Assembly (NCBI RefSeq): GCF_015351075.1
Contig: NZ_JADKRS010000002.1
Span: forward strand, 372,001 to 436,000
Direction of reading: 5' to 3'
Length of the DNA stretch: 64,000 nt
DNA from: Clavibacter sp. VKM Ac-2873
GTDB taxonomy: Bacteria > Actinomycetota > Actinomycetes > Actinomycetales > Microbacteriaceae
Below are positions 1 to 64,000 of this stretch, piece after piece. The translations under genes and the position numbers were made by a program. The notes beneath the pieces were generated by a model. The model was not told where the DNA came from. It worked only from the letters and a program-made list of their open reading frames with translations, and did not search any database. How positions within the stretch are numbered: the stretch's first letter is position 1; every line of letters begins with the position of its first letter.

Positions 1-1601
1 GAGCGCGTGTCGAGGAAGAGGTCGGCGGGCTCGTCCATCTCGAAGGAGGCGTGCGCCAGCACCGGCCCGTCGAGGAAACGGACCGGCTCCGCGCCGGAGG
101 CCGCGGCGACGGCCGCCGCCGAGGTGACCGAGGCCGCCATCGCGGCCAGGTCGAGCGGCTGGCTCTCCCAGCCGGTGAGCTCCGCGCCGTCGAGCGTCGC
201 CGGCCCGATGAGCCCCTTCGCCTCGCCGATCCGCACGCCGTAGTTCACGCGCCCCTGGTCCTCCACGAGCACCTCGAGGATCCGGCCGGGCGGCACGGCG
301 ATCGCGGTCTCGTGCTGGTCGCGCTGGATCACGCCGACCCGCACGCCGTCGACCGACACGACGGCCCGATCGCGCACCTCGCCGAACGCGAGCACGCGCG
401 GGCGGGTCGACGCGGGCAGCTCCACCCGGTGCAGCGCGAACCCCCGGAAGACGCCGAGCTGATCCATCGACGGCACCGCGTCGGTCGCGCGCCAGGCGGC
501 GGCATCGTCCGGCACCACGTCGGCCAGCGGCACGGCCGCGCCGAACGCGACCTCGAACGCGGGTGCGTCGCCGCGCATCGCGGGCACCTCGTCGGGCACG
601 GACCGGTAGCGCGCGATCACGTCGCGGAAGGCGAAGAACTTCGCTGTGGGGGATCCGGTCTCATCGAGCGGGGCGTCGTAGTCGTACGAGGTGACGTGCG
701 ACTGGTACGTGCCCTTGTGGTTGGCGCCGTTCGTGAAGCCGAAGTTCGTGCCGCCGTGGAACATGTAGATGTTCACGGACGCGCCCGCGGCGAGCAGCGC
801 GTCGAGCTCGGCGGCGGCATCGGCCGCGGAGGTCGTGTGGTGGTGCTCGCCCCAGTGGTCGAACCAGCCGTCCCAGAACTCGCTGCACATGAGCGGGCCG
901 GTCGGCTGGTGGCGGCGGAGGGTCGCGAGGCGCTCGGTGGCGCGCGAGCCGAAGGATCCCGTGCGGTGCAGCTCGTCGAGGCTGCCGCGGGAGAGCATCT
1001 CGTCGGTCGGCTGGTCGACGGTCGTGAGCGGCACGATGATGCCGGACGCGCGCGTCAGGTCGACGAGGTGCCGGAGGTAGTCGGCGTCGTCGCCGTACGC
1101 GCCGTACTCGTTCTCGATCTGCACGAGGATGACGGGCCCGCCGTGGTCGATCTGCCGTGGCGCGACGATCTCGTAGACGCGGGCCAGGAACTCGTCGACC
1201 GCGGCGAGGTACAGCGGCTCGCTGCGACGGACGCCCACGGCCGGATCCTCGAACAGCCAGCCGGGCAGCCCGCCGCCGTCCCACTCGGCGCAGATGTACG
1301 GCCCAGGGCGCACGATCGCGTGCATGCCCTCCGCGTGCACGAGGTCGAGGAAGCGCCCGAGGTCGAGGCCGTCGGACGTGTCGAAGGCGCCGCGCTCGGG
1401 CGAGTGGGCGTTCCAGGCGACGTACGTCTCGATGGTGTCGAGCCCCATCAGGCGCGCCTTGTGGATCCGGTCGGCCCACTGGTCGGGGTGCACGCGGTAG
1501 TAGTGGAGCGCGCCCGCGATGACGCGGTGCGGGCGGCCGTCGAGCTCGAAGTCGTCGGCGCCGATGCGGAAGCGGGCGCTGGTGGCGGGGAGGCCGGGCA
1601 T
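1..1601 (-). CDS. GH35 beta-galactosidase (C-terminus beyond window)
   Basis: Hydrolyses terminal beta-galactosides; no signal peptide is seen, so probably cytoplasmic. The ATG at 1601 opens a frame that runs off the window edge, leaving 533 residues of a family usually near 580-600. Residues GPYICAEW with the following acidic stretch are the GH35 signature holding the acid/base Glu, and MCSEFWDGWFDHWG fits the nucleophile-Glu region; NIYMFHGGTNFG is another typical GH35 block. It is the last visible gene of the minus-strand operon that starts at 4994, 89 bp after the binding-protein gene and behind a hairpin at 1633-1666, so its expression may be lower than that of the transporter. Inferred role: cleaving an imported galactoside. 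The exact sugar cannot be read from sequence. Confidence 0.9.
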   Translation of the reverse strand, partial: MPGLPATSARFRIGADDFELDGRPHRVIAGALHYYRVHPDQWADRIHKARLMGLDTIETYVAWNAHSPERGAFDTSDGLDLGRFLDLVHAEGMHAIVRPGPYICAEWDGGGLPGWLFEDPAVGVRRSEPLYLAAVDEFLARVYEIVAPRQIDHGGPVILVQIENEYGAYGDDADYLRHLVDLTRASGIIVPLTTVDQPTDEMLSRGSLDELHRTGSFGSRATERLATLRRHQPTGPLMCSEFWDGWFDHWGEHHHTTSAADAAAELDALLAAGASVNIYMFHGGTNFGFTNGANHKGTYQSHVTSYDYDAPLDETGSPTAKFFAFRDVIARYRSVPDEVPAMRGDAPAFEVAFGAAVPLADVVPDDAAAWRATDAVPSMDQLGVFRGFALHRVELPASTRPRVLAFGEVRDRAVVSVDGVRVGVIQRDQHETAIAVPPGRILEVLVEDQGRVNYGVRIGEAKGLIGPATLDGAELTGWESQPLDLAAMAASVTSAAAVAAASGAEPVRFLDGPVLAHASFEMDEPADLFLDTR

Positions 1602-1632
1602 GTCGTGTCCTTGGGTGAGGCGGGGCAGGGAA

Positions 1633-1666
1633 GAGGGGAGGCGCGACTCGCGTCGCACCTCCCCTC
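1633..1666 (-). terminator. Hairpin between binding-protein gene and GH35
   Basis: The arms gaggggaggcgcgac and gtcgcacctcccctc pair over 15 bp with one G-T type mismatch and a 4-base loop. There is no clear T tract, as is common in high-GC actinobacteria. It may act as a partial terminator or an mRNA-end stabiliser inside the sugar operon. Confidence 0.5.
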
Positions 1667-1690
1667 GGGTCGTCCAGGTCGTACTGGTCG

Positions 1691-3043
1691 CTACTTCACG
1701 TCGACGGTGAAGCCCTGCTGCTGGCCGTACTCGGCAGCGGCCTTGCCCCACGCCTCGAGGACGGGGTCGAGCGAGGTGCCGTTGGCGTACGCGGACGAGG
1801 CCGAGTCGCTGAAGATGCTGTTCGTGTACACCTGGAAGGGCAGGTACTGCCATCCGGTGACGACGTCCTTCGAGGCCGCGCTGAGCACCTCGTTGATCTT
1901 CTGGCCGCCGAAGTACTCGGGGGCGTCGGCGAGGAACTCGGGGCTGTTCAGGTCGGCCGTGGTCGACGGGAATCCGCCGGCGTCGAAGGAGATCTTGCGA
2001 CCCTCCTCGTTGGCGGTGGTGAACTTCGCGAACTCCGCCGCGACGAGCTTGTTGGTCGACTGCTGCATGACGGCGATGGAGGATCCGCCGCTCTCCGCGG
2101 TCGCGGTGTCACCCGCGGTGTACTGCGGCATGGGGGCGACGCGCCACTGGCCGGAGCCCGCGGTGGCCTGCGCCTCGAGGTTGCCGGGCATCCAGGCGCC
2201 GGTGATCAGCGTCGCGATGGATCCGTCGCCGAGGCCGCGGAACCACTCGTCGGTCCAGCCGGGGGTCTGGGCGAGCGAGCCGTTGGCGACGAGCTTGTTC
2301 CACATGGCCGTGTACTTCTTGGCGCCCGCGTCCTGCATGTCGATGGTGACCTTGTCGCCGTCGACCTTGTAGGGGTGGCCGCCGGCCTGCCAGATCATGC
2401 TCGTGGTGAAGCCGGCGTCGCCGCTGTCGCTGGTGATGTACTGGTTCGGGTCGGCGGCGTGCATCTTCTCCGCGGCGGCCACGTACTCGTCCCACGTGGT
2501 GGGGACGGCGATCTGGTACTTGTCGAAGATGTCCTGGCGGTAGAACATCGCCATGGGGCCCGAGTCCTGCGGCAGGGCGTAGAGGGCGTCGCCCTGGGTG
2601 ACCGCGTTCCAGGTGGACGCCGTGAACTGGTCCTTGAGGTCCGTGTAGCCGTAGCCCGAGAGGTCGGCGAGGGACTTGCCGAGCGCGAACTGCGGGATCG
2701 CGAAGTACTCGATCTGCGCCACGTCGGGAGCGCCCTTGCCCGCCTTGATGGCGTTCTGGAGCTTCGTGTACTGGTCGGCGCCGGTGCCGACGTTCTGCAC
2801 GTCGACCGTGATCTTCGGGTGCTCCTTCTCGAACGCCTCGGCGATCGGCTTGATCGCGGGAGCCCAGCCCCAGACGGTGATGGAGGACTGCGTGTCGAGG
2901 GCCTTCGCGAGGTCGTCGGCGGACGCGGAGTCGGCGCTGGCGCCGCCCGATCCGGACGAGCACGCCGCGAGGGAGCCCGCGAGGACGATGCCGAGGCCGA
3001 GCGCGATGGCGCGCTTCGCCCTGCGGGGGAACGAGATGGACAT
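1691..3043 (-). CDS. Sugar ABC transporter substrate-binding lipoprotein
   Basis: 450-residue extracellular solute-binding protein family 1 (MalE/UgpB type). The start is ATG at 3043, preceded by AAAGG about 8 bases upstream; a longer in-frame opening upstream overlaps the permease gene and is not used. The N-terminus is a lipoprotein signal peptide (MSISFPRRAKRAIALGLG...) with lipobox LAAC at Cys28, so the mature protein should be membrane-anchored outside the cell. The body carries the typical blocks QYTKLQNAIKAGKGAPDVAQ and GDGSIATLITGAWMPG. It lies 56 bp downstream of the MalG-type permease and upstream of the GH35 enzyme, so it probably delivers an oligosaccharide to the two permeases. 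No ATPase gene lies in the operon; a shared MsiK-type ATPase elsewhere is expected by analogy with other actinobacteria (inference). Confidence 0.92.
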   Translation of the reverse strand: MSISFPRRAKRAIALGLGIVLAGSLAACSSGSGGASADSASADDLAKALDTQSSITVWGWAPAIKPIAEAFEKEHPKITVDVQNVGTGADQYTKLQNAIKAGKGAPDVAQIEYFAIPQFALGKSLADLSGYGYTDLKDQFTASTWNAVTQGDALYALPQDSGPMAMFYRQDIFDKYQIAVPTTWDEYVAAAEKMHAADPNQYITSDSGDAGFTTSMIWQAGGHPYKVDGDKVTIDMQDAGAKKYTAMWNKLVANGSLAQTPGWTDEWFRGLGDGSIATLITGAWMPGNLEAQATAGSGQWRVAPMPQYTAGDTATAESGGSSIAVMQQSTNKLVAAEFAKFTTANEEGRKISFDAGGFPSTTADLNSPEFLADAPEYFGGQKINEVLSAASKDVVTGWQYLPFQVYTNSIFSDSASSAYANGTSLDPVLEAWGKAAAEYGQQQGFTVDVK

Positions 3044-3099
3044 GGTGGTGCCTTTCACTTCTTCGTGGTGGTGAGGGTCGTGCGGAGGTGGGTCGGGGA

Positions 3100-4050
3100 C
3101 TACGCCTTGACGCCGCCGGCCGAGAGGCCGGACTGCCAGTAGCGCTGGAGGAAGAGGAACGCGATCACGATGGGGATGATCGCGAGGAACGATCCCGTGA
3201 TGACGAGGTTGTAGATCGGCTGGCCGCCCACGGTGGTGGACTGCGCGTTCCACTGGTTGAGGCCCACCGTGAGGGGGTACCAGCGGGAGTCGCTCAGCAT
3301 GATCAGGGGGAGGAAGTAGTTGTTCCAGGTGGCGACGATCGAGAACAGCAGCACCGTGATGAGGCCGGGCGACAGGAGCCGCAGGCTGATCGTGAAGAAG
3401 GTGCGGATCTCGCTCGAGCCGTCGATCCGGGCCGCCTCGAGGATCTCCTCGGGCACCGAGTCGACCGCGTAGGTCCAGATGAGGTACAGCCCGAAGGGGC
3501 TGATGAGCGACGGCAGGATGATCGCCCACGGGGTGTTCGTGAGGCCCATCTGGCTGAAGAGCAGGAAGGTCGGCACCGCGAGGGCCGTGCCGGGGATCGC
3601 GACGGCGCCGAGCACCACCGCGAACACGATCTTCTTGCCGGGGAAGTCGAACTTCGCCAGGCCGTAGCCCGCGAGGGTGGCGAGCAGCGTCGCGCCGCCC
3701 GCGCCGACGACCACGTAGATCAGCGTGTTGCCGAGCCAGCGGACGAACTCGCCGTTGCCGTAGGTCAGCACGCCCTGGATGTTGTCCCACAGCGCGAAGT
3801 CGCCCGAGAACCAGAGGCCGAACGAGCTGAACAGCGCGTCCTGCGTCTTGGTCGAGTTGACCAGGAGCCAGAACAGGGGGAGCACGGAGTAGATGAGCAG
3901 CAGCGCCATGACGAGCGTGAGCACGATGCTGCGACGCTCGCGGGGAGCGCCGGCGCTCTTGCGGCGCTTCGGCGTCTTGTCCGCCGGTGCGTCGCGGACG
4001 GGCGTGCCGGCGTCGGGCGCGGCGAGGGGGGTTCCGGTGAGGGTCGACAC
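3100..4050 (-). CDS. Carbohydrate ABC transporter permease, MalG type
   Basis: 316-residue inner-membrane permease. The GTG at 4050 (MSTLTGTPLAAP...) was chosen because it starts 3 bases after the stop of the upstream permease, as expected for coupled translation. A charged cytoplasmic leader of about 40 residues (KTPKRRKSAGAPRERR) is followed by six predicted membrane spans. The EAA loop is visible as EEILEAARIDGSSEIRTFF, the site that contacts the ATPase. The C-terminus QRYWQSGLSAGGVKA is typical of MalG relatives. It is the partner of the MalF-type permease just upstream. Confidence 0.92.
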   Translation of the reverse strand: MSTLTGTPLAAPDAGTPVRDAPADKTPKRRKSAGAPRERRSIVLTLVMALLLIYSVLPLFWLLVNSTKTQDALFSSFGLWFSGDFALWDNIQGVLTYGNGEFVRWLGNTLIYVVVGAGGATLLATLAGYGLAKFDFPGKKIVFAVVLGAVAIPGTALAVPTFLLFSQMGLTNTPWAIILPSLISPFGLYLIWTYAVDSVPEEILEAARIDGSSEIRTFFTISLRLLSPGLITVLLFSIVATWNNYFLPLIMLSDSRWYPLTVGLNQWNAQSTTVGGQPIYNLVITGSFLAIIPIVIAFLFLQRYWQSGLSAGGVKA

Positions 4051-4052
4051 GG

Positions 4053-4994
4053 TCAGCTGTCCTTCCGGGTGCCGACGAGCTGCACCACGTAGGCGACCAC
4101 CATCGTCAGGACGCCCATGATGATCGCGATGGCGGCGGAGTAGTTGAACTGCTGTCCCGCGAAGGACAGGTTGTACGCGTACATGTTCGGGGTGAAGTAC
4201 GAGCTGATCGCGTTCGGCGCCAGCGTCTGCAGGATGTTCGGCTCGTTGAAGAGCTGGAAGCTGCCGATGATGGAGAAGATCACGCCGATGACGAGCGCGC
4301 CGCGGATGGCGGGGAGCTTGATGCCCGTGATGATGCGGAAGGGGCCGGCGCCGTCGAGCTCGGCGGCCTCGTACAGGTCGGGCGAGATGACGCGGAGGGC
4401 CGCGTAGAACAGCAGCATGTTGTAGCCGACGAACTCCCACGTGACGATGTTGCCGATCGACGCGAGGATCCAGCCCTGCGAGAGCAGGTCGGGCAGGTGC
4501 CAGCCGGTGGCCTGCTCGATGTTGCCGACGAGGCCGAAGCGGTTGCCGTAGATGAAGCCCCACATGAGCGCCGCGACGACCGCGGGGACGGCGTAGGGCA
4601 GGAAGATCGAGATCCGGAAGAACGCGGTGAGGTGCAGGCGGGCCGAGTCGAGGGCCAGCGCCGCGAACAGGGCGACGAACAGCATGATCGGGACCTGCAC
4701 GACGAGGAACAGCGCGACGCGGCCGAGCGCGTCCCAGAAGTTCGGGTCGTTGAGCGCCTGCGTGTAGTTGGCGATGCCGACGAACGAGGTGCCGCCGATC
4801 ATCCGCTCCTGGAACAGGCTGAGGTAGATCGAGTAGCCGACGGGCGCGATGAGGACGACGAGGAAGACCACGAGGAACGGGGCGACGAAGCCCAGCCCGG
4901 TCCAGCGTCGCTTGTCGCGTCGCATCGGGGGACCGCTGGGGCGGGCCGCGTCGGGCGCCTTCGGCCGGGCGGCCGAGGTCGACATCGTCGTCAT
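4053..4994 (-). CDS. Carbohydrate ABC transporter permease, MalF type
   Basis: 313-residue membrane permease and first gene of the minus-strand sugar operon. Six hydrophobic spans follow a short basic N-terminus (MRRDKRRWTGLGF); the EAA loop reads DLYEAAELDGAGPFRIITGI. An alternative start three codons inside (MSTSAARP) is possible. Its promoter lies in the 110-bp gap shared with the divergent lacI-type gene, where a perfect palindrome at 5073-5086 should be the operator. It forms the transmembrane channel with the 3100-4050 permease. Confidence 0.92.
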   Translation of the reverse strand: MTTMSTSAARPKAPDAARPSGPPMRRDKRRWTGLGFVAPFLVVFLVVLIAPVGYSIYLSLFQERMIGGTSFVGIANYTQALNDPNFWDALGRVALFLVVQVPIMLFVALFAALALDSARLHLTAFFRISIFLPYAVPAVVAALMWGFIYGNRFGLVGNIEQATGWHLPDLLSQGWILASIGNIVTWEFVGYNMLLFYAALRVISPDLYEAAELDGAGPFRIITGIKLPAIRGALVIGVIFSIIGSFQLFNEPNILQTLAPNAISSYFTPNMYAYNLSFAGQQFNYSAAIAIIMGVLTMVVAYVVQLVGTRKDS

Positions 4995-5072
4995 GTGCTT
5001 CCACTTCGTCGGGGGATCGCGGCGCTACTAGCCCATGGGGGGTGGGCTGTCACCCACCTCGGGAGGATTGGG

Positions 5073-5086
5073 TGTTTGCGCAAACA
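5073..5086. promoter_or_regulatory. LacI-family operator palindrome
   Basis: tgtttgcgcaaaca is a perfect 14-bp palindrome with the central CG step typical of LacI/GalR operators. It lies 79 bp from the permease start and 19 bp before the lacI ATG, so one site could repress both directions. Binding is inferred from position and symmetry. Confidence 0.8.
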
Positions 5087-5104
5087 TCTGTGATGCTCGC
5101 AACC

Positions 5105-6163
5105 ATGACATCTCCACCGTCGGCCGTCAAGTCGAGCGGCCGGCGCGCGCCCGGCGGCCGCACCGTGTCGATGGCCGACGTCGCCGCGCACGCCGGCGTG
5201 TCCGCCCAGACGGTGTCCCGGGTGTCCAACGGGGCGCAGAACGTGGAGGCCTCGACGCGGCAGCGGGTGATGGACGCGATGGCCGAGCTCGGCTACCGGC
5301 CGAACAGCGCCGCGCGGGCCCTGAAGACCGGCCGCTTCCGCAGCATCGGCATCATCATGTTCACGCTCTCCACCCTCGGGAACATGCGCACGCTCGACGC
5401 GATCGTCACGGCCGCGTCCGACGCCGGGTACACGATCACGCTCATGCCGGTGCCGCATCCCACCGAGGGCGAGGTGGCCGGGGCGTTCAGCCGGCTGCAG
5501 GAGGAGGCGGTCGACGGCGTCGTCATCATCATCGAGGCGCACATGCTCGACCGGGCCGACGTGATCATCCCCGTGGGCCTTCCCGTCGTGATCATCGACT
5601 CCGACGCGGGTGACCCGTTCGTGGTCGTCGACACCGACCAGGAGCAGGGCACGCGGCTCGTCACCCAGCACCTGCTGGACCTCGGGCACACCGCGATCGT
5701 GCACGTCGCAGGTCCCTCCACCTCCTACTCGGCGGCCCGGCGCGCGGCCGAGTGGCGCGCGACCATGCTCGACGCGGGGCTCGACCCCGAGGATCCGGCG
5801 CAGGGCGACTGGACCACGGCGTCCGGCTACCGCCTGGGGAAGGAGCTCGGCCGGCGCGCCGACATCACGGGCATCGTCGCCGCGAACGACCAGATGGCGC
5901 TCGGGATCATGCACGCGCTGCACGAGCTCGGCCGCGACGTGCCGGGCGACATCAGCGTGGTCGGCTTCGACGACACCGAGGAGTCGAGCTCGTTCTGGCC
6001 GCCGCTCACGACCGTGCACCAGGACTTCACCGAGATCGGCCGCCGCTCGATGCAGGTGCTGCTCGAGATGCTCGACGGCCGCGAGCCCTCGGGCGATCGC
6101 ATCGTGCCGACGCGGCTCGTGGTGCGCCAGAGCGCGGCGGCGCCGCGGCGCGACGCGCGCTGA
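5105..6163 (+). CDS. LacI-family transcriptional regulator
   Basis: 352-residue repressor. The ATG at 5105 (MTSPPSAVKSSGRR...) is preferred over the upstream in-frame ATG at 5042, because the longer form would run through the operator. The helix-turn-helix MADVAAHAGVSAQTVSRVSN begins near residue 25, followed by the hinge segment with the LacI-like NSAARALKTGR; the rest is a periplasmic-binding-protein fold (for example VVGFDDTEESSSFWPPLTTV). It is divergent from the sugar transporter operon and should repress that operon and itself until a sugar ligand binds. The ligand is unknown. Confidence 0.93.
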   Translation: MTSPPSAVKSSGRRAPGGRTVSMADVAAHAGVSAQTVSRVSNGAQNVEASTRQRVMDAMAELGYRPNSAARALKTGRFRSIGIIMFTLSTLGNMRTLDAIVTAASDAGYTITLMPVPHPTEGEVAGAFSRLQEEAVDGVVIIIEAHMLDRADVIIPVGLPVVIIDSDAGDPFVVVDTDQEQGTRLVTQHLLDLGHTAIVHVAGPSTSYSAARRAAEWRATMLDAGLDPEDPAQGDWTTASGYRLGKELGRRADITGIVAANDQMALGIMHALHELGRDVPGDISVVGFDDTEESSSFWPPLTTVHQDFTEIGRRSMQVLLEMLDGREPSGDRIVPTRLVVRQSAAAPRRDAR

Positions 6164-6248
6164 TCCGCTCTCCGGCTGCGGCCGTTTCGATGCGGCCGCC
6201 GGGGGGAACGGGACGGGGGACCCGCCCGCCCGATCAGGAGGCCGCCCC

Positions 6249-7385
6249 GTGCCCGTCGTCGCCCCGCTCCACGAGAGATTCCCCGACGTCCGCTCCATCG
6301 CCGTGCTGCGCGGCGGCGGGCTCGGCGACCTGATCTTCGCGCTGCCCGCGATGGCGGCGCTGCGGGCCGCGTACCCGGGGGCGCGGATCACGCTGCTCGG
6401 CACGCCGCTGCATCGCGCGCTCCTCGGCGGCCGGCCGGGCGGGCCCGACGAGATCGAGGTGCTGCCGGTCGCGGCCGGCGTGCGGGACGTGCCGGGCACG
6501 GATCCCGACCCGGCGGAGATCGAGGCGTTCGCCGCCCGCATGCGCGCGCGCCGCTTCGACCTCGCCGTGCAGGTGCACGGCGGCGGCCGCAACTCCAACC
6601 CGTTCCTGCTGCGGCTCGGCGCCCGGCACACGGTGGGCACCGCGACCGACGACGCCGAGCGGCTCGAGCGCGTGATCCCCTACGTCTACTACCAGCACGA
6701 GGTGCTGCGCGGGCTCGAGGTGGCGGGGCTCGCGGGCGCGCCCGTCGTCGACCTGGAGCCGGTGGTCGAGGTGACCGACGCCGAGCGGGCCGCGGCGGCC
6801 GAGCGCGTGACGGGCGCGCCGGGCGGGCTCGTCGTGATCCACCCGGGGGCCACCGACCCGCGCCGCCGCTGGCCCGTGGAGTCGTTCGCGGAGGTCGCGC
6901 GCCGGGCCGCGGCCGACGACGCGCAGGTGGTCGTCGTCGGCGACGCGACGGACGCCGCGGACGCCGACCGCATCGTCGCGCTCGGCCGGGAGGGCCTGCC
7001 CGCGGAGCAGGCCGCGCGGATCGCCTCGCTCGCCGACTCCCTCACCCTCGGCGAGCTCGCGGGCCTCTTCACGCACGCGGACGTCGTGCTCGGCAACGAC
7101 AGCGGCCCGCGGCACCTCGCGCAGGCCGTCGGCGCGCGCACGGTCGGGGTGTTCTGGTTCGGCAACGTGATCAACGCGGCGGCGTTCGGGCGGACGCGGC
7201 ACCGGATCCACATCGGCTGGACCACGCGCTGCCCGGTCTGCGGCGTCGACGTGACCCAGGTCGGCTGGACCGCCGAGCGCTGCGCGCACGACCCGTCGCA
7301 CGTCGCCGAGGTGCGCGTCGACGACGTGCACGCGGACGTGGAGCAGCTGCGGCGGGCGTCGCTCGCGGAGCGCGTCCCGGCCTAG
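6249..7385 (+). CDS. Glycosyltransferase family 9 (heptosyltransferase-like)
   Basis: 378-residue GT-B enzyme of the ADP-heptose:LPS heptosyltransferase family. GTG at 6249 is chosen because AGGAG lies 8 bases upstream. The N-terminal block VLRGGGLGDLIFALPAMAAL is the GT9 acceptor-domain signature; VVIHPGATDPRRRWP and the donor-site block LGNDSGPRHLAQAVGARTVG follow. Near the C-terminus CPVCGVDVTQ...CAHDPSH resembles the Cys-rich tail seen in several GT9 proteins. It starts 85 bp after lacI on the same strand, but its work more likely relates to the heptose operon at 15680-22513. This is one of three GT9 modules in the window. Acceptor unknown. Confidence 0.88.
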   Translation: MPVVAPLHERFPDVRSIAVLRGGGLGDLIFALPAMAALRAAYPGARITLLGTPLHRALLGGRPGGPDEIEVLPVAAGVRDVPGTDPDPAEIEAFAARMRARRFDLAVQVHGGGRNSNPFLLRLGARHTVGTATDDAERLERVIPYVYYQHEVLRGLEVAGLAGAPVVDLEPVVEVTDAERAAAAERVTGAPGGLVVIHPGATDPRRRWPVESFAEVARRAAADDAQVVVVGDATDAADADRIVALGREGLPAEQAARIASLADSLTLGELAGLFTHADVVLGNDSGPRHLAQAVGARTVGVFWFGNVINAAAFGRTRHRIHIGWTTRCPVCGVDVTQVGWTAERCAHDPSHVAEVRVDDVHADVEQLRRASLAERVPA

Positions 7386-7499
7386 GCCCGCGTCGGGCAG
7401 ATGCGCCATGGCCGATGTCGCTGTACGCAGGCTCTCGGCGACTTCACGAGCACGGTGCCCTCGAGGACACAGGATGTGGCACCTGCCGTCGCGGGGCCA

Positions 7500-8546
7500 T
7501 CACCTGTGCTCGGGAGATTCTCCTGCCACAGGCGTGCGCCCGGCGCGGTCGAGGGCATTCATCACGTCGGCATCTGCGAGATCGGCAGACGCCGCATCGT
7601 GTGCGCGTCGGTGATCGTCGAACTCCGCGTAGCGCTGGGCCGTCACGCGGGCTGCTGCGTCGGCGGAGACCGTGCCAGGGCCGGTCAGGATGTTGCGCTC
7701 GTCGAATTGGAGGAAGCCATCCGTCCGCGCGACCCAATCGCCCATGGAAGTCGTCATCCGGCGCCGGGCCCGGTCCTCGGCGAAGTCGAGGAATCTCGTG
7801 GTGAGCAGATTCAACGCGCTCAACTCGTCTGCGGTGAGGTAGTTCTTCGACGTCGTCACGTCCCCCTTCCGGACACGCTCACCCTTCCAGCTGGTGAGGC
7901 CCATGTTCTCCGCATCGGGGTCCGAACGCGCGACGACGAGCTCAGCTGCAGTGAGACCAGTCACGGCGAACAGGAGTTTGTTCTGGATGGTCGCGAAGAA
8001 CTCCTTGGCGGCGGCGTTGCCCGGGGCGTAGTCGACGCTGCTCGCCGCGAAGATGTCGCGGATCTTCTGGTAGAAGCGTTTCTCGGACGACCGGATGTCC
8101 CGGATGCGTTCGAGGAGCTCGTCGAAGTAGTCGACTCCGGCAGGATCCTTGAGGCGTTCGTCCTGCATCGCGAACCCCTTGACGAGGTATTCGCGCAGCA
8201 CCGTGGTCGCCCACTGTCGGAACTGCACGCCCCTGTTCGTCGTGACGCGATAGCCGATGGCGAGGATCATCTCCAAGTCGTAGACGGTCAGCTCCCGCCT
8301 CACATCCCGATTTCCCTCCCGGCGAACAATTAACTCAGAGTTAATTGTTGCCTCGGTGACTTCTCCGTCATCGAGGATCCGACGGATGATCTGCGCGATG
8401 TTGACGACGGATGTCCCGTACAGCTCCGCGAGCTGGGACTGCGTGAGCCACACCGTCCCGTCGACGGCGTGGAGCTGCACCTGTGCTCCACCGGGCTCCG
8501 TGTACAAGATGAACTGACCCGTGCCTTCGATCATGCGGTGCTCCAT
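7500..8546 (-). CDS. RhuM-family protein
   Basis: 348 residues matching the virulence RhuM family. The N-terminal half has VWLTQSQLAELYGTSVVNIAQIIRRI (a helix-turn-helix-like segment) and RRELTVYDLEMILAIGYRV, followed by GVQFRQWATTVLREYLVKGF and a C-terminal domain containing YLTADELSALNLLTTRFLDFAED. The family is widespread on genomic islands; its biochemical activity is unknown to me. The gene stands alone, on the opposite strand from the GT9 gene, and its codons (ACG, AAC, TTG, AAT mix) are less GC-extreme than its neighbours, which suggests horizontal acquisition. The 114 bp before it and 181 bp after it hold no other gene. Confidence 0.85.
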   Translation of the reverse strand: MEHRMIEGTGQFILYTEPGGAQVQLHAVDGTVWLTQSQLAELYGTSVVNIAQIIRRILDDGEVTEATINSELIVRREGNRDVRRELTVYDLEMILAIGYRVTTNRGVQFRQWATTVLREYLVKGFAMQDERLKDPAGVDYFDELLERIRDIRSSEKRFYQKIRDIFAASSVDYAPGNAAAKEFFATIQNKLLFAVTGLTAAELVVARSDPDAENMGLTSWKGERVRKGDVTTSKNYLTADELSALNLLTTRFLDFAEDRARRRMTTSMGDWVARTDGFLQFDERNILTGPGTVSADAAARVTAQRYAEFDDHRRAHDAASADLADADVMNALDRAGRTPVAGESPEHR

Positions 8547-8727
8547 CCCGTGGCCGATCGCCCGCCTGCCGCTCGGCTTCGCACGACCCTATTCGAGGCC
8601 GGCGACATCCTGTGAGCCCGGCCGGCGCGGCGGCGCCGCACCGCTCTGAGGAGCGGGGCCGTCGAGCCTCCACCATCTGCCCGGTGAGGGAAGTCAGCGG
8701 CCCTCCTGTGAGGTCAGCTTCCGGCGC

Positions 8728-10041
8728 TCAGCCCGCCGCGTCGAGCGTCGCCGTCGCGTGCGGCGTCGTCGCGATGGCCGCGTTCCGCAGCGACTCGGTG
8801 CCCGCGTCGAGGTAGCCGTACGTCTTCTCGTGCGCGGCGAACTCGGCGGCGCGCTCGGCCGGATCCCGGATGGTCGTCCAGGCGCGCGAGTCCGGGTCGT
8901 CGTTCCACGGGGAGTGCAGGACGGGCGCGTGCGTGGTGACGGGCAGGAGGCCGCGCGCGGGATCCCCGTCGACGGAGATGACGGTGGCGCCGAAGCCGGG
9001 GGCGCGGGGATCCTGGCGCGAGAGCCGGCCCCACACCGCCTCGTCGTCGTCCGCCGCCTCGCCCGCGTAGACGTGCCGGGCGTGCAGGGCGCGCGCGTCG
9101 TCGATGCCGTCCTCGACGCCGGCCGAGCCGAGCATGACGAAGGAGTCGACGCCGAGGTCGCGGGCGGCGAGGGCGTCGGCGGCCATGGTGGATCCGTACG
9201 AGTGCGCGATGACGTTGACGCTCGCGAGGTCGCCGTCGTCCCGCGCCGCATGCAGCCCGGCGATCTCGCTCGCGAGCAGCGGGGCGCCGCGCTCCGCGTA
9301 GTCGCCCAGCGTCGCGTCCACGCCGGGCGGCGGCGTGCGGTAGCCGATCCACGCGACGACGGCGTGCGCGGCCGGCGCGCCGACCGACGCCTGGGCGTCG
9401 AACACGTTCTGCGCGGTCTCCGTCCAGAGCTGCATGTCGTCGGTGTAGGTGCCCATGCCGGGCACCGTGAAGGTGACCTGGCGGGCCGTGTCGAGATCGC
9501 CGACCGCGATGGCGGCGAGCGGCGGGTCCCGGTGGCTCAGGGTCACGAGCCATCGCTTCGGTGCCGTGCCGCCGCCCGTGCCGGCCCGCGGCTCGAGCGC
9601 GGCGCGGATCGCGGTGAGGGCGGTGAGGCGGGCCCGCGCGTCGGCGTCACCGGGGTGCGCGGCGACCGCGTCCCGCTCCGTGCGCAGCTCGGTGCGCAGC
9701 TGGGCGCGGTTGGCGGCGTCGCGCGATGCGTAGTCGACCCCGTCGAGGTTGCCGACGAGGGCGGGCGAGTTGCGGATGAGCGCACGCTGGTGCTTCCGGT
9801 CCTTCGCGGCCCACCACGAGACCACGCGCTCGGGCGACGCGTCCATCACCTGCAGCTCGAGGGCCGGGTGCGCCCGGATCATGCGGTCGGCCTGCGTCAC
9901 CGTGAGGGCGGCGTAGCGGTCGAGCTGCGCGAAGCCCGCCTCGACGCCGGACCCGGGCGGGGCCGGCAGGATCACGAGGCCGACCAGCACGGCGGCGAGG
10001 GCGAGCGCGGTCTCACGTCGCCGGTGCGCTCGGGTCACCAC
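8728..10041 (-). CDS. Secreted DUF1023-type alpha/beta hydrolase
   Basis: 437 residues. The N-terminus MVTRAHRRRETALALAAVLVGLVILPAP is a signal peptide or membrane anchor. The middle section (about 50-170) is helical and alanine/arginine-rich, as usual upstream of the DUF1023 domain. The catalytic region contains the nucleophile elbow VIAHSYGST, a VMLGSAGVEDG strand, an acidic VISVDGDPARG segment and HAPVLHSPW that may give the catalytic His. DUF1023 proteins are actinobacterial serine hydrolases of largely unknown substrate. It stands between the RhuM gene and the GH26 pair without an evident operon. Confidence 0.82.
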   Translation of the reverse strand: MVTRAHRRRETALALAAVLVGLVILPAPPGSGVEAGFAQLDRYAALTVTQADRMIRAHPALELQVMDASPERVVSWWAAKDRKHQRALIRNSPALVGNLDGVDYASRDAANRAQLRTELRTERDAVAAHPGDADARARLTALTAIRAALEPRAGTGGGTAPKRWLVTLSHRDPPLAAIAVGDLDTARQVTFTVPGMGTYTDDMQLWTETAQNVFDAQASVGAPAAHAVVAWIGYRTPPPGVDATLGDYAERGAPLLASEIAGLHAARDDGDLASVNVIAHSYGSTMAADALAARDLGVDSFVMLGSAGVEDGIDDARALHARHVYAGEAADDDEAVWGRLSRQDPRAPGFGATVISVDGDPARGLLPVTTHAPVLHSPWNDDPDSRAWTTIRDPAERAAEFAAHEKTYGYLDAGTESLRNAAIATTPHATATLDAAG

Positions 10042-10165
10042 CGCCTCCTCATCATGTGCGCCGTCGTCGGGTCGGGCAGGCGCGGATCAGAGCGTAAGCC
10101 GCGCTCTCCCCGGGGCGCCCCTGCGCGAGCTGGGTGCCGACTGTGCGCGACCCGGATGCGCCGGA

Positions 10166-11533
10166 TCAGCCGCGCCGGAGCGCGAGCGCGTCGTGGAGGG
10201 CGGCGGCGGAGGCGGCCGAGCTGTCGATCCGCCAGTCCTCCTCCTTCTTGAAGTCGAACCACACGAAGCCGAGCACGTCGGGCTGCGCCTGGAGGTACGC
10301 GACGAGGGCGCGGTCCCAGTCGGCCTTGGACCCACCGGTCTCGCTCGACGCGACCTCGCCGACGATGAGCGGCTTCCCGGGCGCGACGGCGCGGAGCTGC
10401 GCGATGCCGGGACCGAAGAGGTCGGCGGGCGCGGTCCAGCGCTGGCCGGAGACGGCGCCCCAGTTGTAGCCGTCGAGCGAGACGACGTCGACCTGGTCGG
10501 CGCCGGGGTAGAGGGAGGCGAGGTCGGTGGATCCCGGGTACGGCACGTTCGGGCTCCACACCCACTTCACGTTGGTGGCGCCCTGCGCGACCACGAGGTC
10601 GTGCACGTGCTTCCACGCGGCGACGTACGAGCCCGGCGCGTTGCCGTTGACGCCGTCGGACCACGGGTACCAGTTGCCGTTCATCTCGTGGCCGTAGCGG
10701 AGGTAGACCGTCTTGCCGTACTTCGCGAGGTCGGCGCCCCACGAGCGGATGTACGCGTCCTGGTCGCCCGCGATGATGCTCGCGTTCGTGTAGGCGGACT
10801 GGGTGGTTCCCGCGCCGCCCTGCCACGGCTCCCACGTGATGAGGCTGTCGGCGCCGCGCGCCGCGACGCTCTGGAGGCCCGCGATGGGCGCCGGGTGCGT
10901 GAAGTCGACGTGGCTCATCACGATGGAGGGGCTCTCGCCGAGGGTCGCCGCCGCGGCGTCGAGCTCGCCGTTCGCCGTCGGCCCGCCGGGCGTGGAGAGG
11001 CCGAGGCGCAGGCGCGCGGAGCTGATGGCGGGGGCCGCGGAGGTCGCGGGCGAGGAGGTCGACGGGGCCGGCCCGGTCGACGACGTGGGCGCGCTCGTGG
11101 GAGCGGGGGTCGGTGCCGGGGCGGGCGCGGAGGAGCGCGCGGATCCGGTCGACGTCGCCGTGGTCACGGTGAAGGCGGCCGAGGCCGAGCGGGTGCCGGC
11201 CGTCGCCGTGATCCGGATGGTGGAGAGCGAGGTGCGGGGGATCGTGATCGCGGCCGTGAGGCGGCCGGTGGCGGTGGTCGTGATGCGCTTCGTGGTCGAC
11301 CCGACCGCGATGACCGCGGCCTTCGCGGCGGGGAAGCCCGTGCCGGTGACCGTCACGGGCGTGCCGATCGGACCGGAGGAGACGGAGAGGACGATCGCGG
11401 CGGGCGCCGTGGGAACGGCCTGGGCCGAGGCGGCGCGGGCGGAGACCGCCGGGGCGACGAGCACCGTGGCCGTCACGACCGCCGGTGCGACGGCGGTGAC
11501 GACAGCGCATTTGAGGCGGCGACGAGTGGGCAT
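10166..11533 (-). CDS. Secreted IPT/TIG-domain GH26-like glycosidase
   Basis: 455 residues, ATG at 11533. A signal peptide (MPTRRRLKCAVVTAVAPAVV... to about residue 38) is followed by an IPT/TIG immunoglobulin-like domain (LSVSSGPIGTPVTVTGTGFP), a Pro/Ala/Ser/Thr linker, and a C-terminal GH26-like (beta-mannanase clan A) catalytic domain. YLRYGHEMNGNWYPW supplies the expected acid/base Glu and LIVGEVASSETGG the nucleophile Glu; VVSLDGYNWG lies between. Substrate could be mannan or another beta-glucan and cannot be fixed here. It has a close paralog just upstream at 11647-12672 without the IPT domain. Confidence 0.85.
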   Translation of the reverse strand: MPTRRRLKCAVVTAVAPAVVTATVLVAPAVSARAASAQAVPTAPAAIVLSVSSGPIGTPVTVTGTGFPAAKAAVIAVGSTTKRITTTATGRLTAAITIPRTSLSTIRITATAGTRSASAAFTVTTATSTGSARSSAPAPAPTPAPTSAPTSSTGPAPSTSSPATSAAPAISSARLRLGLSTPGGPTANGELDAAAATLGESPSIVMSHVDFTHPAPIAGLQSVAARGADSLITWEPWQGGAGTTQSAYTNASIIAGDQDAYIRSWGADLAKYGKTVYLRYGHEMNGNWYPWSDGVNGNAPGSYVAAWKHVHDLVVAQGATNVKWVWSPNVPYPGSTDLASLYPGADQVDVVSLDGYNWGAVSGQRWTAPADLFGPGIAQLRAVAPGKPLIVGEVASSETGGSKADWDRALVAYLQAQPDVLGFVWFDFKKEEDWRIDSSAASAAALHDALALRRG

Positions 11534-11600
11534 GGCGAATAGGGTCCTTCCCCCGATGGATGTATGCGAGCGTATGTTCTTCGGTGCCCGTCGTCCACCG

Positions 11601-11609
11601 GATGTCCGC
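11601..11609. repeat. GATGTCCGC nonamer upstream of first GH26 gene
   Basis: The nine bases gatgtccgc lie 68 bp upstream of the 11533 start, in the 113-bp gap between the GH26 paralogs. The same nonamer occurs twice upstream of the other paralog. Possible regulator half-site; this is inference from recurrence alone. Confidence 0.35.
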
Positions 11610-11646
11610 CGAGCGACGGCATCCGATGGCGGGGGCTGAGCGGCTA

Positions 11647-12672
11647 TCAGACGCGACGGGCGGCGAGCGCGTCGCGGATGGCGGTGGCGGAGGACGCGGA
11701 GCTGCCGATGCGCCAGTCCGCCTCCTTGTCCATGTCGAACCAGACGAAGGCCACCACGTCGGGCTGGGCCTGGAGGAACGAGATGAGATCGCCGTCCCAC
11801 GCGGACTTGGACCCGCCGACCTCGGACGACGCGGTCTCCGCGATGATGATCGGCTTGCCCGCTGCGACGGCGCGCAGCCGCTCGAGGCCGAAGCTGAACA
11901 GGAGGGACGGCGACACCCAGGTGCGGCCGGCGACGCCGGTGCCCCAGTTGTAGCCGTCGAGCCCGACGACGTCGACGTACGCGGCGCCCGGGTAGAGGCC
12001 GGCGAGCAGCGTGGATCCGGTGTACGGCACGTTCGGCGTCCACACCCACTTCACGTTGGTCGCGCCCTGGGCGACGACGACGTCGTGCACGTGCTTCCAC
12101 GCGGCGACGTAGGAGCCCGCCGCGTTGCCGTTGACGCCCTCGGCCCACGGGTACCAGTCGCCGTTCATCTCGTGCGCGTATCGGAGGGAGACGGGGCCGC
12201 CCCAGGCGGCCAGCTCGGATCCCCACTGGCGGAGGTACGCGTCGTGGTCGCCCGCGATGATGCTCGCGTTCGAGAAGCCGGGCTGGTTCACGCCGGCTCC
12301 CGCCTTCCACGGCTCCCAGGTGAGGAGGCTCTCGGCGCCGCGGGCGCGCACGTCGTCGAGGGCGGCGATGGGCGGCGCCTGCGTGAAGTCGGCGTAGGAG
12401 AGCACGATGCTCGGGTCCTCGCCGACCTGCGCGGCGACCGCGTCGAGCTCCTTGCCGGCGGTGGGACCGCCGGGGGTCGCGACGCCGAAGCGGAGCCGCG
12501 CGTCGGAGACGGTCGGGCTGGCGGACGAGGCGCCGGCCACGGTGGGGGCCTGGCTGCTGGTCGCGGCGCTGGCGGGGGATGCTGCGGTGAGGATCCCGGC
12601 GGTGAGGGCGGCACCCAGGAGGAGGGTGGTCGCAAAGCGGATGGGGCGTTGGTGGTGCTGCATTGTGTCCAA
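11647..12672 (-). CDS. Secreted GH26-like glycosidase (paralog)
   Basis: 341 residues, ATG at 12672. Signal peptide MDTMQHHQRPIRFATTLLLG... ends near ASPASAA; the catalytic domain follows directly, without the IPT domain or long linker. VSLRYAHEMNGDWYPW carries the acid/base Glu and IIIAETASSEVGG the nucleophile Glu; ITWEPW/LLTWEPWKAGAG and VVGLDGYNWG are shared with the neighbour. The two proteins align over their whole catalytic domain, so this is a tandem duplication with later divergence. Both are on the minus strand with separate upstream regions, so they may be expressed independently. Confidence 0.85.
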   Translation of the reverse strand: MDTMQHHQRPIRFATTLLLGAALTAGILTAASPASAATSSQAPTVAGASSASPTVSDARLRFGVATPGGPTAGKELDAVAAQVGEDPSIVLSYADFTQAPPIAALDDVRARGAESLLTWEPWKAGAGVNQPGFSNASIIAGDHDAYLRQWGSELAAWGGPVSLRYAHEMNGDWYPWAEGVNGNAAGSYVAAWKHVHDVVVAQGATNVKWVWTPNVPYTGSTLLAGLYPGAAYVDVVGLDGYNWGTGVAGRTWVSPSLLFSFGLERLRAVAAGKPIIIAETASSEVGGSKSAWDGDLISFLQAQPDVVAFVWFDMDKEADWRIGSSASSATAIRDALAARRV

Positions 12673-12681
12673 TTTTCTGCG

Positions 12682-12739
12682 GATGTCCGCTCCCAGGAAG
12701 CTATCCCGCGCTCCCCAGGGATCCCCGGCCGATGTCCGC
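12682..12739. repeat. Two GATGTCCGC nonamers upstream of second GH26 gene
   Basis: Copies at 12682-12690 and 12731-12739 are 49 bp apart in the promoter region of the 12672 gene. With the copy at 11601 they form a set found in both upstream gaps of the GH26 pair. Possible shared operator; no known regulator is recognised. Confidence 0.4.
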
Positions 12740-12846
12740 TCACGGCCGGACGGTCAGGTGATGGGCGGGTGGGGATCGCGCGGCGTGCGGTGCCAGTCCG
12801 CCCGCTGCCGTGGGAGCGTGGGTCGGACCCGACCCGAGGAGCCCGC

Positions 12847-13458
12847 GTGATCGAGTACCCGTACGAGTCGCAGTGGGGCGACCTCGCCTGCAACGCGCCG
12901 CTCATCGAGCGCGGCGAGAGCCCGGCCGGGTCCTTCGACTGGCGCACCGAGGGATACCCGTCGGAGGCCGACTACCTGTTCTGGTCGCGCCACGTGTGCG
13001 GGCTCGCGGGGTTGCGGTCGGTGCTCAAGGCGTGGATCCCGTCGGCCGGCGCGCTCGGCATGCGCGAGCTGATCACGCGCGCCGTCGCCCGCGGCGCGCT
13101 CACCCGCGACGGCGACGCGGTCGGCGGGCTGTACTACCGGCCGTTCGCGGAGTGGGTGCGCGACGACTTCGGGATCGAGGCGGTCGTGCACCCGCGGATC
13201 GGCGTGCCCGCGCTGCTCGCCGAGGTGGGCGCGGGGCGGGTGGTGCTCGCGTCGGTGTCGTCGGAGATCCGGTACCCGGAGCGGCCGGCGACGCGGCGCG
13301 GCGGGCACCTCGTGCTGGTGCACACGTTCGACGGCGCGACGGCGACGTTCCACAATCCGTCGGGCATCGGAACCACGGCGGCGGATGCGCGGCTCGGCGT
13401 CGCGGAGTTCGCGCGGTTCTCGGCCGAGCGCGGGGTGACGCTGGTGCGGCCGGGCTGA
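12847..13458 (+). CDS. C39-like cysteine peptidase family protein
   Basis: 203 residues from GTG at 12847, with CGAGGA 6 bases upstream. The order Cys (SRHVCGLAGLRSVLKAW), His (GGHLVLVHTFDG) and Asn (TFHNPSG) matches the papain-like C39 fold, as in the Peptidase_C39_2 group. No signal peptide is evident. These proteins are often annotated as peptidases but many are untested. It is divergent from the GH26 pair and 94 bp before a small membrane-protein gene; no operon function is evident. Confidence 0.75.
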   Translation: MIEYPYESQWGDLACNAPLIERGESPAGSFDWRTEGYPSEADYLFWSRHVCGLAGLRSVLKAWIPSAGALGMRELITRAVARGALTRDGDAVGGLYYRPFAEWVRDDFGIEAVVHPRIGVPALLAEVGAGRVVLASVSSEIRYPERPATRRGGHLVLVHTFDGATATFHNPSGIGTTAADARLGVAEFARFSAERGVTLVRPG

Positions 13459-13552
13459 GGCGGGGGCGCGAGGCCCTTCTGCTGAGGGCACGGCCGCCGA
13501 TAGCGTCGGGTAATCGACGGGCGCAGCGTGCGCCCGGGATCAGGGGGATCCG

Positions 13553-13930
13553 ATGAGCGACCAGCAGACCGCGCACCGCCCGAGCATCGCCGGGCCCGTG
13601 CCGACGAAGCCGCCGTACGACGCGCGGCTCGCCACGATCCTGCTGGTCGTCGAGTGGGTGCTTGGATTCGCGGGGCTCGTCGCCATGGTGCTCGTGAGCT
13701 GGCTGCCGGACCGCTGCGGGGTCTCGGGTGCGTGCGACTTCTCCCTCGACCAGGCGGCTTCGCGCCTCTGGGTCGTCGGGACCATCGCGGTCCTCGTGCT
13801 GTCGACCGTCGCCACGGTCGTCTGCCGCACCCGACGTGTGCCGGCCGCGTGGGCGCCGGTCGCGGGCATCGCACTCATCCTGGCGATCAACGTCGCGGTG
13901 CAGATCATGACCGGCATCGCGCTCCGCTGA
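13553..13930 (+). CDS. Small membrane protein with CxxxxxCDF motif
   Basis: 125 residues, ATG at 13553 after GGGGGATCCG. Three hydrophobic segments are seen (about 25-50, 70-92 and 100-120). The first external loop contains DRCGVSGACDFSLDQAAS: two Cys followed by DF. A divergent paralog at 15136-15528 keeps the same layout (DACAAPSRRCDFALGNAAS), so the two Cys probably form a disulfide. Function unknown. It ends 14 bp before a strong terminator whose copy also follows the paralog. Confidence 0.75.
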   Translation: MSDQQTAHRPSIAGPVPTKPPYDARLATILLVVEWVLGFAGLVAMVLVSWLPDRCGVSGACDFSLDQAASRLWVVGTIAVLVLSTVATVVCRTRRVPAAWAPVAGIALILAINVAVQIMTGIALR

Positions 13931-13943
13931 CCCACGAGACGAC

Positions 13944-13980
13944 ACGAGCCCGGCCCCGCGCGATGCGGGGCCGGGCTCGT
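13944..13980 (+). terminator. Strong terminator hairpin, copy 1
   Basis: A perfect 16-bp stem (acgagcccggccccgc with its complement) closes a gcgat loop, right after the 13553-13930 gene. Bases 13945-13980 are identical to 15614-15649. Confidence 0.85.
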
Positions 13981-14251
13981 CTCGTGCGGCCCACGTGTCG
14001 ATGTTGTCCTACGGAGCCCCTGGTTCCGCGGCGTGCTACGTGATCGGGTCGATGAGTGCCGGTATCCGCTTGAATCGATACCATCGATTCCCATTGCGCG
14101 CAAGGGCCGCGAATTCCGCTACCCGATAAATGCGGGTGACTTCTATTCTCTCCGCATGGGCGCTCGCGATCGCTGAGGTGACTCGGTCATCACGACTCGG
14201 TCGATCCATGGCGCCTACTCGAAAGCCCCTCACTCCAGCGAAAGCCGATTC
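13981..14251. other. Intergenic region upstream of cutinase-family gene
   Basis: No gene is supported here. Base composition shifts: ATCGAT, AATTC, ATAAA and TATTCT appear, unlike the surroundings. A perfect inverted repeat (gaatcgat, spacer acc, atcgattc) lies at 14072-14090 and could be an operator. TATTCT at about 14143 resembles a -10 hexamer. No convincing -35 is seen. Confidence 0.45.
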
Positions 14252-15088
14252 ATGTCCAAACCAGTAGCAAGCCCATTTCGTCTGTCGTCTGGAAGGCGGG
14301 GGCGCATCGCGGTGCTGATCGTGGTTCCCGTGTTCGTATCGCTCGTGTCGCCCGCCGTGTCTCCCGCGAACGCGATCAACTCCCCGGACCGATGTGGGTT
14401 CGACACGGTGATCGGCGTCCGCGGCACGAACGACGACCCCGGCTTCGGAACTGGTGTGACTGGCAATATCTACGGCCCGGGGAACTACGGCCTGGGTCAG
14501 GCCGTCTCGGGCGTCATCGGCTTCCTGCAGGTGGACGGAACGCTGTCCGTCCATTCCGAGGCACTCCGTTACCCCGCGAGTGCATATCCCACCCCTGGTG
14601 GTACCGATGTGTGGTATAACGACAGTCTGAATCAGGGGACAGTGGCTCTTCGCAGCGAGATCGAGAGCATCGCCGCCAGCTGCCCGGGAACCAACATCCA
14701 GCTTGTCGGATATTCTCAAGGGGCCAATGTGGTGGGGAACGTGCTAGCGGATCCTGCCTCCTTGTCGACGCGCGCCAAGCAGCAGCTCAACGGAGCCGTC
14801 CTATTCGGCGACCCGACGTACAGGCCGGGCGAAGAATGGGATGCGGTAGGCAATGGAACGGGGCACGGCTGGTTCACCCGGGACTCGGGGCGGTTCAATT
14901 CTTGGACCAAGCCCTCGGCGAACGCGTCGAACGGATATGAGAACATGGTCAAGTCCTACTGTCTGACAAATGACTTCTTCTGCCAGACCGGAACCTCCAT
15001 GGACGTGCATACCTCGTACAACAGCAACACCGACATGCAATGGGATGCCTACAAGTTCCTCACGGGTTTTCTGTATTCATCCCAGTGA
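14252..15088 (+). CDS. Secreted cutinase-family serine esterase
   Basis: 278 residues, ATG at 14252. Signal peptide: basic MSKPVASPFRLSSGRRGR, then a hydrophobic stretch ending VSPANA near residue 45. The mature part is a cutinase-family alpha/beta hydrolase: IGVRGTNDDPGFG strand, nucleophile elbow LVGYSQGANVVG, LFGDPTYRPGEEWD, and the Cys-flanked acid region YCLTNDFFCQTG with a following His in DVHTSY. Ser, Asp and His of the triad are therefore all visible. The family cleaves cutin or other esters; a role on plant surfaces is plausible but inferred. Codons such as AAT, TAT and GGA are commoner than in flanking genes, which suggests acquisition. Weak ribosome-binding site (gcgaaag). Confidence 0.87.
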   Translation: MSKPVASPFRLSSGRRGRIAVLIVVPVFVSLVSPAVSPANAINSPDRCGFDTVIGVRGTNDDPGFGTGVTGNIYGPGNYGLGQAVSGVIGFLQVDGTLSVHSEALRYPASAYPTPGGTDVWYNDSLNQGTVALRSEIESIAASCPGTNIQLVGYSQGANVVGNVLADPASLSTRAKQQLNGAVLFGDPTYRPGEEWDAVGNGTGHGWFTRDSGRFNSWTKPSANASNGYENMVKSYCLTNDFFCQTGTSMDVHTSYNSNTDMQWDAYKFLTGFLYSSQ

Positions 15089-15135
15089 CGAGAATCGGAA
15101 CTCTTCGTCAGGGCGGTACCAAAGCAAAGGAGCAC

Positions 15136-15528
15136 GTGATCATTTCTTCGCCAGGGCCTGAGTTCGACTCGCGGCAGGTGCGCAGCGCATACGGGCCTCG
15201 TTCGAAACCGCTCAGTGCGTTCCTCACCGTCATGCTGATGATCGTGCAAGCATGCTGCGCTGGCCTGGGAGCTGTGGGAGTGCTTCTCGCCCAATTCAGC
15301 TATGACGCGTGTGCGGCCCCTTCGCGTCGGTGCGACTTCGCGCTCGGGAACGCTGCAAGTGTCGGCTACTTCGTGATCGCTGGTGCGCTCGTAGTGGGGT
15401 CCGTCGTGCTCCTTGTCGTCAAGAGGTCGGAGTGGCATCGCGTGTGGCCTGCGCTATTAGGGGGAATCGTCGTTCTGGCGGTCGTCTTCGGGGCGACTCT
15501 CGCGGTGATCGACACTGCGGCTTCGTGA
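15136..15528 (+). CDS. Small membrane protein, paralog of 13553-13930
   Basis: About 130 residues from GTG at 15136; AAAGGAG sits 3 bases upstream, which is tight, so the start is uncertain (an in-frame ATG at 15040 would overlap the cutinase gene). Three hydrophobic segments and DACAAPSRRCDFALGNAAS match the 13553-13930 protein in order and spacing. It lies 47 bp after the cutinase gene and is followed by the second copy of the terminator. Function unknown. Composition is less GC-extreme than that of the other copy. Confidence 0.65.
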   Translation: MIISSPGPEFDSRQVRSAYGPRSKPLSAFLTVMLMIVQACCAGLGAVGVLLAQFSYDACAAPSRRCDFALGNAASVGYFVIAGALVVGSVVLLVVKRSEWHRVWPALLGGIVVLAVVFGATLAVIDTAAS

Positions 15529-15613
15529 GACCGGCCTTCCCTCAGTACTGCCGTTCTCCTGGCGGTGAACACCCGTCAGGCAAGACCCATGTGCTTCCGG
15601 AGCGCCCACGAGC

Positions 15614-15649
15614 CGAGCCCGGCCCCGCGCGATGCGGGGCCGGGCTCGT
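15614..15649 (+). terminator. Strong terminator hairpin, copy 2
   Basis: A perfect 15-bp stem (cgagcccggccccgc with its complement) and a gcgat loop. All 36 bases equal 13945-13980. It closes the cutinase/membrane-protein unit and also faces the convergent SDR gene. Confidence 0.85.
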
Positions 15650-15679
15650 GCGATGTGCGCCGGGCGGGTCAGCCGCGGA

Positions 15680-16384
15680 TCACGGCCAGCTGTCCTCCAG
15701 CTCGTGGGTGATGACGAGCTCGCGGATCTCGCAGCCGCGGGGCTGGCCGAGGATGAACATCACGCTGTCGGCGACGGCGGCCGGGTCGTTGAGGTTCGCG
15801 TCGGAGCCGGGCTTGTACTTCGGGTCGCGGTCGTCGAAGAAGTGGGTCTTCATGCCGGAGGGGATCAGCGTGGTCACGCCGACCTCGCCCTTCGTCTCGG
15901 CGGCCAGCGCGCGTGTGAAGCCGAGCACGCCGAACTTGGAGGCGCAGTAGGCGGTCGCATCCGAGACGGCCTTGATGGCGAGCGACGACGCGACGGTGAC
16001 GACGCGGCCGTGCGACGCGGTGAGGAACGGCAGCGCCGCGCGGACGACGGCGACCGTGCCCATGAGGTTCACGCCGATGACCTTCTCCCACTCGGTGGGG
16101 GCGACGTCGACGAGGCGGCCGCAGCGGTCGATGCCCGCGGCGGTGACCACGGCATCCAGCCCGCCGTGCGCCTGGGCGATCTCGGTGACGAGCGCCTCGG
16201 TGGCGCGGGTGTCCGAGACGTCGATGCGGTGCGCCTCCATGCCGGTGACGCTCGAGGTGTCGAGGTCGAGCACGATGGGCTCGCCGCCGGCCGCGAGGAC
16301 CGCCTGCGCGACCGCGGCGCCGAGACCGGACGCGCCTCCGGTGATGAGGACGCGGCCGGTGCCGGGGCGGGGGGAGTCGGTCAT
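15680..16384 (-). CDS. Short-chain dehydrogenase/reductase
   Basis: 234-residue classical SDR. The nucleotide site is LITGGASGLGAAVA near residue 13; VVTAAGIDRCG, the catalytic Ser in VVTVASSLAIKA and the YCASK pair complete the active site; the LDLD after strand 2 suggests NAD preference. It lies 72 bp downstream of the hldE-like gene on the same strand, so it may belong to the heptose operon. It is a classical SDR, not the extended HldD epimerase type, so it does not obviously fill that missing step. Substrate unknown. Confidence 0.88.
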   Translation of the reverse strand: MTDSPRPGTGRVLITGGASGLGAAVAQAVLAAGGEPIVLDLDTSSVTGMEAHRIDVSDTRATEALVTEIAQAHGGLDAVVTAAGIDRCGRLVDVAPTEWEKVIGVNLMGTVAVVRAALPFLTASHGRVVTVASSLAIKAVSDATAYCASKFGVLGFTRALAAETKGEVGVTTLIPSGMKTHFFDDRDPKYKPGSDANLNDPAAVADSVMFILGQPRGCEIRELVITHELEDSWP

Positions 16385-16456
16385 GGGTGTTCCTTCCGTG
16401 GTGCGGATCGCGCGCGTTCGGCGCGGTGGTGCAGGGGAGTGGTGCGGATCAGGGGC

Positions 16457-17854
16457 TCAGCCGACGCGGGCGAGCGCGCCGGCGAGCTTCGTCGTGGAGC
16501 GGCCCGGGTGGTACGGGACGGTCACGGCCTGGCCGCCCCACTCGGCGATGACCGCCGACTCGGGGAGGTCCTCGGCGCGGTAGTCGCCGCCCTTGACCCA
16601 GAGGTCGGGCTGGAGGGAGCGGAGCGCCTCCTCGGGGGTGTCCTCGGAGAAGAGCACGACCGCGTCCACCACGCCGAGCGACATCAGCAGGTCGACGCGG
16701 TCGTCCTCGGGCATGATCGGGCGCTCGGGTCCCTTGAGGCGGCGCACCGAGTCGTCCGAGTTGAGGAGCACGACGAGGCAGTCGCCGAGCGCGCGCGCCG
16801 CCGCGAGGGTGCGGGCGTGGCCGGCGTGCACGAGGTCGAAGCAGCCGCCGGTCGCGACGACCGTGCCGCCTGAGGCGCGGGTCGCGCGGACCACCTCGAG
16901 GGCGCTCGCCGCGTGGCCGCCGATGGGGCGCGCGGCGGGCGGGCCCGTGAGGGTGGCGACGCCGCCCGCGTCCACGTACTCGGCCGCCGCGGCGACGGCA
17001 TCGCGCACGGCGTCCTCCACGGGGGATCCCGCGGCCAGCGCCGCGAGGGCCGAGGCCGCCAAGCGGTCGCCGGCGCCGCACGGGTCGCCGGTCGCGACGA
17101 GCGGGGCGGGGACGACGACGGGCAGGGATCCGCCGGCCGCGCCCTCCGAGCCCGAGCCCGACGCGGGCGCCGACACGAGCAGGGCGCCTCGCTCGCTCAT
17201 GGTCACGGCGACCGTGCGGACGCCCCACCGCTCGAGCAGGAGACGGGCGGCGTCGGCGGCCGCGGCCACGTCGCGCCCGGCTAGCCCGGAGAACGCGCGC
17301 GCCTCGGCGAGGTTCGGGGTGGCGAGCGCGGTGTTCGGGACGGGCGGCTCGCCCGCGGGGTGCGGATCCCACACGAGCGGCACCTGGGCGGCGCGCGCGT
17401 CGAGGGCGGCGCGGAGGCGGGGATCGCGCGTGACGCCGCGGCCGTAGTCGGCCACCACGATCGCGTCGGCGGTGGCGATCGCCGCGAGCATCTCGTCGGT
17501 CGCGGCGGGCGTGGGCGGCGGCGCGCAGCCCTCGTCGATGCGGGCGATGGCGTGGCCGTCGGCGCGGACGCGGGTCTTCACGGGGGTGGGCGCGCCGGAC
17601 GGGCCGGCGACCACCTCGATCCGGTCGAGGCACGCGCGCAGCGTCTCCGCGTGCCGGTCGTCGGAGAGCACGGTGACGAGGCGCACGTCGTGGCCGTCGC
17701 GCGCGAGCATCGTGGCGACGAGGCCGGCTCCGCCCGCGCGGGGCAGCGACTCCTCGACCTCGATCACGGGCACGGGGGCGTCGGGGCTGAGGCGGTGCGC
17801 GGCGCCGGTCATGTCGACGTCGAGGAGCACGTCGCCGACCACGACGATCCTCAC
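16457..17854 (-). CDS. hldE: HldE-like heptose-7-P kinase / nucleotidyltransferase
   Basis: 465 residues, GTG at 17854 overlapping the previous stop by 4 bp. The N-terminal half is a PfkB/ribokinase-type sugar kinase (VVVGDVLLDVDMTG; catalytic GDPCGAGDRLAASAL near residue 270). The C-terminal part is a cytidylyltransferase-like domain: ATGGCFDLVHAGHARTL with the HxGH nucleotide motif, LNSDDSVRRLKG and LWVKGGDY. This is the HldE (RfaE) order. By homology it phosphorylates D-glycero-D-manno-heptose 7-phosphate at C1 and, after dephosphorylation at C7, transfers AMP; use of another nucleotide cannot be excluded. It is encoded with GmhA- and GmhB-type domains, giving a nearly complete pathway. 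Confidence 0.88.
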   Translation of the reverse strand: MRIVVVGDVLLDVDMTGAAHRLSPDAPVPVIEVEESLPRAGGAGLVATMLARDGHDVRLVTVLSDDRHAETLRACLDRIEVVAGPSGAPTPVKTRVRADGHAIARIDEGCAPPPTPAATDEMLAAIATADAIVVADYGRGVTRDPRLRAALDARAAQVPLVWDPHPAGEPPVPNTALATPNLAEARAFSGLAGRDVAAAADAARLLLERWGVRTVAVTMSERGALLVSAPASGSGSEGAAGGSLPVVVPAPLVATGDPCGAGDRLAASALAALAAGSPVEDAVRDAVAAAAEYVDAGGVATLTGPPAARPIGGHAASALEVVRATRASGGTVVATGGCFDLVHAGHARTLAAARALGDCLVVLLNSDDSVRRLKGPERPIMPEDDRVDLLMSLGVVDAVVLFSEDTPEEALRSLQPDLWVKGGDYRAEDLPESAVIAEWGGQAVTVPYHPGRSTTKLAGALARVG

Positions 17855-19827
17855 GCCGGCACCTCCGCCGGTGCGGTCGTGGTGGACGCGGGCGCGACCG
17901 TCACGGGGACGGACGAGGCGGATGTCGCGGACGCCGATGCGGCGGCCGACGCCGACCGGGTCGCGGCCGACGACGTCGCGGATGCGCGTGCCGCGGCCCG
18001 GTCGTTCGCCCGCAGCCGGCTCTCGAACGCGCGGCAGATCGCGTGCACGGCGACGAGCTGCGCCTCCTGCACGTTGGCCGACGGGCCGTCGAGGGCGAGG
18101 GACTCGTCGCACGCCTCCACGAGCGGGTTCGGGCCGGGGCCCGTCATCGCCCAGGTCGTGGCCCCGGCGGCGCGCGCGGCCGCGGCGGCGCGGAGCAGGT
18201 TCTCGCTGCGGCCGCTCGTGGAGAGCAGCACGACGATGTCGCCGGATCGCGCGTGCGCGTGCACCTGCCGGGCGAAGACCTCGTCGAAGCCGTAGTCGTT
18301 GCCGATGGCGGTCACCGCGGACGACTCGGCGTGCAGCGCGATCGCGGAGAACGGGCGGCGGTCGCCGTCGAACCGGCCCACCAGCTCGCTCGTGAGGTGC
18401 TGGGCCTCGGCCGCGGATCCTCCGTTGCCGGCCGCGAGCAGGCGCGCGCCGCGGCTCATGCGGTCCGCCATCTCGCGGCCCCAGGAGGTGAGGCGCGGCG
18501 CGTGCGTGCGGAGGTCGGCGAGCACCGGGGCGAGCGCGTCGAGGTGGGCGTCGACCACGGTCGGGTCGGCGGGGAGGTCGTCGGGGGCGGCGACCTGGAT
18601 CGCGGCCCGGTACGCCTCCGCGGTGCGGGAGGCCACCGTCGACCACGCGTAGCCGTGCTCCATGCGGTCGCGGCCGGCGCGGCCGAGCAGGCGGCGGCGC
18701 GCGGGATCCGCGAGGAGCTCCCCGAGGGCGTCGGCGATGGCGGCGGGGTCGCGCGGCGGCACGAGGATCCCGGTCACGCCGTCGACCACGCTGTCGGTGA
18801 GGCCGCCCACGGCCGACGCGACGACGGGCACCCCGGAGGCCATCGCCTCGAGCGGCACGATGCCGAACGGCTCGTACCAGGGCGCGCAGACCACGACGTC
18901 GGCGGTGCGCATCACCGCGGGCATGTCGGCCTGGGAGACGCGGCCGTGCAGGCGCACGCGGTCGGCGACCCCGGCGGCGCGCGCGGCGTCCATCAGACGG
19001 CGGGCCTCGGGATCGTCCGCGCCGGTCGCGTCGTCGCCGGCTCCGCCCACGATCACCAGCTCGACGTCGCGGCGACCGCGGCCGGCGAGGATCCCGATGG
19101 CCTCGATCGCGAGGTCGACGCCCTTGCGCGGCACGAGGCGGCCGACGACCATGACGCGCATGGGGCGGTCGGCGCCGTGGTCCGGGTCGTCGTCGGCGCG
19201 CGGCGTGAAGTGCCCGATGTCGACGCCGCACGGGATCACCGTGATCCGGGCCGCGTCGACGCCCGCGCGCACGAGCTCGGCGGCCTCGTCGGAGCAGGTC
19301 GCGATCACGGCGTCGGCGCGGCGGCCGACCCCGGGCTCGAGCTCCGCGCGCGCGGAGGGGCTGGTGTCCTCGGCGCCGAGGTGGCGGCGCTTCACGGATC
19401 CGAGCGCGTGGAAGGTGTGCAGCACGGGCGGCGCCGCGGCGGCGCCGACCGGGGAGGACGCGAGGCGCGCGGCGGCGTCGAGGGCGGCGACCCCGGACAT
19501 CCAGAAGTGGCTGTGCACCACGTCGGGCCGGGCGGTGCGCCAGTCGGCGAGGAGGCCGTCGGCGAGCTCGCCCATGTGCGGCAGCAGCTCGTCCTTGGGG
19601 ACGGCGCGGGCGGGTCCGGCGTCGAGGTGCACGACCTCCACGCCGGGCGCGAACGCCACGCGGGCGGGCAGCGCCTCGTCGTCGCGGCGCGTGTAGACGG
19701 TGACGGTGTGGCCCTCCTCCGCGAGCGCGGCCGACAGCGCGGCCACGTGCACGTTCTGGCCGCCGGCGTCCACGCCGCCGAGCGTCGCCAGCGGGCTGGC
19801 GTGCTCCGAGATCATCGCGATCCTCAT
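17851..19827 (-). CDS. GT4 glycosyltransferase fused to GmhA-like isomerase
   Basis: 658 residues, ATG at 19827 in a 4-bp ATGA overlap with the gene before it. Residues about 1-415 are a GT-B family 4 glycosyltransferase (MISEHASPLATLGGVDAGGQ; VVGRLVPRKGVDLAIEA; donor-site PWYEPFGIVPLEAMASGVPV). Residues about 430-600 are a SIS domain of the sedoheptulose-7-phosphate isomerase type (AAGNGGSAAEAQHLTSELVG; VVLLSTSGRSENLL; EAQLVAVHAICRAFE). A low-complexity Ala/Ser tail follows. The isomerase would make heptose 7-phosphate, the substrate of the next gene. The join is in frame with no stop or repeat, and both halves keep their key motifs, so this looks like a true fusion. Confidence 0.87.
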   Translation of the reverse strand: MRIAMISEHASPLATLGGVDAGGQNVHVAALSAALAEEGHTVTVYTRRDDEALPARVAFAPGVEVVHLDAGPARAVPKDELLPHMGELADGLLADWRTARPDVVHSHFWMSGVAALDAAARLASSPVGAAAAPPVLHTFHALGSVKRRHLGAEDTSPSARAELEPGVGRRADAVIATCSDEAAELVRAGVDAARITVIPCGVDIGHFTPRADDDPDHGADRPMRVMVVGRLVPRKGVDLAIEAIGILAGRGRRDVELVIVGGAGDDATGADDPEARRLMDAARAAGVADRVRLHGRVSQADMPAVMRTADVVVCAPWYEPFGIVPLEAMASGVPVVASAVGGLTDSVVDGVTGILVPPRDPAAIADALGELLADPARRRLLGRAGRDRMEHGYAWSTVASRTAEAYRAAIQVAAPDDLPADPTVVDAHLDALAPVLADLRTHAPRLTSWGREMADRMSRGARLLAAGNGGSAAEAQHLTSELVGRFDGDRRPFSAIALHAESSAVTAIGNDYGFDEVFARQVHAHARSGDIVVLLSTSGRSENLLRAAAAARAAGATTWAMTGPGPNPLVEACDESLALDGPSANVQEAQLVAVHAICRAFESRLRANDRAAARASATSSAATRSASAAASASATSASSVPVTVAPASTTTAPAEVPA

Positions 19828-20876
19828 CGTGTCGTCCTCTCGTCGAGCGGGTGGTGCGGGGAGTGCGTGGGGGTGGATGCGGCGGGCGCGCGCCGGGCAC
19901 GACGACCGGCGGTCGCGTCCACGGCGTCGTGCAGCGCGGCGTCCATGTCGCGCAGGAACCGGCCGAGCGAGTAGCGGGCGAGCGCGGCCTCGCGGGCGAT
20001 GCGGCCGCGGCGGGCGGCCTCGTCGGGATCCGCGAGGAGCAGCCGGGCGGTGCGCACGAGGTCGGCCGGATCCGACGAGATCGCGCCCGCGTCCGGCGGC
20101 ACCGCGCGCGACGCCTCGGTCGCGTCGAGCACCAGCACGGGCATCCCCAGGTGCATGGCCTCGAGCAGCGACAGGCCGAGCGACGTCCAGCGGTGCGGGT
20201 GGACGTAGGCGCGTAGGCGCGCGAGCTCGGGGTGCATGCGCGCCGTGGGCAGGTCCCCGCGCGGCACGAGGCGCGCGCCGAGGCGCGGGAACGCCGCGGG
20301 CAGGAGGTCGGTCCCCATCCCGAACACCTCGACGGGCGCGATCCCCGCGAAGGCCGGCAGCAGGTCGGTGCCGGTGATGCGCCCGCGACGCACGGGCTCG
20401 TTGATCACCGCGCCGAAGGACGCGGCCTCGCCCGTGTAGAGCGCGCCCGGGTCGGGCACTCCGTGCTCGACGACCGTGGTCGGCGCGGATCCCGTGTCCC
20501 ACATGAGCGCGTTGAAGCGCGTGACGTGGATCACCGGGATGTCGTCGCGGTCGGCCAGCGCGTGCACGGTCTCGGTCGGGGCGCCGCGCGGGGTGTTGTG
20601 CTCGAGGAAGACCGCGGGCACGTCGGATCCGAGGCGGCGGCCGAGCAGGCGCTCCGCCTCCTCGATCTCGGCGACGCGCTGGAGGAGCACGAGGTCGACG
20701 TGCGTCTCGTGCAGGGACGACGGGTCCACCTCGCGCGCGCTCGCGGGCCACGCGCGGCCGCCGCGGCCGAGGCCCCACGCGTCGCGCGCCGGCGTGGTCG
20801 GGAACAGGATCTCGTGGGAGCCGCGCACGAACGAGTCGGTCCAGCCGCCGTGGACGTGCCACATCAGGATCCTCAT
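19824..20876 (-). CDS. Glycosyltransferase (GT-B, group 1 type)
   Basis: 350 residues, ATG at 20876, overlapping its neighbours by 4 bp on each side. MRILMWHVHGGWTDSFVRGSH starts the acceptor domain; AVFLEHNTPRG and VIHVTRFNALMWDTG follow; the donor-binding region is YVHPHRWTSLGLSLLEAMHL with Glu in the expected EX7E-like place. The family transfers nucleotide-activated sugars. Within this operon it probably adds a sugar to the heptose-containing glycan; donor and acceptor are unknown. A Pro/His/Arg-rich 30-residue C-terminal tail looks disordered. Confidence 0.83.
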   Translation of the reverse strand: MRILMWHVHGGWTDSFVRGSHEILFPTTPARDAWGLGRGGRAWPASAREVDPSSLHETHVDLVLLQRVAEIEEAERLLGRRLGSDVPAVFLEHNTPRGAPTETVHALADRDDIPVIHVTRFNALMWDTGSAPTTVVEHGVPDPGALYTGEAASFGAVINEPVRRGRITGTDLLPAFAGIAPVEVFGMGTDLLPAAFPRLGARLVPRGDLPTARMHPELARLRAYVHPHRWTSLGLSLLEAMHLGMPVLVLDATEASRAVPPDAGAISSDPADLVRTARLLLADPDEAARRGRIAREAALARYSLGRFLRDMDAALHDAVDATAGRRARRAPAASTPTHSPHHPLDERTTR

Positions 20877-22513
20877 GCGGGCACCTCCGCGCCGGCGCGC
20901 GCGGCGGCGTGCGCGGGGTCGCGCTCGGCCGCGTGCTCGGATCCGGGCCCGCTCGTGGCCAGCAGGCGCTCGACCGCGTCGGCGACCTCCGCGGGGGAGA
21001 CGCCGGCGAGGCAGGGGTGGCCGGGCACCGGGCAGTCGCGCGCGCGGCTGAGCCGGCACGGCGCGTCCTGGTCGCCGAGCAGGATCACGGGCACGCGGTA
21101 CGGCGCCCAGCGGATCGGCGGCACGACGGGCGAGAACAGGCTGACGACGGGCAGCCCCACCGCGGCGGCGAGGTGCGCCGGCCCGGTGTTGCCGCTCACG
21201 AGCACGGCCGCGCGGCGCATGAGCGCGCCGAGGCCCGCGAGGTCGGTGCGGCCGCCGAGGTCGATGCCGGCGGATCCGGCGACGTGCGCCGTGAGGTCCC
21301 GCTCGTCGGGGCCGCCGGTGACGACCACGGGGATCCCGCGCTCGACGAGGAGCGCGACGGCGTCGCGGTGCTGGTCTTCGGGGTAGGAGCGCGCGCCGAC
21401 CGCGGCGCCCGGGTGCACGAGCGCGAACGGGCCGTCCGGGAGGAGCGCCGCCACGTCGGACGGCAGCTCGGCCGGCAGGACGGCGAGGCGCCCGTCGTCG
21501 TCGGCGGGCAGCGCGTGCCCACCCGCGGCGGCGATCGCGAGGGCGCGCTCGGGCTCGGGCTGGTCCTCCTCGAGGTCCTCGCCGGGCTTCAGGCGCACGT
21601 CGAGGAGGGAGCCGGCGTAGTCGACGCTGGCGCCCGTGATCCGCCGCACTCCCGCCAGGCGCAGCAGCAGCGCGAGCGGCAGCGGCGACTGGTGGAAGGA
21701 CGTGAGGATGACGGCCTCGTCGGCGTCGACCTCGGCGAGGATCGCGTGCAGGGCGTCGACCGACGCGGCGTCGGCGGCGGGCGCGGGGGAGGAGATCCAC
21801 GGCGCGTCCCACACGTGCACCGCGTGGACGCCGGGCAGCAGCCGGCCGGCGGACGCGCCGCGCGGTCCGCACAGCAGGTGGACCTCGACGCGCGCGTCGG
21901 CCGCGACGGCGCGCACCGCGGGCCCCGAGATGAGCACGTCGCCCACGGAGTCGAGCCGCACGACGAGCACGCGGCGGGGCGCGGGATCGTGGATGAGGAG
22001 GTGCACCGCGTCGAGGATCGTCGGGGCCACCAGCTCCGCCTCAGCCACCTCCTCCTCGCGCGTGACGGGCGTCGGCACGAGCACGCCGCGCGCGCCCGCG
22101 GCCCGGGCGGCGCCCATGTCGGCCGCGATGTCGCCCACCACGGCGACGCGCGCCGGATCCACGCCCCACGTCCGGCAGGCCTCGAGCACCATGCCGGGCC
22201 GGGGCTTGCGGCAGTCGCAGCCGTCGTCGGATCCGTGCGGGCACAGCAGCACGAGGTCGAACGCGCCGAGCAGCTCCTGCACGCGCGCGTTGACGGCGTC
22301 GGCCTGCGCGCGCGTGATGAGGCCGCGCGCGATCCCGGACTGGTTGGTCACCATGCCGACGCGGAGGCCCGCGGCGCGCACGGCGTCGACGGCCTCGCGG
22401 GCGCCGGGCATCAGCGTGACGAGCGCCGGATCCCCGTTGTACGGCACGTCGACGACGAGCGTCCCGTCCCGGTCGAACAGGACGGCCTCGAGGTCGTTCC
22501 CGGGCGAGCGCAT
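20873..22513 (-). CDS. GmhB-like phosphatase fused to GT9 heptosyltransferase
   Basis: 546 residues; ATG at 22513 (MRSPGNDLEAVLFDRDGT) is preferred, with an in-frame ATG at 22546 possible. Residues 1-165 are a HAD-IIIA phosphatase: LFDRDGTLV, VTNQSGIARG, the zinc-type cluster CPHGSDDGCDCRKPRPGM and VVGDIAADM, as in D-glycero-D-manno-heptose-1,7-bisphosphate 7-phosphatase. Residues about 185-530 are GT9: VVRLDSVGDVLISGPAVRA, ALVHPGAAVGARSYP and VSGNTGPAHLAAAVGLPVV. It is the first gene of the heptose operon. The fusion puts the phosphatase that yields heptose 1-phosphate on the same chain as the transferase expected to use the activated sugar. Confidence 0.88.
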   Translation of the reverse strand: MRSPGNDLEAVLFDRDGTLVVDVPYNGDPALVTLMPGAREAVDAVRAAGLRVGMVTNQSGIARGLITRAQADAVNARVQELLGAFDLVLLCPHGSDDGCDCRKPRPGMVLEACRTWGVDPARVAVVGDIAADMGAARAAGARGVLVPTPVTREEEVAEAELVAPTILDAVHLLIHDPAPRRVLVVRLDSVGDVLISGPAVRAVAADARVEVHLLCGPRGASAGRLLPGVHAVHVWDAPWISSPAPAADAASVDALHAILAEVDADEAVILTSFHQSPLPLALLLRLAGVRRITGASVDYAGSLLDVRLKPGEDLEEDQPEPERALAIAAAGGHALPADDDGRLAVLPAELPSDVAALLPDGPFALVHPGAAVGARSYPEDQHRDAVALLVERGIPVVVTGGPDERDLTAHVAGSAGIDLGGRTDLAGLGALMRRAAVLVSGNTGPAHLAAAVGLPVVSLFSPVVPPIRWAPYRVPVILLGDQDAPCRLSRARDCPVPGHPCLAGVSPAEVADAVERLLATSGPGSEHAAERDPAHAAARAGAEVPA

Positions 22514-22642
22514 GGTCGGCCAGTACCCGACTGATCCTCGACCCAAACCCGGCGGCGGGCACTTCTCCTCGGGGCGTCCCGCTCCTCCGCGGATCCCCGG
22601 AGCAGCGCCCTCGGGCGGGGGCGCGACGACGGGGGCGCGCCG

Positions 22643-23302
22643 TCAGCGCGCGGGCGCCTCCGCGATCCACCGCGACCTGGCCAGCAGCATCGGCATGAGC
22701 GGCGCGATGAGCAGCGCGCCGAGCCCGCCGACGGCCATGTCGCCGATCGTGTCGGAGTACCCCGTGAGGATCGCGGGGTCCAGCCACGCCTGCCCCGCCC
22801 ACTCGCCGAGCTCCCACAGCGCCGACAGCGCGAGCCCCACGGTGAGGGCGAGGATCCCGAGCGGCAGCGGCCGCCGGTCGACCATGACGCCCGCGCGGTC
22901 GGCCAGCAGGATCACGAGCGCGGCGAGCGCGGCCGTCGTGACGAGGTGCGCGGGGACGTCCCACCACGGCAGCCGCGCGTAGAGGTCGAGCCGGTTGCTC
23001 GCGGCGGAGACGAGCGTCGTGATGCCGATGGCGAGGTCCAGCCCCGGCCGCGCCCCGAGGAACCGCGGCGCCACGAGGCCGAGCAGCGCGAGCGCGAACA
23101 TCGCGGAGGTGACGCCCGTCCACGCGAACGCGGAGAAGAGGAACGTGAGCAGCCCGATCACGCGCACGGCGTCCGCGATCACCGCCGTGATCCCGCGGGG
23201 CGGCTGGAGGAAGGTGCGGGCGGCGTCGGCGGCGAACGCGGCGACGTCCTCGCGGGCGTGCGGGGCACCCGTCCCGTGCGGTGTCGGAGGGTCCGTCAGC
23301 AC
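22643..23302 (-). CDS. Integral membrane protein, DUF2238/YjdF-like
   Basis: 219 residues from GTG at 23302, overlapping the upstream nuclease-like gene by 7 bp, so translation is probably coupled. About six hydrophobic segments follow a cytoplasmic leader. The C-terminal ALWELGEWAGQAWL and GYSDTIGDMAVGGLGALLI match the conserved E-W...D...GDM pattern of the DUF2238 (YjdF) family; I assign this with moderate certainty. Function unknown. Confidence 0.7.
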   Translation of the reverse strand: MLTDPPTPHGTGAPHAREDVAAFAADAARTFLQPPRGITAVIADAVRVIGLLTFLFSAFAWTGVTSAMFALALLGLVAPRFLGARPGLDLAIGITTLVSAASNRLDLYARLPWWDVPAHLVTTAALAALVILLADRAGVMVDRRPLPLGILALTVGLALSALWELGEWAGQAWLDPAILTGYSDTIGDMAVGGLGALLIAPLMPMLLARSRWIAEAPAR

Positions 23303-24141
23303 CGCACCACCGCCTGCAGCGCCTCGTGGTCGCTCGGCGCGCGCCCGCCGATGCGCGTCGTGTTGATGCCGACGCGCGCGACGTCGATGTCGGGCGTCAC
23401 GAGCATCCAGTCGATGCGGCGGGTCGTGCGCTTCGGCGCGGAGTAGTTCGACCACGTGCCCCACTCGGGCGTGAGGCGCTCGCGGGCGGCGGGCCACGCG
23501 TCGACCAGCGCGCCCGACTCGATCAGCAGCCGGTGCGGCGCGGTGTCGACGCCCGAGTTGGTGTCGCCCGCGACGATCGTGGGCACCTGCACCTCGGCGA
23601 CGATCTCGAGCATCATCCGCGCGGACTCCTCGCGCGACCGCCACGACAGGTGGTCGAAGTGCGTGTTCACGTGCCGCAGCGGCAGGCCGGTGGCGCGGTC
23701 GGTGAAGTCGGCGACCACGGCGATCCGCGGCACCATGTTGCCCCAGCTGCGGGATCCGGCGACCGCGGGCGTGTCCGACAGCGCGACCTGACGCCAGCTC
23801 GTGAGCTCGAGGCGGCGCGTGTCGTAGAACGTGGGGCAGCCCTCGCCGTGGCCGTCGGCGTTGCGGCCGTGCCCGATCCGCCGGTAGTGCCGGCCGAGCG
23901 CGTGCGACAGCGCGCGACCCTGCGTGGGCATGGCCTCCTGCGTGCCGAGGAGCGCGGGCTGCTCCCGCTGGAGCAGCTCGGCGAGGAGCGGCTCGCGGTC
24001 GGCCCAGCGGTCGGGGCTGCCCGGCCGGTACCGGCGGAACAGGCGCCGGATGTTGTACGTCATCACGTGCAGCTCGGGGGCGTCGACCGGGCCGACGAGC
24101 GCCCGCCCGTCCTGGAGGGTGCCGTCGGCGCGGAGGGTCAT
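23296..24141 (-). CDS. Endonuclease/exonuclease/phosphatase-fold protein
   Basis: 281 residues, ATG at 24141; an in-frame ATG at 24216 would add a poorly conserved leader. Fold motifs in order: VMTYNIRRLF (Asn), LLGTQEAMPTQG (metal-binding Glu), VNTHFDHLSWRSRE (His), VAGDTNSGVD (Asp/Asn) and PSDHEALQAVV (C-terminal Asp-His). All the usual catalytic residues are present, so it should be an active phosphodiesterase; members act on DNA, lipids or small phosphoesters and the substrate is not visible. No signal peptide. Confidence 0.87.
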   Translation of the reverse strand: MTLRADGTLQDGRALVGPVDAPELHVMTYNIRRLFRRYRPGSPDRWADREPLLAELLQREQPALLGTQEAMPTQGRALSHALGRHYRRIGHGRNADGHGEGCPTFYDTRRLELTSWRQVALSDTPAVAGSRSWGNMVPRIAVVADFTDRATGLPLRHVNTHFDHLSWRSREESARMMLEIVAEVQVPTIVAGDTNSGVDTAPHRLLIESGALVDAWPAARERLTPEWGTWSNYSAPKRTTRRIDWMLVTPDIDVARVGINTTRIGGRAPSDHEALQAVVRC

Positions 24142-24235
24142 GGATCCATCGTCCCCCAGCCGGGCCGCGGCGACGGTCGCTGGCGGGGAACCGTCACGGG
24201 CGGACGTGCGATCCACGTGGCCGGAGAAGACGATC

Positions 24236-24272
24236 GCCCCAGGAGTCCGGCGTGGCCGAATGGTCCTGGGGC
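24236..24272. repeat. Inverted repeat GCCCCAGGA / TCCTGGGGC
   Basis: Nine-base perfect arms flank a 19-base spacer in the 200-bp gap before the small gene at 24342. It could be a hairpin or an operator. No gene is supported in 24142-24341. Confidence 0.4.
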
Positions 24273-24341
24273 ATACGCGGAGAACTTACCAGCGAGCCGG
24301 GTGCCTGGATCTCCGCACGCCGGTCGCCTACCGTCATCGTC

Positions 24342-24503
24342 ATGGCGCGCAGTGAGAGCGAAGAGAAGGCGGTCGGCGTCAGCCGGCCTGCCACCGAGGT
24401 CGACTCTCCTCGCGCCGCCCGTGTCGCCTCGGTCGAAGAGACCATGGGGGTCGCCCGCATCCTCGCGAACCGACACGCGGAGCTGCTCCGGCGCCTGGCC
24501 TGA
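24342..24503 (+). CDS. Small hypothetical protein (53 residues)
   Basis: Starts at ATG 24342 (MARSESEEKAVGVSR...). Charged and helical by eye, with no membrane segment or Cys. An in-frame ATG at 24252 would give 83 residues. It ends 15 bp before the convergent MarR gene's stop. No family is recognised; coding status rests on the open frame and its position only. Confidence 0.4.
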   Translation: MARSESEEKAVGVSRPATEVDSPRAARVASVEETMGVARILANRHAELLRRLA

Positions 24504-24518
24504 CGTTCGTCGCCGGCG

Positions 24519-24989
24519 CTAGCCGCCCGCGGGATCCGGTGCCGCGTCGATGCGCGCGAGGAACCCGTGCAGGTCGTCCCGGATCCTGCCGAGCTCCGAC
24601 GGCGTCATGCCCGTCCGCTCGGCGACCCGGGCAGGCACCTGCTCGGCCTGGCGGCGGAGCGCGCGGCCGGCGTCGGTGAGGGTGACGCGCACGACGCGCT
24701 CGTCCTCGGCGCTGCGGGCCCGCTCCAGCAGGCCGGCCGACTGGAGGCGCTTCAGCAGCGGCGTGATGGTCGCGGGTTCCAGGGCGAGCGCGCCGCCGAG
24801 GTCGGAGATCGAGCGGCCGTCGCGCTCCCAGAGCGCGAGCATCACGAGGTATTGCGGATGCGTGAGGCCCAGCGGCTCGAGGATCGGCCGGTACAGCGCG
24901 ACGACGGAGCGCGCCGCCAGCACGGCCGCGAAGCAGAGCTGGCTCTCGAGCGCCAGGGGATCCGTGGTCGTCGCGTCCTCGTGTGCCAT
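24519..24989 (-). CDS. MarR-family transcriptional regulator
   Basis: 156 residues. Winged helix-turn-helix: LGLTHPQYLVMLALWERDGR, then ISDLGGALALEPATITPLLKRL as recognition region and ERARSAEDERVVRVTLTDAG as the wing with its conserved Asp-Glu-Arg. One Cys (QLCFAAVLAARS) lies near residue 19, the place used as a peroxide sensor in OhrR-type members; this makes redox sensing possible but unproven. Divergent from the small zinc-ribbon gene across an inverted repeat at 25014-25048. Confidence 0.9.
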   Translation of the reverse strand: MAHEDATTTDPLALESQLCFAAVLAARSVVALYRPILEPLGLTHPQYLVMLALWERDGRSISDLGGALALEPATITPLLKRLQSAGLLERARSAEDERVVRVTLTDAGRALRRQAEQVPARVAERTGMTPSELGRIRDDLHGFLARIDAAPDPAGG

Positions 24990-25013
24990 GCCAGCCCCTC
25001 ACCGCCCGTGGAA

Positions 25014-25048
25014 TTACCGCGTACACTGACTACTATGACACGCGGTAA
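25014..25048. promoter_or_regulatory. Probable MarR operator overlapping a start codon
   Basis: Arms ttaccgcgt (25014-25022) and acgcggtaa (25040-25048) are perfect complements 17 bp apart, in the 45-bp gap between the MarR gene and the 25035 gene. The right arm lies inside the first codons of the latter. Bound MarR would cover both starts. Confidence 0.6.
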
Positions 25049-25271
25049 GGATCGGCAGGACGGCCCGCGACGCGAGCGCGGCTTCGGGGCGGCCATCGAG
25101 CGCTTCAACGAGCGCCTGCGTCCGTACCTCGGCGCGCCCCCGCTCGGCCCGTACACCGACGACCCGGTGCCGGAGCCGCAGTCGCGCCTCTGCCCCATGT
25201 GCGGGAAGCCGATGCCGGACCACGACATCGACCGGTCGGGCGCGCGGACGCAGGTGCACTGCCCCGTCTGA
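25035..25271 (+). CDS. Small CxxC zinc-ribbon-like protein
   Basis: 78 residues, ATG at 25035. The first half is basic and amphipathic (MTRGKDRQDGPRRERGF...); the second half holds LCPMCGKPMPDHDIDR and a final HCP, so Cys-x2-Cys plus His/Cys could bind one zinc. Related short sequences occur in Microbacteriaceae, to my knowledge without known function. Divergent from a MarR regulator that probably controls it. Confidence 0.65.
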   Translation: MTRGKDRQDGPRRERGFGAAIERFNERLRPYLGAPPLGPYTDDPVPEPQSRLCPMCGKPMPDHDIDRSGARTQVHCPV

Positions 25272-25337
25272 TCCGTCTGATCCGTCTGACCCGGATGCGC
25301 GGACGCGCGAGCGCGCGGATCCGCGGGCGACGCGGCG

Positions 25338-25985
25338 TCAGCGCGCCGTCGCCTCCACCCGCGCCGCCCGCCACATCGCCACCGGGCGCACGCCGGCCAA
25401 GCCCGTCAACGGCCCCAGCTCGGCGAAGCCGTTCCGGCGGTAGAGCGCGCGGTTCCGCTCGGTCGACGACTCGAGGTAGGCCGCGGATCCCCCGGCGTCG
25501 ACGCGGGCGAGGCCGTGGGCGAGGAGCGCGGATCCGACGCCGAGGCCGCGCGCCGCCGCGCCCACGCCGACCTCGGCGAGGCGCCAGTGCGGGAGGCCGG
25601 GTCGCGCGCGGTCCATGGTCCGGAGCCGCACGGCCGCGCGGACGGCGCCCCGGGCGCCGAGCGCGCGGAGGAACGTCGGCGCCTGCCGGAGCGTGCGATG
25701 CGTGGCGATGCCGCCGGGCGCCTCCCACACGGCCGCGCCGAGGATCCCGCCGCGGGCGTCCACCGCGACGTCGACCGTGCCCGCGGGGAGCGGGCCGCTG
25801 CGCAGGAGCGCCGCGAACAGCAGGGCCAGGCGCTCGGCCTTCCGCGGGCCGGCGGGGACGAAGCCGGCGAGCACGGGATCCTCCGCGAAGGCCTCCGCGA
25901 GCACGTGCGTGACGTCGTCGAGGTCGGCGGCGCGGGCCGTGCGGACGGCGGCGGTGGCGGGGGTGATGGGGTGCTCGATGCTCAT
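25338..25985 (-). CDS. GNAT-family N-acetyltransferase
   Basis: 215 residues. The acetyl-CoA motif is LAEVGVGAAARGLGVGSALL, followed by YLESSTERNRALYRRNGF, typical of GNAT motif B. The N-terminal RTARAADLDDVTHVLAEAF is the usual first strand and helix. Substrate unknown. Divergent from the TetR gene at 26051 over a near-perfect palindrome, so it is the likely target of that repressor; some such pairs modify antibiotics or polyamines. Confidence 0.88.
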   Translation of the reverse strand: MSIEHPITPATAAVRTARAADLDDVTHVLAEAFAEDPVLAGFVPAGPRKAERLALLFAALLRSGPLPAGTVDVAVDARGGILGAAVWEAPGGIATHRTLRQAPTFLRALGARGAVRAAVRLRTMDRARPGLPHWRLAEVGVGAAARGLGVGSALLAHGLARVDAGGSAAYLESSTERNRALYRRNGFAELGPLTGLAGVRPVAMWRAARVEATAR

Positions 25986-26002
25986 GCTCCGACGCTAGGC
26001 GA

Positions 26003-26028
26003 CAGATTCGGCCAAGTGGCCGAATCTG
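26003..26028. promoter_or_regulatory. TetR-type operator palindrome
   Basis: Arms cagattcggcca and tggccgaatctg are perfect 12-bp complements with a 2-base spacer. The site is centred in the 65-bp gap between the GNAT and TetR genes and is more AT-rich than its surroundings. It should serve autoregulation and control of the acetyltransferase. Confidence 0.82.
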
Positions 26029-26050
26029 CGTCGCTTGGTAGCTTTCTCCC

Positions 26051-26674
26051 ATGAAGGCCGCCTCCGAGAGCACCCGCGCGTACGGATCACGGGACGCCCG
26101 GCGGGCCGAGCTCCTCGACGCCGCGGTGCGCGTCATGGCCGTCACGGGCGTCGCCGGGGCGAGCACGCGGGCGATCACCGCGGAGGCCGGCCTCGCGCAC
26201 GGCGCCTTCCACTACTGCTTCGGCGTGCGCGAGGAGCTGCTCGGCGCGCTGCTGCGGCAGGAGGCCGAGGCCGTCGTCGCGCAGCTGGAGGCCGCCGAGG
26301 ATCCCGCGGGCGCGCCGCTCGGCGAGGTCGTCGCCCTGACCCTCCGCGCCGAGCTCGACCGCGTGCGCCGCGAGCCCGACCGGCAGCGCGTGCTGTTCGA
26401 CCTCGCCTCCGCCGTGCAGCGGATCCCCGCGCTCGCCGACCTGCCCGCCTGGGAGCACGGCCGCTACGTGGAGGAGACGCGCCGCCGGCTCGCCGCGGCC
26501 GGCCTCGACGAGGAGCGCGCCGGTCGGTGCGCGTCGCTCGCCGTGGCGGGCATGCAGGGGATCATCGGGGCCTGGCTCGCGCGCCGGGATCCGGGCGCGG
26601 ACGCGGCGGCCGACGAGGCGGTCGCCGACCTGTCCCGGGCGCTGGCGCTGCTCGCGGAGGACGGCGGCCGCTGA
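26051..26674 (+). CDS. TetR-family transcriptional regulator
   Basis: 207 residues. Helix-turn-helix in the first 60 residues: RRAELLDAAVRVMAVTGVAG, then STRAITAEAGLAHGAFHYCF, the TetR signature ending in the HYCF variant of the YYHF block. The remainder is helical ligand-binding domain. Adjacent operator at 26003-26028; probable target is the divergent GNAT gene. Confidence 0.92.
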   Translation: MKAASESTRAYGSRDARRAELLDAAVRVMAVTGVAGASTRAITAEAGLAHGAFHYCFGVREELLGALLRQEAEAVVAQLEAAEDPAGAPLGEVVALTLRAELDRVRREPDRQRVLFDLASAVQRIPALADLPAWEHGRYVEETRRRLAAAGLDEERAGRCASLAVAGMQGIIGAWLARRDPGADAAADEAVADLSRALALLAEDGGR

Positions 26675-26722
26675 TCCGGGAGCTCCCGGCCGCGCTCCCG
26701 GCCGCGCCGCCGCTCGCGCGCG

Positions 26723-27712
26723 TCAGCCGAGCGCGCCGAGCGCCTGCGCCGCGGCCTTCGCGGCGCCCGAGATGAGGGCGTCGTCGGCTGTCGCGTCCTG
26801 CTGGTCCTTCGAGGAGTGCACGGCGATCACGATCGGCGCGGCGTCGGGCCGCCAGATCACCGCGACGTCGCCGCGGCTGGCGTAGGCGCCGCTGCCGGAC
26901 TTGTCGCCGACCGTCCACTCCGTCGGCAGCTCGGCGCGCACGAGGGTCGCGCCGGTCTGCGTGGCCGTCAGCCAGCCCGTGAAGAGGGCGCGCTCGTCGG
27001 CGTCGAGGGGATCCGCGATGGCGCCCGGATCACCCAGCGCGTAGGCGCGGAGCAGGGCGGCGGCGTCGCGCGGCGTCGTGGTGTCGCGGTCGTCGCCGGG
27101 GAGCGCCTCGTTGAGGTCGGGCTCGGTGCGGGAGACGACGGTGGTGTCGTCGCCGAGGGCGGTGAGCGCCGCATCCAGCTCGGCCGGGCCGCCGATCGCC
27201 TCGAGCAGGAGGTTCGCGGCCGTGTTGTCGCTGCGGGTCATGGCGGCCTCGGCGAGCTCGCGGAGGGTCATCGTGCCGCCGACGCGGGTCTCGGTGACGG
27301 GCGCGTAGGAGAGGATGTCGGCCGCCTCGATCGGCACGGCGCGATCCATCCCGGCGACGCCGACGCGGTCGAGCAGAGCGGCCGCGAGCGGCGCCTTGAC
27401 GGTGGATGCGTAGGCGAAGCGCTCGTCCGCGCGCCAAGAGACCTCGGCGCCCGTGCCGGTGTCGACCGCGTGCACGCCGAGGCGCGCGCCGAAGCGCCCC
27501 TCGAGCGCGGTGAACGCGGCGTCGGCGGCCGCCTGGTCGACCGCGGGGGCGGCGGATGCGGACGGCGCGGTCGAGGCGGGCGGTGCTGTCGGGGCGTCGG
27601 CTGCGGGGGCCGCGCATCCGGCGAGGACGGTCATGGCGACGGCCGCGGTGACGGCCGCGACCAGGGCGACGCGGGCGGGTCGTGCGGCGGCGGCACGGGC
27701 GGGGTGGATCAC
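26723..27712 (-). CDS. bla: Class A beta-lactamase, lipoprotein
   Basis: 329 residues from GTG at 27712, preceded by GAGGAGCT. A lipoprotein signal peptide ends at the lipobox LAGC, followed by a Pro/Ala/Ser linker. All class A motifs are visible: ASTVKAPL (Ser70/Lys73), TRSDNTAAN (Ser130 loop), EPDLNEA (Glu166 omega loop) and VGDKSGSGAY (Lys234, KSG instead of KTG). It should hydrolyse penicillins at the cell surface; spectrum cannot be told. No regulator of the BlaR type is adjacent. The upstream in-frame ATG (27778) lacks a good ribosome site and would displace the signal peptide. Confidence 0.92.
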   Translation of the reverse strand: MIHPARAAAARPARVALVAAVTAAVAMTVLAGCAAPAADAPTAPPASTAPSASAAPAVDQAAADAAFTALEGRFGARLGVHAVDTGTGAEVSWRADERFAYASTVKAPLAAALLDRVGVAGMDRAVPIEAADILSYAPVTETRVGGTMTLRELAEAAMTRSDNTAANLLLEAIGGPAELDAALTALGDDTTVVSRTEPDLNEALPGDDRDTTTPRDAAALLRAYALGDPGAIADPLDADERALFTGWLTATQTGATLVRAELPTEWTVGDKSGSGAYASRGDVAVIWRPDAAPIVIAVHSSKDQQDATADDALISGAAKAAAQALGALG

Positions 27713-27843
27713 GGCGGAGCTCCTCGGGAGGCGTCGGGCGGGGCGATGAGGGGATGCGGGCCCGCGTTCGGCCCGCATCCACCCTCTCCCGTCCGCGCCG
27801 CGGCGTCGTCCCCCGCGCGGTCGACGCCGGTGCTCCTCGCGGA

Positions 27844-29154
27844 CTACTCGTACCGCAGCGACGTCACCGGATCGGCGCGCGCCGCCCGTGCCGCCGGCAG
27901 CGTGCCGGCGAGGAACGCGATCGCCATCACCACGAGCACGATGGTCGCGATCGACGCCGGGTCGAACGCGATGAGCGTCAGCCCGGGCAGGTTCGACAGC
28001 ACCGTGCCGGAGAGCGCCGCGCTGATCCCCGTCCCCGCCGCCACAGCGATCACGACCCCCACGGCGCTGCCGAGGAACCCGATGAACGCGGCCTCGATGC
28101 TGAACAGCGCGAACACCTTGCCGCTGCTCTGGCCCATGGCCTTCATCAGCCCGATCTCGCGGGTGCGCTCCTGCACCGACATGAACAGGGTGTTCACGAT
28201 GCCGAACGACGCGGCCAGCAGCGCGATGACCGCGAACCCGTTGAGCACGAGCACGATGCCGTCGATGACGGTCTGGAACGTGCCGAGCTGATCCTGGACG
28301 GTCGTCCCCGTGTAGCCGGCATCGGCGAGGCGCGTCTTCAGCGCGTCCACGTCGGCGTCGGTCGCGGAGGCGTCGAACGAGACGGTGGCCTGCGCGTAGC
28401 GGTCGGCCTGACCCGCGGGGAGGCCCGTGTCCTCGGCGGTCGACAGCGCGGTCGTGAGCGCCTGGTTGGTGGTGACGCGGGATCCCGCGGCCGCCGCGAT
28501 GCTCTCCTCCGCGACGCCGACCACGGTCGCGTCCACGGTATGCGGCGCGCGGGCGGCGTCCGTCACGGCGAGCGTCACGGTCTGCCCGACGGCGGACGCG
28601 TCGTCCGCGAAGCCGAGCGGCTCCACGTAGGAGGTCGGCAGCACCACCTGCGGCGCCCCTGACGCGTCGTCGGGCGCGCTGCCCGCCCGGAGGGTCAGCG
28701 TCTGCCCGGGGGCGAGCCCGGACGCGCCGACCACGTACCTCGTCCCGTCCCCCGCGGCGATCCAGTCGGTCGCGAGCGAGACGGTGGGCTGCACCGCGCG
28801 CACGCCGTCGACGCCCTGGATCGTGGTGATGTCGTCGGGCGTGAGCGCCACCACGGTCGAGCCGGGGCGGCTGGTCGCGGATGCGCTCGCGACCGAGTCG
28901 GGGTCGTACTCGCGCGGGCCGCGGGCCCCGGGCCCGGCCGCCGCGTCGTCGCTCGCGCGCGTGACGGTCATGGTGTCGGAGGAGCCGACCGCGCCGACCG
29001 TGGAGGCGATGTACCGGTCGATGCCGGTGCCGATCCCGTTGGTGAGGGTCAGCGTGAACGCGCCGACGAAGATCGACAGGATCGTGAGGACGAGCCGCGT
29101 CCTCGAGCGGAACGTGTTGGCGACGGCGGACCGCACCAGGTCGAGCGGCTTCAT
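27844..29154 (-). CDS. ABC transporter permease, MacB/FtsX type
   Basis: 436 residues. One N-terminal membrane helix ([19 protein letters not shown]), a large extracellular MacB-PCD-type domain (about 50-300) and three C-terminal helices ending with DPVTSLRYE, the standard FtsX-family finish. It overlaps the ATPase gene by 4 bp and forms one exporter with it. Such pairs often export or sense antimicrobial peptides or act on cell-envelope stress; the two-component system at 30071-31932 is divergent and probably controls it (inference). Confidence 0.9.
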
Positions 29155-29903
29155 GCGGCCACCGCCCCGGACGCGGAGCCGGCGGCGGCGTGGACGCCGT
29201 GGGGGCGCGGGCCGTCGTCCCCGGAGTCCTCCACGATCAGGCCGTCGCGGATGAGGATCCGCCGGTCGCAGCGGGCCGCGAGGTCCTCGTCGTGCGTCAC
29301 GATGATGAGCGTGATCCCGCGCTCGCGGTTGAGCGCGAACAGGATGTCCTCCACCACGGCGCCCGTCGCCGAGTCGAGGTTGCCCGTCGGCTCGTCGGCG
29401 AAGATGATCCGCGGGTCGTTGACGAGCGCGCGCGCGATCACGGTGCGCTGCTTCTGCCCGCCCGAGAGGTCGCCTGCCCGGTTCCGCGCCTTGCCGTCGA
29501 GCTCGAGCTGCGCGAGCGCCGCCATGCCGCGGCGCCGACGCTCCGTCCGCGGGACGCCCGCGATGGTCATCGGCAGCATCACGTTCTCGAGCACCGACTG
29601 GCTCGTGGTGAGGAAGAACTGCTGGAAGACGAACCCGAAGGTGCGGTTGCGGGTGCGGTCGAGCCGCTTCCCGCGGAGGGTGGACGTGTCGACGCCCTCC
29701 AGCTCGATCGTGCCGGAGGTCGGCGCGTCCAGGAGCGCGAGCGTGTGCATCAGGGTCGACTTCCCGGATCCGCTCTTGCCGACGATCGCGAGGCTCTCGC
29801 CCTGCCGCACGTCGAGGCTCACGCCCTTCAGCGCATCGAAGCGGCTCGGGCCGCGGCCGTACGACTTGCGCACGTCCCGTACCCGGATGATGGGGGTGTC
29901 CAT
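29151..29903 (-). CDS. ABC transporter ATP-binding protein, LolD/MacB type
   Basis: 250 residues, ATG at 29903; the longer frame to 30041 is arginine/proline-rich leader with no support. Walker [12 protein letters not shown]-loop FVFQQFF, signature [15 protein letters not shown], Walker [14 protein letters not shown] and H-loop VTHDEDLA are all intact. It energises the FtsX-type permease encoded next on the strand. A short tail after DGLIVEDS is low complexity. Confidence 0.93.
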
Positions 29904-30070
29904 GGTCCTCCTCGGTGGTCGGGCGCCGGTGGTCGGGGCCCGGATCGAGCCTCGCCGTACGGGTCGCGGGGCGCGTCGTCCCGGTGCGTCGGCCGCGTAC
30001 CGCAGGCGCGGTATCCGGTCCGGTCCCGCGGGGTGACGCACCGGGCGCAGGGGTCCGGGATCATGAGGGC

Positions 30071-31252
30071 ATGCTCGATCCCGTCGCCGTGCCGCGCCCG
30101 CCCGCCTGGGTCGGCGACGCGGTCGCCGCGGTGCTCGTCGTGGTCGCCGCGCTCGCGCGCTTCCCCGGCGGCGAGTACCGGACCGATTCGCCGCTCACGT
30201 TCGCCCTGGCGCTCGCGCCCATCGCGGTGCTGCCGTTCCGCCGCCGCTTCCCCGTCGCCGCGTTGGCCGTCTGCCTCGCCCTCTTCGGCGGCGCCGCGTT
30301 CGCGGGACTGCTCGCGCCCGGGATCCTGCTGGCCGTCGCCGTCGCGATGTTCGGCGTCGCGAACCGGCGCGCCAGGCGGACGTCCGGGATCGCCGCGGCC
30401 ATCGCCGTCGTCGCCGTGCTGGTGCTCAGCCTGCTGGCCTCGGTGGGATCCGTGTTCGACCCCCGCATCATCCAGTGCGCCGTCATCACCGCCTTCGCAG
30501 CCGCCGCGGGCGACGCCACGCGCTCCCGGCGCGCGTTCATCGCGGCGATGGTCGAGCGCGCCGAGCGCGCCGAGCAGAGCCGCGAGTCCGAGGCCCGTCG
30601 CCGCGTCACGGAGGAGCGCCTGCGCATCGCGCGCGACCTGCACGATGCGGTCGCGCACCAGATCGCGGTCATCAGCCTCAACGCGGGGGTCGCGTCCTCC
30701 GCCGTCGACAGCCGGCCGGAGAAGGCGAAGGAGGCCCTCGGCACCATCCGCAGCGCCTCGCGTGCGGTGCTGGCCGAGATCGGCGACCTGATGCAGATGC
30801 TGCGGCACGGCGAGGACGCCGGGGAGGGCGCGGGATCCGCCGCGCAGCCGGGCCTCGACCGGCTCGACGCCCTCGTGGAGCAGTTCGCGACCGCGGGCCT
30901 CACCGTGACCGTGCGCGTCGACGGAGACCGGGCGGCGCTCACCGGCGCCGCCGACCTCGTCGCGTACCGCGTGGTGCAGGAGGCCCTCACCAACGCCCAC
31001 AAGCACGGTTCCGCCGGGCACGCGCACGTGCTCGTGGAGGTGGACGACCGCGAGGCGCGCATCGTCGTGACGAACCCGATGCCCGTGCCGGATGCGCGGG
31101 ACGACGACGCCGATGCCCCGCTCGACGGCCACGGTCTGCTCGGCCTGCGCGAGCGCGTGGACGCGGTGCGCGGCCGCATCGAGGCCGGCACCGCGCCCGG
31201 CGGCTGGCGGCTCGCCGTCACGCTGCCGCTCACCCGCGAGGAGACCCCGTGA
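30071..31252 (+). CDS. Sensor histidine kinase, HisKA_3 (NarL-type) family
   Basis: 393 residues, ATG at 30071 (MLDPVAVPRPP). Four to five N-terminal membrane helices without a large extracellular domain, then the dimerisation box RIARDLHDAVAHQIAVISLN with the phospho-His, and a HATPase_c domain with VQEALTNAHKHG (N box) and GHGLLGLRERVDAV (G box). Intramembrane-sensing kinases of this kind often respond to envelope stress and sit next to ABC exporters, as here. It overlaps the response-regulator start by 4 bp. Confidence 0.92.
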   Translation: MLDPVAVPRPPAWVGDAVAAVLVVVAALARFPGGEYRTDSPLTFALALAPIAVLPFRRRFPVAALAVCLALFGGAAFAGLLAPGILLAVAVAMFGVANRRARRTSGIAAAIAVVAVLVLSLLASVGSVFDPRIIQCAVITAFAAAAGDATRSRRAFIAAMVERAERAEQSRESEARRRVTEERLRIARDLHDAVAHQIAVISLNAGVASSAVDSRPEKAKEALGTIRSASRAVLAEIGDLMQMLRHGEDAGEGAGSAAQPGLDRLDALVEQFATAGLTVTVRVDGDRAALTGAADLVAYRVVQEALTNAHKHGSAGHAHVLVEVDDREARIVVTNPMPVPDARDDDADAPLDGHGLLGLRERVDAVRGRIEAGTAPGGWRLAVTLPLTREETP

Positions 31253-31932
31253 TCACCGTGCTCGTCGTCGACGACCAGCCCCTCATCCGCCAGGCCGTCG
31301 GCGACATCCTCGAGGCGGATCCGCGCACGACGGTGGTGGGCACCGCAGCCGACGGGCGCGACGCCATCCAGGCGGCGCGCGCGCTCCGGCCGGACGTCGT
31401 GCTCATGGACATCCGCATGCCGGAGCTCGACGGCATCGGCGCCACCGACGGGATCTGCGCCGATCCGGAGCTCGCCGCCACGCGGGTGCTGATCCTCACG
31501 ACGTTCGAGGAGGACGAGTACCTCGTGGCCGCCCTCCGCGCGGGCGCGAGCGGCTTCATCGGCAAGGGCGCCGAACCCGACGACATCGTGCGCGCGGTCG
31601 TGTCCGTGCACGCCGGCGACGCGCTGCTCTCGCCCGCCGCGACCCGCGGCCTCATCACCCGGTACGTGCTGCCGGGCGGCGCCGGGTCGCCGTCGCCCGA
31701 CCTCTCGCGGCGCCAGGCCGAGCTGGATCACCTCACCGAGCGCGAGCGCGAGGTGCTGCTGCTCGTGGCGCAGGGGCTCGCGAACCAGGAGATCGGCGAG
31801 CGCCTCTTCATCAGCCCGCACACCGCGAAGACGCACGTGAACCGGGTGATGGCCAAGGTGGGCGCGCACGACCGGGCGCAGCTGGTGATCCTCGCGTACG
31901 AGACCGGGATGCTGCGCCCGGGCGAGGGGTAG
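31249..31932 (+). CDS. Response regulator, NarL/LuxR family
   Basis: 227 residues from GTG at 31249 in a 4-bp overlap with the kinase. Receiver domain: VLVVDDQPLIRQAV acidic pair, phospho-acceptor Asp in DVVLMDIRMPELDG, Thr in ILTTFEEDEY and Lys in GFIGKGAEPDD. The LuxR helix-turn-helix is LTEREREVLLLVAQGLANQE with SPHTAKTHVNRVMAKVG. Cognate partner of the kinase; likely activates the divergent MacB-like exporter. Confidence 0.93.
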   Translation: MITVLVVDDQPLIRQAVGDILEADPRTTVVGTAADGRDAIQAARALRPDVVLMDIRMPELDGIGATDGICADPELAATRVLILTTFEEDEYLVAALRAGASGFIGKGAEPDDIVRAVVSVHAGDALLSPAATRGLITRYVLPGGAGSPSPDLSRRQAELDHLTEREREVLLLVAQGLANQEIGERLFISPHTAKTHVNRVMAKVGAHDRAQLVILAYETGMLRPGEG

Positions 31933-32057
31933 TCGCGGCAGCGATTCAGCGGTTGTGGAAACGCGTTCCCTAGGCTCGCGGGGATCCACGGCGGCGACCT
32001 GCTCCACCACCGACCGCCGCATCACGACGCCCGACCCCCCGAGAGACGAGAGGCCGC

Positions 32058-32723
32058 ATGAGCGCCATCACCGCAGTGAGCCCCGGCGAGATCCATCCGA
32101 GCGAGGGGTACGACGGCTTCGTCGGCTGGGTCCTCTCCCTCATCGAGACGCTGGGGGAGGTGGGCGTCGGCCTCGCCGTGCTCATCGAGACGTTCGTGCC
32201 GCCGATCCCGTCCGAGGCGATCCTGCCCGTCGCCGGCTTCCTCGCCTACGAGGGCCGCATGAGCGCGTGGGGCGCGTGGGCCGCCGCCACCGTCGGCGCG
32301 CTCGTCGGCGCGCTCATCTGGTACGCGATCGGCGCCGCGCTCGGCCGCGACCGCACCCGCCGGCTCGTCGGCCGGATCCCGCTGCTCGACCACGCCGACT
32401 TCGACAAGGCCGAGGCGTTCTTCTCGCGCTGGGGCGGCACCGCCGTGCTCCTCGGGCGCTGCGTGCCGCTCGTGCGCTCCTTCATCTCCATCCCGGCGGG
32501 CATCGAGCGCATGCCGATCGGGCGGTTCTCCTTCTACACGGTCGTCGGATCCGGCGCCTGGAATGCCGTCTGGGTGGGCCTCGGCTTCGCGTTCGGCCCG
32601 GCGATCCGCCCACTGCTGGAGGAGTGGAGCGGCCTGATCTCGTACGCGGCCCTCGGCGTCATCGCGCTGCTCGTCGTGTGGTTCGTGGTGTCGCGGCTGA
32701 TCCGGCGGGTGCGGGCGGCCTGA
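32058..32723 (+). CDS. DedA-family membrane protein
   Basis: 221 residues with four to five hydrophobic spans. The DedA/SNARE-associated core is clear: IETFVPPIPSEAILPVAGFLA, then FFSRWGGTAVLLGRCVPLVRSFISIPAG with the conserved Arg residues, and FSFYTVVGSGAWNAVW. DedA proteins are linked to lipid-carrier (undecaprenyl phosphate or phospholipid) translocation and membrane homeostasis. It stands between the two-component system and a GT9 gene. Confidence 0.9.
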   Translation: MSAITAVSPGEIHPSEGYDGFVGWVLSLIETLGEVGVGLAVLIETFVPPIPSEAILPVAGFLAYEGRMSAWGAWAAATVGALVGALIWYAIGAALGRDRTRRLVGRIPLLDHADFDKAEAFFSRWGGTAVLLGRCVPLVRSFISIPAGIERMPIGRFSFYTVVGSGAWNAVWVGLGFAFGPAIRPLLEEWSGLISYAALGVIALLVVWFVVSRLIRRVRAA

Positions 32724-32787
32724 CGCGCGCGGGTCCGGCGGCGGCGTGGCCCGGTCGCCGCCGGTCCCCTCTGCCAGGCTGGAATCC

Positions 32788-33813
32788 ATGCAGACCCCCG
32801 GCGTCCCCGCCGCCCACCCCGACGCCGCCGACCACCCGGACGAGATCCTCGTCCTCCGCGCCATCAAGCTCGGCGACATCCTCGTGGCCGTCCCCGCGCT
32901 CCGCGCCATCCGCCGCGCGCACCCCGACGCCCGCATCTCGCTCGCCACCACCGGCTGGCTCGCCTCGGTCGTCCGCCTCCTCGGGATGGTCGACGAGCAC
33001 CTCCCGCAGCAGGGCTTCGACCACCCCATCGCGCGCGAGCCCGGCACGGTCGACCTCGCCATCAACCTGCACGGCGCAGGCCACGAGAGCCGCACGCTCC
33101 TCCACGAGCTCCGCGCGCACCGCACCCTCGGCCATGCCGCGCCCGAGCTGGACGGCATGCCCGCCGCCGACGGTCCCGCGTGGGAGGACCACGTCCTCGA
33201 ACGGTACCGCTGGGCCCGGCTCGTGTCCTGGCACGGCATGCCCGCGGATCCGGACGACGTCGGCATCCTCGTCCCCGACGAGCCGCCCGTCGCCGAGCGC
33301 GCCGTCGTGATCCACGTGGGCGCCGCCTACGGATCCCGCCAGTGGCCCGTCGACCGCTTCGCCGCGGTCGCCCGCGCGCTCGCCGACGAGGGTCGCACGG
33401 TCGTCTTCACCGGCAGCGACAAGGAGCGCGAGCGCGCCCTCGAGGTCGCCGCGCTCGCCGGCATGCCCACGTCGACCGTGCTCGCGGGCGAACTCGCCCT
33501 CGATGAGTTCGCCGGCATCATCGCCGCCGCCGACCTCGTGATCTCCGCCGACACCGGCGCCGCCCACCTCGCGTCCGCCTACGGCATCCCCTCGGTCGTG
33601 ATCTTCGGCCCGGCCCCGCCCGAGGAGTGGGGCCCGCCCGCATCCGGCCCGCACATCGTGCTGACCGACGCGTCGCAGCGCCTCGGCGACACGTTCTCCG
33701 CCATCCCGGATCCGGCGCTCCTCGCGATCACGCCCGCCCACGTCCTCGAGGCGGCGCGCGGTCTCGACGGACACCGCGTGATCCGCCCCCTCACGGGCGA
33801 GCCGCGCGACTGA
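32788..33813 (+). CDS. Glycosyltransferase family 9
   Basis: 341 residues, ATG at 32788; an in-frame ATG 14 codons upstream is less likely. GT9 blocks: VLRAIKLGDILVAVPALRAI, VVIHVGAAYGSRQWPVDRF and ISADTGAAHLASAYGIPSVV. It is the third GT9 module of the window and, like the others, probably transfers heptose or a related nucleotide-activated sugar in the envelope. It starts 64 bp after the DedA gene on the same strand and could share its transcript. Confidence 0.88.
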   Translation: MQTPGVPAAHPDAADHPDEILVLRAIKLGDILVAVPALRAIRRAHPDARISLATTGWLASVVRLLGMVDEHLPQQGFDHPIAREPGTVDLAINLHGAGHESRTLLHELRAHRTLGHAAPELDGMPAADGPAWEDHVLERYRWARLVSWHGMPADPDDVGILVPDEPPVAERAVVIHVGAAYGSRQWPVDRFAAVARALADEGRTVVFTGSDKERERALEVAALAGMPTSTVLAGELALDEFAGIIAAADLVISADTGAAHLASAYGIPSVVIFGPAPPEEWGPPASGPHIVLTDASQRLGDTFSAIPDPALLAITPAHVLEAARGLDGHRVIRPLTGEPRD

Positions 33814-33958
33814 TCCGCCCGGCCGCCCGCTCCGCCCCGAACCGGGGCCCGACGCGACCGCCGATCCCTGCGAGCATGGGCTGGCGGGTCGGTGGCGGTC
33901 GCCTGGCGGGTCACCGGCGGGGCGCTGGCGTGGTGCCGGCGGGAGGGGCGGATCGAGC

Positions 33959-34534
33959 ATGGGACGCATGAACACGACACGGATCATCGAACTACGTCAG
34001 GCGCAGGGCTGGACCCAGGAGCGCCTCGCCACCGAGAGCGGAGTGGGCGTCCGCACCGTCCAGCGGCTGGAGGCCGGGGAGGACGCGAGCCTCGAGACGC
34101 TCTCCCTCGTCGCCGAGGCGCTGCGCGTCCCCGTCCGCGACCTCTTCTCCGCCATCGACGACGCCGACCTCACCAGCCGCGTCGACTCCCTCGAGGCCCG
34201 TGCCAGCGAGCAGCAGGCGACGCGGGATCGCACCACGCGTGCCTGGCTGCTCCTCTTCGTCGGGCTCGGCATCGTGCTGACGTTCGTGGCCTTCACCATC
34301 CCGAACGGGCTGGCCCTGTTCCTCGCCTATTGGCTGGGCGGCACCCTCATCGCGGTCGCCCTGCGCCGGCTCCTCCTCGAACCGCGGCTGGATGCCCGGT
34401 ATCCGCTGTCACGCAGCACGCGCACCCGTCGTCAGCGGCGGCGCGAGCGGCGCGTGGCGGAGCGCGCGGCGGGATCGGCCCGCCCGGACGGCGCGGCCGA
34501 GGACGACGCCCCCGCTCCCGCGCGGATCAGCTGA
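33959..34534 (+). CDS. XRE-family regulator with C-terminal membrane segments
   Basis: 191 residues from ATG 33959 (a second ATG at 33968 is equally possible; a purine-rich GGGAGGGG lies 10 bases before the first). HTH_3 domain in residues 5-60: LRQAQGWTQERLATESGVGV and RTVQRLEAGEDASLETLSLV. A coiled stretch follows, then two hydrophobic segments (WLLLFVGLGIVLTFVAF and LALFLAYWLGGTLIAVAL) and a basic tail. So it is probably a membrane-tethered DNA-binding protein. Its last 8 bp overlap the convergent gene. Confidence 0.8.
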   Translation: MGRMNTTRIIELRQAQGWTQERLATESGVGVRTVQRLEAGEDASLETLSLVAEALRVPVRDLFSAIDDADLTSRVDSLEARASEQQATRDRTTRAWLLLFVGLGIVLTFVAFTIPNGLALFLAYWLGGTLIAVALRRLLLEPRLDARYPLSRSTRTRRQRRRERRVAERAAGSARPDGAAEDDAPAPARIS

Positions 34535-35585
34535 CGCCGACGCCCGTGGCCGGCCGCGCCCCCGGCCACGGCACCGTCGCCGCCGGCCACGCGGACGCGA
34601 CGAGCGCATCCCGCACCCGCCGCTGCGACATCACCGCGTCGAGGCTGTCGGTGCGGAAGGCGAGGGCGAGCGACGCGTCCGCCCAGTACGCGTCCCAGCC
34701 GTCGTAGGTCGCGAAGACCCGCGCGCCGATCTGCCGGATCAGCGCCCACGCGTCGTCCGCGGGCAGGTACCCGGCCATGTAGGCGTAGCGGATCGCGCCA
34801 ATCGTGCGCTCGCTGTCGCCCGCGAGCAGCAGCACGGGCGGGCGGCCGGCGTGCGGTCGGGTCAGGTCGATGATCTCGAACTCGCTCCGGCCGGTGAGCG
34901 CGGCCATGCGCGACACCATGCGCTCGGCCTCCTCGGACGCGGCCAGCTCCGCGAAGCGCGCCGACTGCGGCCCCTGCGCCAGCGCATCCGCCACGAACAG
35001 CTCGATGTCGTCGCGCGACGCGATGCGGAACTGCGTGTCGAGGGCGGCGCGGTGCTGCGCGAGGGTCGTCATAGGGAGGCCGGTCCACTCGTGCCCGGTC
35101 GCGCCGTCGGCGTGCGTCGTGCGCAGCTCCGCGGGCATCTCGGCCCAGGTCGGCTGGAACGCGAGCGACGAGTTCCAGCCGCCGAAGGAGTAGTCGCTGA
35201 CCGCGTCGAGGGCGAGGAGCTGCTGCTCCTCGAGCGTGACCGGCCGGATCCTGGCCTGGGCCACGTACTCGAGCTGGTCCCGCCGGGGCGCCCGCGCGTC
35301 GATCTGCTGGAAGACGATCGACGCGACGAGCATGCCGATGCCCATCCCGAGCGCGAACAGCACGAGGGGCATCGCCGGGCCGCCCTCCGGCGGGCCGGAC
35401 GTCGCCACGAGGATCCCGAGCCCCGCGCCGCCGACGCCGAACGGCAGCGCGAAGGCCGTGATGAGCAGCGCCCGCTTCCCGCTCCCGCCGCGCGGCTTCA
35501 TCCGCTGCACGTTGAGCATCTGGGCGTAGCGCACACGCGCGCGAACGGGGAACTCGACCTCGCCGGGATGGTTCTGCAGCGTCAC
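34527..35585 (-). CDS. DUF1266-like membrane-associated protein
   Basis: 352 residues. Two adjacent hydrophobic helices near residues 40-85 follow a basic N-terminus. The C-terminal part has GYLPADDAWALIRQIGARVF, YDGWDAYWADASLALAFR, the pattern I associate with DUF1266 (a Trp-rich helical domain of unknown role). The family call is by recognition of motif order and is moderate. It overlaps the XRE gene tail-to-tail. Confidence 0.65.
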   Translation of the reverse strand: MTLQNHPGEVEFPVRARVRYAQMLNVQRMKPRGGSGKRALLITAFALPFGVGGAGLGILVATSGPPEGGPAMPLVLFALGMGIGMLVASIVFQQIDARAPRRDQLEYVAQARIRPVTLEEQQLLALDAVSDYSFGGWNSSLAFQPTWAEMPAELRTTHADGATGHEWTGLPMTTLAQHRAALDTQFRIASRDDIELFVADALAQGPQSARFAELAASEEAERMVSRMAALTGRSEFEIIDLTRPHAGRPPVLLLAGDSERTIGAIRYAYMAGYLPADDAWALIRQIGARVFATYDGWDAYWADASLALAFRTDSLDAVMSQRRVRDALVASAWPAATVPWPGARPATGVGVS

Positions 35586-35641
35586 GCGCGAAGCCTATCC
35601 ACCGGGCGGCTCCGCGCCACCGCCCGGATCGGGGTCAGGCG

Positions 35642-36715
35642 TCAGCTGTAGTCCGCGTGCACCGTCTTCGCGGCCCCGTCGAGCCGCACCGTGCCGCCGT
35701 GGGGCAGGATCCACTGCGGCCGCGTGTGCCCGAACGGCACGCCCACGCACACCACGGCGCGCGGGTTGTAGCGGGCGATCTGCTCGATGACGGTGTCGCG
35801 CTGCTCCGCCCGGAGCCGCGCCCGCTCCTCGGCCGACGGCACCGGCGCGCCCATGACGATGGTCGGCGGCCGGGCGACGAGCACGCCCGCGACGACGTCG
35901 AGGATCCCGCGCTCGCCGAGACCGCGCACCCACCGCCTGACACTGTCGGCCGACGGCACCTCCTCGCTCGTCTCGAGCAGCAGGATCCCGCCCTCGAGCT
36001 TCGCGACCTCGGGCATGCGCCCGGCCATCGCGATCTGGTCGATCACCTCGATGCAGCCGCCCCACGTCGGCCCCTCCACGGTGGCCGCGGGACCGGCCCA
36101 CTTCCACGGTTCGGTCGCGTGGCGCTCGCCGGGCTCGGTGAGGGCGCGAGGATCCGTCCAGTCGATGCCGAAGTCCTCCGACTCCCCGGGCTCGGTGATC
36201 TCGAGCGTGCCGCCCTCGAGGAGCGCCGCCCGCAGCGAGCGCAGGTGCACGTCGTCGATGCCGGGGCCCGCGCCGAGGTGCACCTGGGTGGATCCGCCGT
36301 AGAAGCTCGGGATGCCGAGCCCGGCGAGCAGGTTGTGCAGGTGCGTGTTGTCGCTGTAGCCGAGGAACGGCTTGGGGTTCCGGGCCACCTCCTCGATGTC
36401 GACGTGCGGCACCACCGTGACCTGGTCGTCCCCGCCGATGGTCGACACGATCGCGCGGATGGAGTCGTCGGCGAACGCCGCCGTGATGTCGGCGGCACGG
36501 TCACGGGCGCTCGCGCCGAGCCGCCTCGTGGTCGGGTACTCGACGGGGATCAGCCCGGTCGCCTCCTGCAGCCGCCGCATCGCCTGCTCGTGCACCTCGG
36601 GCGCGATCCCGGGGGCCGCGAACGCAGGGCTCAGCACCGCCACCCGGTCTCCCGCCTTCGCCTTGGGCACGGACTTGCGGAACCGGGACGAGGTGGAGGG
36701 GATCATGCGGGCCAT
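35642..36715 (-). CDS. S66 peptidase, LD-carboxypeptidase/MccF-like
   Basis: 357 residues. The nucleophile Ser lies in PFLGYSDNTHLHN; the Glu is in GGILLLETSEEVPS and the His in VPFGHTRPQWILPHGG, the Ser-Glu-His triad of family S66. Family members cut LD-bonds in muropeptides or, in the MccF branch, cleave microcin C-type aminoacyl nucleotides; the LLLETSEE block and length fit the MccF branch somewhat better. No signal peptide, so cytoplasmic. Confidence 0.9.
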   Translation of the reverse strand: MARMIPSTSSRFRKSVPKAKAGDRVAVLSPAFAAPGIAPEVHEQAMRRLQEATGLIPVEYPTTRRLGASARDRAADITAAFADDSIRAIVSTIGGDDQVTVVPHVDIEEVARNPKPFLGYSDNTHLHNLLAGLGIPSFYGGSTQVHLGAGPGIDDVHLRSLRAALLEGGTLEITEPGESEDFGIDWTDPRALTEPGERHATEPWKWAGPAATVEGPTWGGCIEVIDQIAMAGRMPEVAKLEGGILLLETSEEVPSADSVRRWVRGLGERGILDVVAGVLVARPPTIVMGAPVPSAEERARLRAEQRDTVIEQIARYNPRAVVCVGVPFGHTRPQWILPHGGTVRLDGAAKTVHADYS

Positions 36716-36888
36716 GCTCGCAGAGGAGGCCGGGAGCGCGCGGCCGATGTCATGGGCTCTGCGTCCGCTTCCCCGGTCAGCGGCTCCTCCCCAACTCGTC
36801 GTCCCCGCTGCGCTCCGAAGGTGAGGTGATCCCTGGCCCGTGGGGAGAACCCGCGGGTAGGTTTGGAGAAGTCAGAAAGGGTCCTGTC

Positions 36889-37098
36889 ATGCCGCACGCA
36901 CAGACCTCCGCCGCTGCCGCCATCGCGGCACGCGATGCACGAGCCGCGGAGAGCCTCGCCTTCGCGGACGCCGCCCTCGCGCTCGCCGGTCACCAGGTGA
37001 CGGATCCCGTGTTGATCGAGATATCGGAGCGCGCCGCTCGGGAGGAGATCACGAGCGAAGAGGCAGTAGCCGCGATCCGTCGCCACGTCATCGGTTGA
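36889..37098 (+). CDS. VbhA-family antitoxin
   Basis: 69 residues, ATG at 36889 after AGAAAGGG. The C-terminal EISERAAREEITSEEAVAAIRRHVIG matches the VbhA antitoxin domain ending. In characterised VbhA proteins a helix with a Ser-x3-Glu-Gly motif blocks the ATP site of the Fic partner; the corresponding stretch here reads FADAALALAGHQ, with Ala in both the Ser and Glu positions. It directly precedes the Fic gene, with its TGA overlapping the toxin ATG by one base. Confidence 0.82.
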   Translation: MPHAQTSAAAAIAARDARAAESLAFADAALALAGHQVTDPVLIEISERAAREEITSEEAVAAIRRHVIG

Positions 37099-37880
37099 TG
37101 CCCCGTCGGCCGACGTTCCGCACCTGGGACGACTACTTCATACCGGGTACGACCGTCCTCAGGAACACGTTCACGGGCCCTGGCAAGCCCCACGGCGAGA
37201 CAGACGCCGACAAGCTGCGCCTCAGCGAAGAAGACATCGCGCGTGTGCGACTCGCCGAGCTATTTCGGCAGCCCCTCGACGGCCACTTCGACTACCCCCA
37301 CATGAAGGCGATCCACCGGCACATCTTCCAGGACGTCTATTACTGGGCTGGCGAGGAGCGCGTCGCTCCTGTCGGCTCCTTCATGACGAAGGACGGGCAC
37401 TCCTACTACCCCGCAGGTCCGTCCCTCACCGAAGCGGCTGAGGCGCAGTACCGGCAGCTCGCCGACAAGGACCTCCTGCGCGGCCTCGATCACCCGGCGT
37501 TCGTCCGGGAGCTGGCAGAGAGCTGGGGCGAGCTCAACGTCATCCACAGCTTCCGTGAGGGCAACACCCGCGCTCAGTTCGTCTTCTTCTCGCAGTTGGC
37601 CGAGCAGGCGGGGTACCGCATCGACTCCTCCCGGTTCGCCGTCGGCTCTCCGCTGAGGGACCAGTTCGTCGAGGCCCGCTTCCACAGCCAGGACACCGGC
37701 AGCAATGCGCGCTTGGAAGAGGTGCTGGGGCGAGCGGTCGTCCCTCTCCCGCGCCCGGCATCGTCCGGGACCGCGCGACTCGCGGGGCCGTCACCGTCGC
37801 GAGCGATCCGTGGCGCCGCGCGACCGGGCCCGCTCGCCGGTGGTCGCGTGAGCGGCCGAGACGGCGGCTACGGCAGGTAG
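37098..37880 (+). CDS. Fic/DOC-family toxin (putative AMP-transferase)
   Basis: 260 residues, ATG at 37098. Fic domain in residues about 50-205: QPLDGHFDYPHMKAIHRHIF, DVYYWAGEERV and the active loop VIHSFREGNTRAQFVFF. The catalytic His, Phe, Glu-Gly-Asn and first Arg of HxFx[D/E]GNxR are present, but the second Arg of the canonical GNGRxxR is Phe and the G is Thr. Fic enzymes usually transfer AMP to target Tyr/Thr/Ser. The last 45 residues (after VVPLPRPAS) are Pro/Ala/Gly/Arg-rich and look non-globular. Gene order and overlap with the VbhA-type gene mark a toxin-antitoxin pair. Confidence 0.88.
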   Translation: MPRRPTFRTWDDYFIPGTTVLRNTFTGPGKPHGETDADKLRLSEEDIARVRLAELFRQPLDGHFDYPHMKAIHRHIFQDVYYWAGEERVAPVGSFMTKDGHSYYPAGPSLTEAAEAQYRQLADKDLLRGLDHPAFVRELAESWGELNVIHSFREGNTRAQFVFFSQLAEQAGYRIDSSRFAVGSPLRDQFVEARFHSQDTGSNARLEEVLGRAVVPLPRPASSGTARLAGPSPSRAIRGAARPGPLAGGRVSGRDGGYGR

Positions 37881-37886
37881 TGGCAG

Positions 37887-38060
37887 GTGGCATCCGGGCA
37901 CTATCGGTCCGCGAGCGAGGTGGCCCGCGCCGAGCTCCGCGACATGGAGGATCAGGATCCGCGGCTCGAGGCATTGCGCGCCGCGCTGGTCGCCGGCGAG
38001 GCCAGCGGCGAAGCAGCACCGTTCGACCTCGATGCGTTCGTCGCGGGCAAGCGCGCGTGA
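37887..38060 (+). pseudogene. ParD-family antitoxin remnant (N-terminus missing)
   Basis: The frame directly after the Fic stop reads ASGHYRSASEVARAELR, DPRLEALRAALVAGEASG and FDLDAFVAGKRA, then TGA. This is the middle and C-terminal part of a ParD antitoxin; the ribbon-helix-helix strand that normally precedes SGHY is absent because the Fic tail occupies that place. A GTG at 37887 could still start 57 residues. It keeps the GTGA overlap with the parE start, so it derives from an intact parDE operon. Confidence 0.72.
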
Positions 38061-38155
38061 AGCGAGGCCGGCTCACACCGGCAGTGGAGGAGGGCCGCCA
38101 GGTGACCCCTACGGCCCACCCAGCCAATGGTCGATCCGGTGGTGGTCCGGACTGA
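38057..38155 (+). pseudogene. ParE toxin N-terminal remnant
   Basis: GTG at 38057 overlaps the parD stop by 4 bp and begins VKRGRLTPAVEE, the usual ParE opening (basic, RLTPAA-like). After about 12 codons similarity stops, and the frame ends at 38155 inside the convergent LuxR gene. The toxin body is therefore deleted. Confidence 0.6.
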
Positions 38156-38777
38156 ACCCGTGCCCCACGCCCCAGATGACCGCCTGGGTGCGGCTCTGCA
38201 CCTGGATCTTGCGGTAGATCGAGCGGATGTAGCTCTTCACCGTGTTGGGGGAGAGGTACGTGAGCGCCGCGACCTCCTGGTTGCTCTTGCCCTGCGTGAT
38301 GAGGGCGAGGATCTCCGACTCGCGGTCCGTTATCCCCTCGCGCTTGCCCGGCCAGTCGAGCGACGGCGCGCTCGCGGCACGCAGCGGCGCCTGGTTGAAC
38401 AGCTCCTCGCCCGCGTGGATCCGCTCGAGCGCCTCCACGAGCTCCCGGGCCGGCAGCGCCTTGGAGAGGTAGCCGTGCACGCCCTGACGGCGGGCGTCGG
38501 CGATCAGCTCGGGCTGGAAGTTCCAGGTGTAGACGACCACGCGGCGGGCCCGCGGGTTCCGGACCAGCTCCGCGATCTCGTGGTGGTCGGACTCGGGCTG
38601 CGCGAACGAGTCGTAGAGCACGATGTCGATCTCGTCGGAGAGGGCCGCGTTCGCGTCGATCTCGGCGACGAGCACCCGGTCGCGGTAGTCGTCGAACATG
38701 TGGGCGAGGCCCGTCAGCACCACGTCGTAGTCGTCGACGAGCGCGATCGTGACGGGGCGGGTGCGGGTGGCGGGCAT
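38109..38777 (-). CDS. LuxR/NarL-family response regulator
   Basis: 222 residues, ATG at 38777. Receiver-like N-terminus ITIALVDDYDVVLTGL with acidic pair, phospho-acceptor position DIVLYDSFAQ and Lys in GYLSKALPARE. C-terminal LuxR DNA-binding domain: ITDRESEILALITQGKSNQE and SPNTVKSYIRSIYRKIQV. No kinase gene is adjacent, so it may be an orphan regulator. Divergent from the GlsB gene with an inverted repeat at 38799-38818 between them. Its 3' end has overrun the parE remnant. Confidence 0.9.
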   Translation of the reverse strand: MPATRTRPVTIALVDDYDVVLTGLAHMFDDYRDRVLVAEIDANAALSDEIDIVLYDSFAQPESDHHEIAELVRNPRARRVVVYTWNFQPELIADARRQGVHGYLSKALPARELVEALERIHAGEELFNQAPLRAASAPSLDWPGKREGITDRESEILALITQGKSNQEVAALTYLSPNTVKSYIRSIYRKIQVQSRTQAVIWGVGHGFSPDHHRIDHWLGGP

Positions 38778-38798
38778 GGATCCACCATCCCACCCCCA

Positions 38799-38818
38799 GG
38801 GGTGTGCCGCCACACCCC
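38799..38818. promoter_or_regulatory. Inverted repeat between LuxR and GlsB genes
   Basis: ggggtgtg and cacacccc are perfect 8-bp arms with a 4-base spacer (ccgc), 21 bp upstream of the LuxR start. Candidate operator for this regulator, acting on itself and/or glsB. Confidence 0.5.
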
Positions 38819-38901
38819 GCAGGGTGGTTGATTGAGGTCATCGCCCCGAACGGGCACCACCGCGCGTCGTCCTGGCGTGCTCGCACAGAAGAGAGACCAC
38901 C

Positions 38902-39180
38902 ATGCTCGGACTCATCATCAGCCTCATCGTCGTCGGCCTCATCGCCGGCTTCATCGCCCGCGCCGTCGTGCCCGGACGCCAGAACCTCTCGATCCCGATG
39001 ACGATCCTGCTCGGGATCATCGGCTCGTTCGTCGGCGGCCTCCTCGGCTTCCTGATCTTCCAGCACGACGCCATGGACGGCTTCTTCCAGCCCGCGGGCA
39101 TCATCGGCTCGATCATCGGCGCCATCATCGTGCTGCTCGTCTACGTGAAGGTCGGCGGCCGCAAGTCCGTCCGCCGCTGA
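38902..39180 (+). CDS. GlsB/YeaQ/YmgE stress-response membrane protein
   Basis: 92 residues in three hydrophobic segments: LIISLIVVGLIAGFIARAVV, PMTILLGIIGSFVGGLLGFL and IIGSIIGAIIVLLVYV. The glycine-rich pattern with the cytoplasmic PGRQNLS loop is the transglycosylase-associated (GlsB) family. These are small membrane proteins induced by envelope or general stress; role of the single protein is unclear. AGAGAG precedes the ATG. Confidence 0.9.
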   Translation: MLGLIISLIVVGLIAGFIARAVVPGRQNLSIPMTILLGIIGSFVGGLLGFLIFQHDAMDGFFQPAGIIGSIIGAIIVLLVYVKVGGRKSVRR

Positions 39181-39291
39181 ACACGGCCGGGCGACCCGTC
39201 GATGCGCTGGCGCGCACCTGACGACAGCCGGTAGCGGAGCACGACGAGGGACGGGTCGCCGAGGAGGCGGCCCGCCCCTCGGGCGCGCGCG

Positions 39292-40119
39292 TCAGGCACG
39301 GCCGGGATCGCCGTCCGTCGGCCCCAGCAGCGGCGCCCGCGGATCCACCAGCACCGAGCGCGCAGCTGCGCCGAACCCGTGCATCGCCCGCCGCCAGTAC
39401 GCCCGCGGCGCGACACCGCACGCGCCGAGGGCCGCGCGGTGGTCGACGACGATCACCGTCGCGGCGCCCGCCGCGACGACCGTCCACGCGGCGCCGATGA
39501 GCGCGCGCAGGGGAGCGGGGGTGTCGCGGAAGCCCGTGCGGAGCCGGTCGATCTGGAAGCGGACGTGGTCGCGCTCGTCGTCCGCGATGCGCCGCCCGAG
39601 GGCGCGGAGCGCGGGATCCGGCGCGTGGTCGGCGAGCGCGTGGAAGTAGCCCGTCGCGACCGTCTCCGCGATGAGGAACAGGCTGATCTCCGTCCGCAGC
39701 CCGATGAGGTGCCGCAGCCGGGTGAACGCCGCGTCCGTCCAGTGCGCGGGCAGCGCGGGTGCATCGAGGTGGTCGAGCGCGCGGAGGAACAGGGCCGCGT
39801 GCTTCTGCTCCTCCTGCACGAGGAGCGCGAGTGCGTGCGTGTACGCGGGATCGCCCGCGTCGGTCGCCATGCGCAGGAGGTGCGCGCCGTCGCCGCTCTC
39901 GCCGAGCGCGAACCGCTGGAAGGAGCGGACGAACGCGCGGCGGGCGCGGGCGTCCATCGTCGGAGTCGTACCGGATGGGATCAGCTGCTCGGGCGTCAGG
40001 TGCCGGTCGGCGTTGGCGTGGAAGTGGGCGATCCAGTCGGCGGCGGTCGCCATGCGGTTCGCCCCCGCGGCCGTCGGATGCGGGTCGGGATGCGCTGTGC
40101 TCTGCGTGATCGAGGTCAT
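39292..40119 (-). CDS. Ferritin-like diiron protein (R2-like)
   Basis: 275 residues. Four-helix-bundle ligand pattern: LLVQEEQKHAALFLRAL (E-x2-H), ISLFLIAETVATGYFHAL (Glu) and IADDERDHVRFQIDRL (E-x2-H), so a diiron site is likely. C-terminal AWTVVAAGAATVIVV is hydrophobic and may touch the membrane. Related proteins are annotated as ferritin-like or ribonucleotide-reductase-R2-like oxygenases; reaction unknown. A shorter start at MATAADWIAH (residue 23) is possible. Confidence 0.72.
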   Translation of the reverse strand: MTSITQSTAHPDPHPTAAGANRMATAADWIAHFHANADRHLTPEQLIPSGTTPTMDARARRAFVRSFQRFALGESGDGAHLLRMATDAGDPAYTHALALLVQEEQKHAALFLRALDHLDAPALPAHWTDAAFTRLRHLIGLRTEISLFLIAETVATGYFHALADHAPDPALRALGRRIADDERDHVRFQIDRLRTGFRDTPAPLRALIGAAWTVVAAGAATVIVVDHRAALGACGVAPRAYWRRAMHGFGAAARSVLVDPRAPLLGPTDGDPGRA

Positions 40120-40534
40120 TCCCTCACGCTAGGAACGCACTCCCGGCGACCTCGCCGGGCGCAGGGGGGACCTCGGGGGTCGCCGCGGGCTATCCCTCGC
40201 CCGGGAGGTGGTCCGCGCGGGGGACGACGGCTGCATCCTCCGCCCGACGGCGCCGCGGCGGGGAGCGGAGCGGCGCCGTTGGGACGACCGGCCGGGCCGG
40301 CCCGCCCCTGTCCATCCGGTGACGCTTCGCCGGAGGGGCGTGATCGCCGCCCGCCGTGGCCCATGATGGGCATGCGCACCGGCGGGATGAGCGGTGCGCG
40401 CCCCGTCTGCGAGCCGGCCCCGACGACGACGCCGACCGGGCCGCCTCCCGAGGCACCGCCCGGCTCGCCGCCGCGGAGCATCCCGACCCGGCGCACCCGC
40501 TCGCCTCGAGCGGACGGCCACGAGAGGAACCCCC
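40120..40534. other. 415-bp gap without a supported gene
   Basis: Both strands show only Pro/Arg/Ala-rich shadow frames. An in-frame extension of the following ABC gene to 40394 has no family similarity by eye. CGAGAGGA before 40535 is its ribosome site; no clear promoter or hairpin is recognised. Confidence 0.5.
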
Positions 40535-42448
40535 ATGAGCATGGAAGGCGTGGCCTGGAGCTCGCTCTACAAGATCTCGAGCGCCCAGGACGGCAGGAAC
40601 GGGTTCTCCCGGGAGTCCGTGCGGCGGATCCTGACCTTCGCGGTCCCGTACCGGGCGAAGCTGCTGCTCTTCATCGCCCTGTCGGTGGTCGGCGCGTTCC
40701 TCGCGGTGGCGACGCCGGTGCTCGCCGGCCGGGTGGTCGACGTCATCGTCGCCCGGGGCGAGACGGGGACGATCATCGGGCTCGCCGTCGTCATCGCCCT
40801 CGTGGCCGTGGCCGACGCCGGCGTCTCGCTCGTGACGCGCTGGTACTCGGCCCGCATCGGCGAGGGCGTGATCCTCGACCTCCGCACCGCCGTGTTCGAC
40901 CACGTGCAGAAGATGCCGATCGCGTTCTTCACCCGCACGCGGACGGGCGCGCTCGTGAGCCGCCTCAACAACGACGTGATCGGCGCGCAGCAGGCCTTCA
41001 GCGGCACGCTCTCCGGGGTGGTCACGAACCTCGTGGCGCTGGTCCTCACGCTCATCGTCATGCTCAGCACGTCCTGGCTCGTCACCGTGCTCGCGGTGGT
41101 CATGCTCCCCGTGTTCCTGATCCCCGCGCGCCGCATGGGCGGTCGCCTCGCCGCGCTCCGCCGCGAGGCCGCCGACCACAACTCCGCCATGAGCACGCAG
41201 ATGACGGAGCGATTCTCGGCGCCCGGCGCCACCCTCGTGAAGCTGTTCGGCCGACCCGACGAGGAGTCCGAGGAGTTCCGGGTGCGCGCCGCCCGGGTCC
41301 GCGACATCGGGGTCCGCACCGCGATGCTGCAGTTCGTCTTCGTCACCGCGCTGATGCTCGTCTCCGCCCTCGCGCTCGCGCTCGTCTACGGGCTCGGCGG
41401 CGTCCTCGCGCTCGGCGGCCAGCTCGACACCGGCGAGGTGGTCACCCTCGCGCTCCTCCTCACGCGCCTCTACGCGCCGCTGACGAGCCTCGCGAACGCG
41501 CGGGTCGAGATCATGAGCGCGGTCGTCAGCTTCGAGCGCGTCTTCGAGGTGCTGGACCTCGAGCCGCTCATCCAGCAGAAGCCCGACGCGGTCGCCGTCC
41601 CCGACGGCCCGGTGACGGTGGAGTTCGACGACGTGCGCTTCGCCTACCCGTCCGCGGACAAGGTGTCGCTCGCCTCCCTCGAGGAGGTGTCCACGCTAGA
41701 CACCCGCGGCGGCGAGGAGGTGCTGCACGGGGTGTCCTTCCGGATCGAGCCGGGGCAGACCGTCGCCATCGTCGGCACGTCGGGCGCCGGCAAGTCGACG
41801 ATCGCGCAGCTCCTCTCGCGCCTGTACGACGTCGACAGCGGCGCCGTGCGGCTCGCGGGCACGGACGTGCGCGACGTGACCTTCGCCTCCATGCGGCACA
41901 CCCTCGGGATGGTGACGCAGGACGGCCACCTGTTCCACGAGACGATCCTGTCCAACCTGCGCCTGGCCCGGCCGGACGCGACCGACGACGAGGTATGGGA
42001 CGCCGTCCGGCGCGCGCGGCTCGAGCCGCTCATCCGGTCCCTGCCCGACCAGCTCGACACCATGGTGGGGGAGCGCGGCTACCGGCTCTCCGGCGGCGAG
42101 CGCCAGCGGATGACCATCGCCCGGCTGCTGCTCGCCCGCCCGCGGGTCGTGATCCTCGACGAGGCGACGGCGGCGCTGGACTCGACGTCGGAGGCCGCCG
42201 TGCAGGCCGCCCTCAGCGAGGCGCTCGAAGGGCGGACGGCCCTGGTCATCGCCCACCGCCTCTCCACGATCCGCAGCGCCGACATGATCCTCGTGGTCGA
42301 GGACGGCGCCATCGTCGAGCGCGGCACGCACGACGAGCTGCTGGCCGCGGCCGGCCGCTACGAGGAGCTGCACCGCACCCAGTTCCAGACCCAGAAGGAC
42401 GTCGCGGCGGACGAGGAGGCGGACGCGCTCGCGGACTCCGGGCGCTGA
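40535..42448 (+). CDS. ABC exporter, fused membrane and ATPase domains
   Basis: 637 residues, ATG at 40535 with AGAGGA 6-7 bases upstream. Six-helix exporter domain in residues about 40-330 ([20 protein letters not shown] onward; [17 protein letters not shown] coupling region), then the ATPase: Walker [27 protein letters not shown] signature, [13 protein letters not shown] Walker B and [10 protein letters not shown]-loop. A half-transporter of the MsbA/multidrug type that would work as a homodimer. A roughly 15-residue insertion ([18 protein letters not shown]) lies before the Walker A region. Substrate unknown. Confidence 0.92.
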
Positions 42449-42479
42449 GCTCGATCCCCGGCCGGGACCCGGGCTCACC

Positions 42480-43343
42480 TCACCCGAACACCCGCCGCAC
42501 CACTTCGTGCTCCTGCTCGAGGCCGTCCCACTCGTCGGATCCGTCGGGCCGGCTCGACTCGTCGACCATCGCGAGCGCGCCCTGGTAGCCCGCGTCCTGC
42601 AGCACGCGGAGGGAGCGGGCGTAGTCGACGTCGTCGAGGCGGCCGCCGTCGTCGCGGTGCGCCTTCGCATGGCAGGTGACGGCGTGCGGCGCGATGCGGG
42701 CGAGCTGCTCGTGCTTGTGGGGCATGGTCCAGTTGCCGAGGTCGATGAGGAGGCGCACGTCGACGGCGTCGGCCAGGAGCGCGAGCACCGCGTCCGCGTC
42801 GGGCAGCAGCTCGCGCCAGTTCTCCGTGACCACGGCGACGCCCGGGTGCGCGGCGGCGAGACGGGAGAGGCGGCGCGCGCTCGCCGCCAGCAGCTCCGGC
42901 GTGGGCGCGCTCCGGCCGGCGACGACGCGGGCGTGGTGCGCGCCGAGCGCCTCGGCGTCGGCGAGGCGGTCGGAGATCCACCGCTCGTGCAGGTCGGCGT
43001 CGGTGGGGTGCGTGAGGTCGCCGTCGTCGACGAGGAACGCGTCGAGCGTGATCCCCGACGCCGCGAGCGACGCCCGCAGCTCGGCGAGGTAGCCGGCGTC
43101 CCGCGTGGGCAGCTGGAAGTGGGTGATCTGCACGGCCCGGTACCCGCGCCGCGCCAGCTCGGCGGGGAGATCCAGGAGGTCGAGCGCGTCCGCCGCGCGT
43201 CCGCCCCGGGTGGTCGGGCCGGATCCGTCGGGCCCGGGAACGCGCGGCCGCCCGAGCGTGCCGTCGAGGGACCACGCGTGCACGGCCTTGTCGGTCGGGC
43301 GGGTGGACGCGGCGGGGCGGGCGGCGCCGGTCGGGCCGGTCAT
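42480..43343 (-). CDS. Sugar phosphate isomerase/epimerase (AP endonuclease-2 TIM barrel)
   Basis: 287 residues, ATG at 43343. Xylose-isomerase-like TIM barrel: [32 protein letters not shown] (metal-type Glu), [18 protein letters not shown] and [13 protein letters not shown]. The metal ligands expected of the family (Glu, Asp, His, Glu) are plausible at these points. Divergent from the ThuA and Gfo/Idh genes; such trios process keto-sugars, inositols or related derivatives. Exact substrate unknown. Confidence 0.82.
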
Positions 43344-43420
43344 CGGATCGCTCGGGTCGGGTCGTGGGCGATGGCGTTCATGCGGCCTCCCGGGTCGCCC
43401 GCATCGGCGCGGGGCATGCG

Positions 43421-43430
43421 TACGATCGTA
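43421..43430. promoter_or_regulatory. Short palindrome in divergent sugar-locus promoter
   Basis: tacgatcgta is a perfect 10-bp palindrome in the 177-bp gap between the TIM-barrel gene and thuA-like gene. Candidate operator; no regulator gene is adjacent. Confidence 0.35.
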
Positions 43431-43520
43431 GGCGCGGGCATGCCGCGTCGTCAGGCCGATCCCGGGCCGACAGGACCGGCGCCCATCCCGAACCCCGATC
43501 ACCGCCGAACGAGGAGCGCC

Positions 43521-44252
43521 ATGGACATCGTCGTCTGGAACGAGAACGTGCACGAGAGCCGGGGGGACGCGACGGTCCTGTCGCACTACCCGGACGGGAT
43601 CCACGCCGTCGTCGCCGACGGCCTCCGCGAGCTGCTGGGCGACGACGCGTCCGTGAGCACCGCCACGCTGCAGGATCCGGAGCACGGCCTCACCGAGGAG
43701 CGCCTCGCCGGCACCGACGTCCTCTACTGGTGGGGCCACGTCGCGCACGGCGAGGTGTCCGACGAGGTCGTCGCGCGCGTGATCCGCCACGTGCACGCTG
43801 GCATGGGCCTCGTCGTGCTGCACTCGGGCCACTACTCGAAGGTGTTCACGCGCCTGATGGGCACGACGTGCTCGCTGAAGTGGCGCAACGACGGCGAGCG
43901 CGAGCTGGTCTGGACCATCGCGCCGCAGCACCCCATCGCCACCGGGATCCCGCACCCGATCGTCATCGACCGGCAGGAGATGTACGGCGAGCAGTTCGAC
44001 ATCCCGCGCCCCGACGAGGAGGTGTTCCTCTCCACCTTCGCGGGCGGCGAGGTCTTCCGCTCGGGCGTCGCGTACCACCGCGGCCGCGGCCGGGTCTTCT
44101 ACTTCTCGCCCGGCGACCAGGAGTACCCCGTGTACCACCACCCCGACATCCGCCGCGTGCTCGCGAACGCCGCCCGCTGGGTCGCGCCCACGGACGGCCG
44201 CGCCGACCTCACAGCCGACGAGCACCCGCGCGACTGGTTCCTCGCCCGATGA
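43521..44252 (+). CDS. ThuA-domain protein
   Basis: 243 residues, ATG at 43521 after GAGGAG. Complete ThuA (trehalose utilisation) domain: [62 protein letters not shown], and [20 protein letters not shown]. ThuA proteins belong to a class-I glutamine-amidotransferase-like fold and have been tied to disaccharide 3-keto derivative metabolism together with a Gfo/Idh dehydrogenase, which is the next gene here (4-bp overlap). Confidence 0.9.
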
Positions 44253-45364
44253 GCGCCGCGAAGGGGACGCCGGCCGCTCCCGCCGCCTCGCCCGCGCCCG
44301 ACGCTCCCGCCGCCCCCGCCTATGACGGCCCCCGCGTCCGCGTGATCCACGTCGGCCTCGGCGGCTGGGGCGGCGACTGGGCGCGCAACGCCGTGCCCCG
44401 CGTCGACGAGATCGAGGTGGCCGCGATCGTGGAACCGAGCGAGCCCACCCGCGAGAGGGTGCGCGCGCTGCTCGGACTCCCCGCGTCCGCGGCGTTCGCC
44501 TCGCTCGCCGACGCGCTCGCCGCCGTGGAGGCGGACGCCGTCATCGTCACGGCCCCTGCCGTCACGCACGCCCCGCTCGCCCTCGAGGCGCTCGAGGCCG
44601 GCAAGCACGTCATCGTCGAGAAGCCGTTCGCCAACTCGACCGCCGAGGCCGCCGCCGTCGTCCGCCGCGCCGAGGAGCTCGGGCTCATCGTGCAGGTCAG
44701 CCAGAACTACCGCTGGTACCCCGCCCCCCGCCGCGTGCGCGAGCTGCTGGCCGCCGACGCGCTGGGCGAGGTCGCGACCATCGAGATCGACTTCCGCCAG
44801 TGGGACAACGACGAGCCCGACGACTACCCGCACTACCGGTTCCCGCAGCCGATCATCAACGACATGGCGATCCACCACTTCGACCTGATCCGCATGGTCA
44901 CCGGCCGCGAGGCCGTCCGCGTGTTCGCCCGCACCAGCCGCCCGTCGTTCAGCCACTACCAGGACCCCGCGGTCGCGTCCATGGTCATCGAGCTGGAGGG
45001 CGGCCTGATCGTCGACTACCGCGGCAGCTGGCTGCACCGCGGACCCGTCACACCCTGGGCGGGCGAGTGGCGCATCTCCGGCGAGGACGGCGAGCTGACC
45101 TTCACGAGCCGCGGCGAGGGCGTCTCGGCCGACCGGGTCGGGATCCGCGACGCCGCGGGCGCCGAGCGCGAGCTCGACCTCGAGACGCTGCCGCTCATCG
45201 GCCGCGCCGCGGGCCTGCGCGCCTTCGCCCTCTCGATCCTCGGCGGCCCGCCGCCCGAGACCAGCGGCCGCGACAACCTCGGCAGCCTCGCGCTGATGGA
45301 GGCCGCCGGCCGCTCCGCGGAGTCGGGCCGCTTCGAGGAGGTGCGCGACCCGCTCGCGCGGTGA
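44249..45364 (+). CDS. Gfo/Idh/MocA-family oxidoreductase
   Basis: 371 residues, ATG at 44249 in the ATGA overlap. An Ala/Pro-rich leader of about 28 residues precedes the Rossmann motif [14 protein letters not shown]; the family hallmark [13 protein letters not shown] holds the catalytic Lys, and [16 protein letters not shown] is the C-terminal domain His block. It oxidises or reduces a sugar or cyclitol with NAD(P). With the ThuA protein it may act in 3-keto-sugar metabolism (ThuB-like), which is inference from the pairing. Confidence 0.9.
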
Positions 45365-45479
45365 TCCGCGCGGGTCCGGCCGCCCCCGCGTCACCCAGGA
45401 ATAGCCGGGCGGCGTCCCGCATTGTGATCCGCGAGGCCCGCCGCTGTGCCGCATCCCCGACATCGACCGAAGGACCGCC

Positions 45480-46085
45480 ATGACCCTCACCGAGGACGCC
45501 CCCACCGCATCCACCGCCCGCACCGCCGACACAGCCGTGCCGATCGTGCGCGAGCTCGACGCCCGCTGGAGCCCGCGCTCCTTCGACCGGGACGCCACCG
45601 TCTCCGACCAGCAGCTCGACGCCCTCCTCGAGGCCGCGCGCTGGGCGCCGTCCGGCAGCAACCAGCAGCCGCGCCGCTTCATCGTCGCCCGCCGCGGCAC
45701 GCACGCGTTCGACACCATCGTCGACTCCCTCATCGGCTTCAACGCGGCGTGGGCCGTGAACGCGTCGGCGCTCGTCGTCGCGATCGCCGAGACCTCCACG
45801 GTCGAGGGCGAGAAGCGCCCCTACGCCGCGTACGACCTCGGCCAGGCCGTCGCCCACCTGTCCGTGCAGGCGCAGGCCGAGGGCCTCCACACGCACCAGA
45901 TGGCCGGCGTCGAGTTCGGCACGCTGTCCGCCGCGTTCGACCTGCCCGAGAACCTGCAGCCGCTCACGGTCACGGCCGTCGGCACGGTCGCTCCCGCCGA
46001 CGCGCTCGAGGGTCCGCTCGCCGAGCGCGAGACCGCCCCTCGCTCGCGCCTGCCGCTCTCCGAGCTGGTGCTCGTCCGCGAGTAG
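45480..46085 (+). CDS. Nitroreductase-family flavoprotein
   Basis: 201 residues. FMN-binding N-terminus ARWSPRSFDRDATVSDQQLD, LLEAARWAPSGSNQQPRRFI (flavin phosphate site) and YDLGQAVAHLSVQAQAEGLH, all standard for the family. It should use NAD(P)H to reduce nitro, quinone or similar compounds. It lies 115 bp after the Gfo/Idh gene on the same strand, with no evident link. Confidence 0.9.
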   Translation: MTLTEDAPTASTARTADTAVPIVRELDARWSPRSFDRDATVSDQQLDALLEAARWAPSGSNQQPRRFIVARRGTHAFDTIVDSLIGFNAAWAVNASALVVAIAETSTVEGEKRPYAAYDLGQAVAHLSVQAQAEGLHTHQMAGVEFGTLSAAFDLPENLQPLTVTAVGTVAPADALEGPLAERETAPRSRLPLSELVLVRE

Positions 46086-46185
46086 TCCCGCCCCGCACGC
46101 TAGCGGCCGTCGACCCTCGGGTCGGCGGCCGCTCGTGCGTCGGGCGCGGGTCGTCGGGTCCGCGGCGTCGGGACAGGCGCGCGGG

Positions 46186-46593
46186 TCAGCCCCCGAGCAC
46201 GCGCCCGACGAGGTCCTGCAGGAACGGGATCGCGTCCTGCACCTGGTCGACGCTCGCGATCACGGTGGCGACGAGCGGCCACGCGGATCCCACGAGCGTC
46301 GCGACCACGGCCGAGACCGCGGCGACCCACGCGACCCGGCCGTCCCGGGTGCGGGCGGCGATGCCGAGCATCACGACCGCGACCACCAGCGACACGCCCA
46401 CGCCGAGCGCGATGAGGGTCACGGGCACGTCGAGCTGGCCGGCGGTCGCGGCATCGGCCGCGCCGATGAACCCGAGCACGGGCAGCAGCACCACGACCAC
46501 GGCCACGATCGCCACGACGAGCCCGGTGACGGCGGCCGCGCGCGTGGCCCGCGGTCGGCGGCGGAGGACGGGGCCGGCGGAGCGGGCGCTCAT
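46186..46593 (-). CDS. Hypothetical membrane protein, four predicted spans
   Basis: 135 residues, ATG at 46593. A basic start (MSARSAGPVLRRRPR) and hydrophobic segments at about 20-45, 58-80 and 88-110, then an amphipathic C-terminus (VQDAIPFLQDLVGRVLGG). No family recognised. It overlaps by 4 bp a tiny upstream frame with a good ribosome site, so the two may be translated together. Confidence 0.65.
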   Translation of the reverse strand: MSARSAGPVLRRRPRATRAAAVTGLVVAIVAVVVVLLPVLGFIGAADAATAGQLDVPVTLIALGVGVSLVVAVVMLGIAARTRDGRVAWVAAVSAVVATLVGSAWPLVATVIASVDQVQDAIPFLQDLVGRVLGG

Positions 46594-46706
46594 CGCGTGG
46601 CCCCTCGGCCGTCGGCGCCGAGGGTGGCGGTGGTGCGGGCGCCGGTCGGGCCGGCGGATGCGGATGCGGTCTGCGCGGCACGGGATCCGCGGGTCGGGTC
46701 GTCCAT
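46590..46706 (-). CDS. Possible 38-residue leader protein
   Basis: ATG at 46706 with CAGGAG 6 bases upstream opens MDDPTRGSRAAQTAS..., rich in Ala, Thr and Gly, ending in an ATGA overlap with the 46593 start. Either a small protein or a translational-coupling leader. It is too short to judge by composition. Confidence 0.35.
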   Translation of the reverse strand: MDDPTRGSRAAQTASASAGPTGARTTATLGADGRGATR

Positions 46707-46926
46707 GGCTGCTCCTGTCGGGTGGTGCGTCACCCAGGAGACGTGACGGGCCCGCCGATCGTCCCGCCCGTCCAGGAGGCGCCCAGCGGGGAGCGCGAGA
46801 CGTTCGCTCCGCGGATGGGGCCGCGCGCGGGCCCTTCGCTCGGCGGATCGGGCGGATCAGACGGAGGCGAGCCCGGGTCGCGTAGAGTCCGGCACGCCCG
46901 CCGTCCCCGATCCCCGGAGCACCCCC

Positions 46927-48309
46927 ATGACCGAGATCCTCGACTACGTCCGCACCTGGCTCGACCACCGCGTCTGGCAGACCCGCGTCCCCGGCGCCCA
47001 GGTCGCCATCGCCCGGCACGGCGAGGTCGTGCTAAGCGAGGCGTTCGGCGTCGCCGATCCCACCACCGACGCGCCGCTCACCCCCGCGCACCTCTTCCGG
47101 GTCGCGTCGCACTCGAAGTCGTTCGCCGCCACCGCGATCCTGCAGCTCGCCGAGCAGGGCGCCCTCCGCCTCGACGACACGCTCGGCCGGCACGTGCCCG
47201 AGCTGGCCGACGCCGGATCCGAGCTCGCCGACGTCACGGTCGCCGCGCTCCTGGAGCACGGCGCGGGCGTCCTCCGCGACGGGCCCGACGGCGACCACTG
47301 GCAGCACTCCGGCCCGTTCCCCGACCGCGCGCACCTCCTGGCCATCGCGACCGCGCCCGGCGTCGCCAAGGTCGCGCCCGACACCGCGTTCAACTACTCG
47401 AACATCGGGTACTCCCTGCTCGGCCTCGTGATCGAGTCGGCGTCCGGCCTCTCCTTCGCCGACTACCTGGCCGAGCGGATCGCCGCCCCGCTCGGCCTCC
47501 GCGACACCACCGCGGAGTACGTCCCGGCGCGCGCGGACGAGTACGCGGCCGCGTCCACCTCGCTCCGCACCTCGCGCGAGCGCAGCGTCCTCCCGCACGT
47601 CGACACGCGCGCCATGGCCGCGGCCACGGGCGTCACGAGCACCGCGGCGGAGCTCGTCTCCTTCTTCTCCGCGCTCGTGCTGCCCGACGACGAGCGGCTC
47701 CTCTCGGCCGCGTCGAAGCGCATCCAGCAGCGGCCGCGCTACGACACGAGCGCGGACGCGGCCGGCACCCGCCGCTACGGCTACGGCCTCATCATCGAGC
47801 GCGTCGGATCCGGCGCGCACGAGGCCACGGTCATCGGCCACTCGGGCGGGTACCCGGGCCACATCACGCGCACGGCGGTGGATCCCGTGAGCGGGTGGGC
47901 CGTCACCGTCCTCACCAACGCGATCGACGGCCCGGCCGCGGCGCTCAGCACGGGCATCCTCGAGCTGCTCCTCGCGGACTCGGCCGCCACCGCGGAGGAG
48001 CGCGCCGCGGTCGACGCGCCCTTCGCGGGTCGCTTCGCCAACGTGTGGGGGATGCAGGACTACCAGGTCATCGGCGACCGCTTCCTCCGCATCGACCCGA
48101 CGGCCGAGCACCCGCTCGACTCCGTGGACGTGCTCGAACGCACGGGCGACGCGTCGGCGCGCATCGTGGAGGGCGACGGGTTCGGATCCGTCGGCGAGGA
48201 GGTCACGGCCGAGCGCGGCGCCGACGGCAGCATCGACCGGATCCGCGCGGGCGGCGGCATGACGCTGGAGCCGCTGGTGCGCGAGTGGGTCCCGCGGTCG
48301 CGCGGGTGA
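46927..48309 (+). CDS. Serine hydrolase, beta-lactamase class C fold
   Basis: 460 residues, no signal peptide. FRVASHSKSFAATAIL gives the Ser-x2-Lys nucleophile box, FNYSNIGYSLLG the Tyr-x-Asn box, and VIGHSGGYPGHITR the third HxG box. The C-terminal 120 residues form an extra beta-rich part (LRIDPTAEHPLD, VLERTGDASARIV). Family members are esterases, D-aminopeptidases or carboxypeptidases as often as beta-lactamases; the missing signal peptide favours a cytoplasmic esterase or peptidase role. Confidence 0.88.
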   Translation: MTEILDYVRTWLDHRVWQTRVPGAQVAIARHGEVVLSEAFGVADPTTDAPLTPAHLFRVASHSKSFAATAILQLAEQGALRLDDTLGRHVPELADAGSELADVTVAALLEHGAGVLRDGPDGDHWQHSGPFPDRAHLLAIATAPGVAKVAPDTAFNYSNIGYSLLGLVIESASGLSFADYLAERIAAPLGLRDTTAEYVPARADEYAAASTSLRTSRERSVLPHVDTRAMAAATGVTSTAAELVSFFSALVLPDDERLLSAASKRIQQRPRYDTSADAAGTRRYGYGLIIERVGSGAHEATVIGHSGGYPGHITRTAVDPVSGWAVTVLTNAIDGPAAALSTGILELLLADSAATAEERAAVDAPFAGRFANVWGMQDYQVIGDRFLRIDPTAEHPLDSVDVLERTGDASARIVEGDGFGSVGEEVTAERGADGSIDRIRAGGGMTLEPLVREWVPRSRG

Positions 48310-48385
48310 GGCGGGGGCGGGCGCGTCCCGCCGACGGATGACGGACGGCCGGGCGGGAACGATCCCTCCCCCTCGCCGCGCGTCC

Positions 48386-49900
48386 ATGCGCGGTTCACCG
48401 GGCGGAGGCCGCGGGGTCACGGTCCCTCCCTACCGTGCGGGAGGCCGCTCGGCCGTCGACCCCACGGAAGGCACCATCATCACCGCCACCACGACCGTCC
48501 GCCCACGCGCCCGCATCGCCGCGCTCCTCTCCGCCACCGTGCTCCTCGGCGTCGTGCTCGCGGGCCCCGGAGCGTCCTCCGCGCAGGCGGCGACCGCGCC
48601 CGCGCCGTTCGACCAGGCCACGATCGACCACGTCTACGCGTCCGACGCGACCTACGACTTCGTCCCCATGCTCGACGCGTTCCCGGCGCTGAAGAGCGGC
48701 CGGCCGGACATCATGCAGCTCAACGACGACATGACCGTGCAGATCAACCAGTCCGCCCCGAAGGCGCAGTCGGACCGTGCGATCATCGACCAGTACGCCG
48801 ACATGTCCGTGTCGATGTCCGACGGCCTCGGCGCCCGCCTCGGCGCGATCTACAAGGCCGCGCGCGACGCCGGGCAGCTGCCGAAGACGGCGGCGCTGCT
48901 CAACAAGGAGAACGGCCTCGTGGGCCGCGGCGGGTCGACGGGCCCGGCGAAGAACCACTACGCCAACCCGCGTCCCTACGTCCGCTTCCCGGAGCGCCTC
49001 CAGTACCGCGACAAGCCCGGCGGCAACGCGTGGGCCGGGCAGGACGGCTCCTACCCGAGCGGCCACACGTCGCAGGCGTTCTGGCAGGGCGTCTCGCTCG
49101 CGACGATGCTGCCGGAGCTCGCCCCGCAGATCCTCGCCCGCGCGTCCGACGCCGGCAACAACCGCATCGTGATGGCAGCGCACTACCCGATGGACGTGAT
49201 GGCCGGTCACATGATGGGCCAGAAGATCGTGCAGCGCCGCTGGGCCGACCCCGAGTTCCGCGACCTCTACGCCCAGGCCACGACGGAGCTGCGGCAGGTG
49301 CTCGAGGCCGGCTGCGGTGCCACGCTCGCGGTCTGCATCGCCGCGGACACGCCCTACCTGCCGACCGACCAGGCGCTCGCGGTCTACCGCCAGCGGCTCA
49401 CCTACGGCTTCCCGCTCGTGGGCGCGGCCGGGCAGCCGATGACCGTGCCGGACGGCGCCGAGTCGCTCCTCCGCTCCAGCCGCCCCGACCTCACCGACGC
49501 CCAGCGCCGGCAGGTGCTCGCCCTCACCGCCATCGATTCGGGCGAGCCGCTCGACCTCGGTACGGCCGGCAGCTGGGAGCGCATCGACCTCGCGGCCGCG
49601 ATGACCGCGAAGATCACGGTCGCCGCCGACGGCACGGTCTCCCTCGCGGGTGCCGCGACCGTGGATCCGTCGCCCGGTCCGGCCGCCTCGTCCGCCCCCG
49701 CGGACAGCGGTGCGACGACCGGCGGATCCGCGGCCGCGGCGGCGCACCCCGGGACCCGTGGCAGCGCGCACGCCGCGACGCTCGCCCGCACCGGATCCGA
49801 CCTCGCCCCCGGCGCCGTCACCGCGGCCGTCGGGCTGCTGGTCGCCGGCGGTGGGCTGGTGCTCGTGCGTCGCCGTCGGCGACGGAGGGCGCGCGGCTGA
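48386..49900 (+). CDS. Secreted PAP2 acid phosphatase with LAxTG anchor
   Basis: About 505 residues from ATG 48386, but the true start is unclear (see the separate site entry). Signal peptide: VRPRARIAALLSATVLLG to AQAAT. All three PAP2 signatures are present: KNHYANPRP (C1), YPSGHTSQAF (C2) and NRIVMAAHYPMD (C3), so a bacterial class A-type acid phosphatase. A Pro/Ala/Ser linker, then LARTGSD, a hydrophobic segment and a poly-Arg end: a cell-wall sorting signal of the LAxTG type used by class E sortases. The enzyme should be covalently displayed on the wall and release phosphate from organic esters. Confidence 0.88.
   Translation: MRGSPGGGRGVTVPPYRAGGRSAVDPTEGTIITATTTVRPRARIAALLSATVLLGVVLAGPGASSAQAATAPAPFDQATIDHVYASDATYDFVPMLDAFPALKSGRPDIMQLNDDMTVQINQSAPKAQSDRAIIDQYADMSVSMSDGLGARLGAIYKAARDAGQLPKTAALLNKENGLVGRGGSTGPAKNHYANPRPYVRFPERLQYRDKPGGNAWAGQDGSYPSGHTSQAFWQGVSLATMLPELAPQILARASDAGNNRIVMAAHYPMDVMAGHMMGQKIVQRRWADPEFRDLYAQATTELRQVLEAGCGATLAVCIAADTPYLPTDQALAVYRQRLTYGFPLVGAAGQPMTVPDGAESLLRSSRPDLTDAQRRQVLALTAIDSGEPLDLGTAGSWERIDLAAAMTAKITVAADGTVSLAGAATVDPSPGPAASSAPADSGATTGGSAAAAAHPGTRGSAHAATLARTGSDLAPGAVTAAVGLLVAGGGLVLVRRRRRRRARG
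48466..48478 (+). promoter_or_regulatory. Ribosome site followed by AUC, candidate non-AUG start
   Basis: GGAAGG at 48466-48471 is followed after 4 and 7 bases by in-frame ATC codons at 48476 and 48479. Starting there gives a short, basic, normal-length signal peptide, whereas the upstream ATG starts add about 30-45 Gly/Pro/Arg-rich residues and lack a good ribosome site. Confidence 0.4.
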
Positions 49901-49950
49901 CCCGCGGCCGGCCGCGCAGGCGGCCTCCGCCCGGGGCGCAGCTCGCGGGA

Positions 49951-51840
49951 TCAGCCGGCGCGGCCGCCGGGAGATCGGCGGCGACGCAGGCCGCCGACCG
50001 CCATGACCGCCCCGCCGACGAGCGCGACGCCCGCGGCGATCACGGCGTTCTGCGTGAGGGTGTTGACGCCGCCCCCGGCGATGCGCGCGGCGCCCGCGGC
50101 CTGCGGGGCGGATGCCGGGGATCCCGCTCGGGTCGCCGTCCTGTCGGCGTCCGCCGTCTCGTCCGCCGCGACCGCCGCCAGCTCCGGCGTCGTCCCCGGC
50201 GCGACCCGGTGCTTCGTCGCCTGCTCGAACGCGTACGCCATCGCGAGCAGGTCGCCGTCGTGGCTGCGGGGCGCGGCGAGCTCGAGGCCGACAGGAGCGC
50301 CCGTCGAGGTGAAGCCGGCCGGCACGGAGATCGTCGGGATCCCGGTGTTCGCGCCGATGTCGCAGAACGTCGTGCCCGCCCAGGTCGGCGTCGCGCTGGT
50401 GGCGCTCGTGGGCATCGCGAGCGCGTCGATCCCCTGCTCGGCGAAGAACGCGTCCATCGCCGACTTGCCGGCGTCCTGCTCCGCGATCGACCGGTCGTAG
50501 TCGGAGTTCGGGACGTCCGCGTGGCTGAGGAAGTACGCGATGTCGGAGTCGGTGAGCGCGCTCGGCCGGTCGGCCATCACGTCGGCGAAGGAGAGCACGT
50601 CGGCGGGCTCCGTGCGAGCGGCGACGCGCGCCGGCCAGGTCGCCGGCGTCTCGCGGAGGAAGCGGTCGATCGCGGGCCGCATGTCGCGCCATCCGCCGCT
50701 CTGCAGCGTCCGCTCCACGAACTCCCGCGTGAGCGGCACGTCCACCACCTCGGCGCCCTGGGCCTCGAGGTCGCGGACCGCCTCGTCCATGAGCGCGGTC
50801 GTCTCGGCGAGGCCCGGCCGCTCGGGATCCTCCGGGATGTCCCAGCGCACCCGCCCGATGCGCGTCCCGGCGAGGGCGGTGGTCGACAGGCCGGAGACGT
50901 ACGCATCGGTGTCCTGCTGGTCGGCGATCTCCGTGAGCGGATCCGCGGGGTCGCGCCCCGCGAGCACCTCGGTGATCAGCGCCGCGTCGGCGACCGTGGT
51001 GGTCATCGGGCCCGAGACGTCCTGCCGGGGCGAGAGCGGCACGATGCCGGCCGTGCTCGTGAGCCCCATCGTCGGCCGGAAGCCCACGAGCGACTGGTGC
51101 GTGGCGGGCCCCAGGATGGATCCGCACGAGTCTGTGCCCAGCCCCGCCGGCGCGTAGGCGGCCGCGACGGCCGCGGCCGTGCCGCCGCTGGATCCGCTCG
51201 CGCTCCACGATCGGTCGTACGGGTTTGCCGTGCGGCCGCGGGCCGAGCCCAGCGTGTACGTGCCGTGCCACGCGAACTCGGACATGTTCGTCTTCGCGAG
51301 GATGATCGCCCCGGCCGCCCGCAGCCGCGCGACCGCGGTGGAGTCGGCCGTCGTGCGGTAGTCGCGGAGCGCCGCGCTGCCGACCGTGGTGGGCATGTCG
51401 GCGGTGGCGTGGTTGTCCTTCACGACGAGGGGGACGCCGTGCAGCGGGCCGCGGATCGCGCCGGCCGCGCGCTCCGCGTCGAGCGTCGCGGCCGTCGCGA
51501 GCGCGTCCGGGTTCGTGGTGATGACGGCCTGCAGGCCCGGGCCGTCGTCGCCTGCGTCGTCGTCATACGCGTCGATGCGGGCGAGGTAGGCGCGGGTGAG
51601 CTCGACGGAGGTGGTGGATCCGGCCTCGAGGAGGGCGACCGCGTCGGCGACGCCCAGGTCGACGACGGCCGGGGCGGCCGGGGAGGAGATGGCCGATGCG
51701 CCAGGGGCGCCGTCCGCGGATGCGCGGGCGGGCTCCGCGACGACCCCGCCGCCCGCCGCGAGGCCGAGCACGAGCGCCGTCGCGGCGAGCGCGCGACCGC
51801 CGATGCGGATCCGGGCACGGGCGCGTCGACGAGCGGGCAT
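49951..51840 (-). CDS. Secreted amidase-signature enzyme with membrane tail
   Basis: 629 residues. N-terminal signal peptide ([20 protein letters not shown] to AEPARASA). Amidase signature core: GVPLVVKDNHAT gives the catalytic Lys, SASGSSGGTAAAVAAAYAP the cis-Ser and LGTDSCGSILGPA the nucleophile Ser, so the Ser-Ser-Lys triad is complete. The Arg that usually follows GSI is Leu, as in some peptide-amidase-like members. The C-terminus has a hydrophobic helix (NAVIAAGVALVGGAVMAVGG) and RRRR but no LPxTG/LAxTG, so it is probably a membrane anchor. Substrate: an extracellular amide, unknown. Confidence 0.9.
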   Translation of the reverse strand: MPARRRARARIRIGGRALAATALVLGLAAGGGVVAEPARASADGAPGASAISSPAAPAVVDLGVADAVALLEAGSTTSVELTRAYLARIDAYDDDAGDDGPGLQAVITTNPDALATAATLDAERAAGAIRGPLHGVPLVVKDNHATADMPTTVGSAALRDYRTTADSTAVARLRAAGAIILAKTNMSEFAWHGTYTLGSARGRTANPYDRSWSASGSSGGTAAAVAAAYAPAGLGTDSCGSILGPATHQSLVGFRPTMGLTSTAGIVPLSPRQDVSGPMTTTVADAALITEVLAGRDPADPLTEIADQQDTDAYVSGLSTTALAGTRIGRVRWDIPEDPERPGLAETTALMDEAVRDLEAQGAEVVDVPLTREFVERTLQSGGWRDMRPAIDRFLRETPATWPARVAARTEPADVLSFADVMADRPSALTDSDIAYFLSHADVPNSDYDRSIAEQDAGKSAMDAFFAEQGIDALAMPTSATSATPTWAGTTFCDIGANTGIPTISVPAGFTSTGAPVGLELAAPRSHDGDLLAMAYAFEQATKHRVAPGTTPELAAVAADETADADRTATRAGSPASAPQAAGAARIAGGGVNTLTQNAVIAAGVALVGGAVMAVGGLRRRRSPGGRAG

Positions 51841-51961
51841 GCGGCTCCATCCGGACGGGAGAGGGGTCTCCCCAGTCTGGGAACCGGGTGTTGCGGCGGC
51901 GTTTCCGGCGCGGGACGATCCCGGGTCGGCGACGCGGTGCGGCGCGCGGCGCCGGGCCGGG

Positions 51962-52144
51962 TCAGCGCTGCTTGGGGAAGACGATCCAGAGGATCAGGTA
52001 CAGCAGGACCTGCGGGCCCGGCAGCACGATCGAGAGCACGAACAGCAGGCGGACGAGGAAGCGGCTGATGCCGAAGCGGTCGGCGAGGGCGGCGCAGACG
52101 CCGGCGATGATCTTCCCGCGACGGGGACGCATGAGGGTGGCCAT
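51962..52144 (-). CDS. PspC-domain protein
   Basis: 60 residues, ATG at 52144. Nearly all of it is the PspC domain: RGKIIAGVCAALADRFGISR and LLFVLSIVLPGPQVLLYLILW, ending VFPKQR. Small PspC proteins sit in the membrane and are tied to phage-shock/envelope-stress responses. Stand-alone gene. Confidence 0.88.
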   Translation of the reverse strand: MATLMRPRRGKIIAGVCAALADRFGISRFLVRLLFVLSIVLPGPQVLLYLILWIVFPKQR

Positions 52145-52389
52145 GCACCGAGCATGGCAGGCGCGCCTGCGCCGCCGCCGGATCGGCGCCTCCTGTCGCG
52201 CGGGGCGCGGCCGCGAACGGCTCCCCGTGAGTTCTCCTCCCAGATGCTTAGGGCGCAAACCCATGGTGCGATACTCGAATGGTCGAGCCGGGGCTCGGCG
52301 TCTCCCCCGCGACGCGGCGGGCCACGGCCGGCCACGGCATGCCGGACCCGAGGAGCCGCCGCCGTCCCCGACCACAGGGAAGGGGCCGG

Positions 52390-52965
52390 ATGGAGCAGCA
52401 CCGCTCGACCCTGCCCGTCCACGTCGTCGCCGCGTTCCACGCCGCTCCGAGCCGCGCCGCCGGCGTCGAGCTGCTGCTCGCCGCCCTCCTCGAGGCCTCC
52501 TCCGCGACGGGCGCCGCCGTGGTCCTGCCGCGCGCGTCGGAGGTCGCGACGGCGGGGGAGTCCGGCGGCGCGCTCGGCGCGCTCCTCGTGGACGGCCGCG
52601 TGCCCGTCGGACCCGGGCTGCTGCTCGTCGCGCTGGCCGACGGCGGCGACGCGTACGCCGGGGGTGGCGCCGTCGCGCTGCACCGCGCGACCGGGGCGCT
52701 CGCGGCGGCCGACCGCGCCGTGGCCGAGGAGGTCGCGGTGCACGCGCGCATCGCGCTCGCCGCGTGGGACGCCGCGGACGACCTGGCGCTCGGTCTCGCA
52801 TCGCGCTCCGTCATCGGCCAGGCGCAGGGGATCCTCATGGAGCGGTTCTCGCTCGACGCCGACCGCGCGTTCCAGGTGCTCCGCCGCTACTCGCAGGACG
52901 GCAACGTGAAGCTCGTCGAGGTCGCGCGCCGCGTCGTGCGGACGGGCGCGCTGCCGACCTCCTGA
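52390..52965 (+). CDS. ANTAR-domain protein (possible RNA antiterminator)
   Basis: 191 residues, ATG at 52390 after GGGAAGGGG. The N-terminal 130 residues are a degenerate GAF-like sensory region; the C-terminal ANTAR domain is clear: SRSVIGQAQGILMERFSLDA then AFQVLRRYSQDGNVKLVEVA. ANTAR proteins bind paired RNA hexaloop stem-loops and prevent termination. It is convergent with, and 34 bp from, the sigma-factor gene; together they suggest a stress-regulation locus. Confidence 0.87.
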   Translation: MEQHRSTLPVHVVAAFHAAPSRAAGVELLLAALLEASSATGAAVVLPRASEVATAGESGGALGALLVDGRVPVGPGLLLVALADGGDAYAGGGAVALHRATGALAAADRAVAEEVAVHARIALAAWDAADDLALGLASRSVIGQAQGILMERFSLDADRAFQVLRRYSQDGNVKLVEVARRVVRTGALPTS

Positions 52966-52999
52966 GCGGATCCGGAGGGCGCCGGCGCGTGCGCCGCCC

Positions 53000-53917
53000 T
53001 CAGGCCGTGCGCCGGTCGACCCCGCGCGGCCGGATCGGCGACACGGCGGCCAGCGGCGCCATCTCCGGCAGGGTCTCGGCCTCGCCGCGGGTCAGCTCGG
53101 CGCGCAACGCCCCGAGGATCCGCGCGAGCAGCCGCGAGACCTGCATCTGCGTCACCCCGAGCTCGGCCGCGATCTCGCTCTGGCTGCGCTCGTCGACGAA
53201 GCGCAGGTGCAGGATCCGCCGGTCGCGATCGCTGAGCACGCCGCGCGCCGCGTCCAGCAGCACCGTGCGCTCGGCGCGCGCGTAGCCGGGGTCGTCGGTG
53301 CCGATGGTGTCCGCGAGGGAGGTGCCCTCGTCCTCGTGCACCGTGAAGTCGAGCGACGCGGGCCGGAGGCTGGAGTGCGCCGCGAGCGCCTCGGCGACCT
53401 CCTCGCGCGCGTGCCCGGTGTGCGCGGCGAGCTCGGCGTCGGTCGGCGTGCGGCCGAGGCGCTGCGTGAGCGCCGGCACGGCCGCGAGCAGCGCGTGCCG
53501 CAGCTCCTGGACCTGCCGCGGCGGGCGGATCACCCACCCGTTGTCGCGCAGGTGGCGCTTGATCTCGCCGGAGATGGTGGGGATCGCGAACGACACGAAG
53601 GGCGCGCCGAACCCCGGGTCGTAGCGGCGCGCGGCCTTCACGAGGCCGAGGTAGCCGACCTGGCGCAGGTCGCTCCAGTCGTGCGCACGGCCCGAGTGCT
53701 GGCGCGCGAGCTGGTCGGCGAGCTCGAGGTGGTCGAGCACGATCTGGTCGTGCAGGCGGCGGCGCTCGGCCTCGCCCGCGGCGTCCTCGGCCACGGCCGC
53801 GGCGCGGACGAACCGCTCGTGGGTCAGCCGACGCTTCTCGTCCCGCGCTGCCGTGAGGCCGGGCGCGAGGGCGGGAGGGGCGGCGGCGAGGGCGCGCGTG
53901 CGCAGCGTTGCGGTCAC
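53000..53917 (-). CDS. SigB/SigF-type alternative sigma factor
   Basis: 305 residues. Region 2: DHLELADQLARQH..., WSDLRQVGYLGLVKAARRYD and FVSFAIPTISGEIKRHLRDN; region 3 is RPPRQVQELRHALL onward; region 4 is RFVDERSQSEIAAELGVTQM with VSRLLARILGALR. This is the SigB/SigF/SigG subfamily that controls general stress regulons. No anti-sigma or anti-anti-sigma gene is adjacent. An N-terminal extension of about 45 residues and a short C-terminal tail are unremarkable. Confidence 0.92.
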   Translation of the reverse strand: MTATLRTRALAAAPPALAPGLTAARDEKRRLTHERFVRAAAVAEDAAGEAERRRLHDQIVLDHLELADQLARQHSGRAHDWSDLRQVGYLGLVKAARRYDPGFGAPFVSFAIPTISGEIKRHLRDNGWVIRPPRQVQELRHALLAAVPALTQRLGRTPTDAELAAHTGHAREEVAEALAAHSSLRPASLDFTVHEDEGTSLADTIGTDDPGYARAERTVLLDAARGVLSDRDRRILHLRFVDERSQSEIAAELGVTQMQVSRLLARILGALRAELTRGEAETLPEMAPLAAVSPIRPRGVDRRTA

Positions 53918-54171
53918 TCAGGACCTTCCGGACTCGAGTCGGACGCGGCACGCTGCTTGACCGCTCCTCCAGAGAAGCACTGCTCCTCATGCCTGCCTAG
54001 GTGCTCCGATCACTTCTCCTCGGCGCTTCTCCCGCTTCTCCGCGGGCCGGGCGTGTCGGGCGCCCGCGCATCCGCACCAGGACGCAGCAGCGCCCCCGTA
54101 CGGGGGCATTCCCCCACCCGCCGGTAGGCTCGATCCCCGTTCCCCGAGCCCGCCGACCGAACGGACGCCCC

Positions 54172-55704
54172 ATGAGCCTGTTCCGCACGAAGAGCATCGA
54201 GTCGTCGCTCGCCGACGCCGCGGGAGGCGAACGCAGCCTCACCCGCTCCCTCGGCACGTGGGACCTCATGCTCATGGGCGTCGCCGTCGCGGTCGGCGCC
54301 GGCATCTTCTCCGTCGGCGCGAAGGCGGCCGGCAACTACGCGGGACCGTCCGTCACGCTCGCGTTCGTGCTCGCCGCCGTCACGTGCGGCCTGGCGATCA
54401 TGTGCTACGCCGAGTTCGCCTCCGCCGTGCCCGTCGCGGGCAGCGCGTACACCTTCACCTACGCGACCATGGGCGAGCTGCTCGCGTGGATCATCGGCTG
54501 GGACCTCATCCTCGAGATGCTCACGGCGGCCGCGGTAATCGCCAAGTACTGGGGCATCTACCTGGAGTCGGCGCTCCAGCTCGCGGGGCTCGACATCCCC
54601 TCCACGATCACCGTCTTCGGGCTCGGGATCAGCTGGGGCGCGGTGCTCATCACCGCGATCTTCACCGTGCTGCTCGTGCTCGGCACCAAGCTCTCCAGCC
54701 GCGTCTCGAGCGTGTTCACCGTGCTGAAGGTCGGGGTCGTGCTGTTCGTGATCGTCGTGGGCGCCTTCTACGTCAGGCCGGAGAACTACTCGCCCTTCAT
54801 CCCGCCGCAGCGCCCGGCCGAGGGCGCGTCCGCCGACGTCTGGACCCAGTCCCTCTTCTCCTGGGCGAGCGGACAGGAGCCCACGCAGTACGGCCTCTAC
54901 GGCCTGCTCGCCGGCGCCTCGCTCGTGTTCTTCGCGTTCATCGGCTTCGACGTGGTCGCCACGAGCGCCGAGGAGGTGAAGGACCCGCAGCGCACCCTGC
55001 CGCGCGGGATCTTCGCGGGCCTCGCCGTCGTCACCGTGCTCTACGTGCTCGTGACCCTCGTGCTCACCGGCATGGTGCCGTACACGGTGCTCGCCGACGC
55101 GGAGGATCCGTCGCTCACGACCGCGTTCACCGCGGTCGGCGCCGGATGGGCGGCGCAGGTCATCTCCATCGGCACGCTGCTCGGCCTCACCACCGTGCTG
55201 ATGGTGCTGCTGCTCGGCCTCGCGCGCGTGGTCTTCGCGATGAGCCGCGACGGCCTGCTGCCGCGCGGCCTCAGCCGCACGAGCGCGAAGCGCCGCACGC
55301 CGGTGCGGGTGCAGATCATCGCGGGCGTCGTCGTCGCGGCCCTCGCCGGCTTCACCGACGTGGGCGTGCTCGAGGAGATGATCAACATCGGCACGCTGTC
55401 CGCGTTCGTGCTCGTGAGCATCGGCGTGATCGTCCTGCGGAAGAAGCGGCCCGACATCCGCGCGTCGTTCCGCGTGCCGTTCATGCCGTGGCTGCCGATC
55501 CTCTCGGCCGTGCTCTGCGTGTGGCTGATGCTCAACCTCACGACGCTCACCTGGGTGCGCTTCGTCGTCTGGCTGGTGCTCGGCTTCGCGGTCTACTTCC
55601 TCTACGGACGCCGCCACTCGGTGGTCGGCACGGAGGAGGCGCGGCTCGCGGCGGGCGGTGCGCCCGCGCCCGAGCTGCCGTCGGCGTCGACGCCCAGGGA
55701 CTGA
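54172..55704 (+). CDS. APC-family amino acid permease
   Basis: 510 residues, ATG at 54172; an upstream opening to 54001 is proline/arginine-rich shadow. Twelve or so membrane helices, with the APC start LTRSLGTWDLMLMGVAVAVGAGIFSVGAKA, FASAVPVAGSAYTFTYATMG and FFAFIGFDVVATSAEEVKDP, as in cationic amino acid transporters. The C-terminus is soluble and Pro/Ala-rich. Substrate is probably an amino acid, unresolved. Confidence 0.9.
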   Translation: MSLFRTKSIESSLADAAGGERSLTRSLGTWDLMLMGVAVAVGAGIFSVGAKAAGNYAGPSVTLAFVLAAVTCGLAIMCYAEFASAVPVAGSAYTFTYATMGELLAWIIGWDLILEMLTAAAVIAKYWGIYLESALQLAGLDIPSTITVFGLGISWGAVLITAIFTVLLVLGTKLSSRVSSVFTVLKVGVVLFVIVVGAFYVRPENYSPFIPPQRPAEGASADVWTQSLFSWASGQEPTQYGLYGLLAGASLVFFAFIGFDVVATSAEEVKDPQRTLPRGIFAGLAVVTVLYVLVTLVLTGMVPYTVLADAEDPSLTTAFTAVGAGWAAQVISIGTLLGLTTVLMVLLLGLARVVFAMSRDGLLPRGLSRTSAKRRTPVRVQIIAGVVVAALAGFTDVGVLEEMINIGTLSAFVLVSIGVIVLRKKRPDIRASFRVPFMPWLPILSAVLCVWLMLNLTTLTWVRFVVWLVLGFAVYFLYGRRHSVVGTEEARLAAGGAPAPELPSASTPRD

Positions 55705-55723
55705 CCGGCTCGCGCGCCGCGGC

Positions 55724-56527
55724 TCAGGTCTGGCAGCGCGGGCACCAGTAGGTGACCCGGTCCTGCGCGCCCATGCCGGGGCGCACGGGGTCGCCGAGCT
55801 GGCCTTGCTGGATCCGCGTGCCGCACCGCAGGCACGGCTTGCCCTTCCGGCCGTAGACCCAGTCGGTGCGGCCGCGGCGCAGGTCGCCCGTGGTGGTGCG
55901 TTCGATGCGGTCGCGGTTGGCGCGCATGGTGCGGCGGGCGAGCGCGATCATCGCGGGCAGGTCCGGCACCTCGGCCACGGGCCTCGTGGGCAGCACGCCA
56001 CGGAGGAAGCAGAGCTCGGCCCGGTAGACGTTGCCGATGCCGGCCGCGTTCCGCTGGTCCAGCAGCGCCAGGCCGATGGCCCGCTCCGGCTGCGCGGAGA
56101 TGCGCCGCACGATCTCCTCGGCCGCCGCGTCGCCCCAGTCCGGCCCGAGGATGTCCGGCCCCAGGTGCCCGACGACCGTGTGCTCCTGGTCGCGCGGGAT
56201 CACCTCCAGCACCCCCAGCGAGAATCCCACCGTGACGCGCTCCGCCGTCTCGAGCACGACGCGCGCCTCGAAGGCCGGCCGTCGCCACGCGGTGCCGTGC
56301 TGGTAGATGTGCCAGGAGCCCTCCATCTTGAGGTGGCTGTGGATCGTGAGGTCGCCGACGCGGTGGAGGATGTGCTTCCCCACGCTCACCACCTCGTCGA
56401 CCTCCCGGCCCGCCAGATCCAGCGTCGCGTGCTTCGGCACGCGGAAGTCGCTGCGCGTGAGCACCTGCCCGCCGATCGCCTCGTGCAGGTGCGCGGCGGT
56501 GCGGTAGACGGTGTCGCCCTCAGGCAC
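55724..56527 (-). CDS. nei: Fpg/Nei-family DNA glycosylase (endonuclease VIII type)
   Basis: 267 residues. The N-terminal MPEGDTVYRTA gives Pro2 and Glu3, the catalytic pair; GKHILHRVGDLTIHSHLKMEG has the conserved Lys; the helix-two-turn-helix region is LLDQRNAAGIGNVYRAELCF; the zinc finger is CLRCGTRIQ...TYWCPRCQT. It removes oxidised bases and cuts the strand. It follows the lhr gene on the same strand by 69 bp, an lhr-nei arrangement that fits a repair role. Confidence 0.93.
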   Translation of the reverse strand: MPEGDTVYRTAAHLHEAIGGQVLTRSDFRVPKHATLDLAGREVDEVVSVGKHILHRVGDLTIHSHLKMEGSWHIYQHGTAWRRPAFEARVVLETAERVTVGFSLGVLEVIPRDQEHTVVGHLGPDILGPDWGDAAAEEIVRRISAQPERAIGLALLDQRNAAGIGNVYRAELCFLRGVLPTRPVAEVPDLPAMIALARRTMRANRDRIERTTTGDLRRGRTDWVYGRKGKPCLRCGTRIQQGQLGDPVRPGMGAQDRVTYWCPRCQT

Positions 56528-56596
56528 GCGCGGCTCCCGTGACCGGGACGGCGCCGGCGCTCGCTGCCGGGCGCGTGTCGATGCCCGCGCGCGCGC

Positions 56597-59500
56597 TCAC
56601 GACCGCATCCGCAGCCCGCGCGGCGTCGCCGAGAAGCCGTGCTCCTGGAGCGCCGTGCCGAGCGGGGTGCCGAGGATGAACGCGCCGTTGACCTTCTCGA
56701 TCGCGAGCTTCGCGACTCCTCCGCGTCGCACGATCCCGCCGAGCGACTCCGCCGCCGCGCGGATCACGGCCTCGTCGTCGTCGAACAGGAGCACGGTCTT
56801 GCCGCCGCGCTCCACGTAGAGCACCAGCTCGCCGTCGACCAGCACCACGAGCGCGCCCGCCTTCCGGCCCGCGCGATGGCCGGTGGGGCGCTCGCCGCGC
56901 GCGTCGACGCTGCCGGACTCCGCCACGGTGGACGCGGAGTCCCCGCCCGCGTCCGCGGCTCCCGGGCTGCTGCCGGCGCCGGCGCCCGCGTCGGACCCGG
57001 TCTCGGACCCGCCGCCCGACCCGTCGAGCCGCGGCCAGGGCAGCGCCGCCCCGTAGGCGTTCGCCGGATCCGTGGCCGCGAGCGTCAGCGCGACCAGCGG
57101 TCGCTCGCCCGCGTCCGGATCCCGCGTGAAGCCGCGCAGCCGGTCGACCGTGCCGCCCGTGGAGAACTGCGCCGCGCCCAGCGTCTCGATGAAGTACCCG
57201 CGTCGCGCGCGCCCGGTGTCCTCGAAGCCCGCGAGCACCTTGTAGGTGAGCGCGAAGCCGCCGGGCACGCGCTCGGTCATGACGGATCCGCGCGTGACGA
57301 CGCCGTACCGCTCCAGCAGCAGCTCGGCCGTGCCCGCGGCCCGCACGGTGGCGTCGGTCTCGGCGAGCGGCACGATGGACCACCGCCCGGCCGCCGTCGA
57401 CGGGCCCGTGCGCGTGGGCATGTCGGCTCGCGGCATGCGCCCGCCGCGGTACATGCGCTCGCGCGGCGCCCGCTGCGGGGTCTTGTGCGCCGTGGATCCG
57501 CCGGCCAGCAGCGCCCGCAGCGGCGACAGGGTGTCGTTGGTGACGAGGCCCGCCCAGACGAGGTCCCACAGCGCGGTGACGAGCGCCCTGTCGTCCGTGG
57601 ACCCCACGGCGTCGCTCAGCTGCCGGAAGAAGTAGCCGCCGCCCGTGCCGAGCGTGGTGAGGACCTCGCGCTGCAGCTCGTCGGTGTCGTGCGCGTCGGG
57701 CTCGGGCAGCGTGAGCGCGACCTGGTCGGCGAGGTGCAGGCTCACCCAGCCGTCGGCGCCGGCGAGCGTGCCGGCCCCCGACCAGATGACCTCGCCCGTG
57801 GAGGTGAGCTCGTCGAGGAACGCGGGGCTGTAGTCGCGCACCCGCGCGGGAAGCACGAGCGTCTCCCACGCGGAGGCGGGCACGGGCGCGCCCGCGAGCT
57901 GCTCGATGACCTGCAGCACGCCGTCGACCCCGCGGAGCCCGCGCTCGCGATCGGCTCCCGCCACGTGCTGCCACGCCGGGAGGAACCGCGCGTAGGCGGC
58001 GCGCTCGACCGGCTCGACCTCGCTGCGGAGCGCCGCGAGCGAGCGGCTGCGGAGGCGCCGGAGCACCTCGACGTCGCACCACTCGCTGCCGGACGCCCCC
58101 GGCCGGAACTCGCCCTCGACCACGCGCCGCTGGGCGCTGAGCCGGGCGAGGGTGTCGGCGATGACGGCGGATCCGAGGCCGATGCCGGTGGCCGCGTCCG
58201 CGATGGTGAACGGCCCGTGCGTGCGGGCGTAGCGGCCGACGAGGTCGCCGAGCGGATCCGCCACGGGCTCCACGAACGCGAGCGGCGTGCCGATGGGCAG
58301 CGGCACGCCGAGGGCGTCGCGGAGGCGGCTGGCGTCCTCGATGGCGGCGACGCGCGGCTGCCCGCCGAACGAGACGCGGAGCGCGCGCTTGCCGGCGACG
58401 AGCGCGTCGAGGTGGTCGGCGGCGGATCCGGCTTCCTCGGGCTCGAGGCGCGCGGCGACCTCCTCGGCGTCGAGCGGGCCGAGGATCCGCAGCAGGTCGG
58501 CGACGCCCTCGAGCCCCTTCGCCCGCCGGTCGGGCGCGAGCCGCTGCAGCTCCAGCTCGGTGCGCGCGATGACCGCCGGATCCAGCAGCTCGCGCAGCTC
58601 CGCCCGGCCCAGCAGCTCCGAGAGGAGCCCGGCGTCGAGCGAGAGCGCGGCGGCCCGGCGCTCGGCCAGCGGGCTGTCGCCCTCGTACATGAACGCGCCG
58701 ACGTAGCTGAAGAGGAGGCTGCGCGCGAACGGCGACGCGTCCTCCGTGGTGGTCTCGACGATCCTGATGCGCCGGGCCTCGATGTCCTTCGCGAGCGACG
58801 TGAGCGCGGGCAGGTCGTAGACGTCCTGCAGCACCTCGCGCACGGTCTCGAGCACGATCGGGAAGGCGGGGAACTTCCGCGCGACGTCGAGCAGCTGCGA
58901 CGCGCGCTGGCGCTGCTGCCAGAGCGGCGAGCGGCGGCCGGGGTTGTAGCGCGGCAGGAGCAGCGCGCGCGCGGCGCACTCGCGGAAGCGCGAGGCGAAG
59001 AGGGCGGATCCGCCGACCTCCCGCGTGACGATGGCGTCGAGCTCGTCCGGCTCGAACACGAACAGGTCGGCCCCCGGCGGCTCGCCGTCGGTCTCGGGGA
59101 TGCGCACCACGATGCCGTCGTCGTTGGCCATGGTCGCGCCGTCGATGCCGTACAGCTCGGTGACCCGGGCGCCCACCGCGAGCGCCCACGGCGCGTGCAC
59201 CTGCATCCCGTAGGGGGAGTGCAGCACCACGCGCCAGTCACCCAGCTCGTCGCGGAAGCGCTCGACCACGAGCGTGCGGTCGTTCGGCACGTGGCCGGTG
59301 GCCTTCTTCTGGTCGTCGAGGAACGCGAGCAGGTTGTTGACGGCGCGGTCGTCGAGGCCCACGCGGCCGGCCCTCGACCGGGCGTCGTCCACCGCGGATC
59401 CGGACAGCTCCCGCACGAACGCCCCGATGGCCCGCCCCAGCTCCAGCGGCCGGCCGAGCCCGTCGCCCTTCCAGAACGGCAGCTTCCCGGGCTCGCCGAA

Positions 59501-61405
59501 CGCCGGCGTGACGAGGACCCGGTCGTGCGTGATCTCCTGGATCCGCCAGCTCGTGGCCCCCAGCGCGAACACGTCGCCGACGCGCGACTCGTAGACCATC
59601 TCCTCGTCGAGCTCGCCCACGCGTGACGCCTTCTCGCCCACCATGAACACGCCGAAGAGGCCGCGATCCGGGATGGTGCCGCCCGAGGTGACGGCGAGCC
59701 GCTGCGCGCCCGGCCGCCCCTCGATGGTGCCCTCGTCGCGATCCCACACGATGCGGGGCCGCAGCTCCGCGAACTCGTCGGACGGGTACCGGCCGCTCAA
59801 GAGGTCGAGCGTGGCCTCGTACGCGGAGCGCGGCAGGGTCGCGAACGGCGCGCTCCGGCGCACGACGTCGAACCACTCCTCGACGCCCAGCGGCTCGAGC
59901 GCGACGGCCGCGACGGTCTGCTGCGCGAGCACGTCGAGCGGGTTCGCGGGCACGCGCAGCGACTCGATCTGCCCGCTCGCCATGCGCTCGGCGGCGACGG
60001 CCGAGTGGATGAGGTCGGCCCGGTGCTTGGGGAAGATGACGCCGCGGGAGACCTCGCCCACCTGGTGCCCCGCGCGGCCGACGCGCTGCAGGCCGCTCGC
60101 GACCGAGGGCGGCGCCTCCACCTGCACGACGAGGTCGACGTCGCCCATGTCGATGCCGAGCTCGAGGCTGGAGGTGGCGACCACGCAGCGCAGGCGCCCG
60201 GACTTGAGGTCGTCCTCGATGAGCGCGCGCTGCTCCTTCGAGACGGATCCGTGGTGCGCCTTGGCGAGCACCGGATCCGCGCCCTCCGTGCTCCCGGCCT
60301 GCGCCATGACCTCGGCGGGCGCGCGTGACGCGGTGCGGCGCGTGGCGGAGAAGGCCGTGGCGTCGACGGGCCGGTCGACTGACGAGACAGCCCCCGCGAG
60401 AACGGGCACAGCGCCGGCGGTCGCCGACCCGCTCGCGACCGCCCGCCCCTCGGCGTCGATGCGCCCCTCCTCGATCCGTACCGTGTAGATCTCGTTGAGC
60501 CGTGCCGTGAGCCGCTCCGCGAGCCGCCTGCTGTTCGTGAAGACGATGGACGACGTGTGCTGGAGCACGAGGTCGACGATGCCCTCCTCCACGTGCGGCC
60601 AGATGGATCCCTGCTGCGGCGCGTCCCCCTGCGCCGCCGACCCCTCGAGCGGCGCCGTGGTGCCGAGCTCGGTCATGTCGTCGACCGGCACGATGACGCG
60701 CAGGTCGAACTCCTTGGTGTTCGTCGGCGACACGATGGTCACGGGCGAGCGCCCGCCGAGGAACCGCGCCACCTCCTCGGGCGGCCTGACGGTGGCCGAC
60801 AGGCCGATCCGCTGGGCCGGCCTCTCGAGCAGCGCGTCGAGCCGCTCGAGCGAGAGCGCGAGGTGGCTGCCGCGCTTCGTGGCCGCGACCGCGTGCACCT
60901 CGTCGACGATGATCGTCTCGACCCCCGCGAGCGTCTCGCGCGCGGCGGACGTGAGCATGAGGAAGAGCGACTCGGGCGTGGTGATGAGGATGTCCGGCGG
61001 CGTCTTCGCGAGCGAGCGCCGATCGGCCGCCGGGGTGTCGCCGGAGCGCACGCCCACCGTGACCTCGGGCGGCTCGGCCCCCAGCCGCTTCGCCGTCTGC
61101 ACGATGCCCACGAGCGGCGAGCGGAGGTTGCGCTCCACGTCGACCGCGAGGGCCTTCAGCGGCGAGATGTAGAGGACGCGCGTGCGGCGCATCGGGTCTT
61201 CGGGCGCGGGCCGCGAGGCCAGCCGGTCGATGGACCACAGGAACGCCGCGAGCGTCTTGCCGGATCCGGTGGGCGCCACGACGAGCGCGTGCGACCCCTT
61301 CTGCACGGCCTCCCACGCGCCGGTCTGCGCCGCGGTCGGGCCGGGGAACGCGCCCTGGAACCACTCCCGGGTGGCCGGGGAGAAGCGCGCGAGGACGGGA
61401 TCCAT
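56597..61405 (-). CDS. lhr: ATP-dependent helicase Lhr
   Basis: 1602 residues, normal for bacterial long Lhr. Superfamily 2 motifs: Walker A VVAPTGSGKTLAAF near residue 40, motif Ia YISPLKALAVDVERNL, DEVH box IIVDEVHAVAATKRGSHLAL, motif III IGLSATV and motif VI QRVGRAGHQVGEVSRG. Two low-complexity insertions occur near residues 315-375 and 1500-1560. The C-terminal region (ENDMEGDSPLAERRAAALS-type block, AGG-type repeats) is the Lhr-specific domain. The enzyme unwinds RNA-DNA hybrids and DNA and is linked to repair, which its nei-type neighbour supports. Confidence 0.94.
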   Translation of the reverse strand: MDPVLARFSPATREWFQGAFPGPTAAQTGAWEAVQKGSHALVVAPTGSGKTLAAFLWSIDRLASRPAPEDPMRRTRVLYISPLKALAVDVERNLRSPLVGIVQTAKRLGAEPPEVTVGVRSGDTPAADRRSLAKTPPDILITTPESLFLMLTSAARETLAGVETIIVDEVHAVAATKRGSHLALSLERLDALLERPAQRIGLSATVRPPEEVARFLGGRSPVTIVSPTNTKEFDLRVIVPVDDMTELGTTAPLEGSAAQGDAPQQGSIWPHVEEGIVDLVLQHTSSIVFTNSRRLAERLTARLNEIYTVRIEEGRIDAEGRAVASGSATAGAVPVLAGAVSSVDRPVDATAFSATRRTASRAPAEVMAQAGSTEGADPVLAKAHHGSVSKEQRALIEDDLKSGRLRCVVATSSLELGIDMGDVDLVVQVEAPPSVASGLQRVGRAGHQVGEVSRGVIFPKHRADLIHSAVAAERMASGQIESLRVPANPLDVLAQQTVAAVALEPLGVEEWFDVVRRSAPFATLPRSAYEATLDLLSGRYPSDEFAELRPRIVWDRDEGTIEGRPGAQRLAVTSGGTIPDRGLFGVFMVGEKASRVGELDEEMVYESRVGDVFALGATSWRIQEITHDRVLVTPAFGEPGKLPFWKGDGLGRPLELGRAIGAFVRELSGSAVDDARSRAGRVGLDDRAVNNLLAFLDDQKKATGHVPNDRTLVVERFRDELGDWRVVLHSPYGMQVHAPWALAVGARVTELYGIDGATMANDDGIVVRIPETDGEPPGADLFVFEPDELDAIVTREVGGSALFASRFRECAARALLLPRYNPGRRSPLWQQRQRASQLLDVARKFPAFPIVLETVREVLQDVYDLPALTSLAKDIEARRIRIVETTTEDASPFARSLLFSYVGAFMYEGDSPLAERRAAALSLDAGLLSELLGRAELRELLDPAVIARTELELQRLAPDRRAKGLEGVADLLRILGPLDAEEVAARLEPEEAGSAADHLDALVAGKRALRVSFGGQPRVAAIEDASRLRDALGVPLPIGTPLAFVEPVADPLGDLVGRYARTHGPFTIADAATGIGLGSAVIADTLARLSAQRRVVEGEFRPGASGSEWCDVEVLRRLRSRSLAALRSEVEPVERAAYARFLPAWQHVAGADRERGLRGVDGVLQVIEQLAGAPVPASAWETLVLPARVRDYSPAFLDELTSTGEVIWSGAGTLAGADGWVSLHLADQVALTLPEPDAHDTDELQREVLTTLGTGGGYFFRQLSDAVGSTDDRALVTALWDLVWAGLVTNDTLSPLRALLAGGSTAHKTPQRAPRERMYRGGRMPRADMPTRTGPSTAAGRWSIVPLAETDATVRAAGTAELLLERYGVVTRGSVMTERVPGGFALTYKVLAGFEDTGRARRGYFIETLGAAQFSTGGTVDRLRGFTRDPDAGERPLVALTLAATDPANAYGAALPWPRLDGSGGGSETGSDAGAGAGSSPGAADAGGDSASTVAESGSVDARGERPTGHRAGRKAGALVVLVDGELVLYVERGGKTVLLFDDDEAVIRAAAESLGGIVRRGGVAKLAIEKVNGAFILGTPLGTALQEHGFSATPRGLRMRS

Positions 61406-61453
61406 CTGCCCATCCTCCTCCGGACCCCCGACAACCGGCCGGGCCGGCGGGCC

Positions 61454-62095
61454 TCAGCCCGCGTGCGCCCGGATGAACGCCGACACGTCCCGCAGCTCGG
61501 GCGCGGAGACGGAGTGCGGCAGGTCCTCGTAGATGCGCTCCGTGAGGGCGGTGTGGTCGCCGATCCAGGCCGCGGTGCGGGCGACGGCCTCGTCCGGGAT
61601 CACCTGGTCGGCCGTGCCGCGTCCCCAGAACACCGGCGTCGGGGAGGCCGCGTTGGCCGCGTCGCCCGCGTGGTCGCCGCGCACCGAGAACCCGCTGAGC
61701 TGCACCGCGTAGGAGAACCGCCCGGGCGCGAGCCGCAGGAGCTGGATGGCCGTCGCGCCGCCCTGGCTGAAGCCGAGGAGGCCCACCGAGCGCGGCCGCA
61801 CGGGCAGCGCGTCGAGCCAGTCGAGCACGCCATGCGCCGCGGCGTCGGCGGCCTCCGGGTCCGGGTCGCCCCGCGTGCCGGGGACGATCGGGAACCACGC
61901 GAACCCGCCCTGCAGCGCGATCGGCGCGCGCAGCGACGCGACCACGGGCCCGAGCGGCAGGTACGGCGACAGTCCGAACAGGTCGCCCTCGTGCGATCCG
62001 AAGCCGTGCAGCAGCACGAGCAGCGGTCGGTCGGCGAGCTCGGCGGACGAGGCCGACCAGAGGACGGCGTCGCGATCCAGCGGGAGAGCGGTCAC
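61454..62095 (-). CDS. Phospholipase/carboxylesterase-family alpha/beta hydrolase
   Basis: 213 residues from GTG at 62095 with GAGGA upstream. LLVLLHGFGSHEGDLFGLSP is the oxyanion region, LLGFSQGGATAIQLL the nucleophile elbow, GTADQVIPDE the catalytic Asp and DLPHSVSAPEL the catalytic His. No signal peptide, so a cytoplasmic esterase of small esters. It lies 48 bp downstream of nothing on its strand and 48 bp upstream of lhr, so the two could be co-transcribed. Confidence 0.88.
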   Translation of the reverse strand: MTALPLDRDAVLWSASSAELADRPLLVLLHGFGSHEGDLFGLSPYLPLGPVVASLRAPIALQGGFAWFPIVPGTRGDPDPEAADAAAHGVLDWLDALPVRPRSVGLLGFSQGGATAIQLLRLAPGRFSYAVQLSGFSVRGDHAGDAANAASPTPVFWGRGTADQVIPDEAVARTAAWIGDHTALTERIYEDLPHSVSAPELRDVSAFIRAHAG

Positions 62096-62228
62096 GGGTG
62101 TCCTCGTCGGCAGCGGGCGGATGCGCGGACGCGGGGATCGGCCGGCCCGCCCATCCTCGCATCCGCCCCCGGCAGCCGGTCCGCGCGCCGGGGGGCCGCC
62201 GCGCTCCGGCCGTGGGTGACAATGGACC

Positions 62229-62783
62229 ATGACCGTTCGCACCCCGGACCCGAACATCCCCGACCCGAACTCCGGCTGGCTGTCGGACGTGGAGCTGGCG
62301 CAGATCCGGCAGCGGCTGCCCCTCCTCTACGTGGAGGCCGTGCCCGTGCGGGTCGACGGCATGGGCCAGGTCAAGGACATCGGCGTGCTGCTGCGTGCCA
62401 CGGTCACCGGTCAGATGACCCGCATGCTCGTCTCCGGCCGCGTCATGTACGGCGAGACCCTGCGCGACGCGCTCTTCCGCCACCTCGAGAAGGACCTCGG
62501 GCCGATGGCGTTCCCGCAGCTCCCCGCGAGCCCGACGCCGTTCTCGGTGGCCGAGTACTTCCCGTTCCCCGGCGCGAGCCCGTACACCGACGACCGGCAG
62601 CACGCCGTGTCGCTCGCCTACGTGGTGCCCGTGACGGGCACGTGCGATCCGCGCCAGGACGCGCTCGAGATCACCTGGATGACCCCGGAGGAGGCCGCCT
62701 CCGACGCGGTCTCGGCCGACATGGAGGGCGGCCGCGGCGCGCTCCTCCGCGCAGCCCTCGCCTCGGTGGGCGTGCTGCCCTAG
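62229..62783 (+). CDS. Nudix-fold protein (DUF4916-like)
   Basis: 184 residues. LYVEAVPVRVDGMGQVKDIGVLL starts the Nudix beta-sheet and GRVMYGETLRDALFRHLEKD is the Nudix box position. The box has G-x5-E but the later R-E-U-x-E-E block is RHLEKD: the paired metal-binding Glu residues are Lys and Asp. So it has a Nudix fold with an altered active site, as in the DUF4916 group, and may not hydrolyse nucleotides in the usual way. Short neighbours, no operon. Confidence 0.78.
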   Translation: MTVRTPDPNIPDPNSGWLSDVELAQIRQRLPLLYVEAVPVRVDGMGQVKDIGVLLRATVTGQMTRMLVSGRVMYGETLRDALFRHLEKDLGPMAFPQLPASPTPFSVAEYFPFPGASPYTDDRQHAVSLAYVVPVTGTCDPRQDALEITWMTPEEAASDAVSADMEGGRGALLRAALASVGVLP

Positions 62784-62848
62784 GAGTTCCGACCGGCTCG
62801 CCGGTCCAGCCGGCCCGGATCGGACGGCCCGGGTCCAGGCGGCCCGGT

Positions 62849-63472
62849 TCAGACGGCGGGGGCCCGCTCCGCGAACTCCGGCGGCTCGAGGTAGTGGCGA
62901 CGGAGGTCCTCGAACGCCTGGCTCGCGCCCGCCCCGACGCCGTAGCAGCGCTGCACGTGCAGGCCGTCCATGGCGGAGAGCACGACGGCGGCCGCGGCGG
63001 ACGGGTCGAGCTGCGGGTCGATGAGCCCGCGCGCCTGGTCGACGATGACGCCGGAGGTGATGCGCTCGAGCTCCCGGGCGCGGCGCTCGCGGAAGAGCTG
63101 GTGCAGCGGGTGGCCGGCGGCCGACGCCTCCGACGAGACGACGGCGATGACGCGCGTGAGACAGGCGCTCTGCTCGCCGTCGGCGATGACCACGGCCGCG
63201 TGCTCCGCGACGCTGCGAGGGCGGTGCAGCTCGATGGCGGCGGCGAGGCGCTCCTCGCGGCGCTCGAGCACGGCGAGCAGCAGCTCCTCCTTGCCGCTGA
63301 AGTGGTGCAGCAGGCCGGCGGGCGTGATCTCCGCGCGGGACGCGATCTCGCGCAGCGAGCTGCTGCGGTAGCCCTGCTCGGCGAACACCTCGATGGCGGT
63401 GCGGATGAGGAGCTCCCTGCGCTCCACGCCCTTGCGGTAGGGGCCACGGGTGGCGAGGGCGGCGCGGGTCAT
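62849..63472 (-). CDS. TetR-family transcriptional regulator
   Basis: 207 residues. The TetR helix-turn-helix is RRELLIRTAIEVFAEQGYRS and SLREIASRAEITPAGLLHHF. The ligand domain includes ERITSGVIVDQARGLIDPQL and VLSAMDGLHVQRCYGV, resembling the BetI/TetR_C_6 type. No target gene is evident; the gap upstream carries a terminator and no divergent gene. Confidence 0.9.
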   Translation of the reverse strand: MTRAALATRGPYRKGVERRELLIRTAIEVFAEQGYRSSSLREIASRAEITPAGLLHHFSGKEELLLAVLERREERLAAAIELHRPRSVAEHAAVVIADGEQSACLTRVIAVVSSEASAAGHPLHQLFRERRARELERITSGVIVDQARGLIDPQLDPSAAAAVVLSAMDGLHVQRCYGVGAGASQAFEDLRRHYLEPPEFAERAPAV

Positions 63473-63608
63473 TGGCTCACCGTAACCGGATGCCGCCGCG
63501 CGTCCGCCTGACCGTCCCCAGGCGCTGCCTCAGCTGTGGAGACTCGGGGCACGGACGCGTCGTCGTGTGTCTCTCGGAGACGGCGGAGGGCCCCGTCCGG
63601 GGACGACG

Positions 63609-63638
63609 GAGGGCCCCCGTCCGTGGACGGGGGCCCTC
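63609..63638 (-). terminator. Hairpin terminator after the edge gene
   Basis: gagggcccccgtc and gacgggggccctc form a perfect 13-bp stem with a cgtg loop, 36 bp past the stop of the minus-strand gene at 63674. Confidence 0.8.
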
Positions 63639-63673
63639 GACGCTCTGCCGGCGCGCGCTCGGCGCCGTGCGTT

Positions 63674-64000
63674 CTAGCGTCCGCTGGAGACGCGGCGGTG
63701 CGTGCGCGCACGACCGCCGGCCGCGGCGCCGCCGGAGGCCGCGGGGCGCTCCTGGCGGGGACGCGCGGGGGCGACGGACGAGCCGCCGCCGAAGCCCTCG
63801 GACGAGGTGCTGAACGTGCGGGGCGTGCCGCCGCCGCGCTGTCCGCCGGAGGCGGCGCCGTCACGACGACCCGACGCGGCGCCGTCACGGCGACCGCCGC
63901 CGACGGGCGCGCCGTCGCGGGCGGCGCGCTTGCGCTGGGCGTTGGCGCCCTGCGAGCGTCCGCCGCCGTTCGCGCGGCCGCCCTGCGACTGGCGCTGGGT
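63674..64000 (-). CDS. C-terminal tail of probable DEAD-box RNA helicase
   Basis: The frame enters from the right edge and ends at TAG 63674-63676; 108 residues are visible. They are Gly/Arg/Ser/Gln-rich (GGRANGGGRSQGANAQRKRA, SGRRDGAASGGQRGGGTPRT, RTHRRVSSGR), of the kind found at the C-terminus of actinobacterial DEAD/DEAH-box RNA helicases, where they bind RNA. The catalytic part is outside the window, so the family call is inference from tail composition. Confidence 0.5.
   Translation of the reverse strand, partial: TQRQSQGGRANGGGRSQGANAQRKRAARDGAPVGGGRRDGAASGRRDGAASGGQRGGGTPRTFSTSSEGFGGGSSVAPARPRQERPAASGGAAAGGRARTHRRVSSGR

What the first reader, a model, noticed from the sequence alone, without database searches (positions are those of the whole stretch)
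15680..22513. Heptose-activation operon with two fusions to glycosyltransferases and no HldD
Five minus-strand genes, four of them joined by 4-bp overlaps, encode GmhB-, GmhA- and HldE-type functions together with GT9, GT4 and another GT-B transferase. These are the steps to an activated D-glycero-D-manno-heptose, well known for LPS but unexpected in an LPS-free Gram-positive cell. No extended-SDR HldD epimerase is seen; the SDR present is of the classical YxxxK type. The product is probably an ADP- (or other NDP-) D,D-heptose used in an envelope glycan or released as a signal.
Basis: partly seen in the sequence, partly recalled or inferred. Interest (0 to 1): 0.8.

Follow-up and report, generated by a model that had tools for sequence, protein, structure and literature searches.

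The report
Stress-linked heptose glycan locus, Gram-positive
Many Gram-positive soil and plant bacteria share a gene locus that very probably makes an activated seven-carbon sugar and attaches it to a still unknown molecule, and a general-stress sigma factor gene often sits beside it.

Summary
The operon is real and correctly placed, in a Clavibacter-like genome. All four steps to an activated D,D-manno-heptose are encoded with their catalytic residues, and no HldD passes its cut-off in this genome or in 49 other carriers. It is not an oddity of one cell: it is one pulled-apart copy of a locus that I counted in 119 distinct stretches across Actinomycetota, of which 77 also hold a second HldE, 90 GT9c and 74 GT9b, and 61 a SigB/F/G-like sigma factor gene. 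GT9 and HldE occur in exactly the same 32 of 199 Microbacteriaceae genomes, so the GT9 enzymes very probably use the product. A classical, probably NAD-dependent SDR is in 108 of 119. The two fusions join genes that are separate in nearly all relatives. A SigB/F-like promoter match lies 35 nt before the operon. I read it as a stress-linked heptose glycoconjugate pathway, a new variant of a known kind. Acceptor, SDR reaction and product location are unknown; nothing supports release as a signal; the paper listings seen held no chemistry.

The parts
20873..22513 (-). GmhB-type HAD phosphatase fused to GT9a (heptosyltransferase family)
   Evidence: GmhB residues D11, D13, C92, H94, C107, C109, K111, D136 (E. 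coli numbering) kept in 110 of 110 rows; GT9a carries N at the WaaC D261 position in 109 of 109
19824..20876 (-). GT-B glycosyltransferase (GTB), used as the signature gene of the locus
   Evidence: AlphaFold mean pLDDT 90.4; Foldseek's best matches are GT4-type enzymes: BshA, PimB', GlgM, sucrose-phosphate synthase
17851..19827 (-). GT4 (MshA/sucrose-phosphate-synthase-like) fused to GmhA-type SIS isomerase
   Evidence: H61/E65 in 114 of 114, Q172/H180 in 112 of 112 readable rows; K78 117 of 119, R160 119 of 119
16457..17854 (-). HldE_A: heptose-7-P kinase / heptose-1-P nucleotidyltransferase, GTG start, ends with YHPGRSTT near the C-terminus (R at the STTR5 position)
15680..16384 (-). Classical SDR (N106-S133-Y146-K150; D40 suggests NAD(H))
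22524..22548 (-). SigB/F-like promoter match GTTT-N16-GGGTA, 35 nt before the operon's ATG; the only strict match in the window on both strands (about 1.7 expected at the background rate)
6249..7385 (+). GT9b, belongs to the locus, displaced in Clavibacter
32788..33813 (+). GT9c, belongs to the locus, displaced in Clavibacter
53000..53917 (-). SigB/SigF/SigG-type sigma factor; relatives lie within 1.5 kb of GT9c in 45 of 90 loci that have GT9c, 19 kb away here

Best explanation
The operon is the core (A-module) of an Actinomycetota-wide locus for a heptose-containing glycoconjugate. [quoted passage not shown] GT9a, GT9b and GT9c, with GT4 and GTB, transfer heptose and other sugars onto an acceptor; the GT4 keeps a lysine and an arginine that align with phosphate ligands of MshA, so a phosphorylated acceptor (inositol phosphate, sugar phosphate or phosphoinositide) is likely for that step. 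The SDR oxidises or epimerises a heptose intermediate; HldD is absent. A second module (aldehyde dehydrogenase, HldE_B and, in most relatives, a GT2 that the window strain lacks) supplies a second heptose pool or a modified heptose. The locus is linked to a SigB/F-type general-stress sigma factor. Shown by sequence: gene content, catalytic residues, absence of HldD, co-occurrence, linkage. Inferred: reactions, nucleotide, acceptor, stress induction.
For: Domains. Catalytic residues kept. Kinase domains of HldE_A and HldE_B fall with E. coli HldE, apart from RbsK, PfkB and FruK (the three are long branches). HldE and GT9 in the identical 32 of 199 Microbacteriaceae genomes (19 of 85 genera each); in the phylum sample 37 of 37 HldE genomes have GT9. 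All 3 GT9, both strong HldE, the only GmhB match and the only strong GmhA match of this genome lie within about 37 kb. 119 distinct core loci: GmhB 111, GT9a 113, GmhA 114, HldE_A kinase 114, SDR 108. HldD over cut-off in 0 of 50 carriers. SDR N-S-Y-K and D40 kept in 106-107 of 107. Sigma factor within 1.5 kb of GT9c in 45 of 90 loci, 44 of these 45 in one arrangement. Promoter-like match before GmhB in 8 of 49 against 14 of 520 other upstream regions, p=2e-4; before the carbamoyltransferase 4 of 17, p=0.0016. A Burkholderia multivorans replicon carries SDR-GmhB-GT9-carbamoyltransferase-GT2-GT9-GTB, a Caballeronia plasmid the same without that SDR, both without GmhA or HldE in the stretch, as expected of Gram-negatives that make heptose for LPS (recalled).
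Against: No chemistry. The A-module enzymes score below NCBIfam cut-offs (rfaE_dom_I 138 of 345, dom_II 177.6 of 181.5, GmhB 77 of 149.6, GmhA 132.7 of 209.45). The GmhA zinc and catalytic residues also occur in a SIS protein of a catabolic cluster in related genomes, which scores higher on the GmhA profile (160-169 against 136 bits), so the isomerase's substrate is not settled by sequence. Reduced loci exist: GTB alone (L240, L241), HldE_B with GT9b/c but no A-module (L134), no GmhA or HldE_A (L138; L244 with L136). Eight phylum genomes have GT9 without a strong HldE. The SDR is missing in the Streptomyces plasmid locus L252 and only 35-38% identical in four type II loci. Promoter enrichment without Clavibacter is not significant for the strict pattern (3 of 44, p=0.14; loose 9 of 44, p=2.6e-4), and GT9c upstreams have none (0 of 48). 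In 8 of 27 family genomes searched the sigma factor has no good match near the locus.
Confidence: 0.72

Rival explanations
1. A secreted or wall-linked envelope glycan containing ADP-D,D-heptose.
For: GT9 family; type II loci add a carbamoyltransferase and a GT2; heptose in Gram-positive S-layer glycans is known (recalled).
Against: No flippase, polymerase or exporter among the widely shared gene clusters printed; a simple hydropathy scan of the reference proteins passes its threshold only at single stretches of the aldehyde dehydrogenase (2.08) and GT9c (1.93).
Confidence: 0.4
2. A cytosolic soluble heptose oligosaccharide or glycosylated small molecule made on a phosphorylated acceptor, acting as a stress protectant.
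For: GT4 nearest to Tll1590, a sucrose-phosphate synthase (1.3e-62), and MshA (4e-52), with K78 and R160 kept; core enzymes look soluble; sigma-factor linkage.
Against: GT9 enzymes such as WaaC and WaaF act on membrane lipids (recalled); soluble enzymes can also act on lipids, and flipping may be done in trans.
Confidence: 0.3
3. The sugar is not a heptose: the HldE-like and GmhA-like enzymes act on hexoses, as assumed for the bleomycin sugar synthase BlmC (GDP-mannose/gulose).
For: BlmC, BlmD and BlmE are described as sugar synthase, carbamoyltransferase and sugar transferase (PMC7017467, passages), which resembles type II gene content; catabolic SIS relatives share the GmhA residues.
Against: A hexose route needs neither GmhA nor a 7-phosphatase; GmhB zinc and DxD residues kept in 110 of 110; HldE kinase and nucleotidyltransferase domains group with E. 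coli HldE; GT9 tracks HldE without exception in the family sample. That BlmC resembles HldE is recalled, not tested.
Confidence: 0.12
4. NDP-heptose is released as a signal or immune agonist.
For: NDP-heptoses are ALPK1 agonists (PMC11461863, PMC11573728).
Against: Several glycosyltransferases are bound to the locus; ALPK1 homologues are present only in vertebrates (PMC11573728); no exporter seen.
Confidence: 0.04

Closest known systems
ADP-heptose pathway for the LPS inner core (GmhA, HldE, GmhB, HldD; E. coli)
   Same: Same isomerase, kinase/nucleotidyltransferase and phosphatase with the same catalytic residues; GT9 transferases.
   Different: No HldD over cut-off in 50 of 50 carriers; a classical SDR in the locus; two HldE paralogues; no LPS expected in these Gram-positives (recalled).
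Cross-kingdom NDP-heptose biosynthetic enzymes with STTR5 nucleotidyltransferases (Tang et al. 2024, seen only through PMC11461863 and PMC11573728)
   Same: Didomain kinase/nucleotidyltransferase; HldE_A has R at the diagnostic position in 104 of 109 readable rows.
   Different: Window motif is YHPGRSTT, so position 1 is Y rather than F or L; the text read names septacidin, LPS, capsule and protein glycosylation as uses, not this locus.
GDP-alpha-D,D-heptose pathway of Gram-positives (Aneurinibacillus S-layer; M. tuberculosis GmhA)
   Same: Sedoheptulose 7-phosphate isomerised by GmhA in a Gram-positive (PMC7705670, start of abstract in the listing; Aneurinibacillus recalled).
   Different: Here a PfkB-type HldE rather than the GHMP kinase and guanylyltransferase (HddA/HddC, recalled); no such domain in the operon.
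Septacidin / hygromycin B heptose pathways of Streptomyces
   Same: Actinobacterial use of ADP-heptose (septacidin named in PMC11461863 and PMC11573728).
   Different: Those are strain-specific antibiotic clusters (recalled); this locus is spread over the phylum and its shared clusters hold no scaffold gene that I recognised.

Membership tests
NDP-beta-D-manno-heptose pathway (GmhA/HldE/GmhB) | GmhA-type SIS with H61, E65, Q172, H180 | tested here: met
   114/114, 114/114, 112/112, 112/112 readable; DiaA lacks E65 and H180. Caveat: a catabolic SIS also keeps them
NDP-beta-D-manno-heptose pathway (GmhA/HldE/GmhB) | Bifunctional PfkB kinase (GAGD) plus HxGH nucleotidyltransferase grouping with HldE | tested here: met
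   kinase outgroups are long branches and the bootstrap had not settled
NDP-beta-D-manno-heptose pathway (GmhA/HldE/GmhB) | GmhB DxD plus CxH..CxC zinc site | tested here: met
   110 of 110 rows
NDP-beta-D-manno-heptose pathway (GmhA/HldE/GmhB) | NCBIfam curated cut-offs | tested here: not met
   HldE_A, GmhB and GmhA below cut-off; HldE_B domain II above it (198.5 against 181.5) but its domain I below (216.5 against 345)
NDP-beta-D-manno-heptose pathway (GmhA/HldE/GmhB) | Enzymatic formation of NDP-heptose | not testable with these tools
   needs an assay
STTR5 nucleotidyltransferase | (F/L)XXGRSTT | tested here: inconclusive
   G, R, S, T, T met; first residue is Y in the window
LPS inner-core heptose pathway | HldD epimerase (TIGR02197) | tested here: not met
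   0 of 50 over cut-off; 2 of 14 control genomes over cut-off
GDP-alpha-heptose pathway | GHMP-type heptose kinase and guanylyltransferase in the operon | tested here: not met
   one search finds PfkB plus cytidylyltransferase-like only; the rest of the genome was not searched for them
GT9 heptosyltransferase | WaaC D13, K192, D261 (roles recalled) | tested here: inconclusive
   D13 kept in all readable rows; K192 is R except 2 GT9c rows; D261 is N in GT9a 109/109, D in GT9b 74/74 and GT9c 83/83
SigB/F general-stress regulon | Linked sigma factor and GTTT-N14..17-GGGTA promoter (consensus recalled) | tested here: inconclusive
   expression not testable

The most novel reading that the evidence does not exclude
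A conserved, partly mobile locus of Actinomycetota and, in related form, Burkholderiaceae makes an undescribed stress-induced glycoconjugate from two heptose pools: HldE_A yields a CDP/UDP/ADP-D,D-heptose and HldE_B a second one. A classical NAD-dependent SDR, in type I often with an aldehyde dehydrogenase, converts the heptose into an oxidised or epimerised form, for instance a hepturonic acid. This would be a physiological role for non-ADP heptoses, which a 2024 commentary calls elusive.
Probability: 0.4. Interest if true: 0.82.

Novelty: new variant of a known kind. Interest (0 to 1): 0.62.

Why it matters
Heptose is taught as a hallmark of Gram-negative LPS and is sensed by vertebrates as such. 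A phylum-wide Gram-positive locus with HldE-coupled heptosyltransferases and a linked stress sigma factor implies a class of heptose glycoconjugates that has probably not been looked for, and gives named genera (Paenarthrobacter, Arthrobacter, Sinomonas) in which the role of NDP-heptoses outside LPS can be tested directly. PMC11573728 says the roles of CDP- and UDP-heptose remain elusive and suggests reading the conserved neighbours of these genes; this is such a reading.

Tried and rejected
Considered and rejected: (a) the fusions as the novelty: they are lineage-specific joins, with separate ones in L099 (GmhB::GT9a), L096 and L211 (GT4::GmhA), and GT2::GmhB in 19 of 20 type II loci. (b) SDR as a plain stand-in for HldD: a 33%-identical SDR also sits in the Burkholderia multivorans locus, whose host should have HldD for its LPS (recalled, not tested), so a distinct modification is more likely. 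(c) SDR substrate by sequence or fold: only generic SDRs come up. (d) GTB function by fold: GT4-type enzymes in general. (e) Extra GmhA copies elsewhere as support for HldE_B in genomes without an A-module GmhA: in the five genomes looked at (G303, G363, G316, G366, G418) the copy lies in a ROK kinase/alpha-mannosidase-like cluster (names read from sequence), so this argument was dropped. (f) The B. cenocepacia low-oxygen locus as the Burkholderia counterpart: passages of PMC6127331 read; membership not shown, not claimed.

Gene calls in loci came from my own codon-based caller, which gave no genes in L074, L100, L104, L106 and L107; counts therefore rest on tblastn. Of 156 loci (76 drawn including the window, 80 named), 127 hold GTB and GT4 at 45% identity or more; asking GT4 at 50% and removing identical GT4 segments left 119. 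Thresholds were 45% identity, 40% for the HldE_A kinase and 38% for GT9c; parts beyond a fetched stretch are counted as absent. One search used only upstream regions with at least 60 nt of intergenic space. The DNA query also held a stretch outside the sigma factor gene, which gave some of the weak matches.
Full report
Observation. The five genes are where the finding puts them. Translations give P0001 (GmhB-like HAD fused to GT9), P0002 (GT-B), P0003 (GT4 fused to a GmhA-like SIS), P0004 (HldE layout) and P0005 (classical SDR), with three 4-bp overlaps and a 72-bp gap before the SDR. Pfam and NCBIfam agree. In whole-genome searches the only GmhB match, the only strong GmhA match (a second has 27.7 bits), the two strong HldE nucleotidyltransferase domains (a third has 62 bits) and all three GT9 genes lie within about 37 kb of one contig. 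HldD is absent: best TIGR02197 match 98.5 bits against a cut-off of 274.6.

Identity. The best named relatives of P0002 are Clavibacter lycopersici and Clavibacter sp. VKM Ac-2872, 91% (records of the window's own genome may be left out there), so I call the genome Clavibacter-like.

Catalytic competence. Against E. coli K-12 references, GmhA H61, E65, Q172 and H180, GmhB D11, D13, C92, H94, C107, C109, K111 and D136, the HldE GAGD motif and the HxGH motif are present. Over the distinct loci they are kept in every readable row, or all but one. DiaA lacks E65 and H180. A caution: SIS proteins in a ROK kinase/mannosidase-like cluster of related genomes also keep these residues and score higher on the GmhA profile (160-169 against 136 bits). 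The isomerase alone therefore does not prove heptose; the four-step set together with GT9 is the argument. Kinase trees put HldE_A (31 rows, 100/98) and HldE_B with E. coli HldE and away from RbsK, PfkB and FruK (96/96), which are long branches whose place is less sure; the SIS trees do not resolve DiaA.

A phylum-wide locus. Of 296 Actinomycetota genomes, 37 have an rfaE domain II match of 175 bits or more; the next match has 110 bits. Of 199 Microbacteriaceae genomes, 32 have P0004 relatives at E 1e-20 or better. 27 of them match as the HldE_A orthologue (in two only the kinase part matched, one with a stop codon; in one the match came in two pieces), and all 27 have a second match of the HldE_B kind. 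Fetched neighbourhoods and 80 named loci (544 confirmed, best 80 kept, so biased to close relatives) show two types. Type I (Microbacteriaceae, Arthrobacter and relatives, Brevibacterium, some Pseudonocardiaceae): GT9c / GmhB-GT9a-GTB-GT4-GmhA-HldE_A-SDR / GT9b / ALDH-HldE_B-GT2 (GT2; in named loci ALDH is often not seen). Type II: carbamoyltransferase-GT2::GmhB-GT9a-GTB-GT4-GmhA-HldE_A-SDR-GT9c. In 119 distinct core loci: GmhB 111, GT9a 113, GmhA 114, HldE_A kinase 114, HldE_A nucleotidyltransferase 110, SDR 108, GT9c 90, HldE_B 77, GT9b 74, ALDH 63, carbamoyltransferase 21; HldE_B and carbamoyltransferase are never in one fetched stretch; 21 loci show neither, among them short stretches and the Clavibacter loci whose parts lie further off.

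In the window the type I locus is pulled apart. HldE_B and ALDH lie at G000:C7:368710-371693, just left of the window; GT9b at 6249-7385; the core at 15680-22513; GT9c at 32788-33813. Three other Clavibacter genomes have HldE_B and ALDH likewise some 15 kb beyond the core, with GT9b between. The GT2 that follows HldE_B in most type I loci is not there in the window strain but is kept in another Clavibacter (L145).

Heptose and GT9 belong together. GT9 occurs in exactly the 32 Microbacteriaceae genomes that have HldE and in none of the other 167 (Fisher p 1e-37, not corrected for kinship; 19 of 85 genera). In the phylum sample 37 of 37 HldE genomes have GT9; 8 of the other 259 also do. GTB occurs in 33 of 199: 31 of the 32 plus two genomes without HldE.

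SDR. HldD is over its cut-off in 0 of 50 carriers; the locus has a classical SDR. Of 47 drawn loci with the core and HldE_A, 42 have it at 45% identity or more; of the other five, four have a 35-38% SDR within the fetched stretch and one stretch ends beside HldE_A. N106 is kept in 106 of 107 rows, S133, Y146, K150 and D40 in 107 of 107; that D40 points to NAD is a recalled rule. The fold is ordinary SDR. A 33%-identical SDR stands before GmhB, GT9, carbamoyltransferase, GT2, GT9 and GTB in Burkholderia multivorans, without GmhA or HldE in the stretch. The Caballeronia locus and the Streptomyces plasmid locus L252 lack it.

Two HldE. HldE_A carries arginine at the STTR5 position in 104 of 109 readable rows; HldE_B has mainly histidine (45), arginine (20) or glutamine (7) among 76 rows, two unreadable. 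The commentaries (PMC11461863 and PMC11573728, part 1 of 2 of each text read; Tang et al. itself not read) tie this arginine to use of CTP and UTP. The window motif starts with Y, not F or L.

Acceptor. GT4 is closest to Tll1590, a sucrose-phosphate synthase, and MshA. It keeps the lysine (117 of 119) and arginine (119 of 119) that align with MshA K78 and R154, recalled as phosphate ligands, while Y110 is F and T134 is A. GT9a has asparagine where WaaC has D261, in 109 of 109. Among the 25 shared gene clusters printed none that is widely shared looks like a transporter or polymerase (one ABC-ATPase-like cluster in 5 loci, sugar ABC permeases in Clavibacter only). I therefore leave open lipid-bound, wall-bound or soluble products.

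Stress link. A SigB/F/G-type sigma factor gene (TIGR02980 227 bits for the window copy, just under the cut-off of 234.35) is found in 61 of 119 loci and within 1.5 kb of GT9c in 45 of the 90 loci with GT9c; the median gap is 136.5 bp over the 50 loci with both, and 44 of the 45 have one arrangement. In 27 Microbacteriaceae genomes searched by DNA the best match lies within 3 kb of GT9c in 15, 19-25 kb away in the 4 Clavibacter, and in the other 8 it is elsewhere or weak (my reading of the positions). The strict pattern GTTT-N14..17-GGGTA occurs once in the window on both strands (about 1.7 expected from the background rate), 35 nt before the operon ATG, and at the same place in all six Clavibacter loci. 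With intergenic controls: GmhB 8 of 49 against 14 of 520, p=2e-4; without Clavibacter 3 of 44, p=0.14 (loose pattern 9 of 44, p=2.6e-4); carbamoyltransferase 4 of 17, p=0.0016; GT9b 3 of 50 strict (p=0.18), 11 of 50 loose (p=3.5e-5); ALDH 2 of 43; GT9c 0 of 48; GTB 0 of 25; SDR 0 of 40. The Streptomyces plasmid locus sits among STAS, ANTAR, PP2C and CsbD genes and the B. multivorans locus near BON and DUF2795 genes; DUF2795 follows HldE_B here and lies within about 1 kb of HldE_B in 17 loci. I rate stress control likely, not shown.

Literature. Ten searches of the PMC library, most with capped lists, listed no paper whose title or abstract start treats this locus or heptose in these bacteria's envelopes; subscription journals are mostly not held. 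A Frankia paper lists a gene annotated 'ADP-heptose:LPS heptosyltransferase' as up-regulated by salt (PMC5563000, passages); whether it belongs to this locus was not tested.

Verdict. The pathway reading is sound; the fusion, signal and rarity parts are not. The new points are the conserved locus, the paired HldE, the SDR without HldD, the GT9 coupling and the sigma-factor linkage.

Noticed in passing
L251:12001-14050 (Clavibacter californiensis plasmid pCCa); G402:C2:4923-6793: A mobilizable 78-kb plasmid carries a second, 50%-identical GTB and an adjacent GT9.
   Followed up: partly
L252:7829-18333; L253:4852-11335: Linear Streptomyces plasmids carry a type II heptose locus (CA-256286), or a GmhA-kinase-nucleotidyltransferase three-domain protein with carbamoyltransferase and GT9 beside radical SAM, P450 and serine hydroxymethyltransferase genes (pFRL3), suggesting horizontal spread and a natural-product variant.
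   Followed up: partly
L249:7611-14936; L250:6405-12936: Burkholderia multivorans and Caballeronia replicons carry a related carbamoyltransferase/GT9/GTB locus without GmhA or HldE, next to sigma-54 regulators and near BON and DUF2795 genes in B. multivorans.
   Followed up: partly
L254:5222-5803; L255:5663-6247; L256:5729-6331; L257:5856-6476; L258:5966-6583: A GmhA-like SIS protein with all GmhA zinc/catalytic residues sits in a ROK kinase/alpha-mannosidase-like cluster of Microbacteriaceae; its substrate is unknown.
   Followed up: partly
L083:7652-17000; L110:8066-16000: Actinomycetota genomes of another family have GmhA and GmhB side by side (one protein in L110) followed by HldE, GT9s, GTB, GT4, SDR and ALDH: a third architecture.
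   Followed up: no
window 10166-12663: Two tandem paralogues (436 and 338 aa), secreted-looking and shared with other Clavibacter, lie inside the split locus.
   Followed up: no
window 51962-52965: A PspC-domain gene and an ANTAR-domain gene lie next to the SigB/F/G-type sigma factor.
   Followed up: no
G000:C1:1179169-1179558: A third, weak (62 bits) rfaE domain II match in the window's genome.
   Followed up: no
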